Shown in pieces: positions 1 through 64,000 of a DNA stretch of 64,000 nt (position 1 is the first letter of the stretch; each line of letters starts with the position of its first letter). The notes beneath the pieces are model-generated. The model saw only the letters and a list, made by a program, of their open reading frames with translations, ran no database searches and was not told the origin of the DNA. Source of the stretch: Halomonas sp. (lineage in GTDB: Bacteria > Pseudomonadota > Gammaproteobacteria > Pseudomonadales > Halomonadaceae); the NCBI RefSeq assembly GCF_011050415.1, contig NZ_DRFS01000006.1, forward strand, positions 62,001 through 126,000, read 5' to 3'. The position numbers and the translations under genes were made by a program.

Positions 1-22
1 AGACCCAAGGGCATTGCGTCAA

Positions 23-51
23 TTGCTGGTCGTTCTCTTTACTGTTATATT
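23..51 (+). promoter_or_regulatory. Possible extended -10 promoter for rne
   Basis: TTGCTG (23-28) and TATATT (46-51) are separated by 17 nt, and a TG dinucleotide sits at 43-44, one base before the -10 box, as in extended -10 promoters. Transcription would start near 58 and give a leader of about 630 nt before the rne ATG. The -35 matches consensus at only three of six positions. Confidence 0.4.
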
Positions 52-289
52 CCAAATCGTTCACCAGCCGAGTGCAGAAGGCTTTCTTGTCTAGCGCTAG
101 CGACTAGCTGATCAATGGCGAATTAGTTAATAAATAGCTAATTGGCTAAATTGACTAGCAGAAAGCATCAACGCCGAGCTTGGTTAATGCGCCTGCCCGA
201 CTAACACGCAGGCCTGAGCACAATAAACGGCGCCAGTGTACGCATTGCCCGTTTTAGCGAATTAACATCTGATCTTAAAAATGCAGTAA

Positions 290-348
290 CTCTGCCGCTT
301 GTTTTGATATCGGCAGAGGGAAATCAAGCCTTGCCTTCAACGGCAGGC
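290..348 (+). promoter_or_regulatory. Two adjacent hairpins in the rne leader
   Basis: CTCTGCCG (290-297) is followed after 13 nt by its exact complement CGGCAGAG (311-318). Directly after it, TGCC (332-335) pairs with GGCA (342-345), extended by GCC (328-330) with GGC (346-348) around a one-base bulge. Neither is followed by a run of T, so they look like leader structure rather than terminators. A role in RNase E autoregulation is inferred by analogy with E. coli. Confidence 0.4.
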
Positions 349-691
349 AGTAACTAAAAACGCCACGTTTTGAGCAGCCCCCTCCTTATTCGTCAAAAGG
401 TGCTGGCTGAATCAAAACGACAAGTTCAACGCTGTGCCGGTGGCCGGCGTTGGTGAATCGATGAATGCCAGGTGTTGGCGGTGTCAGCAGGGCCGGATGG
501 ACGTGACAGCCACCGGAACACGTCCTGCCTCCGCCACGTACTCAACGCCCTTTTGGCCGGGTCGGCGATGACGCCTTCCCGGCTTGACGCGTCAGCATAG
601 CTATGCGCCGAGCACAAGCACGCAGCAACCAGCGGTTCGCCTACGTCACCCCATAGGCAGTTCGCCGGTACGCAACGCTATGCGAGACACT

Positions 692-3600
692 ATGAAACGG
701 ATGCTTATTAATGCGACCCAGCCCGAAGAGCTGCGCGTCGCTTTAGTTGATGGACAACGCCTGTACGATCTGGATATTGAATCAGGCGCTCGAGAACAGA
801 AAAAAGCCAATATCTATCGCGGTAAAATCACCCGTGTAGAACCCTCCCTTGAAGCTGCCTTTGTTGATTATGGCGCAGACCGCCACGGCTTCCTGCCACT
901 TAAAGAGATTTCCCGTGAGTACTTTGTCAAAGATGTTTCGGGCCGCCCGAGCATTAAAGAAGTGCTTAAAGAGGGTCAGGAAGTCATCGTTCAGGTGGAC
1001 AAAGAGGAGCGTGGCAATAAAGGCGCTGCGCTAACGACGTTTGTTAGCCTTGCTGGACGCTTCTTGGTGCTAATGCCCAACAACCCACGTGCAGGTGGCA
1101 TTTCACGGCGCATTGAAGGTGATGAGCGCAGCCAGTTGAAAGATGCCATGGGCCAGCTTACCGTGCCCGACAAAATGGGTCTGATCGTCCGCACCGCCGG
1201 CATTGGCCGCAACCCGGAAGAACTACAGTGGGATTTGGATTACCTGGTTCAGGTATGGGAATCGATCACCACTGAAGCCGCTAAGCGCGCTGCACCGTTT
1301 TTGATCTATCGTGAATCTAACGTCATCATCCGCGCCATGCGCGATTACTTACGTCAGGATATCGGCGAAGTATTGATCGACAGCCCCGAGATTCACGCAG
1401 AGGCGCTGGGCTTTATTCGCCAGGTGATGCCGTCTTATCAACAGAAGATCAAGCTCTACGCCGATGAAGTACCGCTTTTCTCCCGCTTCCAGATCGAATC
1501 GCAAATCGAGACGGCCTATCAGCGCGAAGTGAAGCTGCCTTCGGGTGGGTCGATTGTTATTGATCACACCGAAGCACTGGTCTCAATCGATATCAACTCC
1601 GCCCGGGCTACCCGTGGTAGCGATATCGAAGAAACCGCCCTGCAGACCAACTCTGAAGCCGCCGACGAAATCGCTCGCCAGCTACGTCTGCGCGACATCG
1701 GTGGCTTGGTAGTCATCGACTTTATCGACATGGGGCCTGCGCGCAACCAGCGTGAAGTTGAAAACCGCATGCGCGATGCCCTCAAGCTAGATCGTGCACG
1801 GGTACAGATCGGCCGCATTTCACGCTTCGGCCTGATGGAAATGTCCCGCCAGCGCTTGCGACCATCGCTGGGTGAAACCAGCGGCGTGGTATGCCCCCGC
1901 TGTAATGGCCAAGGCACCATTCGTGATGTGCGTTCGCTCTCGCTCTCCATCATGCGCCTGATTGAAGAAGAGGCGATGAAAGAGAATAGCGCACAGATTC
2001 GCGCCATTCTGCCGGTGCCGGTCGCCACTTACCTGCTCAATGAAAAACGCAGCGTATTAGCAGACCTTGAGTCTCGTCAGGGCGTACGCGTGGTACTGCT
2101 GCCTAATCCTGATATGGATACGCCGCACTACGACGTTCAGCGCTTGCGCGATGACCACTTGGATGAGGATGACACTCAAAGCCTCTCAAGCTTCGAGCTT
2201 TCCACCGACACCGAAGTCGGCAAAGAGCCGACGCCTAGCTTCGTGCCTCCCGCTCAACGTGCCGAAGCAGCGGTTAAAAGCGTTACCCACAACGCCCCTG
2301 CCCCTGCATCACTGCAAACCGAAGAGAAGGCGCCTGCTGCTTCTCCCGCGCCTGTAGCGAAATCAGCGCCAGCGTCCAACGAGCAACCCAGCGTGATCGG
2401 TCGCTTTATGCGCGGCTTTGCTAAATTGCTGGGCGGCGACGACACCCCCGCTGAACCGACCCCGGCGCCGCAGGCCGAAACGCCAGCACCGCGTAGGCAG
2501 AGCGAGCGTAAATCTAATCAGCGCAACAGCGAATCTAGGCAGCGCTCCTCACGCCCAGAGCGTGGCGACAACGCTGGCCGAAACGAGCAGCGCAACGACA
2601 GCAATAGCCGAACTGAGCAGAAAGCTGAGCAAAAATCCGAACAGCGCAGCAGCACGCCGCGTCCGGCCAGCGATGATAGTAGTGATAAGCGCAGCGGCCC
2701 TAGCCGCACACGCAATCGTCGTCGCCATCCTCAGCAAGACGATAACAGTGCTCAGGAAAACAATGCTCAGAAAAACACCGACGCTGTAAAAGATACCAAT
2801 AGCAACGATAATGCTGGCAAAGCGGCACCGCAGAAAGAGCCTCGTCGTGACGCTGTGCGCGAAAATCAGCGTGAAGAAGCAGCTAAACAGCCTGTCGACG
2901 ATGGCAAGCCGAAGCGTACGCGCAACAACCCACGCAACCGCACACGCACCCAGGCGGTTAACCCTGAGGCAGAAGCTGAGCAGCTAAAACTGCAGGCAGA
3001 AGCGCCGACGGAAACGCCAGTATCAGCAGATGCTTCAGAATCCATGGAAGCAGCGCTGCAAACAGCTAAAAATACGTCTGCACCGGCATCGACTCAGCCC
3101 GTTGAAACAACTGAGCAAGCCGATAGCGCGACGACCGCTGATAGCCCAGCGGCAGTGAATAGTAAGGCACGCAAGTCAACCCATCAGCGTCGCCAGCCCA
3201 AAGCTGCACCAGAGGTTCATGCTGACAGTGCTCTGGAAGAAACGTCTGCTCAGGAGCCAGCAGTTACCCAGCCAGTAGCAGCCGAGGCGAAAACTAGCGA
3301 TGAAGCGATGGCGGCGCCATCCGCGGAAACAGTTGAGACTAAGAAAACTGAGACGGAGGTAACTGAGAAAGAAGTAACTGAGAAAGAAGTAAATGAGAAA
3401 GAGCTAACTGAGAAAGAGTTAACTGCGTTTAATAAGCCTGCAGAAAACTCGGTTACACCAGCACCGATTGAGCCTGCATCAATACCTGAATCCGCTGAGG
3501 CTGATGCAGCAGAGCCGACCGAAGCCAAGCAAGCTAGTGTAGACGTTGAAGCAGCAAGCTCAAGCGTTGCTGAGAGCATCACCGAGACTCAACCTGCCTC

Positions 3601-3943
3601 ACCGGTTGAAGAGCAGTCCAGTGACAAAATGTCCGGTGAGCAGCCTAGTCACGAACAAGCTAATCGTGAAGAGCTAATGCCCGAGCAACCACAGCCTATC
3701 GAAGCACCAACAGTTGCAGCAGAACCCGAGGTAGCTGTAGAGCCTCAGCGCGCGCAGCCGGTAGCAAGCGAAGCAGCTATTGAAGCTGCTCCAGAAGTAT
3801 TGGCAGAAACGGTTGCAGAAGCGACAACAGAAGCTCCTCAAGAAGCTGACAATGTGGCTAAACCGCGCCGTCGCCGCACCCGCGCGCACAATGACCCGCG
3901 TGAAAAGCGCAAGCAGGCACAACAAGACACTCACTCCGAATAA
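692..3943 (+). CDS. rne: Ribonuclease E
   Basis: Endoribonuclease that starts mRNA decay, processes rRNA and tRNA precursors and scaffolds the degradosome at the inner membrane. The 1083-residue product begins [10 protein letters not shown] like E. coli RNase E, which fixes the start at 692; an in-frame ATG at 680 and an open frame back to 584 are upstream extensions. The catalytic half (about 1-500) contains the S1 domain (about 35-125), metal-binding Asp300 and Asp343 (E. coli D303/D346) and the zinc-link CPRCNGQG (Cys401, Cys404). The second half is low-complexity, with Arg-rich stretches (about 620-800) followed by a Glu/Ala/Thr-rich segment and a basic C-terminus, as expected of the disordered scaffold region. 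It includes a tandem repeat at 3346-3420. The gene ends in a strong terminator. Confidence 0.97.
3346..3420 (+). repeat. Tandem 15-bp repeat, five copies, inside rne
   Basis: Five consecutive 15-bp units (3346, 3361, 3376, 3391, 3406) of the form AACTGAGAAAGAAGT; units 2 and 3 are identical and the others differ at a few positions. Being a multiple of three, the repeat stays in frame and encodes a run of Thr-Glu-Lys-Glu-Val/Leu pentapeptides in the disordered C-terminal half of RNase E. Confidence 0.9.
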
Positions 3944-3965
3944 AACGGATGCGTGTTGTAGTAAC

Positions 3966-3991
3966 AAAAACCCCGCCTAGGCGGGGTTTTT
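3966..3991. terminator. Bidirectional terminator between rne and murB
   Basis: CCCCGCC (3971-3977) pairs with GGCGGGG (3980-3986), flanked by five A on one side and five T on the other, so a U-tract follows the stem on both strands. The genes on either side converge, which fits a shared terminator. Confidence 0.9.
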
Positions 3992-4015
3992 GTGTTTTAT
4001 CGTATGGCGTAGATT

Positions 4016-5023
4016 CTATGCTTTTATAACTCGCGGCTCCGGCTCTAAGCGCACCCCAAAACGCGCCTCGACTTTATCGGCGATTGCACTGGCCGTTTTC
4101 ATTAGCCCATCACGATCCCCGCCCCCAAAATGCACCAGTACCAACGCTTGATGCTGATGCACGCCAAAGGCACCATCCCGCATACCTTTTAAGCCACACT
4201 GGTCAATGAGCCAACCCGCTGCCAATTTGGTTTGCCCTTTTCCTTGTGGAAAATGCGGCATGGTGGGGTATATTTTTAGTAGCTGTGCCACCGATTGATC
4301 ACTAACAAGTGGGTTTTTAAAAAAACTTCCTGCATTAGCCAGCACCTGAGGGTCGGGCAGTTTCTCACGGCGAATGGCACACACCGCTTCAGCCACCTCA
4401 AGCGGTGTGGGAGCTTGAGGTAATCGTGCAGCAAGATCGCCATAATTAAGCCGTGGCGTAGGCTTACGTGATAAACGCAAGACAAGCTGGGTAATCACTA
4501 CTTTATTGGCCAGAGGGCCTTTAAATGCGCTGTCACGGTAACCAAAAGCGCACTCTTTTGCGCTCAGCCAATACGTAGCGCCCGTGGCAAATTCCATCAC
4601 CTTTACAGCTTGCAGGGTATCGCCAAGCTCAACGCCATAGGCACCAATATTTTGCACCGGCGCCGCCCCACAGCAGCCGGGAATTAACGCCAAATTTTCA
4701 ATTCCCCACAGGCCGCGTTCTGCAGTTGCCATGACTAAATCATGCCAATTAACCCCGGCCCCTACATGGGCATACACACTCCCCTGCTGCCGAGTAAGCC
4801 ACCACTGCTGCAGTGCGGGTCTCACGACCAAACCCGGCAACTGATCAGGCAACAGTACGTTGCTGCCACCCCCTAGCAAGGTTACTGGCCAATCTTTGTG
4901 GTGAGCATGGGAAAGGGTCGCGCGCAGTGCAGCCAGCGTGCTAGGTGCGGCAAAGTACTCAGCTCGGCAAGGTAGCTTCAGCGTATTGGCGAAGGTTAAG
5001 TCAACGTTGCGATCAAGATTCAT
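4016..5023 (-). CDS. murB: UDP-N-acetylenolpyruvoylglucosamine reductase MurB
   Basis: NADPH- and FAD-dependent reduction of UDP-GlcNAc-enolpyruvate to UDP-MurNAc, the second committed step of peptidoglycan synthesis, in the cytoplasm. The FAD-binding segment GGGSNVLL (51-58), the NIGAYGVE motif and the AGSFFKNP segment with the catalytic serine are all present. The frame is open further upstream through ATG 5083 and TTG 5098, but both lie inside the phosphatase gene. The ATG at 5023 gives 335 residues, close to E. coli MurB (342), and starts 25 nt after the phosphatase stop, though its ribosome binding site is weak. It is the last gene of the comEC-msbA-lpxK-ycaR-kdsB-ptp-murB run. Confidence 0.95.
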   Translation of the reverse strand: MNLDRNVDLTFANTLKLPCRAEYFAAPSTLAALRATLSHAHHKDWPVTLLGGGSNVLLPDQLPGLVVRPALQQWWLTRQQGSVYAHVGAGVNWHDLVMATAERGLWGIENLALIPGCCGAAPVQNIGAYGVELGDTLQAVKVMEFATGATYWLSAKECAFGYRDSAFKGPLANKVVITQLVLRLSRKPTPRLNYGDLAARLPQAPTPLEVAEAVCAIRREKLPDPQVLANAGSFFKNPLVSDQSVAQLLKIYPTMPHFPQGKGQTKLAAGWLIDQCGLKGMRDGAFGVHQHQALVLVHFGGGDRDGLMKTASAIADKVEARFGVRLEPEPRVIKA

Positions 5024-5048
5024 CCGTTTTGCCACATCATCAGTCACA

Positions 5049-5513
5049 TTACCGCTCACGCTGAAGATGTTGAATAAGCCCATTGGATGCGGCTTCAATC
5101 ATATTAAGAACGTTCTCAAACCCCTCTTCACCACCATAGTAAGGGTCTGGCACTTCAACGCCGGGCGTACCCGCAAAATCCAAAAACAGGCCAGTATGCG
5201 CACTACTATTAGCAGGCTTCAGCTCGCGCATGGCGCGTAAATTATCCTGATCCATACCCAGCACATAGTCGAAGTCAGTAAAGTCTCGCTCACTGAGCTG
5301 ACGGGCACGCAGGCCACTTAAGTCAATACCACGCAGCTTTGCTGCCTGCTGGGCGCGCTGGTCTGGCGCTTTACCCACATGCCAATTACCCACGCCACAG
5401 GAATCCACTTCCACCTGATTGCTCATCCCGGCTCTTTCAAGGGCGCGGCGAAAAACACCTTCAGCAGTAGGCGAGCGGCAAATATTACCCAAACACACAA
5501 ATAACACTTTCAC
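5049..5513 (-). CDS. Low molecular weight protein-tyrosine phosphatase
   Basis: Cytoplasmic phosphatase of 154 residues. The P-loop signature CLGNICRS gives nucleophile Cys7 and Arg13 of CX5R, and DPYYGG near residue 120 supplies the general-acid Asp. I chose GTG 5513 because AGGAG sits 7 nt upstream; the frame is open to a GTG at 5528 that lacks such a site. It lies between kdsB and murB, as I recall in Pseudomonas. Relatives (Wzb, PtpA) act with bacterial tyrosine kinases in polysaccharide export, but no such kinase gene is in this window, so the substrate is unknown. Confidence 0.9.
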   Translation of the reverse strand: MKVLFVCLGNICRSPTAEGVFRRALERAGMSNQVEVDSCGVGNWHVGKAPDQRAQQAAKLRGIDLSGLRARQLSERDFTDFDYVLGMDQDNLRAMRELKPANSSAHTGLFLDFAGTPGVEVPDPYYGGEEGFENVLNMIEAASNGLIQHLQRER

Positions 5514-5535
5514 TGCAGCGCTCCTCACCTACTGA

Positions 5536-6309
5536 TTAATTATTTGACTGAGCCATTATTGCCCGAACACGCGCCAGGTCTTCTGCCGTATCCACACCCG
5601 TCGGGTTTACCTCACAGGCCAACGCCACCTGGATCAAATGACCATTTTGCAGCGCGCGCAACTGTTCTAGCTGCTCGAGCTGTTCAAGACTGGAGGCTGG
5701 CCAATCGCGGTAAGCGGCTAAAAATCCGGCGCGGTAAGCGTATAAGCCGATATGACGCAGCCAGGCATCCGTCGTCAGCAGCTCGGGCGGCTCTTTGAAC
5801 TGCTCACGATCCCAGGGGATGGGCGCGCGCGAAAAATACAGCGCCCGGCCTTGTAGCGTACGTACTACTTTAACCACATTGGGATTAAACAGCGTTGCAA
5901 CATCATTGATAGGCTCCGCCAGCGTTGCTATCGACGCCTCAGCGTCATCGGCTAAACGCAGCGCCACCTGATTGATCAATGCGGGAGGAATCAACGGCTC
6001 ATCGCCCTGTACATTTACCAGCAGTGCGTCACTTGCCAATTCCAGCACATCCGCCACTTCCGCCAAACGATCAGTGCCTGAAGGATGATCGCCGCGGGTC
6101 ATAATCACTTCGGCACCATACGCTAGCATGGCATCACGGATACGAGCATCATCCGTTGCCACCACGACTCTACTCGCGTGGCTTTGGCAGGCACGTCGCC
6201 ACACATGAGCGACCATCGGCTCACCGGCAATGTCCAGCAGCGGCTTGCCGGGTAGCCGAGTTGAGCCATAGCGTGCAGGCACGACAACGGTAAAATCAGG
6301 GAAAGCCAT
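5536..6309 (-). CDS. kdsB: 3-deoxy-manno-octulosonate cytidylyltransferase KdsB
   Basis: Activates KDO with CTP to CMP-KDO, the donor used by WaaA for the LPS inner core, in the cytoplasm. The 257-residue protein starts with the nucleotidyltransferase motif [14 protein letters not shown] (11-24), followed by NVQGDEPLI and the C-terminal PTGVDT segment typical of KdsB. ATG 6309 has GGAGG 7 nt upstream and overlaps the ycaR stop by one base (TGATG), so the two are probably translationally coupled. kdsD and kdsC, which make the KDO precursor, are at the right end of the window. Confidence 0.96.
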
Positions 6310-6530
6310 CAAACGCCTCCTGAACTTCCTGGTGAGCGGCCTGGTGATGTGTGTAGCTTTTCATCGGCATCCATGATGCGTGCCTCTTCCGGCAACATCA
6401 CCGGAATCCCCTCTTGGATTGGATAGGCTAAGCCATCGTAGTGGCAGCGCAGCTCTTGGGCTTCGCGGTCATATTTAAGTTTACCGTTACACAATGGGCA
6501 AACGAGCATTGCCAGCAATTCCTTATCCAT
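6309..6530 (-). CDS. ycaR: Trm112/YcaR-family small zinc-binding protein
   Basis: A 73-residue protein beginning [18 protein letters not shown]. Cys11, Cys14 and Cys29 are candidate zinc ligands of the Trm112-like (UPF0434) fold, and [11 protein letters not shown] near residue 45 is the other conserved block. In E. coli ycaR also sits next to kdsB and lpxK; its molecular role there is not settled. AGGAG lies upstream of ATG 6530. The last dozen residues are Gly/Ser/Pro-rich, overlap the kdsB ribosome binding site and may not be folded. Confidence 0.85.
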
Positions 6531-6542
6531 GCGCAGTCTCCT

Positions 6543-7541
6543 TTAGGAAAGTGCTGACAGCCGTGCTGTCAGCCAGTGTTCAAACTCAAGTGGAAGCGTT
6601 GCCTCCACGTCGAGTACCCAACTATTGGCTGGCGCGAAGTCGTAACACTTGACGGCATCTTTGGCGGTCATAATAAGCGGGCGAGACTCCGCAAAGTTAA
6701 GCGCTTCAGCGTTAAAGCGCTGATGATCTGCCAAGGGGTGCCAATCTCCCACCACACCCAGCGCCGTTAACGTGCGAAAGAAACGTTCGGGGTGCCCAAT
6801 GCCTGCCACGGCGTGCACCGGTAGGCTAAACGGCAAGGGCGTTAACGGAAATTTTTTGCCGTCTTCAAGGCGGCGCCAGCCCCGTGGCGCTAATTGCATA
6901 GTCGTGACAGAGCCGATGGGCAGTGGCTGCTGTAAAGACCCATTGACGATCACAGCGTCAACACGCTTTAAACGATCAGGCGACTCGCGCAGCGGACCGG
7001 CAGGCAGACAGCGGCCATTACCCAGCCCACGGGCACCGTCGATCACTAACAGTTCGATATCCCGAGCCAATGCCAAATGTTGCAAGCCGTCGTCACTCAA
7101 AATGATATCGCACCCCGATTCCACCAGCGCCTGTACACCTCGCGCACGCTTAGGGTCGGCCACCACTGGCAGTCTGGTTTGCTGCGCCAGCATGAGCGGC
7201 TCATCGCCGCTTTCAGCAACGTTGGTGTTGGGAGTGACCAAGAGTGGGTAGTGCAACGCTTTGCCACCGTAGCCACGGGTAACGATACCAGGCGACCACC
7301 CTTGCGCCACCAAGCTGTGTGCCAACCACGCCACCAGCGGTGATTTTCCTGTCCCGCCTAAGGTTATATTGCCTACTACGATAACCGGCACTGGGGCTTG
7401 CCATGAAGCTTTTCTACCGCTTAGGTAGGCCTGCTCACGGCGCGCCATGCCCCACTGATAAAGCGCACCCAAGGGCGCCAACGGCCAGAGCCATTGACTA
7501 CCTTGATAGGCCCCCCGCAGCCAGCGCTCGGCCAACTTCAT
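6543..7541 (-). CDS. lpxK: Tetraacyldisaccharide 4'-kinase LpxK
   Basis: Phosphorylates the 4' position of the tetraacyldisaccharide lipid A precursor to give lipid IVA, at the inner face of the cytoplasmic membrane. The 332-residue protein has an N-terminal amphipathic/hydrophobic segment (about 15-35) and the P-loop GNITLGGTGKSP (57-68); ILSDDGLQH is the conserved Asp/His region. The ATG overlaps the msbA stop by 4 nt (ATGA), so kinase and lipid A flippase are likely made together. This coupling is also seen in E. coli. Confidence 0.96.
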   Translation of the reverse strand: MKLAERWLRGAYQGSQWLWPLAPLGALYQWGMARREQAYLSGRKASWQAPVPVIVVGNITLGGTGKSPLVAWLAHSLVAQGWSPGIVTRGYGGKALHYPLLVTPNTNVAESGDEPLMLAQQTRLPVVADPKRARGVQALVESGCDIILSDDGLQHLALARDIELLVIDGARGLGNGRCLPAGPLRESPDRLKRVDAVIVNGSLQQPLPIGSVTTMQLAPRGWRRLEDGKKFPLTPLPFSLPVHAVAGIGHPERFFRTLTALGVVGDWHPLADHQRFNAEALNFAESRPLIMTAKDAVKCYDFAPANSWVLDVEATLPLEFEHWLTARLSALS

Positions 7542-9274
7542 TGCACTTCTTGAAACTGTAGCTGATGCAGTGCCGCATAGGCACCATTTGCATCCAGTAG
7601 TACTTGATGGGGGCCTTCTTCAATAATGCGCCCCTGATCCATCACAATAATCCTATCTGCCCGTTCAATGGTCGATAAGCGGTGTGCAATCACTAAGGTG
7701 GTTCGCCCTTCACAAACACGCTCCAGGGCTTTTTGGATATAGCGTTCAGACTCGGTGTCCAGCGCTGAGGTAGCTTCATCCAGCACCAACAGCGGCGCGT
7801 CTTTATAAATCGCTCTAGCAATCGCTAACCGTTGTCGTTGGCCGCCGGAAAGCATCACACCGTTTTCACCGACAATGGTGGCATAACCATTGGGGAGCTT
7901 TTCAATAAATTCATGAGCATAGGCAGCTTCAGCCGCAGCCTTAACAGCGTCGAGATCAGGATTTTCCACTCCGTAGGCGATATTATCGGCAATCGAGGCG
8001 TTAAATAGCGTTACCTGTTGAGAAACTAACGCAATCTGCTGACGCAGCGGGCCCAAGGCGTACTCATCAATATCAATGCCATCGATCCGGATACTGCCTT
8101 CACTGAGACGATAAAAGCGCGGCAATAGGCTAACTAGGGTTGACTTGCCGCTTCCCGAGCGGCCCACGATAGCGACAAGCTCTCCCGGCGCTAAACGAAG
8201 ATTAATATTGTGCAGCACGTTGGGCTGATCAGCGTCGTAGCGGAAACTAACATTATCGATCTCTACGTCACCGCTTAAACGGTGCGTAATACGCTTACCC
8301 TCATCAGGTTCGGGCGCCATATCCAGCAGCCCAAACAGTTCAGATGCCGCTGCAATGCCTTTTTGTATTTCACCATTAATCTCTGTTAACTGGCGCACGG
8401 GCTTAATCATTAACGCGGCGGCAGTAATAAAGGCAACGAACTCCCCTGGCGTCATATTCGCCATGAGTGAAGGCGCCATCGCCAGCCAGACCAGCATTGC
8501 CATTGAGACAGCCACCAGCATCAATATCACTGGTGAACTGACTGCGCGGGTCATGGCTTCTTTCATACTTTGACGACGATTCTCCTCACTGACTCGCTCA
8601 AAGCGCTCCTTCTCATATGCTTCTGCACCGTGTGTACGCACTACCCGATAACCGGACAGCGCTTCTGACGCTATATGGGTTACATCCCCCATGGAGTGCT
8701 GAATACGCTTTGAAATGCGCCTAAAGCGTTTACTGACGAAGTTGACAACTAAGGCAATAATCGGTGTCACGCCCAGAAAAAGCAGCGTCAGCATCCAATT
8801 GGTCCATAGCAGGTAGAGGATCAAACCCACCACAAAGAGGCCTTCGCGCAGAATAATCGTGACCGCCTGAGTGGCGGCTCCGGCGACCTGTTCTACGTGG
8901 TAGGTAACCCGCGAGACTAATTGACCGCTTGAGTGGTGGTCAAAAAACCAGCCGGGCAAATGGAGCAGATGGGCAAAAACATCACAGCGCAGGGTGTGTA
9001 TCACGTAACGGCCTACGTAGGACATGAAATAGGTGCTTAAAAAAGTACCTATACCCCTGGCGGAGAACATAATAATTACAAAGAGTGGCAGAAATAGCCT
9101 GAATGCAGCATCGGGATTTTGTATGCCATCAATCAGGCGCTTCATCATCTCCGCCAACGCAGTGCTCGACGCGGCATAAACGACAAACCCCACCAGCGCC
9201 AGCGCAAACGCTCGCCAATGTGGTTTTACGTAACTCAATAACCGTTTATAGATATCCCAACTTGAATCAGTCAC
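7538..9274 (-). CDS. msbA: Lipid A export ABC transporter MsbA
   Basis: Homodimeric inner-membrane exporter that flips core-lipid A to the periplasmic leaflet. The 578-residue half-transporter has six predicted membrane segments in the first 300 residues, then an ATPase domain with Walker A GRSGSGKST, signature LSGGQRQR and Walker B LLVLDEATSALD. GTG 9274 is preceded by AGGAG at 5 nt and is preferred to the upstream TTG 9289. Its stop overlaps the lpxK start. In the otherwise similar Pseudomonas locus I recall exbB/exbD here, whereas E. coli has msbA between comEC (ycaI) and lpxK, as in this window. Confidence 0.95.
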   Translation of the reverse strand: MTDSSWDIYKRLLSYVKPHWRAFALALVGFVVYAASSTALAEMMKRLIDGIQNPDAAFRLFLPLFVIIMFSARGIGTFLSTYFMSYVGRYVIHTLRCDVFAHLLHLPGWFFDHHSSGQLVSRVTYHVEQVAGAATQAVTIILREGLFVVGLILYLLWTNWMLTLLFLGVTPIIALVVNFVSKRFRRISKRIQHSMGDVTHIASEALSGYRVVRTHGAEAYEKERFERVSEENRRQSMKEAMTRAVSSPVILMLVAVSMAMLVWLAMAPSLMANMTPGEFVAFITAAALMIKPVRQLTEINGEIQKGIAAASELFGLLDMAPEPDEGKRITHRLSGDVEIDNVSFRYDADQPNVLHNINLRLAPGELVAIVGRSGSGKSTLVSLLPRFYRLSEGSIRIDGIDIDEYALGPLRQQIALVSQQVTLFNASIADNIAYGVENPDLDAVKAAAEAAYAHEFIEKLPNGYATIVGENGVMLSGGQRQRLAIARAIYKDAPLLVLDEATSALDTESERYIQKALERVCEGRTTLVIAHRLSTIERADRIIVMDQGRIIEEGPHQVLLDANGAYAALHQLQFQEVQ

Positions 9275-9330
9275 ACGCGCTCCTGGCAATAGTGTGCAAT
9301 GCGGAGGATTCTACCTTATGCCAGCGAGCT

Positions 9331-11601
9331 TCAACACCGGTTACGTCGACCAGGCAGTGGACGCGTCGTCTGGATCTGAACAGGCTGCTCTGCCTCTAGC
9401 CAAAAACGCAGTGCCCCATCATGAGCAGTATTCCAGAGACAGCTCTCCTGCTGGCGAAAACGACGCACTACCGGGTCAACCGGATGTTGAAAAGGATTCT
9501 CCCGCCCTGCGCTAAAAATCACATGCTCAGGTGCCACATGGCGCACAAACTGAATCCCCGAACTGGTAGCACTACCGTGGTGCCCTGCTACTAGAACACT
9601 TAACGGCGGCTCGACCTCTAATAAAAAGCGGCGCTCAATCTCGGTACTTACGTCGCCGGTAATGAGTAATCGCTGCTGACCTGTGCTGACCTCTAGCACA
9701 CAGGATCGATCATTGGCTGAAAATGCATTGGCGCCAGCAGGCGGCCACAGAATGCGGTAATTAACCCCATCACGCTGCCATGTTTGACCGCGTTGGCAGG
9801 GGCTAGCGATGAGGGGCAGTTGTTCACCTAATGGCAACATCCACTGATCGACCTGATGATCAGCCAACAAAGCACTTACGCCTCCTGCATGATCATTATC
9901 AGCGTGGCTGACAATCACTTGATCGAACTGTTGGCCCGGCGGCCAAAGGGTTTCCAGCGGCATAAAACCGCCACGAAAGCGCGGCCCTGTATCGTAGAGA
10001 AGCCGATAATTTTCACTACGCAATTCGATTAACTGCCCTTGCCCTACATCGTAAACGCTAACGCTTACCGCCCCTTGAGGAGCGTCCTTAGACAACGACC
10101 ACCAAGGAAGAGTGATAACTAACGAGGCAGAGGCCACCCGCAGCCCAGGTAACACGGCAGGCAGTCCCCAGCACAGCGACATAAGCAGTAAAGCGAAAGC
10201 TAATGGATAAGTGAGTAACCGATCTGGCTCCCACAGCGGCCACTGCTTCACAGACACGGTTAGCAAGAAGTGGAAAACGCTAAGCGCAACCTCAAACAGC
10301 CACCACACTCCATGGCTCAACCAGGGTATCGGTGACAACAACCATCCCAAGAGTGCTGTTGGCACCATGATAGAACTAACCCACGGAACAGCAATTAAGT
10401 TAATTAGCGGTGCTGCAGGGGCTACCCTGCCAAAGGCGATCAACACCGCGGCTGCCATTAGCGGTGCCAATAGTAACTGCGTTCTAACCAGTGCCCAACA
10501 CCAGCCTTTAACACCCTTTGGGCGCTGGCGCCCTTGCCAGATAATAATTAACCACGCCACCGCCACAAACGATAACCACATGCCTGGGCGCCATAAGGCC
10601 AAGGGATCAACGATTAGCACTAGCCCGAGGGCTAACCACCACCCCTGCCAAGGACTTGGCGCATGACGCCCACTGAGCACCCAAAGGCCAATCAGCGTCA
10701 TCACCATCGCCCGCATGGCTGGCGGCGCCATACCGGCAAGTGCGGCATAGCTAACGCACGCCACCGCAGCACTCCACCATGGCCAAGTGCGCATTCGCCA
10801 GCGGGTAGGCGTGGTAAAACGAGCAGCTAGTTTCGCTAGCCATAGCACAAACGAGGCCACTAGCCCTACGTGCAGGCCAGAAATCACCACCAAGTGAGTA
10901 GTGCCTGTTGCGTTTAGCAGCGACCAGTCATCTTGGCTCAACTGTTCGCTATCGCCCAGGGTTAGCGCCGCTAACCAACGTTTTGTGCGTTCGCTAAGCG
11001 ACTGCTGAGCTACAAAGTCGAGCGCTAATTGACGTAAAGAAGGGGCAGCAGCAACCATGCGAGCAGGGGGTGGCTCCTGACGCATATAACCAGTAGCGTG
11101 AATACCTTCACGCCACAGCCACTGTTCAAAGTTGAAGCTACTAGGATTGGCAAAACCACGGGGTGGGCGTAAGCGCAGGGTCATCTGCCAATGTTCGCCG
11201 GGCTTAAACACGGCATCGCTGTAAGCCGTTACTCGCACCCTGGAAAGCGCTGAACAAGAGGGCCGTGGTGCAGGCCCACTGCATTGATTGACGTGCAGTA
11301 ACAAGCGCGTTGCATCGCCCACTGGCTGGGCGGTTAAAACCCTCGCCTCGACGGCGAGGTCTACGCCGCTTAACCCCGCAGGTAAACGGCTAGACCACTC
11401 GCGCTGAACCCCAACAAACACCCACGCAGCGATAAGCAACCAAACCACATGCCGCGGGCGCCACACCACCACCAGTAGACAAGCGACCAAAACACAGCCA
11501 AGAAGAAGCTGCGATATCGTATATGAGATGGCGCTATACCAGGCTAAAAAACCCCCAAGCAGGGCCGCTATGGCGGTGGGTATGGCAATACCTAACCGCA
11601 T
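9331..11601 (-). CDS. comEC: ComEC/Rec2-family DNA internalization protein
   Basis: Predicted inner-membrane channel for uptake of single-stranded DNA during transformation. The 756-residue protein has an N-terminal hydrophobic DUF4131-type region, a central polytopic competence domain containing HLVVISGLHVG, and a C-terminal metallo-beta-lactamase-like domain with HADNDHAGG and AGHHGS. ATG 11601 has AAGGAGG about 6 nt upstream; the frame stays open to 11640 without a comparable site. It is the first gene of the run leading to murB. Other competence genes are not visible here, so functional transformation cannot be concluded. Confidence 0.93.
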   Translation of the reverse strand: MRLGIAIPTAIAALLGGFLAWYSAISYTISQLLLGCVLVACLLVVVWRPRHVVWLLIAAWVFVGVQREWSSRLPAGLSGVDLAVEARVLTAQPVGDATRLLLHVNQCSGPAPRPSCSALSRVRVTAYSDAVFKPGEHWQMTLRLRPPRGFANPSSFNFEQWLWREGIHATGYMRQEPPPARMVAAAPSLRQLALDFVAQQSLSERTKRWLAALTLGDSEQLSQDDWSLLNATGTTHLVVISGLHVGLVASFVLWLAKLAARFTTPTRWRMRTWPWWSAAVACVSYAALAGMAPPAMRAMVMTLIGLWVLSGRHAPSPWQGWWLALGLVLIVDPLALWRPGMWLSFVAVAWLIIIWQGRQRPKGVKGWCWALVRTQLLLAPLMAAAVLIAFGRVAPAAPLINLIAVPWVSSIMVPTALLGWLLSPIPWLSHGVWWLFEVALSVFHFLLTVSVKQWPLWEPDRLLTYPLAFALLLMSLCWGLPAVLPGLRVASASLVITLPWWSLSKDAPQGAVSVSVYDVGQGQLIELRSENYRLLYDTGPRFRGGFMPLETLWPPGQQFDQVIVSHADNDHAGGVSALLADHQVDQWMLPLGEQLPLIASPCQRGQTWQRDGVNYRILWPPAGANAFSANDRSCVLEVSTGQQRLLITGDVSTEIERRFLLEVEPPLSVLVAGHHGSATSSGIQFVRHVAPEHVIFSAGRENPFQHPVDPVVRRFRQQESCLWNTAHDGALRFWLEAEQPVQIQTTRPLPGRRNRC

Positions 11602-11698
11602 ACGGCCCTCCTTAGCGACGGTTGATTGCTTGACTAGCATAGCCGAAGGGCAACGCTATATGGATAATAGGCAAAATCGATAAGTAAGAGTATCTGTC

Positions 11699-12250
11699 AT
11701 GCCGCGCCGGTTCCTGCAGCGCTACATGCCCAAACCCGACACTATCAGGAAACAGCGCTCGCTGCGTTTTATGGCGCCGCTGATTGCAGATCCGGGCTTG
11801 TGGCTTTTAACTCGCCGAAGCGTTGCGAATGCGTTTAGCGTGGGCGTGTTTTGCGCGATGCTGCCTATCCCCTTCCAAATGGTGGTCGCAGCGCTGGGGG
11901 CGCGCTTAACGCGCTGTAACTTAGCGCTATCCATTGGCTTGGTGTGGATTACCAACCCACTAACGATGCCGCTGATTTTTTACGGCAATTATCGTATCGG
12001 TACGTTCATACTTGGCGCGCCGGTCAGAGAAGCACCCTCGCGTATTTCAACCCGCTGGATTGCCGAGCAGATGCACGACATCATGCCGCCATTGATCGTC
12101 GGCTCCCTGGTCACAGCGATTATTTTAGCCATCGTTGTTAATGTCGGTATTCGGCTGATCTGGCGCTGGCACGTCTCCCATAACTGGAAACGCCGCCGCC
12201 TAAAAAGAAGGCAGCGGCGCGCGCAGATTGAAGCAGAGTTTGACGATTAA
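11699..12250 (+). CDS. DUF2062-domain membrane protein
   Basis: A 183-residue protein of the DUF2062 family, recognised from the GVFCAMLPIPFQM segment, the WITNPLTMPLIF motif and the basic C-terminal tail. Two to three hydrophobic segments (about 45-65, 80-100, 130-155) predict an inner-membrane protein. No function is established for the family that I can name. It diverges from comEC and converges on lolD; a DUF2062 gene next to comEC is also what I recall in Pseudomonas. Confidence 0.85.
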   Translation: MPRRFLQRYMPKPDTIRKQRSLRFMAPLIADPGLWLLTRRSVANAFSVGVFCAMLPIPFQMVVAALGARLTRCNLALSIGLVWITNPLTMPLIFYGNYRIGTFILGAPVREAPSRISTRWIAEQMHDIMPPLIVGSLVTAIILAIVVNVGIRLIWRWHVSHNWKRRRLKRRQRRAQIEAEFDD

Positions 12251-12267
12251 GCGTAAAAACTACGCTT
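12249..12267 (+). terminator. Small hairpin after the DUF2062 gene
   Basis: AAGCGTA (12249-12255) and TACGCTT (12261-12267) form a 7-bp stem with a five-base AAAAC loop overlapping the stop codon. The following sequence has only a short, interrupted T-rich tract, so termination is uncertain. Confidence 0.3.
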
Positions 12268-12298
12268 GATGTTCAAATTTAAAGGCTTAGCTCAATAA

Positions 12299-13018
12299 CT
12301 AAAGCCCCGGCGTTTGCTCAATCAGCTTACCTGCATCCAGTTTCAAGACGCGGTCTTGGTGAGCGGCCAGCCCCACATCATGGGTGACGATCACAAACGC
12401 ACAAGCGCTCTCTTTCGCCAGTTCATCCATAAGCGCCAAAATTGTCGCTGCCGTAGTTTGGTCAAGGTTACCCGTGGGCTCATCCATCAATACTAAGCTT
12501 GGGTCAGTCACCAAGGCACGGGCAATCGCCACCCGCTGACGTTCCCCGCCCGAAAGCTCACCCGGCTTATGATCTGCCCGGGGCTGCATGCCTACCCGCT
12601 CGAGTATTTGCATAGCGCGCTGTTCGGCCGCTTTTTTCGACTGGCCACGAATAATCAACGGCAAGGCCGCGTTTTCCACCGCGGTAAACTCTGCCAGCAA
12701 ATGGTGGAATTGATAGACAAAACCAATATAGCGGTTACGAAAACGGCCCAGCGCTGCTTCATTCAAGCCTGAAAGTGGCTCGCCAGCAATCACCACACCA
12801 CCCTCACTCGGGCGATCAAGACCGCCCAACAGGTTAAGTAGCGTGGTCTTACCTGAACCGGAGCTGCCAACGATGGCAACCCGCTCACCGGCACGCACCT
12901 GCAAATTTAATCTATCCAATACCGTTAGGTCTTGGGGACCTTCGCTGTAAGTTCTGGTGAGCCCCTGGCAATCAAGCATAATGGCGGCTTCTTGAGGTGT
13001 TTCCATGGGCATACTCAT
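12299..13018 (-). CDS. lolD: Lipoprotein-releasing ABC transporter ATPase LolD
   Basis: ATPase of the Lol complex that extracts outer-membrane lipoproteins from the inner membrane and passes them to LolA. With ATG 13018 the product is 239 residues (E. coli 233). Walker A is GSSGSGKTT (51-59), the signature is LSGGERQR and Walker B is LVLMDEPTGNLD. Upstream ATGs at 13051 and 13063 overlap the lolC end and cannot be excluded, as none of the three has a strong ribosome binding site. It directly follows lolC, and no lolE follows because the next gene is convergent. Confidence 0.93.
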   Translation of the reverse strand: MSMPMETPQEAAIMLDCQGLTRTYSEGPQDLTVLDRLNLQVRAGERVAIVGSSGSGKTTLLNLLGGLDRPSEGGVVIAGEPLSGLNEAALGRFRNRYIGFVYQFHHLLAEFTAVENAALPLIIRGQSKKAAEQRAMQILERVGMQPRADHKPGELSGGERQRVAIARALVTDPSLVLMDEPTGNLDQTTAATILALMDELAKESACAFVIVTHDVGLAAHQDRVLKLDAGKLIEQTPGL

Positions 13019-13043
13019 TTCTGCATTCTCACGTCGAAAACCG

Positions 13044-14285
13044 TTATTCATAGCGCAACACATCCGCTGGCTGAACCCGTGCCGCTCGCCAAGCAGGATA
13101 AAGCGTTGATAGGAACGTCAGCCCAAATGCTGCCAGCACAATACGAGTAACATCATCCCAGTGCAGTCGCGAAGGCAGGTCACTAATGAAGTAGACACCC
13201 GCATCCAGGAACTGAATACCCAGCACGCTCTCTACCCAGCCGATTAAGTCAGCGATTGTCAGCGCCAGCAGCACACCTATGCCCACCCCTATGGCGATAC
13301 CAATTAACCCGATCGCCATACCTTGCACAATAAAGATGCCCATAATTGAGCGTGGCGTCGCGCCAATGGTACGCAAAATAGCGATATCAGCGCGCTTATC
13401 TGTTACGACCATAACCAGGGTAGAGACGATATTGAACGCAGCAACCGCGATAATGACGGTTAACAATAGCGCAATCATGCGCTTTTCCATCTGTATCGCT
13501 TGGAATAAATTGCCGTGGGAGAACGTCCAGTCGCTGCCGCTATAACCTGGGCCAAGCTCATTAAGAATCGCTTGGGTTTCACTCCCCGCCACAAACAGAT
13601 CATCCAGCTCAAGACGTAAGCCGCCTACCGTATCGCCCATGCGCGCCAGGGTTTGCATATCTTCAATATTGGCATAAGCCAAGTTGGCGTCTAAATCAGC
13701 GCCAACGCTGAAAATACCGCTAACGGTAAAACGTTTTAAGCGAGGAAATACGCCAGCGGGTGTAATCGAGGCTTCCGGCACCAGTAACGTCACACGATCG
13801 CCCACACCGACACCTAAGCTTCGCGCCAGCATTGAACCCAGAACAACATTCCATTCACCCGGAACAAGGTCCGCAAGCTCCCCTTGGCGCATATGACGGC
13901 CAATAATCGACACCCGATCTTCCCAATCCGGGTTAATGCCATTCACCATCGCCCCTTGATTGCGCCCAGAAGCGGAGAACATGCCCTGCTGCTCAACAAA
14001 GGGCGCCGCGCCAATCACCCGCTCGCGCTGCATCAACTCCTCCGCCAGCGCCTGCCATTCAACCATCCCCTCGCGAGACTCAATTTTGGTGTGCGGCACC
14101 ATGCCTAAAATGCGCGTGCGTAACTCATGGTCAAAGCCATTCATCACCGACAACACCAGGATCAGTACAGCGACCCCCAGCATTAACCCCAGCATTGAGG
14201 TAAGCGAAATAAACGAAATAAAGTGATTCCGGCGTTTAGCGCGCACGTAGCGCAGCCCCACCAGAAAAGGCAAACGATCAAGCAT
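13044..14285 (-). CDS. lolC: Lipoprotein-releasing permease, LolC/LolE family
   Basis: A 413-residue inner-membrane permease of the lipoprotein-release system. One membrane segment lies near residues 25-50, followed by a large periplasmic domain (about 50-265) and three segments near 270-295, 315-345 and 375-400 (FtsX-like). ATG 14285 has AAGGA 8 nt upstream; the frame also opens at TTG 14303. Only one LolC/E-type permease is encoded beside lolD. That suggests a LolF-type homodimeric system, as described for Acinetobacter and Francisella, unless a second permease lies elsewhere. The symbol is by family; lolF may be more accurate. Confidence 0.9.
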   Translation of the reverse strand: MLDRLPFLVGLRYVRAKRRNHFISFISLTSMLGLMLGVAVLILVLSVMNGFDHELRTRILGMVPHTKIESREGMVEWQALAEELMQRERVIGAAPFVEQQGMFSASGRNQGAMVNGINPDWEDRVSIIGRHMRQGELADLVPGEWNVVLGSMLARSLGVGVGDRVTLLVPEASITPAGVFPRLKRFTVSGIFSVGADLDANLAYANIEDMQTLARMGDTVGGLRLELDDLFVAGSETQAILNELGPGYSGSDWTFSHGNLFQAIQMEKRMIALLLTVIIAVAAFNIVSTLVMVVTDKRADIAILRTIGATPRSIMGIFIVQGMAIGLIGIAIGVGIGVLLALTIADLIGWVESVLGIQFLDAGVYFISDLPSRLHWDDVTRIVLAAFGLTFLSTLYPAWRAARVQPADVLRYE

Positions 14286-14398
14286 GGCGTCATTCCTTAT
14301 CAATAAGCGCTCATGGTACGGTTTTTTTAGTGTCTCTGCATGTTCAAACGGCCATTAGAGCGACAGGCACTGTGAGCGTTCAGATTAAAACGTTACGC

Positions 14399-14427
14399 TT
14401 GCAACTTGCCCCGTCACCGCCTACATT
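14399..14427 (+). promoter_or_regulatory. Possible promoter for aguAB
   Basis: TTGCAA (14399-14404) and TACATT (14422-14427) are spaced 17 nt apart, four of six matches each, in the 200-bp divergent region between lolC and aguA. Confidence 0.3.
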
Positions 14428-14485
14428 GCGCCGATTTACGGCTGCCTTTGAGGCAACCCTCTTTTCCAACTCGACAAAGGCACTC

Positions 14486-15568
14486 ATGACGTTGGCGACT
14501 ATGACTTATCGTTTGCTCCCCGAATGGTATCCCCAGGATGGCATTCAACTGACTTGGCCGCGCCACGACGGCGATTGGGCACCTTTATTGTCGCGTATTG
14601 AAGCCACGCTGGAGCGTATTGTCATTGCCACTGCGCGCTATCAGCGGGTGCTTATTTGCGTACCAGATGAGCTTACAAAAGCACGTTTGGCTGCCACTTT
14701 TGATGCCTATGGGGTGCCTGCTGAACGGCTGCTGCTAATTGTCGCACCCACCGATGACACTTGGGCGCGTGATCACGGTCCGATCAGCGTTGTCGATACA
14801 CAAGGCCAACGGGTGATGCTGGATTACACCTTCACCGGCTGGGGCGGGAAATTTCCCGCTGAGCGTGATAATCAGCTAACTCAGTGGCTTGCCGATGCCG
14901 GCATCTGGTCCTGTCCAGTGGAGTCGCGCGATTTAGTGCTGGAAGGTGGTGGTATCGAAACCGACGGTGAAGGCACCCTGCTCACTACTGAAGCATGCTT
15001 ACTGAATCCTAACCGCAACCCTTCACTGTCCCGTGAACAAGTAGAGGCACAGCTTGCTCAAGATTTTGGCGTTGACCGGGTACTGTGGCTGGCTAATGGC
15101 CATTTAGAGGGCGACGACACCGACAGCCATATTGATACGCTGGCGCGCTTTTGTGACCCATCGACGATTGCCTACGTGCGCTGTAATGATCCTAGCGATC
15201 CGCACTATCCAGCTTTAGCGTCCATGGAGCAGGAGCTACAGGCTTTCCGGCAGCGTAACGGTGCGCCATACCGGCTTATCGCGCTGCCCTGGCCACAGGC
15301 CTGTTTTGACCCTGAAGATGGCCATCGCCTGCCAGCCACCTATGCGAATTTCTTAATTATTAACCAGGCTGTATTGGTACCTACCTATGGCGATCCAGCG
15401 GATGTTACGGCGCTGCAAGCACTAGCAGACGCCTTTCCAAACCACACGCTCATTCCAATCGATTGCGTCAGTGTGATTCGCCAGCACGGCAGCCTGCATT
15501 GCCTCACCATGCAGTTGCCTCAGGGTACGCTTGCCCGGGGCACGCTTGCCGCGACCGCTAATTGCTAA
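14486..15568 (+). CDS. aguA: Agmatine deiminase
   Basis: Hydrolyses agmatine to N-carbamoylputrescine and ammonia. The 360-residue protein shows the peptidyl-arginine-deiminase-like fold motifs WARDHGPI, LEGGGIETDG, LEGDDTDSHID and a C-terminal GSLHCLT containing the predicted catalytic Cys. ATG 14486 has AAAGG 5 nt upstream. A second ATG at 14501 also fits the family start (MTYRLLPEWYPQ), and the frame is open to 14330 but that part shows no homology. aguB follows after 9 nt. Together they convert agmatine to putrescine. Confidence 0.93.
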   Translation: MTLATMTYRLLPEWYPQDGIQLTWPRHDGDWAPLLSRIEATLERIVIATARYQRVLICVPDELTKARLAATFDAYGVPAERLLLIVAPTDDTWARDHGPISVVDTQGQRVMLDYTFTGWGGKFPAERDNQLTQWLADAGIWSCPVESRDLVLEGGGIETDGEGTLLTTEACLLNPNRNPSLSREQVEAQLAQDFGVDRVLWLANGHLEGDDTDSHIDTLARFCDPSTIAYVRCNDPSDPHYPALASMEQELQAFRQRNGAPYRLIALPWPQACFDPEDGHRLPATYANFLIINQAVLVPTYGDPADVTALQALADAFPNHTLIPIDCVSVIRQHGSLHCLTMQLPQGTLARGTLAATANC

Positions 15569-15577
15569 GGAGTCTCC

Positions 15578-16480
15578 ATGTCAAAGACACTCACCGTAGG
15601 GATTGTGCAGCAGCCCGCCTGGCCTGATAAAGTCCAGAGCCTAGCAGCAAGTGAAGAAGGTATTCGTAGCGCCGTTAAGCAAGGGGCGCAGTTGGTCCTG
15701 CTTCAAGAGCTCCACGCCACCCACTACTTCTGCCAGTTTGAAGACCCGGCACTGTTTGATCTGGCAGAGCCCCTTGATGGGCCTACCGGGCAGCGCCTTG
15801 CCGCGCTCGCCAAAGAGCTGGATATTGTGCTGGTCGGGTCGCTATTTGAACGCCGCGCACCTGGGCTATATCACAATACGGCAGTGGTTTATGACCGCGC
15901 GAAAGGCCGCATCGGGCAGTATCGCAAAATGCATATTCCCGATGATCCAGGGTTTTATGAGAAATTTTACTTCACGCCGGGTGACCACGATAGCGCCCGC
16001 CAAGAGGGCTTCACGCCTATTGAAACCTCGCTAGGCCGCCTGGGCGTGCTGGTCTGCTGGGACCAGTGGTACCCCGAAGCCGCGCGGCTAATGGCCTTGG
16101 CTGGGGCTGATTTACTGCTCTACCCTACGGCAATCGGCTGGGATCCCAATGATGACAACGCTGAAAAAAGCCGTCAAAAAGATGCCTGGACAGTGATTCA
16201 GCGCGCCCATGGGGTGGCCAACGGTTTACCGGTATTGGTCGCCAATCGGGTCGGCTTTGAGGCAGATCACTCCGGCGTCGGCGACGGCATTCAGTTCTGG
16301 GGCGGTAGTTTTATCTGTGGCCCTCAGGGTGAGCTATTGGCCCATGCGGGGGAAGAAACCGAGCAGTTAGTCGTGACACTCGATATGGAGCGTAGTGAGA
16401 ACACCCGTCGTATTTGGCCTTATCTACGCGACCGCCGAGTGGATGCTTATGGTGATCTAACCCGCCGCTACAGAGATTAG
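15578..16480 (+). CDS. aguB: N-carbamoylputrescine amidase
   Basis: Nitrilase-superfamily enzyme that hydrolyses N-carbamoylputrescine to putrescine, CO2 and ammonia. The catalytic triad is visible as Glu44 (LLQELHATHYF), Lys117 (YRKMHIPDD) and Cys160 (VLVCWDQWYPEAAR). The length of 300 residues is typical. AAGGAG precedes the ATG, and the gene starts 9 nt after aguA and ends in a terminator, so aguAB is a two-gene operon for polyamine supply. Confidence 0.95.
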   Translation: MSKTLTVGIVQQPAWPDKVQSLAASEEGIRSAVKQGAQLVLLQELHATHYFCQFEDPALFDLAEPLDGPTGQRLAALAKELDIVLVGSLFERRAPGLYHNTAVVYDRAKGRIGQYRKMHIPDDPGFYEKFYFTPGDHDSARQEGFTPIETSLGRLGVLVCWDQWYPEAARLMALAGADLLLYPTAIGWDPNDDNAEKSRQKDAWTVIQRAHGVANGLPVLVANRVGFEADHSGVGDGIQFWGGSFICGPQGELLAHAGEETEQLVVTLDMERSENTRRIWPYLRDRRVDAYGDLTRRYRD

Positions 16481-16517
16481 GCTTGGCTTAGTTTGTAAAA
16501 CTAGCAGAAAAACACAA

Positions 16518-16554
16518 ACGCCTGCCTTGAGTAACCCGAGGCAGGCGTTTTTTT
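16518..16554 (+). terminator. Terminator of aguAB
   Basis: ACGCCTGCCT (16518-16527) and AGGCAGGCGT (16539-16548) form a perfect 10-bp stem followed by a run of T to 16554. The convergent gene on the minus strand ends 16 bp further on. Confidence 0.9.
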
Positions 16555-16570
16555 AGCAACAAGCTACCAG

Positions 16571-17527
16571 CTACTTCCAGAAATCGCGGATTGAAGCGAT
16601 ACCTTGAGCACCTACGGCGCGGGCGTGATTGGCATCAAAGCGCGTCATGCCACCCAATGCGAACACCGGCATACCGGCACGCTCGACCAGCTGCTGGAAA
16701 TCATGCCAACCGAGCGGTGCCACCTCAGGGTGTGACGGGGTGGTGCGCAGCGGCGAAAGGCTAACAAAATCACAGCCTACTACCGCTGCCTGAGTGAGCT
16801 GCGTCTGGTTATGGGTCGACGCTGACAGCCATTTATTTTCAGCAATCGGTCGGCGCTCAAGCTGCATCAAGCGTTCACTGGTGAGGTGAATACCGTCCGC
16901 ATCAATATGATCAAGCAGCGCTGGTTCACCATTGAGCAGCAACCGCGCACCGTGCTCATGGCATAACGCAAGAGCTCGCTGGGCGCGCGCAAGATAAGCC
17001 GCTTCCTCCAACTGCTTAGCACGTAATTGCACTAAACGAACGCGGTCCTCGCTCAGGGCACGCTCTAGAAATGCATCGAAGCGCGCTTCATCAGGCTCTT
17101 CACCGGTTATCAGATATTCGGTGGGCAGCCGAACCGCACGTAGAATCGGCACATTTGCCGCCGGGAAAGGATAGTTAGACAACTCACTCATCGGCACCCA
17201 TCGCACTGCCTGCCCTTCACGACCAAAGGGCTCACCAGCAAACTCATGCACCTGCCACACATCAAGTAAAATGTGCTTGTCTGGGTACTCGTGATGGACG
17301 CGAATCAACGGCTGAGCACAAACGATTTCAATGCCCAGCTCTTCATGTAGTTCACGCTTCAAGCCTTCAAGGCCAGTTTCATAAGGCGCCAATTTGCCGC
17401 CTGGAAATTCCCATAGCCCGCCATGATCAACACTTGATGGCCGACGGGCGATCAATACTTGCTTTTGATCGGCACTGATAATCGCAGCTGCCGCGACGTG
17501 AACCCGTCGTTTTACCTTTACGCTCAT
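16571..17527 (-). CDS. Nudix hydrolase (MutT-like) fused to a ThiE-like domain
   Basis: A 318-residue two-domain protein. Residues 1-130 are a MutT-type Nudix domain whose box runs from Gly44 to Ile66 (G, E50, R58-E59, E62-E63, G65), fitting an 8-oxo-dGTP sanitation enzyme. Residues 140-318 resemble thiamine-phosphate synthase (ThiE/TenI) with VRLVQLRAK, ADGIHLTSERL and the ending VFALGGMTRFDA. This fusion is known from other gammaproteobacteria. Whether the second domain is catalytically active is unclear to me. It is followed by the aguB-facing terminator region, and argJ lies upstream. Confidence 0.9.
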   Translation of the reverse strand: MSVKVKRRVHVAAAAIISADQKQVLIARRPSSVDHGGLWEFPGGKLAPYETGLEGLKRELHEELGIEIVCAQPLIRVHHEYPDKHILLDVWQVHEFAGEPFGREGQAVRWVPMSELSNYPFPAANVPILRAVRLPTEYLITGEEPDEARFDAFLERALSEDRVRLVQLRAKQLEEAAYLARAQRALALCHEHGARLLLNGEPALLDHIDADGIHLTSERLMQLERRPIAENKWLSASTHNQTQLTQAAVVGCDFVSLSPLRTTPSHPEVAPLGWHDFQQLVERAGMPVFALGGMTRFDANHARAVGAQGIASIRDFWK

Positions 17528-17640
17528 ATACTCGTTACGCCTTTATCCACTGCGCGCACCAACATTGATAACGTCGGTGCTATGTCGCTGCGTTTGCCCA
17601 TTACCCCTGCCAGCTAATACTTTCCTAGCGATTATAGTAG

Positions 17641-18870
17641 CTAACTGCGGTAATCCGCGTTGATAGACACATAGTCATGGGAGAGGTCAGAAGTCCATAC
17701 CGTGGCACTCTCTTCGCCGCGCCCCAAGTTAATGCGAATAGTAATTTCTGACTGCGCCATTTCGGCACTTCCAGCGGCTTCGGTGTAGCCTGCTGCGCGG
17801 CCACCGTGCTCCACTAAGCGTACCTCACCCAAGTCAATCACCACTCGATTTACATCAAAGTCGCTGACAGGGGCACGACCAACAGCCGCCAAAATACGCC
17901 CCCAGTTAGCATCTGATGCATAAAGTGCTGTTTTGACAAGCGGTGAGTGAGCGACGGTGAAAGCCACATCAAGCGCCTCTTCACGGCTCTTGGCCTCACC
18001 TACCTGAAGAGTAACGAACTTGGTCGCGCCTTCAGCATCCCGAATAATCGCCTGCGCCAGCTCGGTCATCACGCGCTGCAAGGCGTTGCGGAACACAGTC
18101 ACCTGCTCTTCATCAGCTATGCGAGCACCCGTACCTGTCGCTGCTAGCATACAAGCATCATTGGTCGAGGTATCACTGTCCACGGTAATGCAGTTGAACG
18201 ATCGATCGACGGTCTCACGCAGCAGACTATCCAGCAGCGGCGCTTCTATGGCGGCATCGGTCACCACAAAACCCAGCATGGTAGCCATGTTGGGCTTAAT
18301 CATGCCCGAACCCTTGGTGATGCCGTTAATCGTTACCGTCTGTTGGCCAATTTGCAGCGTAACAGTCGCGCCTTTCGCACGAGTATCTGTGGTTAGAATG
18401 CCTTGGCCTGCCTGTTCCCAGGCGGCACTGTCACTTGAGAGTGACTCAAGCGCGGCTGGCAGTCCTGCTAAAAGACGCTCCATTGGCAGCGGCTCACCAA
18501 TCACGCCAGTTGAAAATGGCAACACATCCACCTCAGATACACCGAGCTGCTGGGCAAGCGCTGCGCAGCTAGCGCGTGCATCACGCAAGCCAGTTTCACC
18601 GGTACCTGCGTTGGCGTTGCCCGTATTGATCAGCCAGTAGCGCGGCGAACGCCCCTGCTCGCGACACTGCTCAATATGCTGTTTGGCCACCACGACGGGC
18701 GCGGCACAAAATGCATTGCGGGTAAATACACCAGAGACGGTTGCCGTTTCAGGCAACTCAATCACCACCAAATCACGGCGATCCGGCTTTTTAATACCCG
18801 CCATTGCAACCCCCAGCCGCACCCCTTCAAGGGGTGCTAATGCTGGAAAAGGAATGCTTCCTACCGCCAT
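17641..18870 (-). CDS. argJ: Bifunctional ornithine acetyltransferase/N-acetylglutamate synthase ArgJ
   Basis: Transfers acetyl from N-acetylornithine to glutamate, recycling the acetyl group in arginine synthesis; bifunctional members also use acetyl-CoA. The autoproteolysis site lies in KGSGMIKPNMATML, with cleavage expected between Ala196 and Thr197 to give alpha and beta chains; Thr197 becomes the nucleophile. The length is 409 residues. GGAG sits 6 nt before ATG 18870. It lies downstream of secA, as I recall in Pseudomonas. Whether it is mono- or bifunctional cannot be read from the sequence. Confidence 0.95.
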   Translation of the reverse strand: MAVGSIPFPALAPLEGVRLGVAMAGIKKPDRRDLVVIELPETATVSGVFTRNAFCAAPVVVAKQHIEQCREQGRSPRYWLINTGNANAGTGETGLRDARASCAALAQQLGVSEVDVLPFSTGVIGEPLPMERLLAGLPAALESLSSDSAAWEQAGQGILTTDTRAKGATVTLQIGQQTVTINGITKGSGMIKPNMATMLGFVVTDAAIEAPLLDSLLRETVDRSFNCITVDSDTSTNDACMLAATGTGARIADEEQVTVFRNALQRVMTELAQAIIRDAEGATKFVTLQVGEAKSREEALDVAFTVAHSPLVKTALYASDANWGRILAAVGRAPVSDFDVNRVVIDLGEVRLVEHGGRAAGYTEAAGSAEMAQSEITIRINLGRGEESATVWTSDLSHDYVSINADYRS

Positions 18871-18938
18871 GATTATCTCCTTTAGACAACCGCTGAGTTA
18901 GGCAGTGTCTTAAACATTATCGCCGTTAGCTTAGCTTT

Positions 18939-21677
18939 CTAACTTAGCTTTCCACAGCACTGCTTATATTTCTTGCCCGAGCCACAAAAGCAGGGATCGT
19001 TGCGACCAACTTTTGGCCCTTCGCGGCGTACCGGACGGCCATCAACAGCAGGCGCCTCTTGCGAAGCCGCTGGGGCTGACTGCTCATTGTTTGGGTCGTC
19101 ATGCCGGGTGGCCGCAGAAGCCGTTTCCCGCTCCAGCGCTTCGCGGCGCTGGCGTTCAAGGGCATCGACTTCTTCGGGCTGGCGCACCTGAACGTGGCTA
19201 AGAATCCGCGTAACATCTGCCTTAATATTCGTTAGCAGATGCTGGAAGAGCTCAAACGATTCACGCTTATACTCTTGCTTAGGATTCTTCTGGGCATAGC
19301 CGCGCAGATGAATACCGCGACGCAGGTGATCCATTGACTGAAGATGCTCTTTCCAACGAGTATCGAGCACTTGCAGCATTACCTGCTTCTCAAAGCGACG
19401 AATTAGCTTTTCACCCGCCGCCGCAATCTTGGCTGCGTAGGCTTCGCGGTGCATGGTTTGCAGCCGTTCACGCAACTGTTCCTCGCTGAAGCGCTCATCC
19501 TCAGCTGCCCACTTAACAACGGGAGCATCAAGATTAAATTCTGTTTTCAAGTGTGCTTCCAGGCCAGGCAAATCCCACTGCTCTGGCAGGCTCTGCGGGG
19601 GCACATAATCACTGATTGCCGCTTCCATCACCTCTTCACGAATACCAATCACGGCGTCCGCGACATCGTCTGCGGCAAGAATTTCATTACGCTGGTCATA
19701 GATCACGCGGCGTTGATCGTTGGCGACATCATCGTACTCAAGCAGCTGCTTGCGAACGTCAAAGTTACGCCCTTCCACTTTCTTCTGGGCACGCTCAACG
19801 GCATTGGAAACCATTTTATGTTCGATAGCTTCACCGCGTTCAAGGCCTAGCGCCTGCATTAAGCGCTTGACGCGATCAGAGCCGAATAGGCGCATCAGGC
19901 TGTCTTCTAGAGACAAGAAGAAGCGCGTCGACCCAGGGTCACCCTGACGCCCTGCACGGCCACGCAGCTGATTATCAATACGCCGTGATTCGTGACGCTC
20001 AGAACCTACTACGTGCAAACCACCTGCAGCCAGTACACCGTCATGGCGCGCCTGCCATTCGGCCTTAAGCGCATCAATTTGCTCTTGACTTGGGTTCTGC
20101 AGCTTGGCAGCTTCGGCCTCCCAGTTCCCCCCCAGCATAATATCGGTACCACGACCAGCCATATTGGTGGCAATGGTAATCGCCCCTGGGCGGCCCGCCT
20201 GGGCAATAATCTCGGCTTCACTCTGGTGCTGCTTGGCGTTAAGCACGCTAAATTGAAGCCCAGCCTCACGCATCAAGTTGGCGAGATACTCGGATGTTTC
20301 GATAGAAGCGGTACCCACTAATACAGGTCGACCGGCTTCCGTCTCCGCTTTTACATCCTTGATAATCGCTTCATATTTCTCTTCAGCGCTCAGATAGACC
20401 AAATCGTTAAGGTCTTTACGAGCTAGTGGTCGGTTGGTAGGAATAACCACTACGTCGAGGCCGTAGATTTGGCGAAACTCAAAGGCTTCGGTATCCGCTG
20501 TACCGGTCATCCCCGCCAGCTTTTCATACAGACGGAAGTAATTCTGGAAGGTGGTCGAGGCTAGCGTTTGGCTTTCTCGCTGCACCGTGACGCCCTCTTT
20601 GGCCTCGACGGCTTGATGTAAGCCTTCCGACCAGCGGCGCCCCGGCATAGAGCGTCCAGTATGTTCGTCAACAATCACCACCTGGCCTTCGGAGACGATA
20701 TAGTCGACATCACGGTTATAGAGATAACGGGCACGTAAGGCCGAGTGCATATGTTGAAGCAGGTTAAGATTTTGCGCTGCATAGAGGGAGTCATCCGCAC
20801 CTAACAAGCCCTCAGCGCGCATCAATTCTTCAACTTTGTTATGGCCCTGCTCTGTCAGTTCGACCTGCTTCTGCTTTTCATCAACCAAGAAGTCACCAAC
20901 GACAGTGGCTTCTTCATCTTCAATTTCTTCACCCTTTTCAAGCTGCTGGGCTAATCCATCAACGATTTTATAAAGGTCGGTATTTTCATCGACTGCCCCG
21001 GAAATAATCAGCGGGGTCCGTGCCTCATCAATGAGAATCGAGTCGACTTCATCGACAATCGCAAAATGGAGTCCACGCTGTACTTTGTCTTCTAACGAAA
21101 ACGCCATATTGTCACGCAGATAATCGAAGCCAAACTCATTATTGGTGCCGTAGGTAATATCGCACTGGTAAGCGTGACGCTTCTCTTCACCGGTTTGACC
21201 CGAGAAGATGACACCGATGGATAGCCCTAAAAACTCATATAGCGGACGCATCCACTCAGCATCTCGGCGCGCCAAGTAATCGTTCACTGTGACAACATGC
21301 ACGCCCTTACTAGTCAACGCATTAAGGTAAACAGCAAGCGTGGCAACGAGGGTTTTACCCTCACCAGTTTTCATTTCTGCAATACGACCACGGTGCAGGG
21401 TCATGCCCCCCACCATCTGTACATCAAAATGACGCATGTTCATCACGCGCTTACTGGCTTCACGTACGATGGCAAACGCAGGCGCCAAAAGGCTATCCAG
21501 TGACTCACCGGCTTCTAAGCGCTGGCGCAGCTCAGCCGTTTTCCCCTGTAGTTCAGCATCATTCAACGCCTCAAATTCGGCTTCTAGCGAATTGATTTGC
21601 GGCACATTTTTGTGCATGCGCTTTACTTCGCGGTCATTTTTGGAACCAACGACTTTACGTAATAAATTATTAAGCAT
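18939..21677 (-). CDS. secA: Preprotein translocase ATPase SecA
   Basis: Motor of the Sec pathway: binds preproteins and drives them through SecYEG with ATP. The 912-residue protein has the DEAD motor core with Walker A MKTGEGKT near residue 105, the preprotein cross-linking domain, a second motor domain with the AGRGTDI motif, and the C-terminal zinc finger [14 protein letters not shown] that binds SecB and phospholipid. Its ATG lies 63 nt after the stop of a small exported ORF, and GGA of its ribosome binding site falls in a predicted hairpin loop (21676-21696). Both features suggest secretion-responsive translation. Confidence 0.97.
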
Positions 21678-21696
21678 GAAATATCCAAGTATTCAC
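21676..21696 (-). promoter_or_regulatory. Hairpin masking the secA ribosome binding site
   Basis: On the mRNA strand GUGAAUA (21696-21690) can pair with UAUUUCAU (21683-21676) through one bulged U and one G-U pair. This leaves CUUGGA with the GGA Shine-Dalgarno core in the loop and draws the first two bases of the AUG into the stem. The stem is AU-rich and weak. In E. coli a stem-loop that hides the secA ribosome binding site is opened by SecM stalling; the same job is inferred here. Confidence 0.4.
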
Positions 21697-21740
21697 GAGC
21701 GACCCATCGGGACACGCCCTGTTTCGAGAAAGTGAGAGTA

Positions 21741-22103
21741 TTATCGACTAACTCGAGGGGAAGGTGGACCGCGTTGGGTCAAAACATCGTGAGCCGCGAC
21801 CAGCATAGCCATTGGGGGCAGCCAATTAAATAAGTGCCGAACAGGAGCAAAGCGCTTAGGATGCTGGAACCAGCGGCGCAAAGCGCGGCGTTTTTTGGCA
21901 ATCCAGTGAGATTGAGCACGTAAAATAGCAGGCACCCAAAAACAGATCGTAACGCTGCGCTCACCGCTACGAAAAGCGTCGGCGTGGCCTAAGCTAGCAG
22001 GTAAGAGGCAGCTCACTAGCAGGCCAGCCAGCCACCAACGCGCTATACCATAACGGCGTTGACGCCGTGGTATAGCAGACTGAGTTTCATGCGTTGGTGA
22101 CAT
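21741..22103 (-). CDS. Small exported protein ahead of secA, candidate SecM-like arrest peptide
   Basis: A 120-residue ORF on the secA strand that I do not recognise by sequence. The N-terminus is basic (RRQRR at 13-17), followed by a hydrophobic core (about 25-39) and an Ala-Asp-Ala cleavage site (41-43); Cys32 within LVSC could instead be a lipobox. The rest is basic and Trp-rich. The C-terminus contains Arg111-Gly-Pro-Pro114 followed by only six residues. E. coli SecM, also a Sec-targeted peptide encoded just upstream of secA, ends in an arrest motif with RAGP followed by four residues. Position, signal peptide, size and motif together suggest an export-sensing stalling peptide. The rest of the SecM motif (FxxxxWI) is not conserved. 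AGGAG is 12 nt before the ATG, which is rather far. Confidence 0.6.
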   Translation of the reverse strand: MSPTHETQSAIPRRQRRYGIARWWLAGLLVSCLLPASLGHADAFRSGERSVTICFWVPAILRAQSHWIAKKRRALRRWFQHPKRFAPVRHLFNWLPPMAMLVAAHDVLTQRGPPSPRVSR

Positions 22104-22177
22104 GCTGTAGACCGGCTCCTGAGCGTGGTAAAATCGGCTAATTGGTCATCGGCCAGGATTGCCGACATCGTCATTAG

Positions 22178-22203
22178 CGGTACCCTAAGATATCGGTACC
22201 CTA
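22178..22203. repeat. Direct repeat with GGTACC cores upstream of the DciA gene
   Basis: CGGTACCCTA occurs at 22178-22187 and again at 22194-22203, 16 bp apart, each containing the palindrome GGTACC. It lies in the 112-bp divergent region between the secA-upstream ORF and the DciA-family gene, just before the latter's ATG at 22216. It could be a protein binding site or part of the leader; nothing in the sequence decides this. Confidence 0.5.
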
Positions 22204-22215
22204 GGAATTAAGCGT

Positions 22216-22677
22216 ATGAGTATAAAGGTTAAGCGTTCTCACGCACAGCCCATTGCCCGCTTGCTCTCAAAGTCCGGCGATATTAGTCAGTTAATGCGCC
22301 TGTCTCGCTTGATCGATCAAGCGCAGCGGCATTTGCGTGCGCACCTCCCTGAAGAAATGCGTGAGCATATTTTCGTTGGAGGATTTCGCGAAGGTCGCTT
22401 AACGCTCATTAGCGGCCAAGCCAGTTGGTTAACCTGGCTGCGTTTTGAACAGCGTCGCTTATTAGAGCTGCTTCACCAGCTACCTGGGTTTGAAGGTGTT
22501 AATGGCTTCACTTTCAAGGTACGTCCTGTGCGCCCGATTGTCGCCCCAGCGCGAAATACTCGCAGCCTGTCAGCTGATGCGGGCAAAACATTAGCTGAGT
22601 GCGCAGAGGACACTACCAATCCTGCTCTTAAACGGGCGCTTGAACGGCTTGCCTCTCATGCACGACCGCTAAAATAG
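22216..22677 (+). CDS. dciA: DciA/DUF721-family protein, probable helicase operator
   Basis: A 153-residue protein with the DUF721 core: helical N-terminal part, then LISGQASWLTWLRFEQRRLLELL and FKVRPVRP, typical of DciA. DciA proteins load the replicative helicase DnaB in bacteria lacking DnaC/DnaI. The family gene lies next to lpxC and secA in Pseudomonas as I recall, so position supports the call. It is transcribed alone, divergent from secA and convergent with lpxC. The C-terminal part (about 105-153) looks poorly conserved or flexible. Confidence 0.8.
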   Translation: MSIKVKRSHAQPIARLLSKSGDISQLMRLSRLIDQAQRHLRAHLPEEMREHIFVGGFREGRLTLISGQASWLTWLRFEQRRLLELLHQLPGFEGVNGFTFKVRPVRPIVAPARNTRSLSADAGKTLAECAEDTTNPALKRALERLASHARPLK

Positions 22678-22737
22678 CAAATCCCAAGAAGCTGATTTGT
22701 TTTAATATGCTTTCTTTCTAACAGCCTCAAAATGCAT

Positions 22738-22761
22738 AAAGCACCGCATCGGCGGTGCTTT
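22738..22761. terminator. Hairpin between dciA and lpxC
   Basis: AAAGCACCG and CGGTGCTTT form a 9-bp inverted repeat around a short loop, giving three T after the stem on either strand. The neighbouring genes converge, so it may serve both. The T-tracts are short. Confidence 0.5.
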
Positions 22762-22815
22762 ACGAGTTTAATCAGACTTAATAGCTTCCAAAAGTGCTTC
22801 TAGTGAGGTTTAAAC

Positions 22816-23727
22816 TCACGCCATTGCGGGTGCCGCATAAGAGATAGGCGCAACAGCTTTTTCATCTTCAAAGGTGACGATTTCATAGGCATCAGGCTGT
22901 GCCATAAGCTCACGACAGAGCTGATTATTCAATGCATGGCCTGATTTTACACCCCGGAATTCACCAATTAGGCTATAACCCAGCTGGTATAAATCTCCGA
23001 TGGCATCCAACACTTTATGTTTAACGAACTCATCTTCGTAGCGCAGACCGCCTTCGTTAACGATACGATAATCATCAACTACGATGGCATTATCCAAACT
23101 GCCGCCCAACGCCAAATTGTTTGAACGCAAAAACTCTAAGTCACGCATAAAGCCAAAGGTCCGCGCGCGCGATACTTCTTTAACAAATGACGTGGTTGAA
23201 AAATCAATCAACGCTGTCTGCTTCTGCTGCTCAAAAACAGGGTGGTCAAAATCAATCGCAAAGGAGACCTTAAAGCCCTGGTGAGGCAAGAAAACAGCCT
23301 CTTTATCACCATCAGTGACGGCAACGCGGTGTTTAATGCGAATAAATTTCTTCGCGGCATCCTGCTCTAAAATACCCGCTGACTGAATCAAGAATACAAA
23401 CGGGCTAGCGCTACCATCCATAATGGGCACTTCAGGCTCGCTAACATCTACGTAAGCATTATCAATCCCCAGCCCGGCAAATGCTGACATTAAATGCTCA
23501 ACCGTTGCCACTTTAACCCCGTTATAAGAAAGCGCCGTGCACAACTTGGTATCTTCTACCAATTCCGCGCGTGCAGGTACGTGAGCCACGGGTTCCAGAT
23601 CGGTTCTGACAAACACAATTCCTGTATTAGCTGGCGCCGGACGCAAAGCCAAATGAACTTTTTTACCAGAATGCAAACCCACTCCGGTAGCGCGAATGAC
23701 GTTTTGAAGGGTGCGTTGTCTGATCAT
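22816..23727 (-). CDS. lpxC: UDP-3-O-acyl-N-acetylglucosamine deacetylase LpxC
   Basis: Zinc metalloenzyme of the first committed step of lipid A synthesis, in the cytoplasm. At 303 residues it is of normal length. Zinc ligands are His78 (VEHLMSA), His237 and Asp241 ([10 protein letters not shown]); His264 (GHALNN) is the expected general-acid His. In E. coli LpxC is degraded by FtsH from its C-terminal tail; here the tail ends in a run of small hydrophobic residues (SYAAPAMA), compatible with similar control. It follows ftsZ, separated by a 134-bp gap with a perfect long inverted repeat. Confidence 0.97.
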
Positions 23728-23797
23728 GGGCAGTGGTCTAACTCTAAAGACGGTGATTACCGCGAGGAAAAAGTTATCAAACAGTGTTCACTTTAAC

Positions 23798-23836
23798 AGC
23801 TAGCGAGCGTTTTAGCCAATAAAACGCTCGCTAGCT
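23798..23836. terminator. Perfect 17-bp inverted repeat between ftsZ and lpxC
   Basis: The arm 23798-23814 is exactly complementary to 23820-23836 with a 5-base loop; the inner four bases of each arm are A/T only and the outer part (AGCTAGCGAGCG) is GC-rich. On the mRNA strand no U-run follows the stem, so it is not a textbook terminator. It may reduce read-through, act as an attenuator or protect the ftsZ 3' end. Confidence 0.6.
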
Positions 23837-23861
23837 ATTGCAATGAGCCTGATAAAGAGGG

Positions 23862-25040
23862 TCAATCCGCCTGGCGGCGTAGAAACGCGGGGATATCCAA
23901 ATAGTCGTCAGCTTCAGTCGTGCGACGCTTTTCAGGACGTGGCTTGGCAGCTGCTTCAGGGGCTTCAGAGCGTGCCGTTGCCTGCTGACGCATGACCGTA
24001 GGCTGCTGGAGCTTGCGATAATCAGAGGAAGATTCCGCCGCCGAACGGCGTGCTGGCTCTCGTGCAGCGGTTTTAGCTTTGTGGCCATCCAAGCCAGCGG
24101 CTACAACCGTTACCCGCAACTCATCTGACATTTCCATATCGATGGATGTACCCACGACAATAGTGGCATCTGGAGATGCAAACTCCTGCACCGTGGCACC
24201 AACATCATTGAATTCACCAATCGACAAATCGGGTCCAGCAGTGATATTGACCAGAATACCGCGCGCTCCATGAAGATCGATATCTTCCAAAAGCGGGCTG
24301 CGGATCGCCTTCTCAGCGGCTTCACGTGCACGATTTTCGCCCGTTGCACCGCCAGTACCCATCATTGCCATGCCCATTTCGGACATAACCGTGCGCACAT
24401 CGGCAAAATCGACGTTAATAATACCGGGGCTGGTAATCAGCTCTGCAATGCCTTGAACGGCGCCTAACAGCACGTCGTTTGCAGCACTGAAAGCGGTAAG
24501 CAGCGTGGCATTCTTACCTAGTACTGAAAGCAGCTTTTCATTCGGAATAGTGATTAACGAATCAACATGCTCGGAAAGCTCTTTCATGCCCTCTTCAGCG
24601 GCACGCATGCGCTTTGGCCCTTCAAACGGGAAGGGACGCGTCACAACAGCAACGGTAAGAATACCCAGCTCTTTAGCAACTTGAGCAACTACCGGCGCAC
24701 CACCTGTACCAGTGCCCCCGCCCATACCTGCCGTGATAAACACCATATCAGCGCCAACCAGCAATTCAGCGATACGCTCGCGATCTTCCATCGCGGCTTG
24801 GCGACCCACTTCGGGATTGGCACCTGCACCCAATCCTTTAGTGATTTCAGCGCCTAGCTGAAGAATAGTTTTCGCCGATACGCGTTTTAGCGCCTGGGCA
24901 TCAGTATTGGCGCAAATAAACTCTACGCCTTCAATATTACTTTCGACCATGTGATTAACAGCATTGCCGCCACCGCCGCCAACGCCAACCACTTTGATGA
25001 CCGCACTGCTCGAGGGTGCGTTATCTACCAATTCGAACAT
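23862..25040 (-). CDS. ftsZ: Cell division GTPase FtsZ
   Basis: Tubulin homologue that polymerises into the Z-ring at midcell. The 392-residue protein carries the tubulin signature GGGTGTG at 107-113 and the conserved C-terminal peptide [13 protein letters not shown], which binds FtsA and other Z-ring partners. ATG 25040 has GGAG about 9 nt upstream and gives the usual start; the open frame beyond it to 25175 overlaps ftsA. It lies 34 nt after the ftsA stop. Confidence 0.97.
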
Positions 25041-25074
25041 AAGCCCCGTCTCCTGAACCGCGCTTGCGGCCCTG

Positions 25075-26364
25075 TCAGAAATTTCCTTTGAACCAGCCCT
25101 TAATTCTTGCCAGCGCCGAATGGTCTTCCTTGATATCACGCCGGGCAAGCTCGTTGCGACCCTTATGGGCTGCAACCACTCCCCCGTGGCTTTTTAGGCC
25201 TTGCCCATGACGCGTTTCCTGCAAGGCATAATGCAGCAGACCAACGCCCGTCGCATAAATCGGGTTACGAACGACATCCGCCAAACCTCTTACATTCTGC
25301 GGACATGCGATGCGAACAGGCATGTGAAAAATCTCTTCCGCCAATTCGCTAACACCTTCCATACGCGAGGTACCGCCGGTAAGCACTATCCCGGCGGCCA
25401 CCATGTCTTCATAGCCACTACGGCGTAATTCATCTCTTACTAGCGTAAACAACTCTTCGTAGCGCGGCTCTACCACTTCGGCTAATGCCTGCCGTGATAA
25501 GTCTCGCGCAGGTCGGTCGCCTACGCTAGGAACTTTAATCATTTCATCGCTTGCCGCTAAATGCGTTAACGCGCAAGCGTACTTAACTTTTATCTCTTCA
25601 GCATGTTGCGTAGGCGTTCGCAAAGCCATCGCAATATCGTTGGTCACTTGGTCACCAGCGATAGGAATAACTGCCGTATGGCGAATAGCGCCTTCAGTAA
25701 AGATAGCCATATCCGTGGTACCACCACCGATATCCACCATACATACGCCAAGTTCACGCTCATCTTCAGTTAGCACGGCCATACTTGAAGCGAGTTGCTC
25801 TAAAATAATAGCATCAACCTCTAAACCACAGCGCCGTACACACTTCTCTATATTTTGGACTGCGTTTAAGGCAGCCGTTACCAGATGAACCTGCGCTTCT
25901 AAACGCACGCCTGACATACCTAAAGGCTCACGAATGCCGCCCTGAGCATCAATTGAAAACTCTTGAGGCAGCACGTGCAGCACACGCTGACCTTCTGAAA
26001 CAGCACGCGCGCGCGCAGAATCAATAACTCGTTCAATATCGGAGGGAGTCACTTCACGCTCTTTAATAGCGACAACGCCATCAGAGTTCATTGAACTAAT
26101 ATGACTACCCGCCACGCCAACATATACCGAGTGAATATCACAGCCAGCCATTAGTTCAGCTTCTTCAACCGCGCGCTGAATAGACTGCACCGTAGATTCA
26201 ATATTGATCACAACACCACGCTTCATACCACGCGAGGGGTGCGAGCCAATACCGGCAATTTCAATTCCGCCGTCGTCGGTAGGTTGACCGACTATCGCGA
26301 CGACCTTGGACGTTCCAATGTCCAGCCCGACCACCATATTGGATGCGTTGGGTGAGCCTGCCAT
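25075..26364 (-). CDS. ftsA: Cell division protein FtsA
   Basis: Actin-family ATPase that tethers FtsZ to the membrane and recruits later division proteins. The 429-residue protein begins with the phosphate-binding [11 protein letters not shown], has the second phosphate loop [13 protein letters not shown] and the adenosine loop [11 protein letters not shown], and ends in an amphipathic membrane-targeting helix ([12 protein letters not shown]). AAGGAG stands ahead of ATG 26364. Unlike in E. coli, it is separated from ftsQ by 311 bp. Confidence 0.97.
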
Positions 26365-26675
26365 GAGTCGGGAAATCTCCTTGCGTCATTTTATAAAATA
26401 AATATATAGGGAGGCGCTTAATCCAATGTTTAACAATGAAGGCGCGAAACCCGAAATAATCAGTAGTATTTTTCAGACACTTGCTAAGCACAAATAGTCG
26501 AATTAAAAAATCACTTAACCTTTGTCTGGCCCATAGTATAGAAACAATAGCCAGAATACGACTAGTCCTAACCTACAATATTAGGCTTTGAACGCAAATT
26601 AAAGCCGATTATTGGCTTTTTCATTGAGGGCGACCACTTACTTTTACTCCTTATTTGCATCAAGTAATACAACTG
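26365..26675 (-). other. 311-bp gap between ftsQ and ftsA, probable control region
   Basis: This AT-rich stretch has no credible gene. Reading on the gene strand it holds an AAAGCC/GGCTTT hairpin (26601-26619) soon after the ftsQ stop, AT-rich boxes resembling -10 elements (TATACT about 165 nt before ftsA; TATAAAAT about 30 nt before it) and the ftsA ribosome binding site. I could not pair any of these with a convincing -35. In other bacteria dedicated promoters ahead of ftsA/ftsZ raise their expression; a similar role is inferred. Confidence 0.5.
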
Positions 26676-27389
26676 TTACTCATCTTGCGCATCAAATTCA
26701 CTTTCTCCATGCCAAGCCACAGCAACGCCATTCGGATAACGCAGGTCGATATAACGAATCTGATCTCCAAGTCGGTATAGCTCCCTTTGCCATGAAGCGG
26801 ACAGGCGTGCCAAACGGACTTCATGCTGACGCCGTCCCAGCATTACCCAAGCACCATCATTGAGCTGCAGCCGCCAAGCGCCGCGCGGCTCTAAACGCAG
26901 TTGGGTAAGTTGCAGTGAAAGCTGCTCAAAGTGAGGGCCAAGACGGTGATAGTAGCGCAGCACTTCTTCACTGCTGCCCACTGGGCCTGCCAAGTCGGGA
27001 AGGCCTGACGGTGGTGTAAGGGGAGCAAAAGCAAAAGGCTCGCCTTGAGGATTAAGCAAGAAGTCATCATTCCAGCGTGCCGCGGGTACTTGCTCAATTA
27101 ATTCAAATACCAGTGCATTGGGCCATTCCCGCGAAATACGCACTTCATGCAGCCAGCCAATCTGTAGTGCTCGATCGCGCAGTTCACCTAGATCTGCTGA
27201 CAACCAAGTAGCATCAACCACTAATGGCGCAAGCTGAGTACGCAAATAATCGGCACTTACATACTCCCACTCGCCACGAATGGAAACCCGCTCAATAGGG
27301 CGATCCAACCAAAGCCAAAGCGCACGGCCACCCGCACCCATCAGCAATGCCAGTAGAATGAACCCCAGCCAAGCGTTACGCTTTTTCAT
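26676..27389 (-). CDS. ftsQ: Cell division protein FtsQ
   Basis: Bitopic inner-membrane protein of the FtsQBL complex that regulates septal peptidoglycan synthesis. The 237-residue protein has a short cytoplasmic N-terminus (MKKRNAW), one membrane segment (about 8-30), a POTRA domain (about 35-105, starting VSIRGEWEYVSADYL) and the FtsQ beta domain. Its ATG overlaps the ddl stop by 4 nt. The C-terminus is acidic (ESEFDAQDE). Confidence 0.94.
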   Translation of the reverse strand: MKKRNAWLGFILLALLMGAGGRALWLWLDRPIERVSIRGEWEYVSADYLRTQLAPLVVDATWLSADLGELRDRALQIGWLHEVRISREWPNALVFELIEQVPAARWNDDFLLNPQGEPFAFAPLTPPSGLPDLAGPVGSSEEVLRYYHRLGPHFEQLSLQLTQLRLEPRGAWRLQLNDGAWVMLGRRQHEVRLARLSASWQRELYRLGDQIRYIDLRYPNGVAVAWHGESEFDAQDE

Positions 27390-28327
27390 GCGGTGAACTG
27401 CTCGCCTGCGGTGGTGAGTATTTGAAGCACGAGATCATCAAAACCAATGCCAGCATGTGCCGCGGCCTGGGGCACCAGACTATGATCGGTCATACCAGGC
27501 ACGGTATTGACTTCTATCAGCCAAAATTGCCCCTCGTTATCACGCATCACATCAACACGCCCCCACCCTACCCCACCAACAGCTGCAAACGCCTGTTGGC
27601 ACAGCAGTGCAAGTTCTGCCTCTTGAGCGCTGGGCAAACCACAGGGCAAATGATACTGGGTGGTATTGGCAATATATTTGGCTTCATAGTCATAGAATCC
27701 ACCGGGCACCTCCACGCGGATAGCGGGTAAGACCTGGTTACCTAATAGTGCAACGGTGTACTCCTCACCTACCACAAAGCGTTCCGCCATCACTCGAGCA
27801 TCAAACTTTGCCGCCTCATGATACGCCGCCTCAAGCGCCGCTTGGCTTTTAACGATGCTGATACCTAGCGTGGAACCCTCGTGAACGGGCTTAACAATTA
27901 ACGGCAACCCCAGTTGTGCCACCACCGCTGACCAGTCAGCGCCTGCATCCAGCATAATGCTTTCTGGGGTCGGCAGCCCGACGGCGCTCCATACCTGCTT
28001 GGTGCGCTGCTTATCCATTCCTAGCGCAGAGGCAAGCACGCCACTCCCCGTATAAGGGATATTGAGCAGCTCTAATGCGCCCTGCAGCGTTCCGTCTTCA
28101 CCACCGCGACCGTGTAGAGCAACAAATACGATAGCGGGATTCAACTGTTCTAAACCAACCAAACCATTATCGCGAGGATCATAGCCACAGGCATCTACGC
28201 CCTTGCGCTGAAGCGCCTCAAGCACTGCTGCACCGCTTTTAAGTGACACCTCACGCTCAGCAGAGGTACCACCATAAACAACAACAACTTTTCCGAACTG
28301 TTGGGCTTGGGCCATTTGTGTACTCAT
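27386..28327 (-). CDS. ddl: D-alanine--D-alanine ligase
   Basis: ATP-grasp enzyme joining two D-Ala for the peptidoglycan stem, in the cytoplasm. The 313-residue protein shows [17 protein letters not shown] near the N-terminus, [13 protein letters not shown] in the ATP-grasp part and the metal-binding [10 protein letters not shown] at the C-terminus. It is the DdlB-type copy found in dcw clusters. It overlaps murC (upstream) and ftsQ (downstream) by 4 nt each. Confidence 0.96.
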
Positions 28328-29793
28328 AGCTCCACCTCTTTCATTGCTAATTGCGCCTGCGCCAAACGGAGGGAAATACCACCAACATCGCCAGCCCCCT
28401 GGGTGATTAAGATATCGCCTGGCCTTAACACATTGGCTAGCAAGCTAGGTAGCTCTTGCTTATGCTCCACAAACAGCGGGTCAACTTCACCGCGCTGACG
28501 AATAGAGCCTGCCAACGTTTTACCTTCGGCACCTGGAATAACCGCTTCACCGGCGCTATAAACATCGAGTAATACCAGCGTATCGACTTGCGAAAGCACC
28601 CGCACAAAATCTTCGTATAAATCGCGAGTGCGGCTATACCGATGGGGTTGATAGAGCATGACTAAGCGACGTTCAGGCCAACCGGCACGAACGGCCTGGA
28701 TAACCATATCGACTTCACGCGGGTGGTGGCCATAGTCATCCACCAGCATAATATCGCCGCCACCTTGGGGTGCGGGAAAGTTACCATGCACCTGGAAGCG
28801 GCGACCCACACCGGCAAAACCAGCCAGCCCACTCAATATGGCAGCATCACCCACCCCCGCGTCGGTCGCCACCACAATCGCTGCCATTGCATTTAACGCA
28901 TTGTGGCGACCTGGCATTGCCAAACGGACATTTAACGGCGCCACTTTGCCAGGACGCAGAGCGGTAAATGAAACCTCCCCCTCCTGCTGAGCAAAATCCA
29001 CAATCCGGTAATCAGCGTCGCTATCAAAGCCATAAGTCACAAACTGGCGTTTGACCTGTTCACACAGCACCCGCACATGCGGGTCATCAATACATAGTAC
29101 TGCTAGCCCATAGAACGGCAGATTGTGCAGGAACTCAATGAAGGTGCTTTTTAAACGCTCAAAATCACCGCCGTAGGTCGCCATATGGTCAGCGTCAATA
29201 TTGGTAACAATTGACACCATCGGCTGTAAATGCAGAAAAGAGGCGTCAGACTCATCGGCTTCAGCAACTAAATAGTCACCCTCCCCCAAACGAGCATTGG
29301 CACCTGCACTGGTTAATTTCCCGCCAATTACAAACGTAGGATCAAGCCCACCTTCAGCCAGCAGCGTAGCCGTTAAGCTGGTAGTGGTCGTCTTACCATG
29401 GGTACCGGCCACGGCAATACCATGCCGAAAACGCATTAACTCTGCGAGCATTTCCGCGCGCCGGACCACCGGAACACGATGCTCGTGCGCCCAGCGAATC
29501 TCAGGGTTAGTTTCATCAATGGCGCTAGAAACCACGACCACATCAGCACCTTCTACATTTGCCTCGGCGTGACCGATCACTACACACACGCCACACTGGC
29601 GCAGCCGCTCCACCACAGAGGAGGACTTCATATCACTACCGCTAACGGTATAACCTTGGTTAGCCAGCACTTCCGCAATACCGCACATCCCTGCGCCACC
29701 AATACCGACAAAATGAATGCGTCGAATACGGCGCATACCAGGGCCTATGTTGCAGCCACGTGAGGGCGTCAAGGTTTGGTTTGAATCGGTCAC
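28324..29793 (-). CDS. murC: UDP-N-acetylmuramate--L-alanine ligase MurC
   Basis: Adds L-Ala to UDP-MurNAc using ATP. The 489-residue protein has [16 protein letters not shown] (nucleotide-sugar domain) and the ATP loop [14 protein letters not shown] 29793 is preceded by GGAG at 7 nt and overlaps the murG stop by 4 nt (GTGA). This gives an N-terminal extension of about 19 residues before the usual start region; an internal ATG at that point is the alternative. Confidence 0.95.
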
Positions 29794-30887
29794 GCAGTTT
29801 CTCCTAACGGCACCATCGCCAAACATCCCTCAGCTAAGCGCGTCGTAGCATCCAAATGCGCGGCCTGGCGTGCATTTGCTGCCATCGCTGCCAGAGTGTC
29901 AGGGACGAGCAATTCATTTAAAAAATCGGTTAAACGCTCAACGGTCAGCTCAGATTGAACAACGCACTTGGCAGCACCGGCCTTAACCAATACCTGTGCA
30001 TTGAGCCGCTGATGATCGTCTACCGCAAATGGGAAAGGTACCAGCAGTGAGGGCTTGGCAGCCGCCGCCAGTTCAGCCACGGTCAGAGCACCCGAGCGGC
30101 ATACAACTAGATCTGCCCACTGGTAAGCAGCCGCCATATCCTCAATAAATGGACTTACCTCAGCCTCTACACCGCACTGTTGATAATTCGCTACAGTAGC
30201 GACTTCGCGATCTTTGCCCGCCTGGTGGCGCACTGCCGGACGCTGCTCGACAGGCAGTGCGGCAAGCGCTGGCGGTAAGCGCTCATTAAGCGCAACCGCA
30301 CCTAGTGAACCGCCCACTACGAGCAGCTGCAGGGGGCGAGCAGCGAGCGTGTTGGCATCGCGTGGGGTATTGCCTAGCGCGGCAATATCGTTACGCACAG
30401 GGTTGCCAATCACCTCCGCTCGCGAACCGAAAGCCTCAGGAAATGCTGCGTAAGTGCGCTTGGCAAGTCGTGACAACACACGATTAGTGAGACCTGCTAC
30501 AGCGTTCTGCTCATGAATAACCAAAGGAATGCGTGACAACCACGCTGCCAAGCCACCGGGGCCACTGGCAAAGCCACCTAAACCAACCACCACATGGGGC
30601 TTGAAATTACCAATAACAGTACGCGCCTGTAAGATCGCGCGCGAAAGATTTAGCGGCGTTTTCAACCACCCCGCTACGCCGTTACCACGCAGCCCACTGA
30701 CCGCAATAGTGTGCAGCTTAATACCCGCTTCGGGTACTAGGCGATTTTCAATTCCTCTGGGGCTACCTAGCCACTCAATGTCTACCTGCTGAGCTTGCAA
30801 CGCTCTGGCAAGTGAAAGCGCTGGAAACACATGGCCACCGGTGCCACCCGCCATAATAAGAACCCGTCGGCGTGCGTTCGTTGTCAC
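29790..30887 (-). CDS. murG: Lipid II synthase MurG
   Basis: Membrane-associated glycosyltransferase that adds GlcNAc to lipid I, producing lipid II at the inner face of the cytoplasmic membrane. The 365-residue protein has the glycine-rich loop [14 protein letters not shown] near the N-terminus, the second loop VGGSLGA and the donor-binding [15 protein letters not shown]. Start is GTG 30887 with AGGAG 6 nt upstream. It overlaps murC by 4 nt and follows ftsW by 21 nt. Confidence 0.96.
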
Positions 30888-30908
30888 AATAAACTCCTGA
30901 AAATAGCG

Positions 30909-32090
30909 CTAAGACAAACGCGGCTCATGACGCGATTTATAGGGGGTGGACGCACGTCGAGGGCGGTGTCGCGTTTCGGCATCCGTGCGTAGCAGCAGCC
31001 CGATCATAATACCCGTTACCAACAAGCTAGAGCCGCCATAGCTCATTAGCGGAAGTGTTAGGCCTTTGGTGGGCAGCAGCCCGGAGCTGACAGCCATATT
31101 AATGAAGGCCTGCGCGGCAACAATAAAGCCAATGCCGTAGCTTACGTAAGCGCCAAAAAGATGCCCTGCAAGCTCGGCACGCCGCCCTACCCACATTGCG
31201 CGAGCAATAAAAATAGTGAACAACAGCACGACAATAATCGCGCCGATCATGCCGAGCTCTTCGGCGATAACTGCAAAAATAAAGTCGGTATGCGCTTCAG
31301 GCAGGTAGTGTAATTTCTGTACGCTATTACCCAGTCCAGTACCTGTCACATGCCCTCGCCCAAAGGCAATCAATGCTTGCGTTAACTGATACCCCGTAGC
31401 GAACTGATCCGCCCATGGGTCCAGAAAGCTCGTCCAGCGTGCTAAACGATAAGGCTCAATTACCACCATCATCACCGCACCCGTACCCAGCACCGCGCCG
31501 CTACCCAACAGCAGCACTAACGACGCCCCACTCATCATTAGCATGCCAATAACACAAACGGTAAAGACCACCATGCCGCCGAAATCAGGGGCTAAAAAGA
31601 GCAGCCCTGCAGGCAGAGCTAGCACGGCCAGGGGGCGCCACATGCTAAACGCTCGACGGCGCAAATCGTAAGCGAAACGCGACATAAATGCGGCCATATA
31701 AAATATCAGCCCAATTTTGGCAAACTCTGACACCTGCAAGCTTGGCAATGGCCCCGGCAATGCAATCCAGCGCTTACTGCCGTTAACCTCTTGGCCAATC
31801 ACCAGTACCAAAAAAAGCATAAAAATACTGGCAAGCAGAATCAGCGCAGCGTTTTGACGCCACGCTTCAAGCGGCACACAGAGCATAAACAGGCATGCCA
31901 TAATGGCCAGCACAAGAAAAACACCGTGTTGACGGGAGTAGTGATAAGTATCGTCCAGCAGCCCTATTGAGGCAGAGCTAACCATCACCCAACCCAAGCC
32001 GGCTAGCGCAACAGCTGCCATGACAAGCCAAATATCGCACGGCATGTTTCGCGTTGTGAGCCCTTCGCGAAGGCGCTGAAGTCGGCTCAT
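30909..32090 (-). CDS. ftsW: Septal peptidoglycan polymerase FtsW
   Basis: SEDS-family membrane protein that polymerises lipid II at the septum together with FtsI. The 393-residue protein has about ten hydrophobic segments, the signature FVIAxxxGxxG-like region (FIFAVIAEELGMIGA) and the conserved GLLPTKGLTLPLMSYGGSS segment. Its ATG overlaps the murD stop by 4 nt. Confidence 0.95.
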   Translation of the reverse strand: MSRLQRLREGLTTRNMPCDIWLVMAAVALAGLGWVMVSSASIGLLDDTYHYSRQHGVFLVLAIMACLFMLCVPLEAWRQNAALILLASIFMLFLVLVIGQEVNGSKRWIALPGPLPSLQVSEFAKIGLIFYMAAFMSRFAYDLRRRAFSMWRPLAVLALPAGLLFLAPDFGGMVVFTVCVIGMLMMSGASLVLLLGSGAVLGTGAVMMVVIEPYRLARWTSFLDPWADQFATGYQLTQALIAFGRGHVTGTGLGNSVQKLHYLPEAHTDFIFAVIAEELGMIGAIIVVLLFTIFIARAMWVGRRAELAGHLFGAYVSYGIGFIVAAQAFINMAVSSGLLPTKGLTLPLMSYGGSSLLVTGIMIGLLLRTDAETRHRPRRASTPYKSRHEPRLS

Positions 32091-33478
32091 AGTGCTGCTC
32101 CTGCTGTCTGCTGTGCCATTTTCTGCACCCAGCGGCGAAACACTTCACCGCGCTCTTGGTAATTGGCAAACTGATCTAGGCTTGCGCAGGCTGGTGACAG
32201 CAGCACGCAGTCACCCGGCTGGGCAAGTTTAAAGGCGACTTGCATCGCTTGGTTCAAGTCTTCCACTTGCTGGATACTCACGTGTTCAATTAATGCATCA
32301 GCTAGCCGTGGTGCGTCCAAGCCAAATAGCAGTACATGGCGGGCACACTGGGAAAGCGGCTGTGCTAGGGGCGAAAAATCGGCACCTTTGCCAACGCCAC
32401 CGGCCAATAAAATCAGACGCCCTTCCAGAGTAGCGCCAATGCCATTAATGGCGGCCAGTGTAGCCCCAACATTCGTCCCCTTAGTGTCATTAACCCAGGT
32501 AACGCCATTAATGTTGGCAATGACTTCACTGCGGTGAATTAGGCCTTTAAATTCGCGCAGCACATTACACATCGGTGCATCTGCGAAACCTAGCGCTTGT
32601 CCCATCGCCAATGCGGCTAACGCATTTAGATAATTGTGCTGCCCAGCCATCTTAAGTTCATCAATCGCAATCCAAGGCTGAGCACCCTGCATAAGCGTTA
32701 GCTTATCGTGATAAAGGGCCAGGCCCCACTCACTCTCAGTGGTGGGGACCTTAGAGGAGAAGTGCGCAACCTGTGCAACAGCTTGCTCGGGCCAGGTAGA
32801 GAGGTCATCGGCATTAACAACGGCGCTCTGCGCGCCGTTAAAAATCTGCTGTTTGGCAGCCCGATAGCCGTGCATATCGCCATGCCGGTCAAGGTGATCT
32901 TCGCTTAAGTTCAGGAATGCCGCACAGGCCGCTCCCAAGCTAGGGGTTGTTTCAAGCTGAAAGCTGGAAAGTTCAAGAATATAGAGCTCAGCATCAGGTT
33001 GATCGGCTAACAAATCCAGCGCTGGGGTGCCTAAATTGCCACCAACAGCCGCACGAACGCCTGCGGCCTCAGCCATCTCGCCAAGCAGCGTGGTGACCGT
33101 AGACTTGGCATTTGAACCGGTAATAGCCGCGATAGGAGCCTTGGCAGCACGCACAAACAGGGCAATTTCACCCACCACCATCGGCTCGCCCGTATGAACG
33201 CTGATCTTGTCGGCTAAGCCTTCTAACCCTGCCATGCGAGGATCAAGCCCTGGGCTGATGACAACCTCTCGGATATCAGTAAGATCCAGTGACGTTAATG
33301 AGCCACAGTGAATGTCAACGCCTGGATGAGCAGCCCGAAAGTCTTCAAGCCCCGGTGGTACAGCGCGCGTATCCGCCACCATATAGGGCACATTTAACCG
33401 ACTTAAATGGCGGCAGATCGCGCGACCAGACAGGCCCAGCCCCACTACCAGCGTCAAACCTTTAGCTACTCGAACCAT
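32087..33478 (-). CDS. murD: UDP-N-acetylmuramoylalanine--D-glutamate ligase MurD
   Basis: Adds D-Glu to UDP-MurNAc-L-Ala. The 463-residue protein has the nucleotide-sugar loop GLGLSGRAICRHL and the ATP loop ITGSNAKSTVTTLL (with Ala where E. coli has Gly, a substitution tolerated in relatives), followed by LSSFQLE and DHLDRH. GGAG lies upstream of ATG 33478. Confidence 0.96.
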   Translation of the reverse strand: MVRVAKGLTLVVGLGLSGRAICRHLSRLNVPYMVADTRAVPPGLEDFRAAHPGVDIHCGSLTSLDLTDIREVVISPGLDPRMAGLEGLADKISVHTGEPMVVGEIALFVRAAKAPIAAITGSNAKSTVTTLLGEMAEAAGVRAAVGGNLGTPALDLLADQPDAELYILELSSFQLETTPSLGAACAAFLNLSEDHLDRHGDMHGYRAAKQQIFNGAQSAVVNADDLSTWPEQAVAQVAHFSSKVPTTESEWGLALYHDKLTLMQGAQPWIAIDELKMAGQHNYLNALAALAMGQALGFADAPMCNVLREFKGLIHRSEVIANINGVTWVNDTKGTNVGATLAAINGIGATLEGRLILLAGGVGKGADFSPLAQPLSQCARHVLLFGLDAPRLADALIEHVSIQQVEDLNQAMQVAFKLAQPGDCVLLSPACASLDQFANYQERGEVFRRWVQKMAQQTAGAAL

Positions 33479-33536
33479 GACAGGCTCCTTATCGCATCAC
33501 GCCACGGCTAATGAGGCGCACTCACGACCATGTGCA

Positions 33537-34619
33537 TTAACGAATTTTAAGCGTCGCAAGACCTAGCAGCACCAGTACTACGGTAATGATCCAAAAGCGC
33601 ACGATAACCCGCGGCTCAGGCCAGCCTTTTAATTCATAGTGGTGGTGTAAGGGCGCCATACGGAAGATGCGTCGACCTGTGAGCTTGTATGAGCCCACCT
33701 GCAAGATCACGGATACCGTTTCCAGCACAAAAATACCGCCCATAATAAACAGCACGATCTCCTGGCGAACAATCACCGCGACCACGCCTAACGCTGCGCC
33801 TAACGCCAGCGCCCCCACATCGCCCATAAAAACTTGTGCCGGATAAGTGTTAAACCATAGGAAGCCCAGCCCCGCGCCAGCGATAGTGGCGCAGAAAATA
33901 GCTAACTCACCCGTGCCAGCAATAAACGGGATATGCAGGTATTCAGCAAAAACGATATTGCCGCTAGCATAAGCAAACACCGACAGACCCATGGCCACCA
34001 GCACGGTGGGCATAATCGCTAGGCCATCAAGACCATCGGTTAAATTCACAGCGTTAGAGCTTCCCACAATCACAAAGTAGGTAAGTACGATATAAAAAAC
34101 GCCAAGAGGTAGCGCAATATCTTTGAACAACGGCACCAATAAACTGGTTTCAACCGGCGTGGAGGCTGTGAAAAAGAGCAGTAGTGCGGCGCCTAGACCC
34201 ACTACCGACTGCCAAAAATATTTCCATCTGGCAGGTAAGCCGCGGGGATTTTTCTCGACTACTTTGCGGTAATCATCAACCCAGCCAATCGCACCAAAGC
34301 CCAGGGTGACACCAAGCACAATCCATATATAAAGATTGGTTAAATCTCCCCATAGCAACGTACTAATGGCAATCGCCAGCAGTATCATCGCCCCGCCCAT
34401 GGTGGGTGTACCCGCTTTAGAAAGGTGGGATTGAGGGCCGTCATCGCGAACGGCTTGACCGATTTGACCTTCAACCAAGCGCCTGATCATCCATGGCCCT
34501 AACCAAAGACAGAGCATTAACGAGGTCAGTGCACCTAAAATCACGCGAAGCGTTAAATAATTAACAACCTGAAAAGCAGATTGGTACTGCGACAGAAAAT
34601 TCGCCAAGTGAAGTAACAT
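33537..34619 (-). CDS. mraY: Phospho-MurNAc-pentapeptide transferase MraY
   Basis: Polytopic inner-membrane enzyme that transfers phospho-MurNAc-pentapeptide to undecaprenyl phosphate, forming lipid I. The 360-residue protein has about ten hydrophobic segments. The Asp-rich motif VDDYRK, the catalytic [13 protein letters not shown] segment and the HHHYELKG motif near the C-terminus are all present. It lies 58 bp before murD and 9 nt after the murF stop. Confidence 0.97.
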
Positions 34620-34628
34620 GAACGGCGT

Positions 34629-35987
34629 TTACCTTATTTCATCCGAACGCAGCGCATTGACAAGGTGTTCCATGCCAGCACTGCGCGATCCTTTCACCAG
34701 TAGAGTGGTGTTAGGCGGCAAAGTATTAGTGACATGACGCGTTAGCGCCTCGTGATCGTTAAAATGCAGCCCACGACCAAAGGCCTCGCTGGCAGCACGT
34801 GCGGCGTCTCCCAGCGTTAAAAATTCATCTATGCCAAGCGCTGCGGCATAGCGGCCAATGTCGGCATGTAGAGCTACCGAGTCGCTTCCCAGCTCTCCCA
34901 TCGCGCCTAATGCACACCAGCGCGGTGCCGGAAAGCTAGCCAAGGTATCCAGGGCGGCTTTGACCGCGCCAGGGTTAGCATTATAGGTATCATCAAGTAC
35001 GTTGGCCCCACGCAAACCTGGTACCACCGTTAACCTGCCTGCCAACATTTTCAGCGAGTGCAGACCCGCAATGACCTGCTCAGCACAGACACCTAGGGTC
35101 AGCGCTGCAGCAGCTGCGGCTAGCGCGTTGCAAACGTTATGCTTACCTAGCAACGGCAAACGTACATGGCCTAATGCCTGACCATGCTGCAGCAGCGTGA
35201 AAGCATAACGCCCTTGATGATCACAGGAAAGCGCTGACGCGCTCACATCCGCCTTGGGATGCAAACCAAAGCTAACAATGCGATGTTGTCCCGCAAAGGC
35301 GGCCCAAAAAGAGAAGTAATGATCATCGCGGTTCAGTATGGCCGTACCACCCTCACCAAGCCCTACTAGTATTTCACTTTTGGCCTGGGCGATTTGACCC
35401 ATACCGCCAAACTCACCTACATGGGCACCGGTCACATTGGTAATAATGGCGATATCGGGTTTAGCCAAGTGGGTCGTCCAGGCAATCTCACCTAAATGAT
35501 TCGCTCCTAGCTCTACCACAGCGGCTTGATGGTGCTGCCTCAACCCCAGTAACGTAAGCGGTGCGCCAATATCATTGTTTAAATTACCCTGGGTGGCTAA
35601 CACATTGCCCAAAGGCGCCAGCAGAGCGGCGCACATCTCCTTAACCGTGGTTTTACCACTATTGCCTGTGACGGCAACGACGGGGCCCATCCACCTCTGG
35701 CGCTGTGCACCTGCCAACAAGCCCAGTGCAAGGCGAGTATCGGCGCAAACCAACTGCGGTAAACAGCACTCTACAGTTGTCTCGACTAACGCCGCCGCTG
35801 CACCCTGAGCGTGGGCGCTTTCAATAAAATCGTGGCCGTCAAAGCGCGGCCCTTTTAAGGCAATGAACAGACATCCTGGTACTATTTTACGAGTATCGGT
35901 CACTACCTCGGCTATTGGTAACTCGGCGCTTTCCAGCGGCACTTCAATTCCCAGGGCTGCTGCCACTTGACCTAATGTCCACTCCAT
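34629..35987 (-). CDS. murF: UDP-MurNAc-tripeptide--D-Ala-D-Ala ligase MurF
   Basis: Adds the D-Ala-D-Ala dipeptide made by Ddl to complete the UDP-MurNAc-pentapeptide. The 452-residue protein has the ATP loop VTGNSGKTTVKEM, NLNNDIGAPLTLL, VVELGANHLGEI and DDTYNANPGAV, all family signatures. Its ATG overlaps the murE stop by one base (TGATG). Confidence 0.96.
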   Translation of the reverse strand: MEWTLGQVAAALGIEVPLESAELPIAEVVTDTRKIVPGCLFIALKGPRFDGHDFIESAHAQGAAAALVETTVECCLPQLVCADTRLALGLLAGAQRQRWMGPVVAVTGNSGKTTVKEMCAALLAPLGNVLATQGNLNNDIGAPLTLLGLRQHHQAAVVELGANHLGEIAWTTHLAKPDIAIITNVTGAHVGEFGGMGQIAQAKSEILVGLGEGGTAILNRDDHYFSFWAAFAGQHRIVSFGLHPKADVSASALSCDHQGRYAFTLLQHGQALGHVRLPLLGKHNVCNALAAAAAALTLGVCAEQVIAGLHSLKMLAGRLTVVPGLRGANVLDDTYNANPGAVKAALDTLASFPAPRWCALGAMGELGSDSVALHADIGRYAAALGIDEFLTLGDAARAASEAFGRGLHFNDHEALTRHVTNTLPPNTTLLVKGSRSAGMEHLVNALRSDEIR

Positions 35988-37480
35988 CAGTGGGCACTCC
36001 GGGTAGCAAACGCCCGCTGAATCTCATCACTGTCGGCGTAGGCGTGGCGCACGCCGTTAATTTCCTGATACGCCTCATGGCCTTTTCCGGCAATCAAGAC
36101 AACATCCTGAGCGGAGGCTTGGCTGATAGCAGATGCCACGGCCTCGCGGCGATCGCCTATTTCGATGGGCTGTGCCGCGTCCGAGAAGCCGGCCAATATC
36201 TGCTGACGTATCTGCCCAGCAGACTCATGGCGCGGATTATCATCCGTTACCACGATATAATCGGCTAACTGTTCGGCTGCCTTAGCCATTTCGGCTCGCT
36301 TACCCGTGTCGCGTTCGCCTCCACAGCCAAACACGCACCACAGTTTTCCAGCATCGCCCAGATGGGCTCGCAACGCCTGCAACGCATTGTGTAACGCGTC
36401 AGGCGTATGTGCATAATCCACCACTACGCTTGGGGAATCTGCATTGCGGTAGAGCTCCATACGTCCTGATACGGGCGTTAACGATGAAGCCGCTTCAAAC
36501 AGTGCATCAAGCGGTTCGCCCAACCCATAGAGCACGGCCATTGCCAGCAATACATTGTCTAAGTTAAAGCGCCCCATCAGGCTCAAAGAGAGCATTTTCT
36601 CGCCGTCAGGGGTGGCAATCATCGCTTGCTGCCCCTGCTCAAACGCCTGCCAATCGATTACCCGCAGCGTAACTGCCTCATCCTGACCTATAGCCAGGAC
36701 ACGCACGCTAGCATCGCAACCTGCGAGCATCAGCCGCGCCAGCGGATCGTCGCCATTCACCACTGCCAAACTAAGTGTCGTTCGACGAAACAGCTTCGCT
36801 TTTGCGGCAGCATAAGCGGCCATACTGCCGTGGTAGTCCAAGTGGTCGCGGGTCAGATTGGTAAACACCCCTACGGTAACGTTAACGGCTTCCAGGCGGT
36901 GCTGGTCTAACGCATGGGATGATGCCTCCAACGCAACGCGCTTAATACCCTGCTGTGCCAGCTCTCCTAAGGTCGCTTGGAGCGCCAGCGGGCCAGGCGT
37001 CGTTAAACCACTATCCACAAGCTCACCTGGTCGCCCTACACCCAACGTCCCGATCACACCTGCTGGTGTCCCCAGCGCCTCGCTAAGGGCGGCGAGATAA
37101 TGCGTTACCGAGCTTTTACCGTTAGTACCGGTAACCGCGATAACATCAATATCTCGCGGCACCTTAAACACAGCGCGACCCAACTCGCCCAAACGTATCG
37201 AAAGGTGCGGCAGCTTAAGCACCCGCCCCTCCAACTGGACATCGTCGTGGGCTCCCTGGGCCAATATAAGTGCAACACCAGCCTCAAGCGCTTGCTCGAT
37301 ATAGTCACGACCATCACGCTGAGTGCCAGGCACGGCCACAAAAATATCGCCTTCCGCTAACTTACGAGAATCTGTTTCAAAACGAACATGATCCGGCAGT
37401 TTAGGCAGTTCAGCGGGCAGTGGTGTTGTTGGCCATACTTGCGCGAGCGCCGTTAACACATCGCTTGGACTGAGCGTCAT
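35987..37480 (-). CDS. murE: UDP-MurNAc-L-Ala-D-Glu--meso-DAP ligase MurE
   Basis: Adds the third stem residue. The 497-residue protein has the ATP loop VTGTNGKSSVTHYL and the DDNPRHE motif, whose DNPR is diagnostic for meso-diaminopimelate rather than lysine, so the wall should be the standard Gram-negative DAP type. AAGGAG precedes ATG 37480, 18 nt after ftsI. Confidence 0.96.
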   Translation of the reverse strand: MTLSPSDVLTALAQVWPTTPLPAELPKLPDHVRFETDSRKLAEGDIFVAVPGTQRDGRDYIEQALEAGVALILAQGAHDDVQLEGRVLKLPHLSIRLGELGRAVFKVPRDIDVIAVTGTNGKSSVTHYLAALSEALGTPAGVIGTLGVGRPGELVDSGLTTPGPLALQATLGELAQQGIKRVALEASSHALDQHRLEAVNVTVGVFTNLTRDHLDYHGSMAAYAAAKAKLFRRTTLSLAVVNGDDPLARLMLAGCDASVRVLAIGQDEAVTLRVIDWQAFEQGQQAMIATPDGEKMLSLSLMGRFNLDNVLLAMAVLYGLGEPLDALFEAASSLTPVSGRMELYRNADSPSVVVDYAHTPDALHNALQALRAHLGDAGKLWCVFGCGGERDTGKRAEMAKAAEQLADYIVVTDDNPRHESAGQIRQQILAGFSDAAQPIEIGDRREAVASAISQASAQDVVLIAGKGHEAYQEINGVRHAYADSDEIQRAFATRSAH

Positions 37481-37498
37481 GCAGTCTCCTTAATAAAG

Positions 37499-39205
37499 CT
37501 ACTCCGCCTCGTGATCTGGCGGCACATCCAATAAGCGTAAGGCATTCCCCGTCACACTGGAAAAGACCGGTGCGGCTACAGCACCGCCGTAGAACTCACC
37601 TGCTTTTGGGTGATCAATCATTACGACGGTCACAATACGCGGATCAGAAATAGGGGCAATGCCGGCAAATACACTGCGGTAGGCATCGGTGGTATAACCT
37701 TGCAGCCCGGTTTTGCGTACCGTGCCCGTTTTACCGCCCACACGATAACCTTCAACCCGCGCACGACGCCCACCGGTATAAGCCGCCACCGACGTTTCTA
37801 AGACATTCAGCAAATCATTAGCCACGGTAGGTGAGATGGCAGGAATACCCATAGGCGGCTCTGAAAGGCGCAGCAATGAAGGCTGCAAACGCTCGCCGTT
37901 GTTGGCTATGGCGGTATAAGCACTTGCTATCTGAACCGCTGACGCTGACAAACCATAGCCATAAGAGAGGGCCGCGCGTTCACTACGCGACCAGCGTACA
38001 GGCGCAGGCAAGCTGCCCGTCGATTCACCCGGAAAACCGGTGCCTGGCGCCTGACCTAAACCCAATTGGTTATATTTTTCCCAAATCGCAGTATCGGTTA
38101 GCTGCAGTGCCAAGCGTGACATGCCGATATTTGAAGATTTCTCCAAAATACCGGCTAAATCCAACTGGCCATAATCACGGAAGTCGCGAATGGTAAACTG
38201 GTCTAACCGCATCCAGCCGGGTGAGGTATTGACCACTACATTGCGATCAACAACACCACTTTCCAGAATGGCGGCCATTGCCAGCGGCTTCATAACAGAA
38301 CCGGGCTCAAAAACATCAACCAGCGCCTGATTACGCAGCCCACGAGGGTCGAGCCCCGCACGATTATTAGGGTTATAGGAAGGTAAGTTGGCCATCGCCA
38401 ACACTTCCCCAGTGCGGGCATCCATCATTACCAGCACGCCACCATCGGCTTCATGCTCCGCCACTGCAGCCCGCAGCTCACGGTACGCCATATACTGAAT
38501 GCGCTGGTCGATAGCCAGGGTTAACTCGCCCCCAGGTTGGGCATCTCTGATCACACCGAGCTCACGCACCAAACGACCACGACGATCATTGATAACGCGA
38601 CGCTGACCCGGGTGCCCTGCCAAATAAGGCTGATAGGAGAGTTCCAAGCCTTCTTGACCAATATCATCCACATTGGTTACCCCCAACAATTGGGCGGCAA
38701 CTTCTCCAGCAGGGTAATAACGTTTGTATTCACGCTGAGGATAAACCCCTGGAGTACGTAAATTAAGAATCTGCTGCGCTGCGGCGGGTGTCATTTGGCG
38801 ACGCAGATACATAAACTCACGTTCGCTAAAGCGCGCTACCCGCGACTCAAAGTCATCCAGGGTCATTCCAAGCGCCTGGGCTAGCACAATACGTTGAATG
38901 GCATCGTCCGGTAACTCTTGTGGATTGGCCCATATAGTGACGACTGGCGTTGAAATCGCCAAAGGTTCGCCATTTCGGTCGGTGATCATGCCGCGGTGGG
39001 CTGGAATCGCTTCATGGCGCAAGGTACGAGCGTCACCCTGGCTTTGTAGAAAGGGGCGGTCAATGACCTGCAAAAGCGTGATGCGGCCTATTAAAATAGC
39101 CGACGCCAAACCAATGGCGAGCAGAATAAAGAAAAAACGACCACCGCCTAAGGGGGGTGCAATCGGCTGCTGACGAGAGGTGCCTCCTCGACGCTCACTC
39201 CTCAT
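37499..39205 (-). CDS. ftsI: Septal transpeptidase FtsI (PBP3)
   Basis: Class B penicillin-binding protein that cross-links septal peptidoglycan as partner of FtsW. The 568-residue protein has a basic cytoplasmic N-terminus, one membrane segment (about 24-44), a non-catalytic pedestal domain, and a transpeptidase domain with the SxxK motif in EPGSVMKPLA, SSN in EKSSNIG and KTG in GGKTGTV. The start overlaps the ftsL stop by 4 nt. Confidence 0.97.
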   Translation of the reverse strand: MRSERRGGTSRQQPIAPPLGGGRFFFILLAIGLASAILIGRITLLQVIDRPFLQSQGDARTLRHEAIPAHRGMITDRNGEPLAISTPVVTIWANPQELPDDAIQRIVLAQALGMTLDDFESRVARFSEREFMYLRRQMTPAAAQQILNLRTPGVYPQREYKRYYPAGEVAAQLLGVTNVDDIGQEGLELSYQPYLAGHPGQRRVINDRRGRLVRELGVIRDAQPGGELTLAIDQRIQYMAYRELRAAVAEHEADGGVLVMMDARTGEVLAMANLPSYNPNNRAGLDPRGLRNQALVDVFEPGSVMKPLAMAAILESGVVDRNVVVNTSPGWMRLDQFTIRDFRDYGQLDLAGILEKSSNIGMSRLALQLTDTAIWEKYNQLGLGQAPGTGFPGESTGSLPAPVRWSRSERAALSYGYGLSASAVQIASAYTAIANNGERLQPSLLRLSEPPMGIPAISPTVANDLLNVLETSVAAYTGGRRARVEGYRVGGKTGTVRKTGLQGYTTDAYRSVFAGIAPISDPRIVTVVMIDHPKAGEFYGGAVAAPVFSSVTGNALRLLDVPPDHEAE

Positions 39206-39537
39206 GGCCGAATCACCTCAACGTCATTAACATCGGGGATACGCATTCCCAGTCGCTCAGTGGCAATTTGCTCAATACGGGCGGGTGTTGCCCAAGCCCC
39301 CTCTTCCAGCAGCAACTGCCCCCACTCCGTTTGAAGCTGGTTCTCCTCTTGCTCTAACTGCTGTAGCTGCGCAAACTGAACCCGCGTCATATGTGTAGTG
39401 ATAACCACACCCAATCCAGAGGCCATACATAGCAAAAAGACGACGCTAATTACAATCGGCCAGGGACGAAGGCGGAGCTTAAACGGCCATTCGGTGCGTA
39501 GTGTGGTTGCCCACTGCTCAATCCGGTCCATGCTCAT
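39202..39537 (-). CDS. ftsL: Cell division protein FtsL
   Basis: Small bitopic protein that forms the FtsQBL complex. With ATG 39537 (GGAT 6 nt upstream) it has 111 residues: a short cytoplasmic part, one membrane segment (about 30-50) and a leucine/glutamine-rich coiled coil (QLQQLEQEENQLQTEWGQ) ending in the conserved region before ERLGM. A GTG at 39555 overlapping the rsmH stop is the alternative start. Identification rests mainly on position and architecture, since FtsL diverges fast. Confidence 0.9.
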   Translation of the reverse strand: MSMDRIEQWATTLRTEWPFKLRLRPWPIVISVVFLLCMASGLGVVITTHMTRVQFAQLQQLEQEENQLQTEWGQLLLEEGAWATPARIEQIATERLGMRIPDVNDVEVIRP

Positions 39538-39551
39538 GATGTCATCCGTGA

Positions 39552-40508
39552 TCACATACGTTTGCGAGCAGCTCGCATAACGGCACTACGTGCACGAGGG
39601 TTAGCATCGACTTCCTCATCGCTTGGACGCACTCCTTTGCTTATCGCTTCTAAGCGTCGATTCATTTGATCATCACGAATAGGCACTCCGCGGGGCAGGT
39701 CAGTGTCACCGCGCACATGGTGACGAATAAAGCGCTTCACACGTCGATCCTCTAGTGAATGAAAGCTAATGACCACCAGGTGGCCACCAGGAGCAAGCGC
39801 CTCAAGCGCTGCATCGAGCGCACGATCTAGCTGTTCAAGCTCGCCGTTGATAAAAATACGCAGGCCCTGAAACGCTTTCGTTGCCGGGTGACGGCCTTTC
39901 TCCCAGGCGGGATGGGCAACTTTAAGCACTTCAGCCAAATCCACCGTATGGGTGAACGGCTTTTCAACCCTACGGGACACCACAGCTCGCGCCAGACGCT
40001 TGGCGTAGCGCTCTTCGCCGTAAGTTTTAAACACATGTGCGATGTCTGATTCACTTGCCCGGGCCAAAAACTCGGCAGCACTTTGGCCCTGGGTAGGATC
40101 CATGCGCATATCCAGAGGCCCGTTACGCATAAAGCTGAAGCCCCGCTCAGGATCATCCAATTGAGGTGATGAAACACCGATATCCAGCAGCACGCCGGAA
40201 AGCTTTCCATAAAGCCCTTGCTCTTGGGCAAATTCTGCCAAATGGGCAAACTCACGCTGGGTAATCTGAAAGCGGTCATCCACTATTTCAGCGGCGGCGG
40301 CAATCGCCTGGGGATCGCGATCCATAGCGAGCAGCCGACCTGACTCATTAAGGCGATCTAATATCAAGCGTGAGTGACCGCCTCTTCCGAACGTGCCATC
40401 CAGATAGACACCATCAGCGTCATGGATCAAAGCATCAACTGCACCTTCCAGGAGTACGCTGGTATGGCGAAAGCGGTTAGCAACCTGTTCAGCGTCAGCA
40501 GAAGACAT
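39552..40508 (-). CDS. rsmH: 16S rRNA (cytosine(1402)-N4)-methyltransferase RsmH
   Basis: SAM-dependent enzyme that methylates N4 of C1402 in 16S rRNA; RsmI, also in this window, methylates the ribose of the same nucleotide. The 318-residue protein has [13 protein letters not shown], the SAM motif [10 protein letters not shown], and [18 protein letters not shown] 40508 is the normal start; the frame opens upstream at TTG 40538. The usual dcw leader gene mraZ is not present upstream; RNase P RNA lies there instead. Confidence 0.96.
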
Positions 40509-40546
40509 TTTTTTCTCACACAAGAGTATAAAAGACAACGTTATAA

Positions 40547-40566
40547 AGGGCGTGCATGCACGCCCT
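40547..40566 (-). terminator. Terminator of the RNase P RNA gene
   Basis: A perfect 20-bp palindrome (AGGGCGTGCA and its complement) lies just past the 3' end of rnpB; on the rnpB strand it is followed by TTTATAA. It would also sit in the leader of rsmH if rnpB transcription reads through. Confidence 0.7.
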
Positions 40567-40576
40567 AAATGTGGAA

Positions 40577-40948
<372 letters not shown>

Positions 40949-40955
40949 GGCGGCA

Positions 40956-40984
40956 AGCATACCAGTGCCCTCGATTTGCCTCAA
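40956..40984 (-). promoter_or_regulatory. rnpB promoter
   Basis: On the minus strand TTGAGG (40984-40979) and TATGCT (40961-40956) are 17 nt apart, with TGG immediately before the -10 as an extended element. Start of transcription 7-8 nt downstream coincides with the predicted RNA 5' end at 40948. The -35 overlaps the stop codon of rsmI. Confidence 0.65.
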
Positions 40985-41838
40985 TGGTCGCCTTTCATTG
41001 CTTGCAAACGAGCGTACCAAGCCTGCTTACGCCCACCCAGCATTCGCGAGGCAATAGCGGCTCCCTGCTTTACGCCAACGCCTTCGGCCAATAGGGCTTC
41101 TAGCAACGCATCCGCTGAAATATCTTGATGCTCGCTCTGTGCCACAGGCGCAGCTCCAGTAACGATAACCACGAATTCACCGCGGGCCTGATTAGGGTCA
41201 GCGGCTAACTGTTCAAGCAAGGAGGCTGGTGTGCCGTGTAAAAAAGTTTCGAAGGTTTTGGTCAGTTCACGGGCCAACACCACATCTCGACCAGTCATTT
41301 GCTCCTGCAACGCTTCAAGCGTGTGCAGAATACGGTGAGGAGACTCGTAAAAGACCAGTGTCTCTTCGCGGGTTTTCCATGCTTCTAATGCCTGGCGGCG
41401 AGCACCAGGTTTAGCGGGTAAAAACCCACCAAATACAAAACGATCTGTTGGTAATCCTGCTCCTGATAGCGCAGTAATTAGCGCACAGGGGCCCGGAATG
41501 GGTATTATATTGCGGTTTCGCGCGCGCAGCTCACGCACCAAAACAAATCCAGGATCACTAATCAACGGTGTTCCTGCGTCGCTGATCAAGGCAATATCTT
41601 CTCCTGCAGCGAGATAACCATCCAGGGTGTCTACTCGACGAGCTTCATTGTGATCATGCAGCGAAATCATGGGCTTATTAAGCCCTAAATGTGCCAACAG
41701 CCGCCCGCTATGACGCGTATCTTCAGCTGCGATGCGGGTCACTTGCCCTAATACCCGAGCGGCACGCGAGGATAAGTCGTCCAAATTCCCAATTGGCGTG
41801 GCAACCACGTACAATGTGCCCGGATTATCATCTGTCAT
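40981..41838 (-). CDS. rsmI: 16S rRNA (cytidine(1402)-2'-O)-methyltransferase RsmI
   Basis: Methylates the 2'-O of C1402 in 16S rRNA. The 285-residue protein has the tetrapyrrole-methylase-type fold motifs LYVVATPIGNLDDLS, AEDTRHSGRLL, LISDAGTPLISDPG and IPIPGPCALI. It is divergent from lpoA, the same arrangement as E. coli rsmI (yraL)/lpoA (yraM). Confidence 0.96.
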   Translation of the reverse strand: MTDDNPGTLYVVATPIGNLDDLSSRAARVLGQVTRIAAEDTRHSGRLLAHLGLNKPMISLHDHNEARRVDTLDGYLAAGEDIALISDAGTPLISDPGFVLVRELRARNRNIIPIPGPCALITALSGAGLPTDRFVFGGFLPAKPGARRQALEAWKTREETLVFYESPHRILHTLEALQEQMTGRDVVLARELTKTFETFLHGTPASLLEQLAADPNQARGEFVVIVTGAAPVAQSEHQDISADALLEALLAEGVGVKQGAAIASRMLGGRKQAWYARLQAMKGDH

Positions 41839-41953
41839 TTATGACTCTCAATTCGTTGAAGGCTTGCCCTGCCGGTACGCTATGCTTGTGCAGAGACCTA
41901 TTTCAATCGCTGGCAAGCAGCGACAGCGCAAATGGAAACTTAAGGAAGGATAC

Positions 41954-43442
41954 ATGAAACAGTCATTACGTGGCTTTCTCGCCGCTGCTCTAGTGGCACT
42001 TCTGGTTGCTGGCTGTGCGATGCAACCACCAGGCGTTGTCGACCGGGCACCTGATGAAGACCCAGGTCGGCTATTAAGCCAGGCTGAACAGCAAGCCCCC
42101 GAGCAAGCCGCCAAAACGCGCCTGGAAGCGGCCAACATTATGGCCCGCCAGGGTGAGCGCGATAACGCCTTTGAAACAGCTGGCGCTATCGATGAAAGCT
42201 TGCTGTCAGAAGCGGATCGCGTACGTTGGGCGCTGCTTTTCTCCGAACTTGGCCGCGCCCTAAATGAGCCGCGTGCTGTATTACGTGCCACCCAGGTACT
42301 GGGTGACGAGCTACCGATGCAGGCTAATCAGCAAGAAACGCTAGAGGAACGGCAGCGTTGGGCTCGCGAAGTGCTTGACCAACCCAGTGCGGTAAGCGTG
42401 GCCCTACCTGAGCTTGAAGGACAAGACATTCGTCGCATTGTCGTTGCACTACCTGAATCAGGTCCGCTTAGCAGCGTTGCCAATGCCATTGCTACTGCCA
42501 TGCGCCAGCATCACGACATTAAAGGCGACAATGTTGAGCTAAGCTTCCTGGACGCATCACGCTACTCGCTAGACGAGCTTTACGACCGCGCTCAACAAAT
42601 GAACGCTCAGCTAATTATTGGACCACTCGACAAAGACCAAGTTACCCAGTTAGAAGAGCGCGACAGCGTGCCCTTGCCTACGCTTGCGCTTAACTACGGC
42701 AATAATGACAGCAACCAAGCCCAGCGCCTTTTCCAGTACGGCCTGTCAGCGGAAGATGAAGCACGCCAGGCCGCACGGCGCGCATGGCAGGACGGCCACC
42801 GCCAAATGTCAATGATGGTACCGGACAATGGCTGGGGTCGCAGGGTTGGGGAAGCGTTCTGGAATGAGTGGCAGGGCCAGGGTGGCGAAATCACCAATGC
42901 CGTGCGTTACAACCCAGAAAGCTCGGTATCTAATGCCGTTCAAACGGCGCTTAACGTCAGCGGCGAGCGCGCACGCTTAGGCAATATCGACGCCCTCTTC
43001 CTGCTTGCTTTGCCAGAATATGCGCGCCAAGTGCCGCCAACGATGGACTACTACTACGCTCCCAATTTACCGATCTATGCCACATCGCATTTATATGAAG
43101 GACGCCAACAGACTCGCCTTGACCAAGATCTCAACGACGTTATGTTTATGGATATTCCATGGCAGATCCCGGATGCTGCAGTAGGTGGTGAAGAAGCCCT
43201 GCCCTTTGCATCCAGTTATCGTAGCTTACGTGACGAGTCCGATGCCTCCATGTTCCGCTTAATGGCCATGGGCGTTGACGCTTACGAGCTGGCCATTCGC
43301 CTTTCCAATCTTGCCGACCTGGAAGGTCTGAGTGGCAGCACGGGTATGCTATCGCTGAGAGACGATGGGCGTATCTATCGTGAACTACCTTGGGCGAGAT
43401 TCCAGAACGGGTCTCCCTCACCCATTTTAGGGCGTAGCCTGG

Positions 43443-43459
<17 letters not shown>
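41954..43459 (+). CDS. lpoA: Penicillin-binding protein activator LpoA
   Basis: Outer-membrane lipoprotein that activates PBP1A from the periplasmic side. The 501-residue precursor starts with a lipoprotein signal peptide; lipobox LVAGC makes Cys21 the lipidated residue. An N-terminal helical repeat region (about 40-140) precedes a periplasmic-binding-protein-like domain (about 160-500). AGGAAGGA lies before ATG 41954; the frame is open upstream only as overlap with the divergent rsmI. The assignment rests on architecture and the lpoA-yraN-diaA-dolP order known from E. coli. Confidence 0.92.
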
Positions 43460-44434
<975 letters not shown>

Positions 44435-44488
44435 GCTTTGCCGCCTAACTCATACCCTTCCAATGATTAACACCACGGAGTTATACCG

Positions 44489-45061
44489 ATGACCCAGCGC
44501 TTCTCTTCTTATGGCTTAATGGCCGCAACCCTTTGCGCGGCGCTGTTGCTAGGCGGGTGTGCAAATAATTCGGCGTCCAACCAGTCTAACTACGCTCAGC
44601 GTAGTGATGATGTGCAAGCTGTCGATACGACCATTGAGCGCGAAGTCGAACGCGCACTGGATCGTGCCGATGCCCGCCTTGGTGACGCACGCATTCGGGC
44701 AAATAGCTTCAATGGTGTTGTATTGCTGGTAGGTCAAGTACCTAGCGAAGAGCTTCGCGTACGGGCAGGCGAAGTGGCCAGCAACTTACGCGGCGTGAAT
44801 GAAGTGCATAACGAGCTGACCGTTGCTGCCCGACTTCCCGCTAGCCAACGGCTCACCGACACTTGGCTAACAACCAATGTTGTCAGCCACCTAGCTACCA
44901 ATGACTCCATCGACTCCTCAAAAATAAAAGTCACCACTGAAAACGCCAGCGTTTACCTGATGGGCATTGTCACTCGCGCAGAGTCTGATCGCATCGTAAA
45001 TGCAGCCTCTGCTGTTGGCGGCGTGCAGCGTATCGTTAAGGTATTTGAGTACCTAGATTAA
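44489..45061 (+). CDS. dolP: BON-domain outer-membrane lipoprotein DolP
   Basis: A 190-residue lipoprotein precursor: signal peptide with lipobox LLGGC (Cys24 lipidated), then two BON domains (about 50-115 and 125-190). It corresponds to E. coli YraP/DolP, which supports outer-membrane integrity and BAM function and binds anionic phospholipid. It ends the lpoA-yraN-diaA-dolP run and is followed by a strong terminator. Confidence 0.92.
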   Translation: MTQRFSSYGLMAATLCAALLLGGCANNSASNQSNYAQRSDDVQAVDTTIEREVERALDRADARLGDARIRANSFNGVVLLVGQVPSEELRVRAGEVASNLRGVNEVHNELTVAARLPASQRLTDTWLTTNVVSHLATNDSIDSSKIKVTTENASVYLMGIVTRAESDRIVNAASAVGGVQRIVKVFEYLD

Positions 45062-45100
45062 GCAGGCGAATTAAACACTTTATAAGCGCACTCAAGAAAA

Positions 45101-45131
45101 AAACCTCGCCCAGGAAATGGGCGAGGTTTTT
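45101..45131. terminator. Bidirectional terminator between dolP and sspB
   Basis: AAACCTCGCCCA (45101-45112) pairs with TGGGCGAGGTTT (45119-45130) around a short loop, with A-rich sequence before and T after the stem, so both converging genes can use it. Confidence 0.9.
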
Positions 45132-45155
45132 GATTTAACAACAGCGTGACAGCGA

Positions 45156-45701
45156 TTACTTAACGACTCGTAGTGTCGGCTTTTTCTTTGGCTTAGTGTC
45201 TTTTTTCGAGGATACCGATGCATCATCAGAATCATCACTTTTCGCAGCAACAGGTTCCGTAATGGAAAGCTCCGGCTTGGATGAGGACTTATTTTTGGCA
45301 GAAGACTTCGAATTAGTTAAAGACTCTGACTGATCTAAGTCATGCGCGTCATCCTCAACATCACCAAACGATTCAGAGGCTTCACTCAAATCAGGCTCAT
45401 GGCCAAATACCATTCCCGCGCCGTTCTCCTTGGCATAAATTGCAATCAAGGCCTGTGTAGGAATCATAACTTGCATAGGCTGACCGCCAAAGCGCGCATT
45501 GAAACCTATCGCCTGGTTCTCCATAAAAAGATCGCGCACAGCAGTAGGTGCCGCGTTCAATACAATCTGGCCATTTTGAACAAACTGACGAGGCACCTCT
45601 ACACCAGGCAGAGTTGCATCGACCACAAAATAAGGGGTTAGCTCATTGTCTAGTAGCCACTCATAGAGTGCTCGGGCGAGATAGGGGCGACTCGATTTCA
45701 T
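45156..45701 (-). CDS. sspB: ClpXP specificity-enhancing factor SspB
   Basis: Adaptor that delivers ssrA-tagged peptides to ClpXP. The 181-residue protein has the conserved N-terminal domain (SSRPYLARALYEWLLDNEL, NAAPTAVRDL, FNARFGG), a long Ser/Lys/Asp-rich linker and the C-terminal LRVVK tail that docks to the ClpX N-domain. AGGAGGAGGG precedes the ATG. It follows sspA after 63 bp, as in E. coli. Confidence 0.96.
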   Translation of the reverse strand: MKSSRPYLARALYEWLLDNELTPYFVVDATLPGVEVPRQFVQNGQIVLNAAPTAVRDLFMENQAIGFNARFGGQPMQVMIPTQALIAIYAKENGAGMVFGHEPDLSEASESFGDVEDDAHDLDQSESLTNSKSSAKNKSSSKPELSITEPVAAKSDDSDDASVSSKKDTKPKKKPTLRVVK

Positions 45702-45727
45702 CTAGACTCCCTCCTCCTAACAAGTAA

Positions 45728-45756
45728 AGCCCCTTCCTTAACAAAGCAAAGGGGCC
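45728..45756 (-). terminator. Hairpin between sspA and sspB
   Basis: On the gene strand GCCCCTT and AAGGGGC form a 7-bp stem with a 13-base loop followed by TTTAC. The T-tract is short, so it may act as a weak attenuator that lowers sspB relative to sspA. Confidence 0.4.
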
Positions 45757-45764
45757 GAATGAAT

Positions 45765-46391
45765 TCAAGCGCGCATCTCTTTTTCACGCTCACTCAAAGA
45801 TGCCTTAAATGCTTCACGCTCGAATACACGTGACATATAACTTAATAGCGGCTTAACCTGCTTTTCCGGCAGCTCAATATTAAGGTCAGGCAAACGCCAC
45901 AGTACTGGCGCTAAGCAGCAGTCCACCAGCGTAAACTCTTCGCTCATGAAGTAAGGCATATCTTCAAAAATTGGCGATATACCAATCAGGCTTTCACGCA
46001 ACTCTTTACGCGCCTTATCCGCTTCTTTCTTTCCACCGCTGCGAATCTGATCAACCATTGGGCACCACTCACGCTCAATGCGGTGCATCCATAAGCGGCT
46101 TTGTGCACGCGCCACTGGATAAACAGGCAATAGCGGAGGATGCGGGAAACGCTCATCCAAGTACTCCATCATGACCTTGGATTCGTATAGCACCAGATCA
46201 CGATCTAACAGTGTTGGCACACTGTTGTACGGGTTGAGGTCTGCCAGCTCTTCAGGCGGCTTCTCGTCGAGAACATCAACGATATCAACAGCCACCCCCT
46301 TTTCGGCCAGCACAATGCGCACACGATGACTGAAATGATCATCACTACCTGAGTAAAAGATCATCGACGACCGCTTGGCCACAACACCCAT
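45765..46391 (-). CDS. sspA: Stringent starvation protein A
   Basis: RNA polymerase-associated protein of glutathione-S-transferase fold, without GST activity in E. coli, where it mediates acid tolerance and represses H-NS in stationary phase. The 208-residue protein shows the thioredoxin-like N-terminal domain ([19 protein letters not shown]) and the [13 protein letters not shown] segment, then a helical GST C-domain. ATG 46391 has GAGG 8 nt upstream; an internal ATG nine residues on is the alternative. Confidence 0.95.
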
Positions 46392-46492
46392 GAAAGCATC
46401 CTCGCATCAAAACAATCTTGAATAATAACACGCCAGCCCTATCTTAGGGGAAGCCAGCTAGCGTTGCTTTATTGTCATACCAACAAACAAAA

Positions 46493-46516
46493 GGCGCACG
46501 GCTTACACCGTGCGCC
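46493..46516 (-). terminator. Terminator of petABC
   Basis: GGCGCACGG (46493-46501) pairs with CCGTGCGCC (46508-46516); on the gene strand the stem is followed by TTTTGTTTG. It lies 25 bp after the petC stop. Confidence 0.85.
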
Positions 46517-46540
46517 CCACTGATCATCAGTTATTGCTAA

Positions 46541-47308
46541 TTAGTGGATGTCTCGCCAGTACTCACGCTTGAGCAGGTAAGCAATCACACCAAATATAAA
46601 GATAAAGATCAGCACCTTAGGAGCCAAAGCCTGCGCCTGTAGCTTAGAGGGCTCACCAACGTAGGCTAGGAAGTTGGTCAAATCATAGACCGCTTCCTCA
46701 AACTCAGCTGGTTCCAGCTCTCCAGGCTCTGTTACTTGGAGCACCTCACAAGACTGATACATACCAGACAGAGAGTCTGGCTCTTGGCCTGGCACCGGAC
46801 GATCTGTCTCAGAGCAGACAAGCTCTTGCACACCCTGCAACGGCTCGAGCACATTAGGCATAGCCACTAAATCAAATACAGTGTTGTTTACGCCGGTAGG
46901 CCGAGTGGGATCGCGATAGAAGCCGAGCAGATACGAGTAAATCCAGTCGGTTCCGCGCAAACGCCCTATCAGCGTTAAATCTGGCGGAGCTGCGCCAAAC
47001 CAACCTTCTGCGTCACCACTGTCCATAGCGATATGCATCTGATCGTTATAAGCCAAGTCTGATGAGAAAATAATATTTTCCTCAATCAAGTCCTGAGGTA
47101 TCCCCAGGTCTTCAGCCGCTCGCGCAAAACGCTGATGCTCCAATGAGTGGCAGCCCATGCAGTAATTGACATACAGCTTCATGCCATTTTGCAGCGAGGC
47201 TTGATCGTGCAGATCGGGACTCATTGAGTGAGGCACGCTTGCCGCTGGCGCAGCCAACGCCGTTACGGGCACTATCGCGAAAAGTAGTGCTAATAGATGC
47301 TTTTTCAT
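46541..47308 (-). CDS. petC: Cytochrome c1 of the bc1 complex
   Basis: Membrane-anchored periplasmic cytochrome that accepts electrons from the Rieske protein. The 255-residue precursor has a cleavable signal peptide (to about Ala20-Ala23), the haem-binding motif CMGCH at 50-54, a likely axial Met in AMPNVLEP, and a C-terminal membrane anchor (about 228-246). Its start overlaps the petB stop by one base. Confidence 0.96.
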   Translation of the reverse strand: MKKHLLALLFAIVPVTALAAPAASVPHSMSPDLHDQASLQNGMKLYVNYCMGCHSLEHQRFARAAEDLGIPQDLIEENIIFSSDLAYNDQMHIAMDSGDAEGWFGAAPPDLTLIGRLRGTDWIYSYLLGFYRDPTRPTGVNNTVFDLVAMPNVLEPLQGVQELVCSETDRPVPGQEPDSLSGMYQSCEVLQVTEPGELEPAEFEEAVYDLTNFLAYVGEPSKLQAQALAPKVLIFIFIFGVIAYLLKREYWRDIH

Positions 47309-48567
47309 TAGCCAGTCACCCTTTCCGGAACGGGTTTAGTCTTCTCAAGCTTGGTGTAGATCGGCATCAAGACGAAGAAGGCGAAGTAAATAACGGTGCA
47401 CACCTGCGCCAGAATGGTTCGCCCTTCGGTTGATGGCAGTACACCTAAAACACCCAGAATGACGAAGCTAATGGCAAACAGCGCCAGCATAACCCTCGAC
47501 ATCCAACCCTTATAACGCATAGAGCGCACCGGGCTACGATCCAGCCAGGGCAGAACAAACAATATTGCTATCGCCGCGCCCATAAATACAACCCCCAGGA
47601 ACTTAGCGTCTAAGCCAAAGACCGAGAAAGTAATCGCGCGCAGAATGGCGTAGAAAGGCGTCATATACCAAACGGGGGCAATATGATCAGGCGTTACCAT
47701 TGGGTTGGCTGGCTCAAAGTTGGGCCGCTCAATGAAGTAACCACCACCTTCTGGGAAGTAGAATACGACAACGCAGAAAACGAACAGGAACACTGCCACG
47801 CCGACAAGGTCTTTAACCGTGTAGTACGGATGGAAGGGAATACCGTCTAACGGCTTACCTGTCTCATCTTTCTTCTCTTTAATATCAATGCCATCAGGGT
47901 TATTGGAACCCACTTCATGAAGGGCAATGATATGCAGCACGACAAGCGCCAAGATAACGATTGGCAAGGCGACCACATGCAATGCAAAGAAACGGTTAAG
48001 GGTGATACCGGAAATCAGGTAGTCGCCCCGTACCCACTGCGCCAAATCAGGACCAATACCGGGAATAGCCGAGAACAGCGAGATAATAACCTGCGCGCCC
48101 CAGTAGGACATTTGTCCCCATGGCAGCAGGTAGCCCATAAAGGCCTCTGCCATCAGCACCAAATAAATAGTCATGCCAAAAACCCACACTAACTCACGAG
48201 GGGCTTTGTAAGAACCATATAAAAGGCCACGGAACATGTGCAGATAAACAACAAGGAAGAAGGCAGAGGCACCGGTGGTGTGCATGTAGCGAATCAGCCA
48301 GCCCCACTCCACGTCGCGCATAATATACTCGACGGAATTAAAAGCACCCTCAGCAGAAGGGTTGAAGCTCATGGTCAACCAAACCCCGGTCAAGATTTGG
48401 TTGACGAGTGCCAGAAGCGCTAGCGAGCCAAAAAAGTACCAAAAGTTAAAGTTCTTCGGTGCATAATATTTGGAAAGATGCTCTTGCCACATCTGCGTTG
48501 CGGGAAAACGGTCGTCTACCCAGCGCATGACGCCCTTTTCCGCCTTGGCTTTATTCGGATTACCCAT
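47308..48567 (-). CDS. petB: Cytochrome b of the bc1 complex
   Basis: Polytopic inner-membrane subunit carrying two b haems and the quinol oxidation and reduction sites. At 419 residues it covers the full cytochrome b (N and C parts in one chain). GASAFFLVVYLHMFRG and FALHVVALPIVILALVVLHI contain the haem-ligating histidines, and the PEWY-like Qo motif appears as APVWYMTPFYAIL. It lies between petA and petC with one-base overlaps on both sides. Confidence 0.96.
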   Translation of the reverse strand: MGNPNKAKAEKGVMRWVDDRFPATQMWQEHLSKYYAPKNFNFWYFFGSLALLALVNQILTGVWLTMSFNPSAEGAFNSVEYIMRDVEWGWLIRYMHTTGASAFFLVVYLHMFRGLLYGSYKAPRELVWVFGMTIYLVLMAEAFMGYLLPWGQMSYWGAQVIISLFSAIPGIGPDLAQWVRGDYLISGITLNRFFALHVVALPIVILALVVLHIIALHEVGSNNPDGIDIKEKKDETGKPLDGIPFHPYYTVKDLVGVAVFLFVFCVVVFYFPEGGGYFIERPNFEPANPMVTPDHIAPVWYMTPFYAILRAITFSVFGLDAKFLGVVFMGAAIAILFVLPWLDRSPVRSMRYKGWMSRVMLALFAISFVILGVLGVLPSTEGRTILAQVCTVIYFAFFVLMPIYTKLEKTKPVPERVTG

Positions 48568-49166
48568 TAGGCAGACTCCTCATCTTCGCCGATGATAATG
48601 ATGTCATCATTTTCAAAGCGGTAGGGTGGCACCTCAAGATTCGTTGGCGCGGGTACGTTACTAAATACGCGGCCAGCCAAATCAAAGCGCGAACCATGGC
48701 AAGGACAGAAGAAACCACCCGGCCAGTTATCAACGCCTACGCCCTCTGCGTCAGGCTCAGGCCGGAAAAGCGGCGAACAACCCAAGTGCGTACAGATACC
48801 AATTAATACACCGATCTCTGGTCTGATCGACCGCAAATCACCGGTAATATATCCCGGCTGCTGCGGAACCTCAGAATCTGGGTCGGCCAGCATTCCATCA
48901 TCCAGCGACTCAGTGCGCTCGATCATTTCGGGTGTGCGATTGATAATCCATATAGGACGACCACGCCATTCGACGGTCATACGCTGTCCAGGTTCAAGCC
49001 TTGATATATCCGCTTGAACGGGAGCACCCGCCGCTCTTGCCCTGGCACTAGGCTGCCAAGAAGCCACAAAGGGGACCGCAACCCCGACAGCACCTACCGC
49101 ACCCACAACGGAGGTGGCGCCTACGAGGAAACGGCGTCGGCCTTTGTTTACGCCGTTATCTGCCAT
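48567..49166 (-). CDS. petA: Rieske iron-sulfur subunit of the bc1 complex
   Basis: Transfers electrons from quinol to cytochrome c1. The 199-residue protein has a twin-arginine-type N-terminus (GRRRFLVG) leading into one membrane anchor (about 15-36). The soluble domain carries the 2Fe-2S ligands in CTHLGCSP and CPCHGSRFD. GGGAG stands ahead of ATG 49166. It is the first gene of petABC. Confidence 0.97.
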   Translation of the reverse strand: MADNGVNKGRRRFLVGATSVVGAVGAVGVAVPFVASWQPSARARAAGAPVQADISRLEPGQRMTVEWRGRPIWIINRTPEMIERTESLDDGMLADPDSEVPQQPGYITGDLRSIRPEIGVLIGICTHLGCSPLFRPEPDAEGVGVDNWPGGFFCPCHGSRFDLAGRVFSNVPAPTNLEVPPYRFENDDIIIIGEDEESA

Positions 49167-49239
49167 TTCAGGTTTCTCCCATCAGCTTACTCGTTCCGCC
49201 GCAATGGCGTTTCGCGACGACGAATATCAAATACGCTCT

Positions 49240-49268
49240 ATGGTAAAAAAACAAAGCGCCATACACAA
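49240..49268 (-). promoter_or_regulatory. Possible petABC promoter
   Basis: On the minus strand TTGTGT (49268-49263) and TACCAT (49245-49240) are 17 nt apart, about 75 bp ahead of petA and downstream of the rpsI terminator. Confidence 0.3.
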
Positions 49269-49324
49269 GAACAACTACCCGTGACCATAGTGGTACGAGC
49301 AATATAATTTTTTGATATTCCAAT

Positions 49325-49353
49325 AAAAAACGCCCAGGTCGATGACCTGGGCG
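49325..49353 (-). terminator. Terminator of rplM-rpsI
   Basis: CGCCCAGGTC and GACCTGGGCG form a 10-bp perfect stem with a 3-base loop; on the gene strand it is followed by TTTTTT. It lies about 23 bp after the rpsI stop. Confidence 0.9.
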
Positions 49354-49375
49354 CCTTGCCGCATAGCGTAAGTAC

Positions 49376-49765
49376 TTAACGCTTAGAGAATTGCGGACGA
49401 CGACGTGCTTTACGCAGGCCGACTTTCTTACGCTCAACTTGACGTGCGTCACGCGTTACGTAGCCAGCGGCACGCAGCGTAGGACGCAGATCTTCATTGT
49501 AGTTCATCAGTGCACGTGTAATGCCGTGACGAATTGCACCTGCCTGTGAAGAGTTACCACCACCGGCAACAGTGACAAAAATGTCGAACTGGCTCAGCGT
49601 TTCAGTCAACTCAAGGGGCTGACGAACAACCATACGACCGGTAACACGACCGAAATAAAGGTCTAGGTCTTGGCTGTTGACAGTAATTTTGCCAGAGCCC
49701 GGCTTCATAAACACGCGAGCGGTGGAAGTCTTGCGGCGCCCGGTACCGTAATACTGCTGTGTCAT
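49376..49765 (-). CDS. rpsI: 30S ribosomal protein S9
   Basis: Component of the small subunit head whose C-terminal tail contacts P-site tRNA. The 129-residue protein starts [18 protein letters not shown] after Met, has [15 protein letters not shown] and ends in the basic tail RRRPQFSKR. It lies 13 nt after rplM, the universal rplM-rpsI pair. Confidence 0.98.
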
Positions 49766-49778
49766 GGCGAAGATTTCC

Positions 49779-50207
49779 TCAGATGTCTAGTTCAAGCGGC
49801 TGTTGGGCAGCATGCGGATGCTCGGCACCGGCGTACACTTTTAACTTAGTGTACATGGCGCGACCCAAAGGACCTTTCGGCAACATGCCTTTTACGGCTG
49901 ACTCAATGATGCGCTCGGGCGCATGATCAAGCATTTTGTCGAATGTCATAGAGCGCAGACCGCCCGGGTAACCAGTGTGGCGGTAATAGGTTTTAGCCTT
50001 CGCCTTGTTGCCGGTCACATGGACTTTCTCTGCGTTGATCACAACGATATAGTCGCCGGTATCAACGTGAGGGGTAAATTCGGGCTTATGCTTGCCGCGC
50101 AGGCGACGAGCAATCTCGGTGGCCAGGCGACCGAGCGTTTTGTCCTTAGCGTCGACAACATACCAGTCGCGCTGGACGGACTGCGGCTTAGCACTGAACG
50201 TCTTCAT
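49779..50207 (-). CDS. rplM: 50S ribosomal protein L13
   Basis: Early-assembling large-subunit protein. The 142-residue protein begins [20 protein letters not shown], has [19 protein letters not shown] and ends QQPLELDI, like E. coli L13 (142 residues), which fixes the ATG at 50207 rather than the open frame 12 nt upstream. Its leader carries a strong hairpin at 50283-50304. L13 is known to repress its own operon in E. coli. Confidence 0.98.
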
Positions 50208-50282
50208 GGATAAAATCACCAGATTAAATGTATTGGGTGACTCACACCGTTACACGGCGAAGCACCATCCCTATTCTTTTTG

Positions 50283-50304
50283 GTTGCCTGCATTCACAGG
50301 CAAC
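50283..50304 (-). promoter_or_regulatory. Hairpin in the rplM leader
   Basis: GTTGCCTG and CAGGCAAC form a perfect 8-bp stem with a 6-base loop, between the predicted promoter and the rplM start. On the gene strand an A-rich tract follows, so it is not a terminator. A site for L13 autoregulation is inferred. Confidence 0.4.
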
Positions 50305-50321
50305 ATGTGTAGCGAGGCGGC

Positions 50322-50350
50322 ATTCTACAGCAAGGATAGCGGCAAGTTAA
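50322..50350 (-). promoter_or_regulatory. rplM-rpsI promoter
   Basis: On the minus strand TTAACT (50350-50345, four of six) and TAGAAT (50327-50322, five of six) are 17 nt apart, 115-143 bp ahead of the rplM ATG. Confidence 0.5.
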
Positions 50351-50395
50351 GCGGCATTGTGACTTTTTTACTAAACAGTTAGGCACAGGTTATGT

Positions 50396-51580
50396 TTAAG
50401 GCTTGTGAGGTAAGCCGAGATACTCGCGTGACTGCATCTCTTGCAGGCGCGAAAGCGTTCGCTGGAACTCAAACGTTAGCTTTCCATCCCGGTAAAGCTC
50501 CTCAATCGGCCCCTCGGCCGACATCAGTAACTTCACGCCTCGATCATAAAACTCATCGACCATATTAATAAAGCGCCGCGCTTGATCATCTTTTTTGGCA
50601 TCCATATAGGTGACATTCGACACTACCACCGTATGAAACTCCCGAGCCAACTCAATATAGTCATTTTGGCTGCGCGGCCCATCGCAAAGTTCTAGAAACT
50701 CAAACCATGCAATATCTTCATGCAAGCGACGGGTTTTCAGCACGCGATGATTAACCTCAAGCGACGCCCCAACCTCGCCTTCATGGCCTGCAATTTCTCG
50801 AAAGCTACGCGCAAGCTCCTGCTCGGCCTCTTCATCCAAGGGGGAGTGAAAAATAGCGGCGCGCTCTAAAGCACGTAATCTATAATCCACCCCCGAATCA
50901 ACATTAACCACCTCGCAGTGACGGTTAACGAGTTCTATGGCTGGCAAAAAACGTGCTCGCTGCAACCCATCTTTATACAAGTCGTCAGGCACGATGTTTG
51001 ACGTTGCCACCAACACTACTCCGCGCTCAAATAACGCTTCCAACAGGTTGGCGAGAATCATCGCATCGGTAATATCTTTAACAAAAAACTCATCGAAGCA
51101 GATCACCCTGGCCTCAGTGGCAAACTTCCCAGCGATCAACGTCAGTGGATTTTTCTCTCCTTTATAATGCGTCAGCTCATTATGAACCCGCTGCATAAAA
51201 CGGTGAAAGTGAGTGCGCATTTTGTCAGGAAACGGCAACGCCTCATAAAAGGTATCCACTAGATAGGTTTTGCCCCGCCCCACACCACCCCAAAAGTAGA
51301 GCGCTTTAACCCGAGGCAGAGCAGGCTCACTCGCGGATGAGGCTTTTTTACCCATCAAGCCTGCCACCTTAGCCCTGAATCCTTTATTGGCCACCAACGC
51401 CTTAGGCATGGTTGTCGGCGCGGCCACAAGTTCATCATATAGGCGCTGAAGATGACGCACAGCCTCTTCCTGGGCTGGATCATACTGAAAATCATCGCGC
51501 TCTAAATCAGCGCGGTAGCGCGCCATAGGCGTTGCAGGACGCGTGACCGACAGCGCCTCAGCCGCAGTTTTTGATGACAT
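50396..51580 (-). CDS. zapE: Cell division ATPase ZapE (AFG1 family)
   Basis: AAA-type ATPase that associates with the Z-ring under low oxygen or heat in E. coli. The 394-residue protein has FWGGVGRGKTYLVD (Walker A), VICFDEFFVKDITDA (Walker B) and LVATSNIVPDDLYKDGLQR, all AFG1 signatures. ATG 51580 has GGAG 8 nt upstream; the frame is open to 51631. It is divergent from zapG, as in E. coli zapE/yhcB. Confidence 0.95.
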   Translation of the reverse strand: MSSKTAAEALSVTRPATPMARYRADLERDDFQYDPAQEEAVRHLQRLYDELVAAPTTMPKALVANKGFRAKVAGLMGKKASSASEPALPRVKALYFWGGVGRGKTYLVDTFYEALPFPDKMRTHFHRFMQRVHNELTHYKGEKNPLTLIAGKFATEARVICFDEFFVKDITDAMILANLLEALFERGVVLVATSNIVPDDLYKDGLQRARFLPAIELVNRHCEVVNVDSGVDYRLRALERAAIFHSPLDEEAEQELARSFREIAGHEGEVGASLEVNHRVLKTRRLHEDIAWFEFLELCDGPRSQNDYIELAREFHTVVVSNVTYMDAKKDDQARRFINMVDEFYDRGVKLLMSAEGPIEELYRDGKLTFEFQRTLSRLQEMQSREYLGLPHKP

Positions 51581-51683
51581 GCACTTGTCTCCTACAGCAG
51601 GTAACGTAGGAACCAGCATGAGCACTGGCAACCCTAAGAAGGGTGTGATTATACCTCTAGAGACGTGTTAACGCATGAGTGGA

Positions 51684-51714
51684 TTGACCCAACCGGCAGA
51701 GTGACGCCTATAAT
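51684..51714 (+). promoter_or_regulatory. zapG promoter
   Basis: A perfect TATAAT (51709-51714) preceded 19 nt upstream by TTGACC (51684-51689, five of six). The spacing is 2 nt longer than optimal. It lies 71 bp ahead of the zapG start. Confidence 0.5.
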
Positions 51715-51785
51715 GGCAGCCTGTTTCATTCATAAGCTGCTGACGATTGCAGCCCGCTGTTATATAAGGCGCCAGGGAGAACACT

Positions 51786-52241
51786 GTGGACCCAAGCTCA
51801 TCATTAACCTTTGCTATTATTGGTCTTGTCGTCGGCTTTATTGCTGGAATGGGCTGTTACCGTCTATTTAGTAAAAGCGAACGGCATGCCGCAGCCATGC
51901 GGCAAACACTACTCGAGCGCGAACACCAAATTGCTGAAATGAAGAGCAGCGTAGGCAGCCATTTAAGTGGCATCTACCAACGCCTCGGCAATATACGCGA
52001 TGAAGCAAACCAGTTAGAGCAACAGCTCAAAGAAGATGCAGCGGAATGGAATATTCGCGACGCAGCTCAGCCCAGCCTTGACTATAGCGCTGTTCACTCT
52101 GCCAAAACGTCGCCAACCAATGACCAGGCGCCCGCCCCTGCCATCCCACGGGATTACGCAGACGGCAAAGGTGGCACGCTGTCTGAAGACTTTGGTTTGA
52201 AAGGCAGCCAGGCAGCCAACCCTCAGCCGCCACGCTACTGA
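51786..52241 (+). CDS. zapG: YhcB/ZapG family (DUF1043) inner-membrane protein
   Basis: A 151-residue protein with an N-terminal membrane segment (about 7-28, FAIIGLVVGFIAGMGCYRLF), a coiled-coil region (about 30-85, HLSGIYQRLGNIRDEANQLEQ region) and a disordered C-terminus. The E. coli homologue YhcB is linked to division, cell shape and envelope synthesis. Start is GTG 51786 with GGGAG upstream. Position next to zapE supports the call. Confidence 0.88.
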   Translation: MDPSSSLTFAIIGLVVGFIAGMGCYRLFSKSERHAAAMRQTLLEREHQIAEMKSSVGSHLSGIYQRLGNIRDEANQLEQQLKEDAAEWNIRDAAQPSLDYSAVHSAKTSPTNDQAPAPAIPRDYADGKGGTLSEDFGLKGSQAANPQPPRY

Positions 52242-52372
52242 TAAAACTAACCTATTGCGATAAAAAAGCCATATTGACCACATAAGCATGCTGCGCGTTT
52301 TTTCCAACGTCACAGCATGTAAATCCTCTCAACCCCGCATTCGCCTATTAGCCATACAGGGCTTTTAAGTGA

Positions 52373-53134
52373 TTAAGCGGGGTTATCGATATCAACAAAA
52401 CGGTGTTCAATGCCGTACTCATCTGCCAGCCACTCCCCCATCGCCTGAATACCATAGCGCTCGGTAGCATGATGCCCGGCAGCAATATAATGAATGCCCA
52501 TTTCGCGGGCCAGGTGGGTAGTCCGCTCCGAGACCTCCCCCGATACAAACACTTGCGCGCCCGCCTCAAAAGCATCCGTTATCATGTCTTGCGCGCCTCC
52601 CGTGCACCAAGCGATACGCTCGATCTCTCCTACGCCAGGAGCCTCGATCACCAACGGCTCTCGCCGCAGCGTTTGAGCAATTTGCTGTGCTAGCACCTGA
52701 AGCGTTTGCGGCTGAGTTAATCGCCCTGACCATAGCAATCCTTCGCCTAGCTCACCATCGATACAGCCCTCCACCTTCCAACCCAAAAGTCTAGCCAGTT
52801 CGGCGTTATTGCCCATTTCTGCGTGTGCATCCAGCGGCAAGTGATAGGCCAGTAAATTAATATCATGATCAAGCAATGTTTTAATTCGCTTTTGTTTCAT
52901 ACCGGTTATTGCAACCGGCTCATTTTTCCAAAAATAACCATGATGAACTAATACCATATCCGCCTGCCATGCAACCGCCTCATCGAGCAGCGCTTGACAT
53001 GCTGTCACACCGGTCATAACACGCACGATCTGGTCACGCCCGGCTATCTGCAAGCCATTAATAGTGAAATCCTTAAACTGCCCCGCGCGCAACTGATGGT
53101 CACAGGCTGCCACTAATTGATCCCGCTGAATCAT
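52373..53134 (-). CDS. NIF3-like dinuclear metal-centre protein (YbgI family)
   Basis: A 253-residue protein of the NIF3/YbgI family: INGLQIAGRD near the N-terminus, VLVHHGYFWKNEP and DINLLAYHLPLDAH with metal-binding histidines, and a C-terminal AAGHHATERYGIQAM. Members form hexameric rings with a two-metal site; the enzymatic role is not settled. AAAGGAG precedes ATG 53134. It is the only minus-strand gene between zapG and the protease and probably has its own promoter. Confidence 0.9.
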   Translation of the reverse strand: MIQRDQLVAACDHQLRAGQFKDFTINGLQIAGRDQIVRVMTGVTACQALLDEAVAWQADMVLVHHGYFWKNEPVAITGMKQKRIKTLLDHDINLLAYHLPLDAHAEMGNNAELARLLGWKVEGCIDGELGEGLLWSGRLTQPQTLQVLAQQIAQTLRREPLVIEAPGVGEIERIAWCTGGAQDMITDAFEAGAQVFVSGEVSERTTHLAREMGIHYIAAGHHATERYGIQAMGEWLADEYGIEHRFVDIDNPA

Positions 53135-53265
53135 ACCGACTCCTTTAAAGATTTATCTGCACCGGTGAGGAACTTGCTAAGAAAGTGTTACCATTAAAAC
53201 GATTGTAAAACTCGTCTACCTTTATCGCGAATGGCGAGCCCAACACCCGCTAAGGAATTTTTTGC

Positions 53266-54522
53266 ATGCGACGCTACGTGCTGCCTTATCTCTGGCCTGT
53301 CATCACTGGCGTGCTACTCGCTATTTTGGTCTTACTCTTACTTCCAGAGCCATTACCTAACCCATTTAGAGAGTCGCCTACGCAGGCCACTTCACCGGCT
53401 GTTGCAACCCCACCTATTGCACTGAACCCAGTGCCTAACCGCCCCGCACCAGAGGTACACCAAGCGGCGCCACTGTCACGCAACCAAGGGCCCGCTAGCT
53501 ACTCGCATGCAGTGGAGCAAGCAGCACCTGCGGTGGTCAACATCTACTCTTCACGCATTGTTGAGCGTGATCAGCACCCGTTGATGTCTGACCCTTTTTT
53601 CCAGCAGTTTTTCGATGACCAAGGCAGTGATGCCACTACTCATCATCGCATGCTATCCAGCCTAGGCTCTGGTGTTATTGTCAGCGATGACGGCTATGTG
53701 CTAACCAATCATCACGTCATCAATGGCGCAGACGAGATCCAAGTTGCCTTACGCGATGGCCGCGAGACGCTTGCTGAAGTTATCGGCACGGACCCCGAGA
53801 GCGATCTCGCCGTACTACGCATTGATCTTGACGACCTTCCGGTCATCGAGCTAACCGACTCTGCCGATGTAGCGGTAGGCGATGTTGCACTTGCCATTGG
53901 CAACCCTTTTGGGGTTGGGCAAACCGTTACCATGGGCATTATTAGCGCCACGGGTCGCAATCATTTAGGGCTTAATGCCTACGAGGATTTTATCCAAACT
54001 GATGCCGCCATTAATCCAGGCAATTCAGGCGGCGCCTTGGTTAACCCAGAGGGGGCACTGGTCGGAATCAACACGGCGATCTTCTCACGCTCGGGTGGGT
54101 CACAGGGTATTGGCTTCGCCATCCCTGCCAACCTTGCTCACAGCATACTTGATGAGCTTGTCACTCAAGGCCGCGTCATTCGGGGCTGGTTAGGCATTGA
54201 GGCTCAGGCACTATCACGGGAGCTAGCCGCCTCCTTCGGGCTGCAAACGCCTCAAGGGGTTATTATTGCAGGTGTTGTTAGCGATGGCCCTGCAGCAAAA
54301 GCAGGCCTAGAGCCTGGCGATGTTCTTCTCGCTGTAGATGGTCAGCCTATATTGGATGCTCGTGCCACCATGAGCGAGATCGCCTCCATTCCACCCGGCA
54401 CATCCCTTCCACTCACCATTGTACGCAGTGGCGAACGCATGAATATGACGCTAGAGGTAGGAGAGCGCCCTCTTCCTGCGGTCACCAATGATGAAGAACT
54501 CCCTCGTCAACGCGGCTCTTAA
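53266..54522 (+). CDS. DegS/AlgW-type periplasmic serine protease
   Basis: A 418-residue HtrA-family protease with an N-terminal membrane anchor (about 8-27), a Pro-rich linker, a trypsin-like domain with catalytic His150 (TNHHVI), Asp180 (SDLAVLRID) and Ser254 (GNSGGALV), and one PDZ domain (about 300-395). A single PDZ domain plus an uncleaved anchor is the layout of DegS and Pseudomonas AlgW, which sense misfolded outer-membrane proteins and start RseA/MucA cleavage to release sigma-E/AlgU. The position by hisD-hisG-murA matches my recollection of algW. The family is somewhat longer than E. coli DegS (355) because of the linker. Confidence 0.9.
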   Translation: MRRYVLPYLWPVITGVLLAILVLLLLPEPLPNPFRESPTQATSPAVATPPIALNPVPNRPAPEVHQAAPLSRNQGPASYSHAVEQAAPAVVNIYSSRIVERDQHPLMSDPFFQQFFDDQGSDATTHHRMLSSLGSGVIVSDDGYVLTNHHVINGADEIQVALRDGRETLAEVIGTDPESDLAVLRIDLDDLPVIELTDSADVAVGDVALAIGNPFGVGQTVTMGIISATGRNHLGLNAYEDFIQTDAAINPGNSGGALVNPEGALVGINTAIFSRSGGSQGIGFAIPANLAHSILDELVTQGRVIRGWLGIEAQALSRELAASFGLQTPQGVIIAGVVSDGPAAKAGLEPGDVLLAVDGQPILDARATMSEIASIPPGTSLPLTIVRSGERMNMTLEVGERPLPAVTNDEELPRQRGS

Positions 54523-54548
54523 TTTTATCATCCGCGATGACGAGGGAG
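54499..54548. terminator. Long hairpin across the protease stop codon
   Basis: CTCCCTCGTCA (54499-54509) pairs with TGACGAGGGAG (54538-54548) and, after one A-A mismatch, CGCGG (54511-54515) pairs with CCGCG (54532-54536), leaving a 16-base AT-rich loop. A competing 8-bp pairing uses 54511-54518 and 54546-54553. No T-run follows on the + strand. It lies between converging genes and overlaps the protease stop (54520-54522). Confidence 0.5.
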
Positions 54549-54593
54549 CCGCGTAGGCAAGTAGAGTTTAAAACACAGGCGGCGCACCAAGCA

Positions 54594-55937
54594 TTAATCG
54601 AGAATGCGGTACTCGGCTGAACGGGCATGAGCGGTGAGCGATTCGCCTCGTGCCAATACGGAGGCAATTTTACCCAGCTCAGAAGCCCCCTCTGCAGAAC
54701 AGTGGATAATCGATGAGCGTTTCTGGAAATCATACACGCCCAATGGGGAAGAGAAGCGCGCCGTTCCTGAGGTGGGAAGCACGTGATTGGGCCCGGCACA
54801 GTAATCACCTAACGCTTCAGCGGTGTAGCGGCCCATAAAGATTGCCCCAGCGTGACGAATATCATCCAACCAAACTTCCGGTGCTGATACCGACAGCTCC
54901 AGGTGCTCAGGAGCAATACGGTTAATCATCACAATGGCCTCTTGGGCATCCTGACAGAGGATTAACGCCCCCCGACGACGCAACGACTCGCGCACTATCC
55001 CTTCGCGCTCTAAGCTAGGCAGCAGCCGCTCAATCGCCGCTTCGACCGCATCAAGATGCTGCGCATCCCAGCTTACCAATATCGCCTGGGCATCTTCGTC
55101 GTGCTCAGCCTGAGAAAACAGATCCATTGCCAGCCAATCAGGATCCGTTAGGCCGTCCGACACCACCATAATTTCCGAGGGGCCGGCAATCATATCGATA
55201 CCCACTTGACCAAAAACAGCTCGCTTGGCGGTGGCCACATAAATGTTACCTGGCCCGACGATCTTGTCGACCCTAGGGATACTTTCAGTGCCGTAAGCGA
55301 GTGCCGCTATGGCCTGAGCACCACCAATGGTGAAGACATAATCGACCCCAGCCAAGTGAGCGGCCGCCAGCACCAGCTCATTCAATACGCCATCCGGAGT
55401 AGGCACTACCATGACGATTTCCCGCACACCTGCTACATGCGCGGGAATCGCATTCATCAGCACCGATGAAGGATAGGCTGCTTTACCTCCAGGAACATAA
55501 ATACCAGCACGATCAAGCGGCGTTACTTTTTGCCCTAGCACGGTGCCATCAGCCTCTTCATACTGCCAAGAGTTGGGCTTCTGACGTTCATGATAACGTT
55601 TGATCCGCTCCGCGGCGCTAGAGAGCGCCTCGCGCTGCTCAGTAGGCAAGTTATCAAAGGCGCGTTTCAGCTGCGCGGGCGTGAGCTGCAGTTCATCCAT
55701 GCCCGACACTGACAGTCGATCAAAACGATTTGTGGCTTCGATGACTGCCGCGTCGCCGCGCTGCTTAACGCTAGCAAGAATCTCCTCGACCCGCGCCTGT
55801 ACCGCTTTATCAGACACCCCCTCCCAGTCCAGCAAGGTGTCCAACCGATGGTTAAAATCGGCCTCGCTAGTCGATAGGCGGGCAATCGTATCAGCGTACT
55901 GGCTACTGACGGCGGTACTGCTTGTAGGGTTGCTCAT
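54594..55937 (-). CDS. hisD: Histidinol dehydrogenase
   Basis: NAD-dependent oxidation of L-histidinol to L-histidine, the last two steps of histidine synthesis, zinc-dependent. The 447-residue protein has [56 protein letters not shown] and [14 protein letters not shown], all family signatures including zinc ligands. GAGGT lies before ATG 55937, 13 nt after the hisG stop. The rest of the his pathway is not in the window. Confidence 0.97.
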
Positions 55938-55950
55938 AGATTACCTCGTA

Positions 55951-56604
55951 TCACTCGGCAAACTGGGCCTGGCGCTTTTTCACTGCGCTTTCCAGACGAG
56001 CTAATAAAGGCTTGATACGATCATGTTTCATGGTCATCGCCGCTTTATTAACTACTAATCGCGTGCTGATATGGGCAATAAGCTCACGCGGCTCCATACC
56101 GTTTGCCCGTAAGGTATTGCCTGTATCAACAATATCAACAATTTCATCGGCCAGGTTCATCAATGGCGCTAGCTCCATTGCCCCGTAGAGCTTGATCACT
56201 TCAGCCTGTATACCCTGCTCGGCGTAATAGCGGCGCGCCACATTAACAAACTTAGTGGCCACGCGGCGTCGGGCAAGTGCTGGCAACTGGCCGGTAACCC
56301 CTGCAGTCATCAATTTGCAGCGGGCGATCTCTAGATCCAGCGGCTCATAGAGCCCTTCGGCACCGTGCTCAAGCAATACATCTTTTCCCGCCACCCCTAA
56401 ATCGGCGGCACCTAGTTGAACGTACGTGGGCACATCGGTGGCACGGATAATGACTAATTTAACGTCCGGCAAGTTGGTATCGAACAACAGCTTGCGGCTT
56501 TTACCCAAATCTTCAATAGGCGCAATACCTGCATCAGCAAGTAGCGGCAGTGTTTCATCGAGAATACGACCCTTCGAGAGGGCCAAAATCAGTTGCTTAC
56601 TCAT
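55951..56604 (-). CDS. hisG: ATP phosphoribosyltransferase, short form HisG
   Basis: Commits PRPP and ATP to histidine synthesis. The 217-residue protein begins [18 protein letters not shown] after MSKQ, with [14 protein letters not shown] and the PRPP-binding [15 protein letters not shown]. It lacks the C-terminal regulatory ACT-like domain of long HisG, so it is the short type, which works with and is regulated by HisZ. No hisZ is in this window. Confidence 0.95.
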
Positions 56605-56649
56605 CGTTTAGCCCGTAGTTATTAGCATGCAAAGGCTGAGTTGCATGGC

Positions 56650-58174
<1,525 letters not shown>

Positions 58175-58282
58175 GGCGCAGAGAACTCCTTTTGAGTCGT
58201 CATTATCAATAAATGTAAATAGGTCGCCATAATAAAGAAAAGCAGCGCACTTGGCGATCATGCCAAGCTATTAAACCCTCAG

Positions 58283-58621
58283 TTAAACCATCAATGCAGA
58301 AGTGGGATGGTCAATTAAGTCATCTAACTCAGCCATTGATGCAAGCCGCCGTAGGGGTGCTGAAAAGTAAATGGCCTCAGCATCAATGCCACGCATTTGG
58401 CAGGCACGCAGCCATTCAAACAGCACACTGATGGCAACACTGCTGGCTTTATTTACCTGATTGAAATCAAATATGACCGATGTATGCTTCGTGGCCTGCA
58501 GCCATTTAACGCCACTGGCGGCCAAACCGGCCGCCAGCGTTACGTCTACATCACCCACAACCACCAAGGTAGCACCCTCAACACTCACAGTGACACTGGG
58601 GTGTGTAAACAGCATTGTCAC
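58283..58621 (-). CDS. mlaB: STAS-domain protein MlaB
   Basis: Cytoplasmic accessory subunit of the MlaFEDB complex, which moves phospholipid between inner and outer membranes. The 112-residue STAS protein has VVVGDVDVTLAAGL and VIFDFNQVNKASSVAISVL. GTG 58621 has GGAGG 6 nt upstream and overlaps the mlaC stop by 4 nt (GTGA). Sequence identity to E. coli MlaB looks low; position supports the call. Confidence 0.88.
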   Translation of the reverse strand: MTMLFTHPSVTVSVEGATLVVVGDVDVTLAAGLAASGVKWLQATKHTSVIFDFNQVNKASSVAISVLFEWLRACQMRGIDAEAIYFSAPLRRLASMAELDDLIDHPTSALMV

Positions 58622-59277
58622 GCATCGCCTCCCTGCTCTAGCTCTTCAACACCCACTTCAGGCGACCAGCCGTTAATGACAGCATCATAATCGCGATTGT
58701 TATCACGCATGGCTTGATCAAATTGATTGCGGAACGTTAGCCCCAGGTTAATTCCATTAACAATCACGTTCACAACGCGCCACTCGCCATTTGAAAGCCT
58801 CAGGCTATAGCTGACGGGATACACCTGACCATTATTAGCAACAACCTCCATTGCAACACTGGCTTGGTCATCATGGCGCTGCGCTTGCTGAGTACCGAGA
58901 ACGCGTATTTCGTCGTAATCAAACGTCACCAGGCCACGTGTATATGTATCAATCAGCGTTTGCCGAAACACATCGGCAAAACGGCTGCGCTGCTCAGGTG
59001 TGGCATTACGGAAATAGCTACCCATCACGCTGGCGCCGATATAACGAAAGTCCGCCACTTGATCAAGATTGCTGTCGACCAATGCTTCAAGCTCGCTAAG
59101 ATTATTAGCATAATAATCTTCACGGCCCTCAAGGTCGGCCATCAGTGACTCAACGTTTTCACGAATCAATGCCTCGGGGGTTTGCGACTGCGCTTGGGCC
59201 TGGAGAGGCGCCCAAAGCATGACCACTGCAGCTGCTGCAAAAAACCGACGACCAATCACGCTACTAATTCCTTTCAT
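58618..59277 (-). CDS. mlaC: Periplasmic phospholipid carrier MlaC
   Basis: Soluble periplasmic shuttle between MlaA at the outer membrane and MlaD. The 219-residue precursor has a signal peptide (RRFFAAAAVVMLWAPLQAQA) with cleavage after AQA near residue 29, then the MlaC/Ttg2D fold with FADVFRQTLIDTYTRGL. ATG 59277 is preceded by AGGAG at 8 nt. Confidence 0.94.
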   Translation of the reverse strand: MKGISSVIGRRFFAAAAVVMLWAPLQAQAQSQTPEALIRENVESLMADLEGREDYYANNLSELEALVDSNLDQVADFRYIGASVMGSYFRNATPEQRSRFADVFRQTLIDTYTRGLVTFDYDEIRVLGTQQAQRHDDQASVAMEVVANNGQVYPVSYSLRLSNGEWRVVNVIVNGINLGLTFRNQFDQAMRDNNRDYDAVINGWSPEVGVEELEQGGDA

Positions 59278-59314
59278 CACTCTATCTCCTAACGCTCTAT
59301 CTATGGAACAGCGT

Positions 59315-59779
59315 TTAATTGCTTGCCATATTGGACACAAATTGCTGAATAAGTTCTTCTAGCACCAGTGCTGACTGCGTATCACGGATAGTATCGCCCG
59401 CTGCCAACATCTCAGGATCGCCGCCCACGCTGAGGCCGATATACTGCTCACCCAGTAACCCTGCGGTAAGAATAGAGGCCGTGGAATCTCTGGAAAGCTG
59501 GCCTTCTAGCTCACTGTTCAATCTCAATACCACCCGTGCATCGTACCACTCGGTATCCAGTTCGATAGTTTCCACCCGCCCAACGGTAACACCGGCCATG
59601 GTGACCCGAGCGCGAGGCTTTAAACCGCCAATATTGGCAAAATTGGCTTCCAGCTGAAAGGACTGCGAAGGCGCGGAGAGCGTCAGCCCACTAACGCGCA
59701 AGCCTAGGAAAACGACCCCCAAGATGCCAGCAATCATAAACAAGCCAACACCGAACTCCATGGTTTTACTGCGTCTCAT
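59315..59779 (-). CDS. mlaD: MCE-domain protein MlaD
   Basis: Membrane-anchored periplasmic ring protein of the Mla complex. The 154-residue protein has one N-terminal membrane segment (about 7-26), a single MCE domain (about 38-120, with ANIGGLKPRARVTMAGVTVG) and a C-terminal helix expected to line the ring pore. ATG 59779 has GGAG 7 nt upstream. Confidence 0.95.
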   Translation of the reverse strand: MRRSKTMEFGVGLFMIAGILGVVFLGLRVSGLTLSAPSQSFQLEANFANIGGLKPRARVTMAGVTVGRVETIELDTEWYDARVVLRLNSELEGQLSRDSTASILTAGLLGEQYIGLSVGGDPEMLAAGDTIRDTQSALVLEELIQQFVSNMASN

Positions 59780-59795
59780 GAAACTGCTCCACCCA

Positions 59796-60596
59796 TCAAA
59801 GGCCGCCAAACATAACGGCAGTCAATACAAAATCAAGCCCCAGAACTGCAAGCGACGAATACACTACTGTGCGCGTTGTTGCGCGGGAGATACCTTCAGA
59901 CGTTGGCACCAGGTCATAGCCCTGGAATACTGCAATCCATGTGACTACCACGGCGAAAACAAGGCTTTTAATCATGCCGTTGCCGACATCATTAATGAAA
60001 TCCACGCTTGCCTGCATGTTGCTCCAGTAGGAGCCTTCAAATACGCCCAGCCACTCAACGCCAACTAAATAACCGCCCCAGATACCGACCACGCTAAAAC
60101 CCACGGTCAAAATAGGCAGCGCCACAAAACCTGCCCAAAGCCTTGGAGCCACGACGCGACGCAGTGGATCAACACCAATCATTTCCATACTGGTCAGCTG
60201 CTCGGTGGCCTTCATCAAGCCAATCTCAGCGGTCAGCGCAGAACCCGCACGTCCGGCAAACAGCAACGCCGCCACCACTGGCGCAAGCTCGCGCAAAAGC
60301 GAAAGCGCAACCATTTGGCCAAGCGCCTGTTCGGCGCCAAAGTCCACCAGTATGGTGTACCCCTGAAGTGCCAGCACCATGCCGATAAACAGCCCTGAAA
60401 CGAGCACAATGGCGAGCGACAGCACGCCGACAAAATGCATTTGCTGTAGCCACAGTCGCCAGCCCTCTCGGGACGGGATACCTATCGCGGACTGAGCCAG
60501 AAAGACACCGGCGCGCCCTAGCGCTTCCATTAGATCGCATCCACGACGCCCCAATCGAGTAATACGCGCGGTGCCACTTGAAAATTTTGACTGCAT
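59796..60596 (-). CDS. mlaE: Mla ABC transporter permease MlaE
   Basis: Integral inner-membrane subunit of MlaFEDB. The 266-residue protein has five to six hydrophobic segments, the coupling-helix region ([16 protein letters not shown]), [20 protein letters not shown] and [21 protein letters not shown], the family signatures of MlaE/DUF140. It lies 16 nt ahead of mlaD and 35 nt after mlaF. Confidence 0.95.
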
Positions 60597-60631
60597 TTAC
60601 CCTGCCCTGTATTTACCCTGCTTTAGTCCAT

Positions 60632-61453
60632 TTAGCCTGACGTTGACACTCTGGCATCGCCTAAAATGTCGCGATAAAACGCCTCTGCGGGGTAGTGAAA
60701 TGGCACCGGACCGTCGGGCTCGCCATGAATAAACTGACTTACCCGCGGATCCTGATTGATATCCAATGTCTGCGGCGTACCGTGAGCCACTACCTGACCA
60801 TCAGCGATTAGATAGAGGTAGTCTGCAATACTCAATGTTTCCTTAATATCGTGCGATACCACCACCGACGTCAGCTGCAGCGCTTGATTAAGGCGTTTAA
60901 TCAGTTGAACTAACACCCCCATTGAGATCGGGTCCTGACCGACAAACGGCTCATCATATAAAATCAGTTCAGGATCGAGGGCCATCGCGCGCGCCAAAGC
61001 CACCCGGCGAGCCATCCCCCCCGACAGCTCGGCAGGGGTTAATTCACGCGCACCTCGCAACCCCACGGCCTGAAGTTTTAACAATACTAAATCGCGCACC
61101 ATGGTATCGGGCAGATCTGTGTGTACCCGCAGCGGAAACGCCACATTTTCGAAGACATCTAAGTCGGAGAAAAGCGCACCACTCTGAAACAGCATCCCCA
61201 TTCGTTTACGCAGCGTAAATAGCGCTTTTCGGGATAGGCGGTGCACGTCTTGGCCATCGATTAAAATTCGCCCTCTATCAGGCACTAGCTGCCCGCCAAT
61301 CAATTTGAGGAGCGTGGTTTTACCCGTACCGCTAGGACCCATAATCGCCGTCACTTTTCCCCGCGGTACGGTCATATTTACGCCGCGGAAAATATCGTGT
61401 TCTCCACGTGAAAAATAGAGGTCTTCGATTTCGATAAAAGGAGTATCTGTCAT
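60632..61453 (-). CDS. mlaF: Mla ABC transporter ATPase MlaF
   Basis: Cytoplasmic ATPase of the phospholipid transporter. The 273-residue protein has Walker A MGPSGTGKTTLLKL, signature LSGGMARRVALARA and Walker B LILYDEPFVGQDP. It is the first gene of the mlaFEDCB-ibaG-murA-hisG-hisD run. A TATAAT (minus strand, 61494-61489) lies about 36 bp upstream without a clear -35. Confidence 0.95.
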   Translation of the reverse strand: MTDTPFIEIEDLYFSRGEHDIFRGVNMTVPRGKVTAIMGPSGTGKTTLLKLIGGQLVPDRGRILIDGQDVHRLSRKALFTLRKRMGMLFQSGALFSDLDVFENVAFPLRVHTDLPDTMVRDLVLLKLQAVGLRGARELTPAELSGGMARRVALARAMALDPELILYDEPFVGQDPISMGVLVQLIKRLNQALQLTSVVVSHDIKETLSIADYLYLIADGQVVAHGTPQTLDINQDPRVSQFIHGEPDGPVPFHYPAEAFYRDILGDARVSTSG

Positions 61454-61728
61454 AGATCAGTGACTCTTAGCGGGCGCAGTCAGGGCTCATTATATTACCC
61501 TATTTACTATCGCCGCAGTTAAAAAACAGCGTTTCTAAAACATTATCGAACAACGTACTATAACTCTACTAGACACCCCTAAGCGAACGGGTGTTCCTGT
61601 TAATATGAAAAACATTTAGCCCACAACCTTTACTGCGGCGGCAGTTAACTAGTGCCTATAAGCGCGATCAAGATGTTATTCTTACCCCCTTGATCCTTTT
61701 ATATTTTCAATTGTTAAGAGATATCGCT

Positions 61729-62715
61729 ATGCGCCAGCCTCTCGCTCCACCCAGCTTATTACGCGAAAGCGCACTGCGTACGCTGCAAATTGAGCAGGCG
61801 GCCATTGGTGGCCTTCAGGAAAAGCTGGACGAAAGCTTTGACCGTGCCTGCGAGCTGATACTCGCTTGCCAAGGGCGCGTGGTGGTCACTGGCATGGGTA
61901 AGTCAGGCCATATAGCAGGAAAACTTGCCGCAACGCTTGCCAGCACAGGTACGCCAGCTTTTTTTGTCCACCCAGGAGAAGCAAGCCACGGCGACCTCGG
62001 CATGATAACCCGGGCTGATGTCGTGCTTGCTCTTTCAAACTCTGGCGAAACGGTTGAAGTTACCGCTCTTCTACCACTTTTAAAGCGCTTGGGAATCCCA
62101 CTGGTTAGTATGACGGGGCGCCCAAACTCCACGCTGGCAAAACATGCGGATGCCCACTTAAACAGCGGCGTTGAGCGCGAAGCGTGCCCCTTGGATCTTG
62201 CGCCGACCAGCTCAACTACCGCTGCCCTTGCACTAGGCGACGCGCTGGCAGTAGCACTTCTCGAAGCGCGGGGCTTTACGGCCGAGGACTTTGCGCTCTC
62301 TCATCCTGGCGGCAGCCTGGGTAAGCGACTGCTACTTCGGGTAAGGGATCTTATGCACGATGGCACCCGACTGCCCCAAGTAGCGCTAGGCAGCCCGCTG
62401 CGCGATGCCTTGTTAGAAATCACTCGCCAAGGGCTGGGGTTCACCTGCGTCGTAGATAGTAACGGCCACTTAGCGGGGGTTTACACCGATGGCGACCTGC
62501 GACGCACCCTTGATCAGTTTCACAACCTGCATGACGTTCTTGTCGACGATGTCATGACGCGCCCCGGCAAACGCATTGGCCCCGACATCCTAGCCGCAGA
62601 AGCGGTTCGCATTATGGAAGAGAGCCGCATTACAGCTTTAGCCGTGGTGGATGAACAACAGCGACCTATTGGCGCTCTACATATGCACGACCTACTTGCC
62701 AGCGGCGTTATTTAA
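61729..62715 (+). CDS. kdsD: Arabinose-5-phosphate isomerase KdsD
   Basis: Converts ribulose-5-phosphate to arabinose-5-phosphate, the precursor of KDO. The 328-residue protein has a SIS domain with VVTGMGKSGHIAGKLAATL and FFVHPGEASHGDLGM, and two CBS domains (about 210-325). ATG 61729 with AAGAGA upstream is the likely start; the frame opens to 61690. Directly followed by kdsC. Confidence 0.95.
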   Translation: MRQPLAPPSLLRESALRTLQIEQAAIGGLQEKLDESFDRACELILACQGRVVVTGMGKSGHIAGKLAATLASTGTPAFFVHPGEASHGDLGMITRADVVLALSNSGETVEVTALLPLLKRLGIPLVSMTGRPNSTLAKHADAHLNSGVEREACPLDLAPTSSTTAALALGDALAVALLEARGFTAEDFALSHPGGSLGKRLLLRVRDLMHDGTRLPQVALGSPLRDALLEITRQGLGFTCVVDSNGHLAGVYTDGDLRRTLDQFHNLHDVLVDDVMTRPGKRIGPDILAAEAVRIMEESRITALAVVDEQQRPIGALHMHDLLASGVI

Positions 62716-62757
62716 CCCTCAATCACAAATGTTAGTGACTTACTTAACGGAGACTAT

Positions 62758-63300
62758 ATGAGCCTACCTGCATCCCTACTTGATCGGCTCCGTCGCGTAC
62801 GCCTATTGGCTCTGGATGTTGACGGCGTACTGACTGACGGTCGACTTTACTTTCAAGCTGATGGTATTGAAATCAAAGCTTTCCATACCCAAGATGGGCA
62901 TGGTCTAAAATTGCTAAAACGGGTGGGAATTCACGTTGCCCTGATCACAGGCCGTGATTCGCCAATGGTAAGCCAACGCGCAGCCGCACTCGGTATCGAC
63001 CACGTCTATCAAGGCAGTGAAGATAAGCTCACCACTTTGCGTAGCCTTTGCCAGCGCCTGGACTTAGAGCTGGAGCAAGTGGCCTACTGCGGTGATGACC
63101 TCCCTGACCTCTCCGCTATCAAGCGTTGCGGTGTCGGCATCACCGTTCCCAACGCACCGGACTATATGCACACCCATGCCGACTGGATCACCGAGCGACT
63201 AGGGGGACACGGCGCCGTGCGCGAAATATGTGACACGCTGCTCGATGCCCAAGGCCATTGGGGGGCGGTGTTGGATACCTATTTGCATGGTCGCACATAA
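62758..63300 (+). CDS. kdsC: KDO-8-phosphate phosphatase KdsC
   Basis: HAD-type phosphatase that releases KDO from KDO-8-phosphate. The 180-residue protein has LDVDGVLTDGRLYF with the nucleophile and acid-base Asp pair, ALITGRDSPMV (second motif), and YCGDDLPDL with the metal-binding Asp residues. CGGAGA stands ahead of the ATG. lptC begins directly after the stop. Confidence 0.96.
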   Translation: MSLPASLLDRLRRVRLLALDVDGVLTDGRLYFQADGIEIKAFHTQDGHGLKLLKRVGIHVALITGRDSPMVSQRAAALGIDHVYQGSEDKLTTLRSLCQRLDLELEQVAYCGDDLPDLSAIKRCGVGITVPNAPDYMHTHADWITERLGGHGAVREICDTLLDAQGHWGAVLDTYLHGRT

Positions 63301-63870
63301 ATGTTTAAACAACTTAAGACACGCATATGGCTAACGGGGCTTGTTATCGCCTTAGGGGCGCTGCTGGTTTGGCTTGAACCCGGCGGGCCTCAACAAGTAG
63401 CCATCGACCCCGATGCACAGGCACAAGAGCCTGGTCATGTGCTTGAAAACGCAGAAATAACCCTCTTCGGTGAAAATGGCAATGCCTTACAGTCGCTGCA
63501 AACACCGCACCTTATCCATACTCCGCAAAGCGGTGAAACGTGGTCAGAAGAGCCTAGAGCAGTTTTGTATGACAGCGAAAATCGTCAATGGCTAGCCAAC
63601 GCCGATGTCGGCACACTCAACGCCAACACTCATGCCCTTGTGCTATCCGGCTCAGCTCGTCTGATTGCCCCTGACGAAGGCTGGCAACTTGATACAGAGT
63701 TATTGCACTATGATGGACTAAATCAACATGCATGGAGTGAAACACCCGTTTTGCTGCAGCAGCCCCCACAGCAGATGAGCGCTTCACGTATGGATGCATG
63801 GCTTAATGATAGCCAGGTCCGCTTAACTGACAATGTGCGCGGCACGCATCCCCCGGCCACACAACGTTAA
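63301..63870 (+). CDS. lptC: LPS export system protein LptC
   Basis: Bitopic inner-membrane protein that receives LPS from LptBFG and hands it to LptA. The 189-residue protein has an N-terminal membrane segment (about 8-25) and a periplasmic beta-jellyroll (about 45-180), with LENAEITLFGENG and LHYDGLNQHAWSETPVLL. Its ATG abuts the kdsC stop, so translation is probably coupled. Confidence 0.92.
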   Translation: MFKQLKTRIWLTGLVIALGALLVWLEPGGPQQVAIDPDAQAQEPGHVLENAEITLFGENGNALQSLQTPHLIHTPQSGETWSEEPRAVLYDSENRQWLANADVGTLNANTHALVLSGSARLIAPDEGWQLDTELLHYDGLNQHAWSETPVLLQQPPQQMSASRMDAWLNDSQVRLTDNVRGTHPPATQR

Positions 63871-63881
63871 CAGGAGTCGCC

Positions 63882-64000
63882 ATGAAAACACTTATCTGCA
63901 CCGCTCTTATTGCACTAGCGGTACCGCTGTCAGCGGCGGCCCAGTCTAGCCCCTCCCAGCAGCAGGCTCCAGTGGAAGTAGAAGCCGATCGCTTAGACCT
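63882..64000 (+). CDS. lptA: LPS periplasmic bridge protein LptA (partial)
   Basis: Only the first 39 full codons are in the window. They encode a signal peptide (MKTLICTALIALAVPLSAAA, cleavage after the AAA) followed by a Gln/Ser-rich start and VEVEADRLDL, which matches the beginning of the LptA jellyroll. AGGAG lies 6 nt before the ATG, 11 nt after lptC. lptB would be expected next, outside the window. Confidence 0.88.
   Translation, partial: MKTLICTALIALAVPLSAAAQSSPSQQQAPVEVEADRLD

Follow-up and report, generated by a model that had tools for sequence, protein, structure and literature searches.

The 120-codon open reading frame (ORF) that lies directly upstream of secA in a 64,000-nucleotide stretch of Halomonas DNA (hereafter the window) very probably encodes a RAPP/RGPP-type substrate that monitors Sec export. 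The gene, its pattern of conservation, its position and its geometry are established here. The motif and the class of peptide have already been published, and the function of the ORF is very likely; what is new relative to the accessible portions of the published accounts is a conserved block at residues 44–78, a spacer of 66–73 residues and an invariant Cys-Leu-x-Pro.

The secA Locus and Its Neighbors

The ORF starts at an ATG, encodes 120 amino acids and occupies positions 21741..22103 of the minus strand, and its stop is separated from the ATG of secA (21677) by 63 nt. The neighbors secA, lpxC, dciA and argJ were confirmed by Pfam. The elements of the locus, with the basis of each assignment, are the following.

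21741..22103, minus strand: candidate arrest-peptide ORF, 120 codons plus stop (sequence, homologs)
22116..22120, minus strand: AGGAG, probable Shine-Dalgarno sequence of the ORF, 12 nt 5' of its ATG (sequence)
21684..21688, minus strand: TTGGA, weak Shine-Dalgarno sequence of secA (sequence)
18939..21677, minus strand: secA, the presumed regulated gene (Pfam)
22816..23727, minus strand: lpxC, a flank that matches the E. coli order lpxC-secM-secA (Pfam)
22216..22677, plus strand: dciA (DUF721), a divergent neighbor outside the sensor (Pfam)

The original prediction had described an ORF on the secA strand that stops 63 nt before secA, carries a signal-peptide-like N-terminus, ends in Arg111-Gly-Pro-Pro114 followed by six residues and lacks the FxxxxWI part of SecM. 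Position and motif are borne out by the sequence, the N-terminus by inspection, and the absence of FxxxxWI by the sequence together with the alignment columns. No NCBIfam model matched the window ORF, and its one Pfam match was at chance level (E 0.7); among 44 members of the family nothing came near the cut-off in Pfam or NCBIfam (best E 0.004 and 0.029, respectively). Rfam gave no match over 21500–22300, and promoter and terminator patterns found nothing over 21600–22900, where 1.4 and 1.5 hits are expected by chance. Being short, without a family match, on the secA strand and directly upstream of secA, the ORF has the properties of a uORF of this gene; RQH-type arrest peptides come from such uORFs of secA, secDF or yidC (accessible text of PMC10987492).

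Conservation of the RGPP Motif

The peptide can be divided into the parts listed here.

21975..22040, minus strand: putative signal-peptide core, residues 22–43 (RWWLAGLLVSCLLPASLGHADA) (dN/dS, alignment)
22008..22010, minus strand: Cys32, invariant, within LV[S/G]C, which resembles a lipobox (100/100 loci)
21870..21974, minus strand: conserved basic mid block, residues 44–78 (dN/dS 0.070, alignment)
21801..21869, minus strand: linker, residues 79–101, variable in sequence and narrow in length (dN/dS 0.242)
21762..21800, minus strand: predicted arrest region, residues 102–114 (VAAHDVLTQRGPP) (dN/dS 0.026)
21762..21773, minus strand: RGPP codons, residues 111–114 (sequence; putative stall site by analogy with the accessible text of PMC10987492)

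Among the 403 window ORFs of at least 40 amino acids, RGPP or RAPP occurs in this ORF alone; the others contain two RAPG and one RAGP, whose distances to the C-terminus are between 31 and 204 residues. An R[G/A]PP near the C-terminus was found in all 98 loci fetched by similarity (L001–L098), including L093–L095 and L098, in which the similarity match ended well before the motif. For the alignment, a script with a pattern that included R[AG]PP picked 98 loci, and L046 and L082, whose frames continue beyond the start of secA, were added by hand; the resulting set of 100 consists of exactly L001–L098 and the positional finds L113 and L115, so no similarity-fetched locus was dropped for a missing motif. 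The fetched loci had been chosen by score and genus span and are thus not a random sample. The 98-locus counts of codon variants, Arg109, spacer and charge refer to the set of 100 without L046 and L082.

In the alignment of 100 loci, R111, P113 and P114 are identical throughout and G112 is found in 97, the other three (L093–L095) having Ala at this position (RAPP). The residues in front of the motif are also well kept (A103 in 84 loci, A104 in 76, D106 in 93, V107 in 91 and L108 in 75), so that the wider motif in the alignment reads A-A-x-D-V-L-[T/S]-x-R-G-P-P. The four codons of the motif are spelled in 56 distinct 12-base forms in 98 loci, which indicates that selection acts on the peptide and not on the DNA. 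R[G/A]PP was likewise present in 79 of 80 named loci, which were kept from 161 relatives and are partly identical to the L001–L098 records, so that the two counts are not independent.

Among 17 close relatives (L005 was excluded because of its shorter tail), dN/dS was 0.236 for residues 2–20, 0.031 for residues 21–43, 0.070 for residues 44–78, 0.242 for residues 79–101, 0.026 for residues 102–114 and 0.639 for residues 115–119. Rigidity up to the motif and freedom right behind it are as expected of an arrest peptide. Conservation had been predicted to concentrate at the signal peptide and at RGPP, and it does so; the third conserved block, at residues 44–78, had not been anticipated. The ORF is a real gene under selection.

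Some loci deserve separate mention. L093–L095, which belong to one genus, have RAPP with no DVL residues preceding it, and their leader is longer, with 170–188 nt before secA and a hairpin near secA. In L174 (Halomonas olivaria TYRC17) the frame is lost after the beginning of the mid block and there is no RGPP, through either error or decay. The frame of L046 extends 44 residues past RGPP, so that its end and the start of secA have 4 nt in common, an arrangement that would permit translational coupling. An in-frame fusion of the ORF and secA with no stop between them, seen in L082/L221 (one genome), was rejected as probably a sequencing error: toward its 3' end this secA seems to shift frame as well, and L219, L220 and L222 of the same genus are without the fusion.

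Distribution of the ORF

Similarity search detected a homolog in 37 of 37 genomes of the genus, with the window genome counted in, and at an E-value of 0.01 in 183 of 201 genomes of the family. Two of the 18 misses (G087 and G101) carry an RGPP ORF at the same position, which raises the count to 185 of 201. Direct reading of the motif covered 88 of the 183 family genomes with a match (86 in L001–L098, plus L219 and L220), and the remaining 95 are counted by similarity only. The named near relatives that have the ORF are Halomonas and Vreelandella species. It is missing in 16 of the 201 family genomes, and since these keep secA, the ORF is dispensable. Outside the family, one genome per family was taken for 21 families of the same order (L117–L137) and 19 were judged, the secA start of L134 not being located and L135 having 94 nt upstream only; a homolog was found in none of these 19, a sampling that would overlook carriers scattered elsewhere. 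L132, from one of these other families, has a chance-like 44-residue ORF ending in RAPR.

A gene of 309–347 residues resembling M23 peptidases precedes secA in 15 of the 16 family genomes in which the ORF is absent (L099–L109, L111, L112, L114 and L116), and such a gene also lies directly before secA in 15 of the 19 judged genomes of other families; these genes were called by pattern match, with Pfam confirmation for L101 only. In L110, the remaining one of the 16, nothing similar is found before secA. Matches to the M23 gene in the window genome sit on other contigs and cover mainly the M23 domain, at 28–42% identity, so the ORF seems to sit where a gene has moved away or been lost.

Putative Signal Peptide, Conserved Mid Block and Linker

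By inspection, the N-terminus is composed of a basic region, a 16-residue hydrophobic core and Ala-x-Ala, and this organization is conserved in the alignment, where L29, C32, L33 and P35 are identical in 100 of 100 loci. Relative to Cys32, position −1 is Ser in 55 loci, Gly in 44 and Thr in one, and positions −3 and +2 are Leu in every locus. These residues bear on the possibility that the peptide has a lipoprotein signal peptide (LV[S/G]C with Cys32) and reports lipoprotein export or lipidation besides Sec, which we consider unlikely. The constant Cys32, the Ser or Gly at −1 in 99 of 100 loci and the constant Leu at −3 are in its favor, but the hydrophobic stretch persists past Cys32 (LLPASL), with Ala-x-Ala-like positions behind it in the style of signal peptidase I substrates, and the Leu found at +2 in 100 of 100 loci is unusual for lipoproteins. 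In addition, four papers retrieved for arrest peptides and lipoproteins contain nothing on this point in their titles or the opening lines of their abstracts.

The most conserved positions of the mid block are R49 (90 of 100 loci), P58 (95), R62 (94) and A63 (89), and the block lies 35–69 residues from the residue that would occupy the P site at the predicted arrest. Its distance from the motif is held within narrow limits: the P58–R111 spacing is 49–56 residues in 100 loci, the stretch from the signal-peptide end (set at Cys32+11) to the P-site residue is 66–73 residues with a median of 70 in 98 loci, above the 30 residues that a spacer of the RQH type has to exceed, and Cys32 and Arg111 are 75–82 residues apart in 36 members with less than 60% identity. 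The linker nevertheless shows 34 gap patterns in the set of 100. Common ancestry accounts for some of the narrow range; the two sub-spacings are weakly correlated (−0.23 to −0.27), and compensation is therefore not demonstrated. The mature part is strongly basic, with a net charge of +3 to +17 and a median of +11 (98 loci), which is unusual for an exported chain and counts against an export monitor. It is a guess that this charge should hinder export and could thereby sensitise the sensor.

One tentative view of the family is that of a three-module Sec sensor, made up of a signal peptide, a basic exterior block and a tunnel-facing RGPP, with a built-in ruler. The ruler itself is possible though doubtful: the linker, free in sequence and not in length, might fix the C-terminal edge of block 44–78 at the tunnel exit. 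If this were true, block 44–78 would touch the ribosome surface or SecA/SecYEG and so set the threshold for release, and the invariant Cys-Leu-x-Pro may add a lipoprotein-type processing step. The part of the SecM chain that has left the ribosome is reported to make its arrest more stable, according to the accessible text of PMC4373844. Published medians of the SecM spacer are 71 (short form) and 131.5, and wide variation of the spacer is described as typical of peptides encoded by uORFs of secA (accessible text of PMC10987492); a fixed spacer with an exterior block would be a design distinct from these widely varying spacers.

Relation to SecM and to Published Arrest Peptides

The ORF resembles E. 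coli SecM in its position (lpxC-x-secA), its apparent signal peptide and its C-terminal Arg-containing motif ending in Pro, and probably also in its role as a Sec monitor; the gap to secA is 61 nt for E. coli secM and 63 nt for the ORF. It differs in having RGPP and not RAGP, in lacking FxxxxWI and the full FxxxxWIxxxxGIRAGP, and in its length of 120 residues, compared with 170. The shared position, the similar spacing and the succession of an apparent signal peptide and a C-terminal Arg...Pro motif could all be read as signs of a true, diverged SecM ortholog and not of an independent analogue, yet we hold this to be quite unlikely, since hhalign of the 44-sequence alignment (A1) against a single SecM sequence, that of E. 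coli, gave a probability of 0.07% with the aligned stretch off the arrest site, SecM was missing among the Pfam matches of the 44 members, and FxxxxWI is absent from the ORF. PF06558 matched the E. coli control and was silent in the window genome and in all others from two sets of 143 and 369 genomes of the class, draws that seem free of SecM-bearing genomes. Profile comparison and family scans on this scale found no homology to SecM, though a very distant one may exist, and the ORF, having neither such homology nor the SecM motif, is placed with the RAPP/RGPP (RQH-type) monitors.

In 2024, Fujiwara et al. reported peptides of the RAPP-like type encoded ahead of secA, among them uA_RQH_Pseudomonadales (accessible text of PMC10987492). 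The original prediction had taken the motif to be new and the peptide to be undescribed in this group; RGPP peptides upstream of secA in Pseudomonadales were in print in 2024 (PMC10987492), so the first claim falls and the second fails for the class. As far as the accessible text of that paper goes, uA_RQH_Pseudomonadales shares with our ORF a small uORF of secA, a C-terminal RGPP and a spacer of more than 30 residues, and has the N-terminal localisation signal that our ORF seems by inspection to have. For want of overall similarity, that paper groups RQH members by taxonomic order (PMC10987492), whereas the ORF family is one homologous family with three conserved blocks. An Arg at 109 counted from an ATG, as in uA_RQH_Pseudomonadales, occurs in 4 of 98 homologs (L048, L076, L078 and L087) and in none of the 80 named loci. 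Since GTDB places the Halomonadaceae within Pseudomonadales, the published uA_RQH_Pseudomonadales may well be the ORF family itself. Searches of the open-licence literature for a Halomonas arrest peptide, for Halomonas SecM/secA and for the name of the group gave PMC10987492 only.

ApdA and ApdP (RAPP, upstream of secDF) have in common with the ORF a diproline core of the RAPP type and the expected stall at the third residue; the ORF differs in that secA and not secDF lies downstream and that Gly replaces Ala in 97 of 100 loci, and it is set apart from them by description. Small proteins of Streptomyces lividans also carry RGPP or RAPP near the C-terminus (PMC12992588). In the accessible text of that study, a localisation signal is predicted in six of the seven proteins of this set and all seven stalled; they come from another phylum and precede functionally diverse genes.

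Proposed Mechanism

From published relatives of the peptide we infer that it arrests translation, where it does so, that pulling relieves the arrest and that secA is induced. By this analogy, the ribosome would stop when the Pro113 codon occupies the P site and Pro114 the A site. The exit tunnel holds about 35 residues, so a stalled ribosome would hold residues 79–113, with the basic block 44–78 newly emerged just outside the ribosome and the signal peptide free for engagement by SecA/SecYEG. Active export would then release the stall by pulling, and slow export would lengthen it and so lead to more translation of secA 63 nt downstream.

The scheme draws on the accessible portions of published work. 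With its R109GPP, uA_RQH_Pseudomonadales gave an arrest fAP above 0.9 in PURE systems of both E. coli and B. subtilis, and all RQH members tested stalled at the third motif residue (PMC10987492). RGPP produced the strongest arrest in several contexts (PMC12992588). RAPP-like peptides are reported to stall when residue three of the motif is in the P site, and in ApdA and ApdP a hydrogen bond to the carbonyl of the motif Ala prevents attack by the A-site proline (PMC10987492; PMC12992588; PMC10951233; PMC7897499); the mechanism is solved for RAPP and proposed for most RAPP-like peptides, RGPP being unnamed in the accessible text of that work (PMC10951233). A secDF2 reporter rose about 5.6-fold when the RGPP peptide encoded ahead of it arrested, an induction that operates through a stem-loop over the secDF2 Shine-Dalgarno sequence (PMC10987492). 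Conservation, position and this published work on RGPP give good support to the proposal that the ORF would act on secA as a SecM-like export monitor by means of RGPP.

It is very unlikely that the ORF encodes an ordinary small exported or membrane protein, in which RGPP would belong to the mature function or be incidental and the adjacency to secA would reflect operon layout: the strongly conserved block 44–78 (dN/dS 0.070) could be a functional domain, but RGPP is reported to be avoided more than any other tetrapeptide in many bacterial phyla (accessible text of PMC12992588) and yet R[G/A]PP is kept close to the C-terminus in all 98 loci, the residues behind it are nearly unconstrained (dN/dS 0.639), and the 44 members have no Pfam or NCBIfam match near the cut-off.

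The secA Leader RNA

The step from arrest to secA translation is the least supported one of the proposed scheme. One further element was recognised in the leader of secA.

21697..21719, minus strand: hairpin just 5' of the secA Shine-Dalgarno sequence, at genus level (alignment, covariation)

The hairpin ends 8 nt before the secA Shine-Dalgarno sequence and does not cover it. In alignment A2, which lists 37 of 55 genus loci, pairing was intact in 90.2% of 256 cells over the 7 hairpin pairs counted. The covariation score, the number of cells paired and the pair types were above all 500 shuffles, although kinship alone can push related sequences above such shuffles without structure; pairs changed on both sides were unremarkable (47 of 500 shuffles), and the RNAalifold energy was only −0.12 kcal/mol. 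Comparison of the leaders of family loci showed that the hairpin is not family-wide.

Folding and openness of the leader were computed for the 88 of 98 loci with a gap to secA of 38–150 nt. Folding was mildly above that of shuffles, with a mean z of −0.84 and values below −1 in 36 of 88. Removal of the stretch that the ribosome would cover raised the mean computed openness of the Shine-Dalgarno sequence from 0.47 to 0.56 over the 88 loci (up by more than 0.1 in 30, down in 8; 0.66 to 0.83 in the window), a gain that cutting any 5' stretch may equally produce. When the real 5' stretch was compared with shuffled ones, openness was lower in 45 of 88 loci, the mean difference being −0.048. Repeating the comparison with a larger number of shuffles gave 40 of 88, with a mean of −0.038 and a median of +0.010, so that no shift holds in general; yet in this repeat openness dropped by more than 0.2 in 14 of 88 loci versus a rise of this size in 2. 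In 20 of the 88 loci the real value ranked near the bottom of the 20 shuffles made for that locus, where about 8 such loci are expected, and the window locus is among them, with an openness of 0.66 against 0.79 when shuffled and 1 of 20 shuffles as low. Evidence for masking of the secA Shine-Dalgarno sequence by the last part of the ORF is mixed.

In the minimum-energy fold of the window, the Gly-Pro codons pair with TGGAT at the secA Shine-Dalgarno sequence. This pairing was rejected as a general switch, as it was not common to 27 folds inspected by eye; it is a possibility for a subset of loci. A SecM-type lid may exist in some species, via pairings that differ among them, and it is not a demonstrated shared device. 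The weak secA Shine-Dalgarno sequence was also discarded as a sign of coupling, since it is no stronger in loci without the ORF (n = 37, a control that wrongly contains the ORF-bearing L046 and L082).

Conclusion

The part of this family that deserves the attention of specialists is its anatomy across the whole family, with an exterior block, a narrow spacer and Cys-Leu-x-Pro. Through it, the class of RGPP monitors of secA gains a large and alignable family in halophilic bacteria, some of which are used in biotechnology. The narrow spacer, the exterior block, Cys-Leu-x-Pro and DVLxxRGPP are constraints that can be mutated one by one. According to the accessible text of the published work, RQH groups cannot be aligned outside the motif, and the ORF family is therefore better for studying the parts of such a peptide that lie outside the tunnel. 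It also suits the question of what would switch secA when no general lid on the Shine-Dalgarno sequence is apparent.
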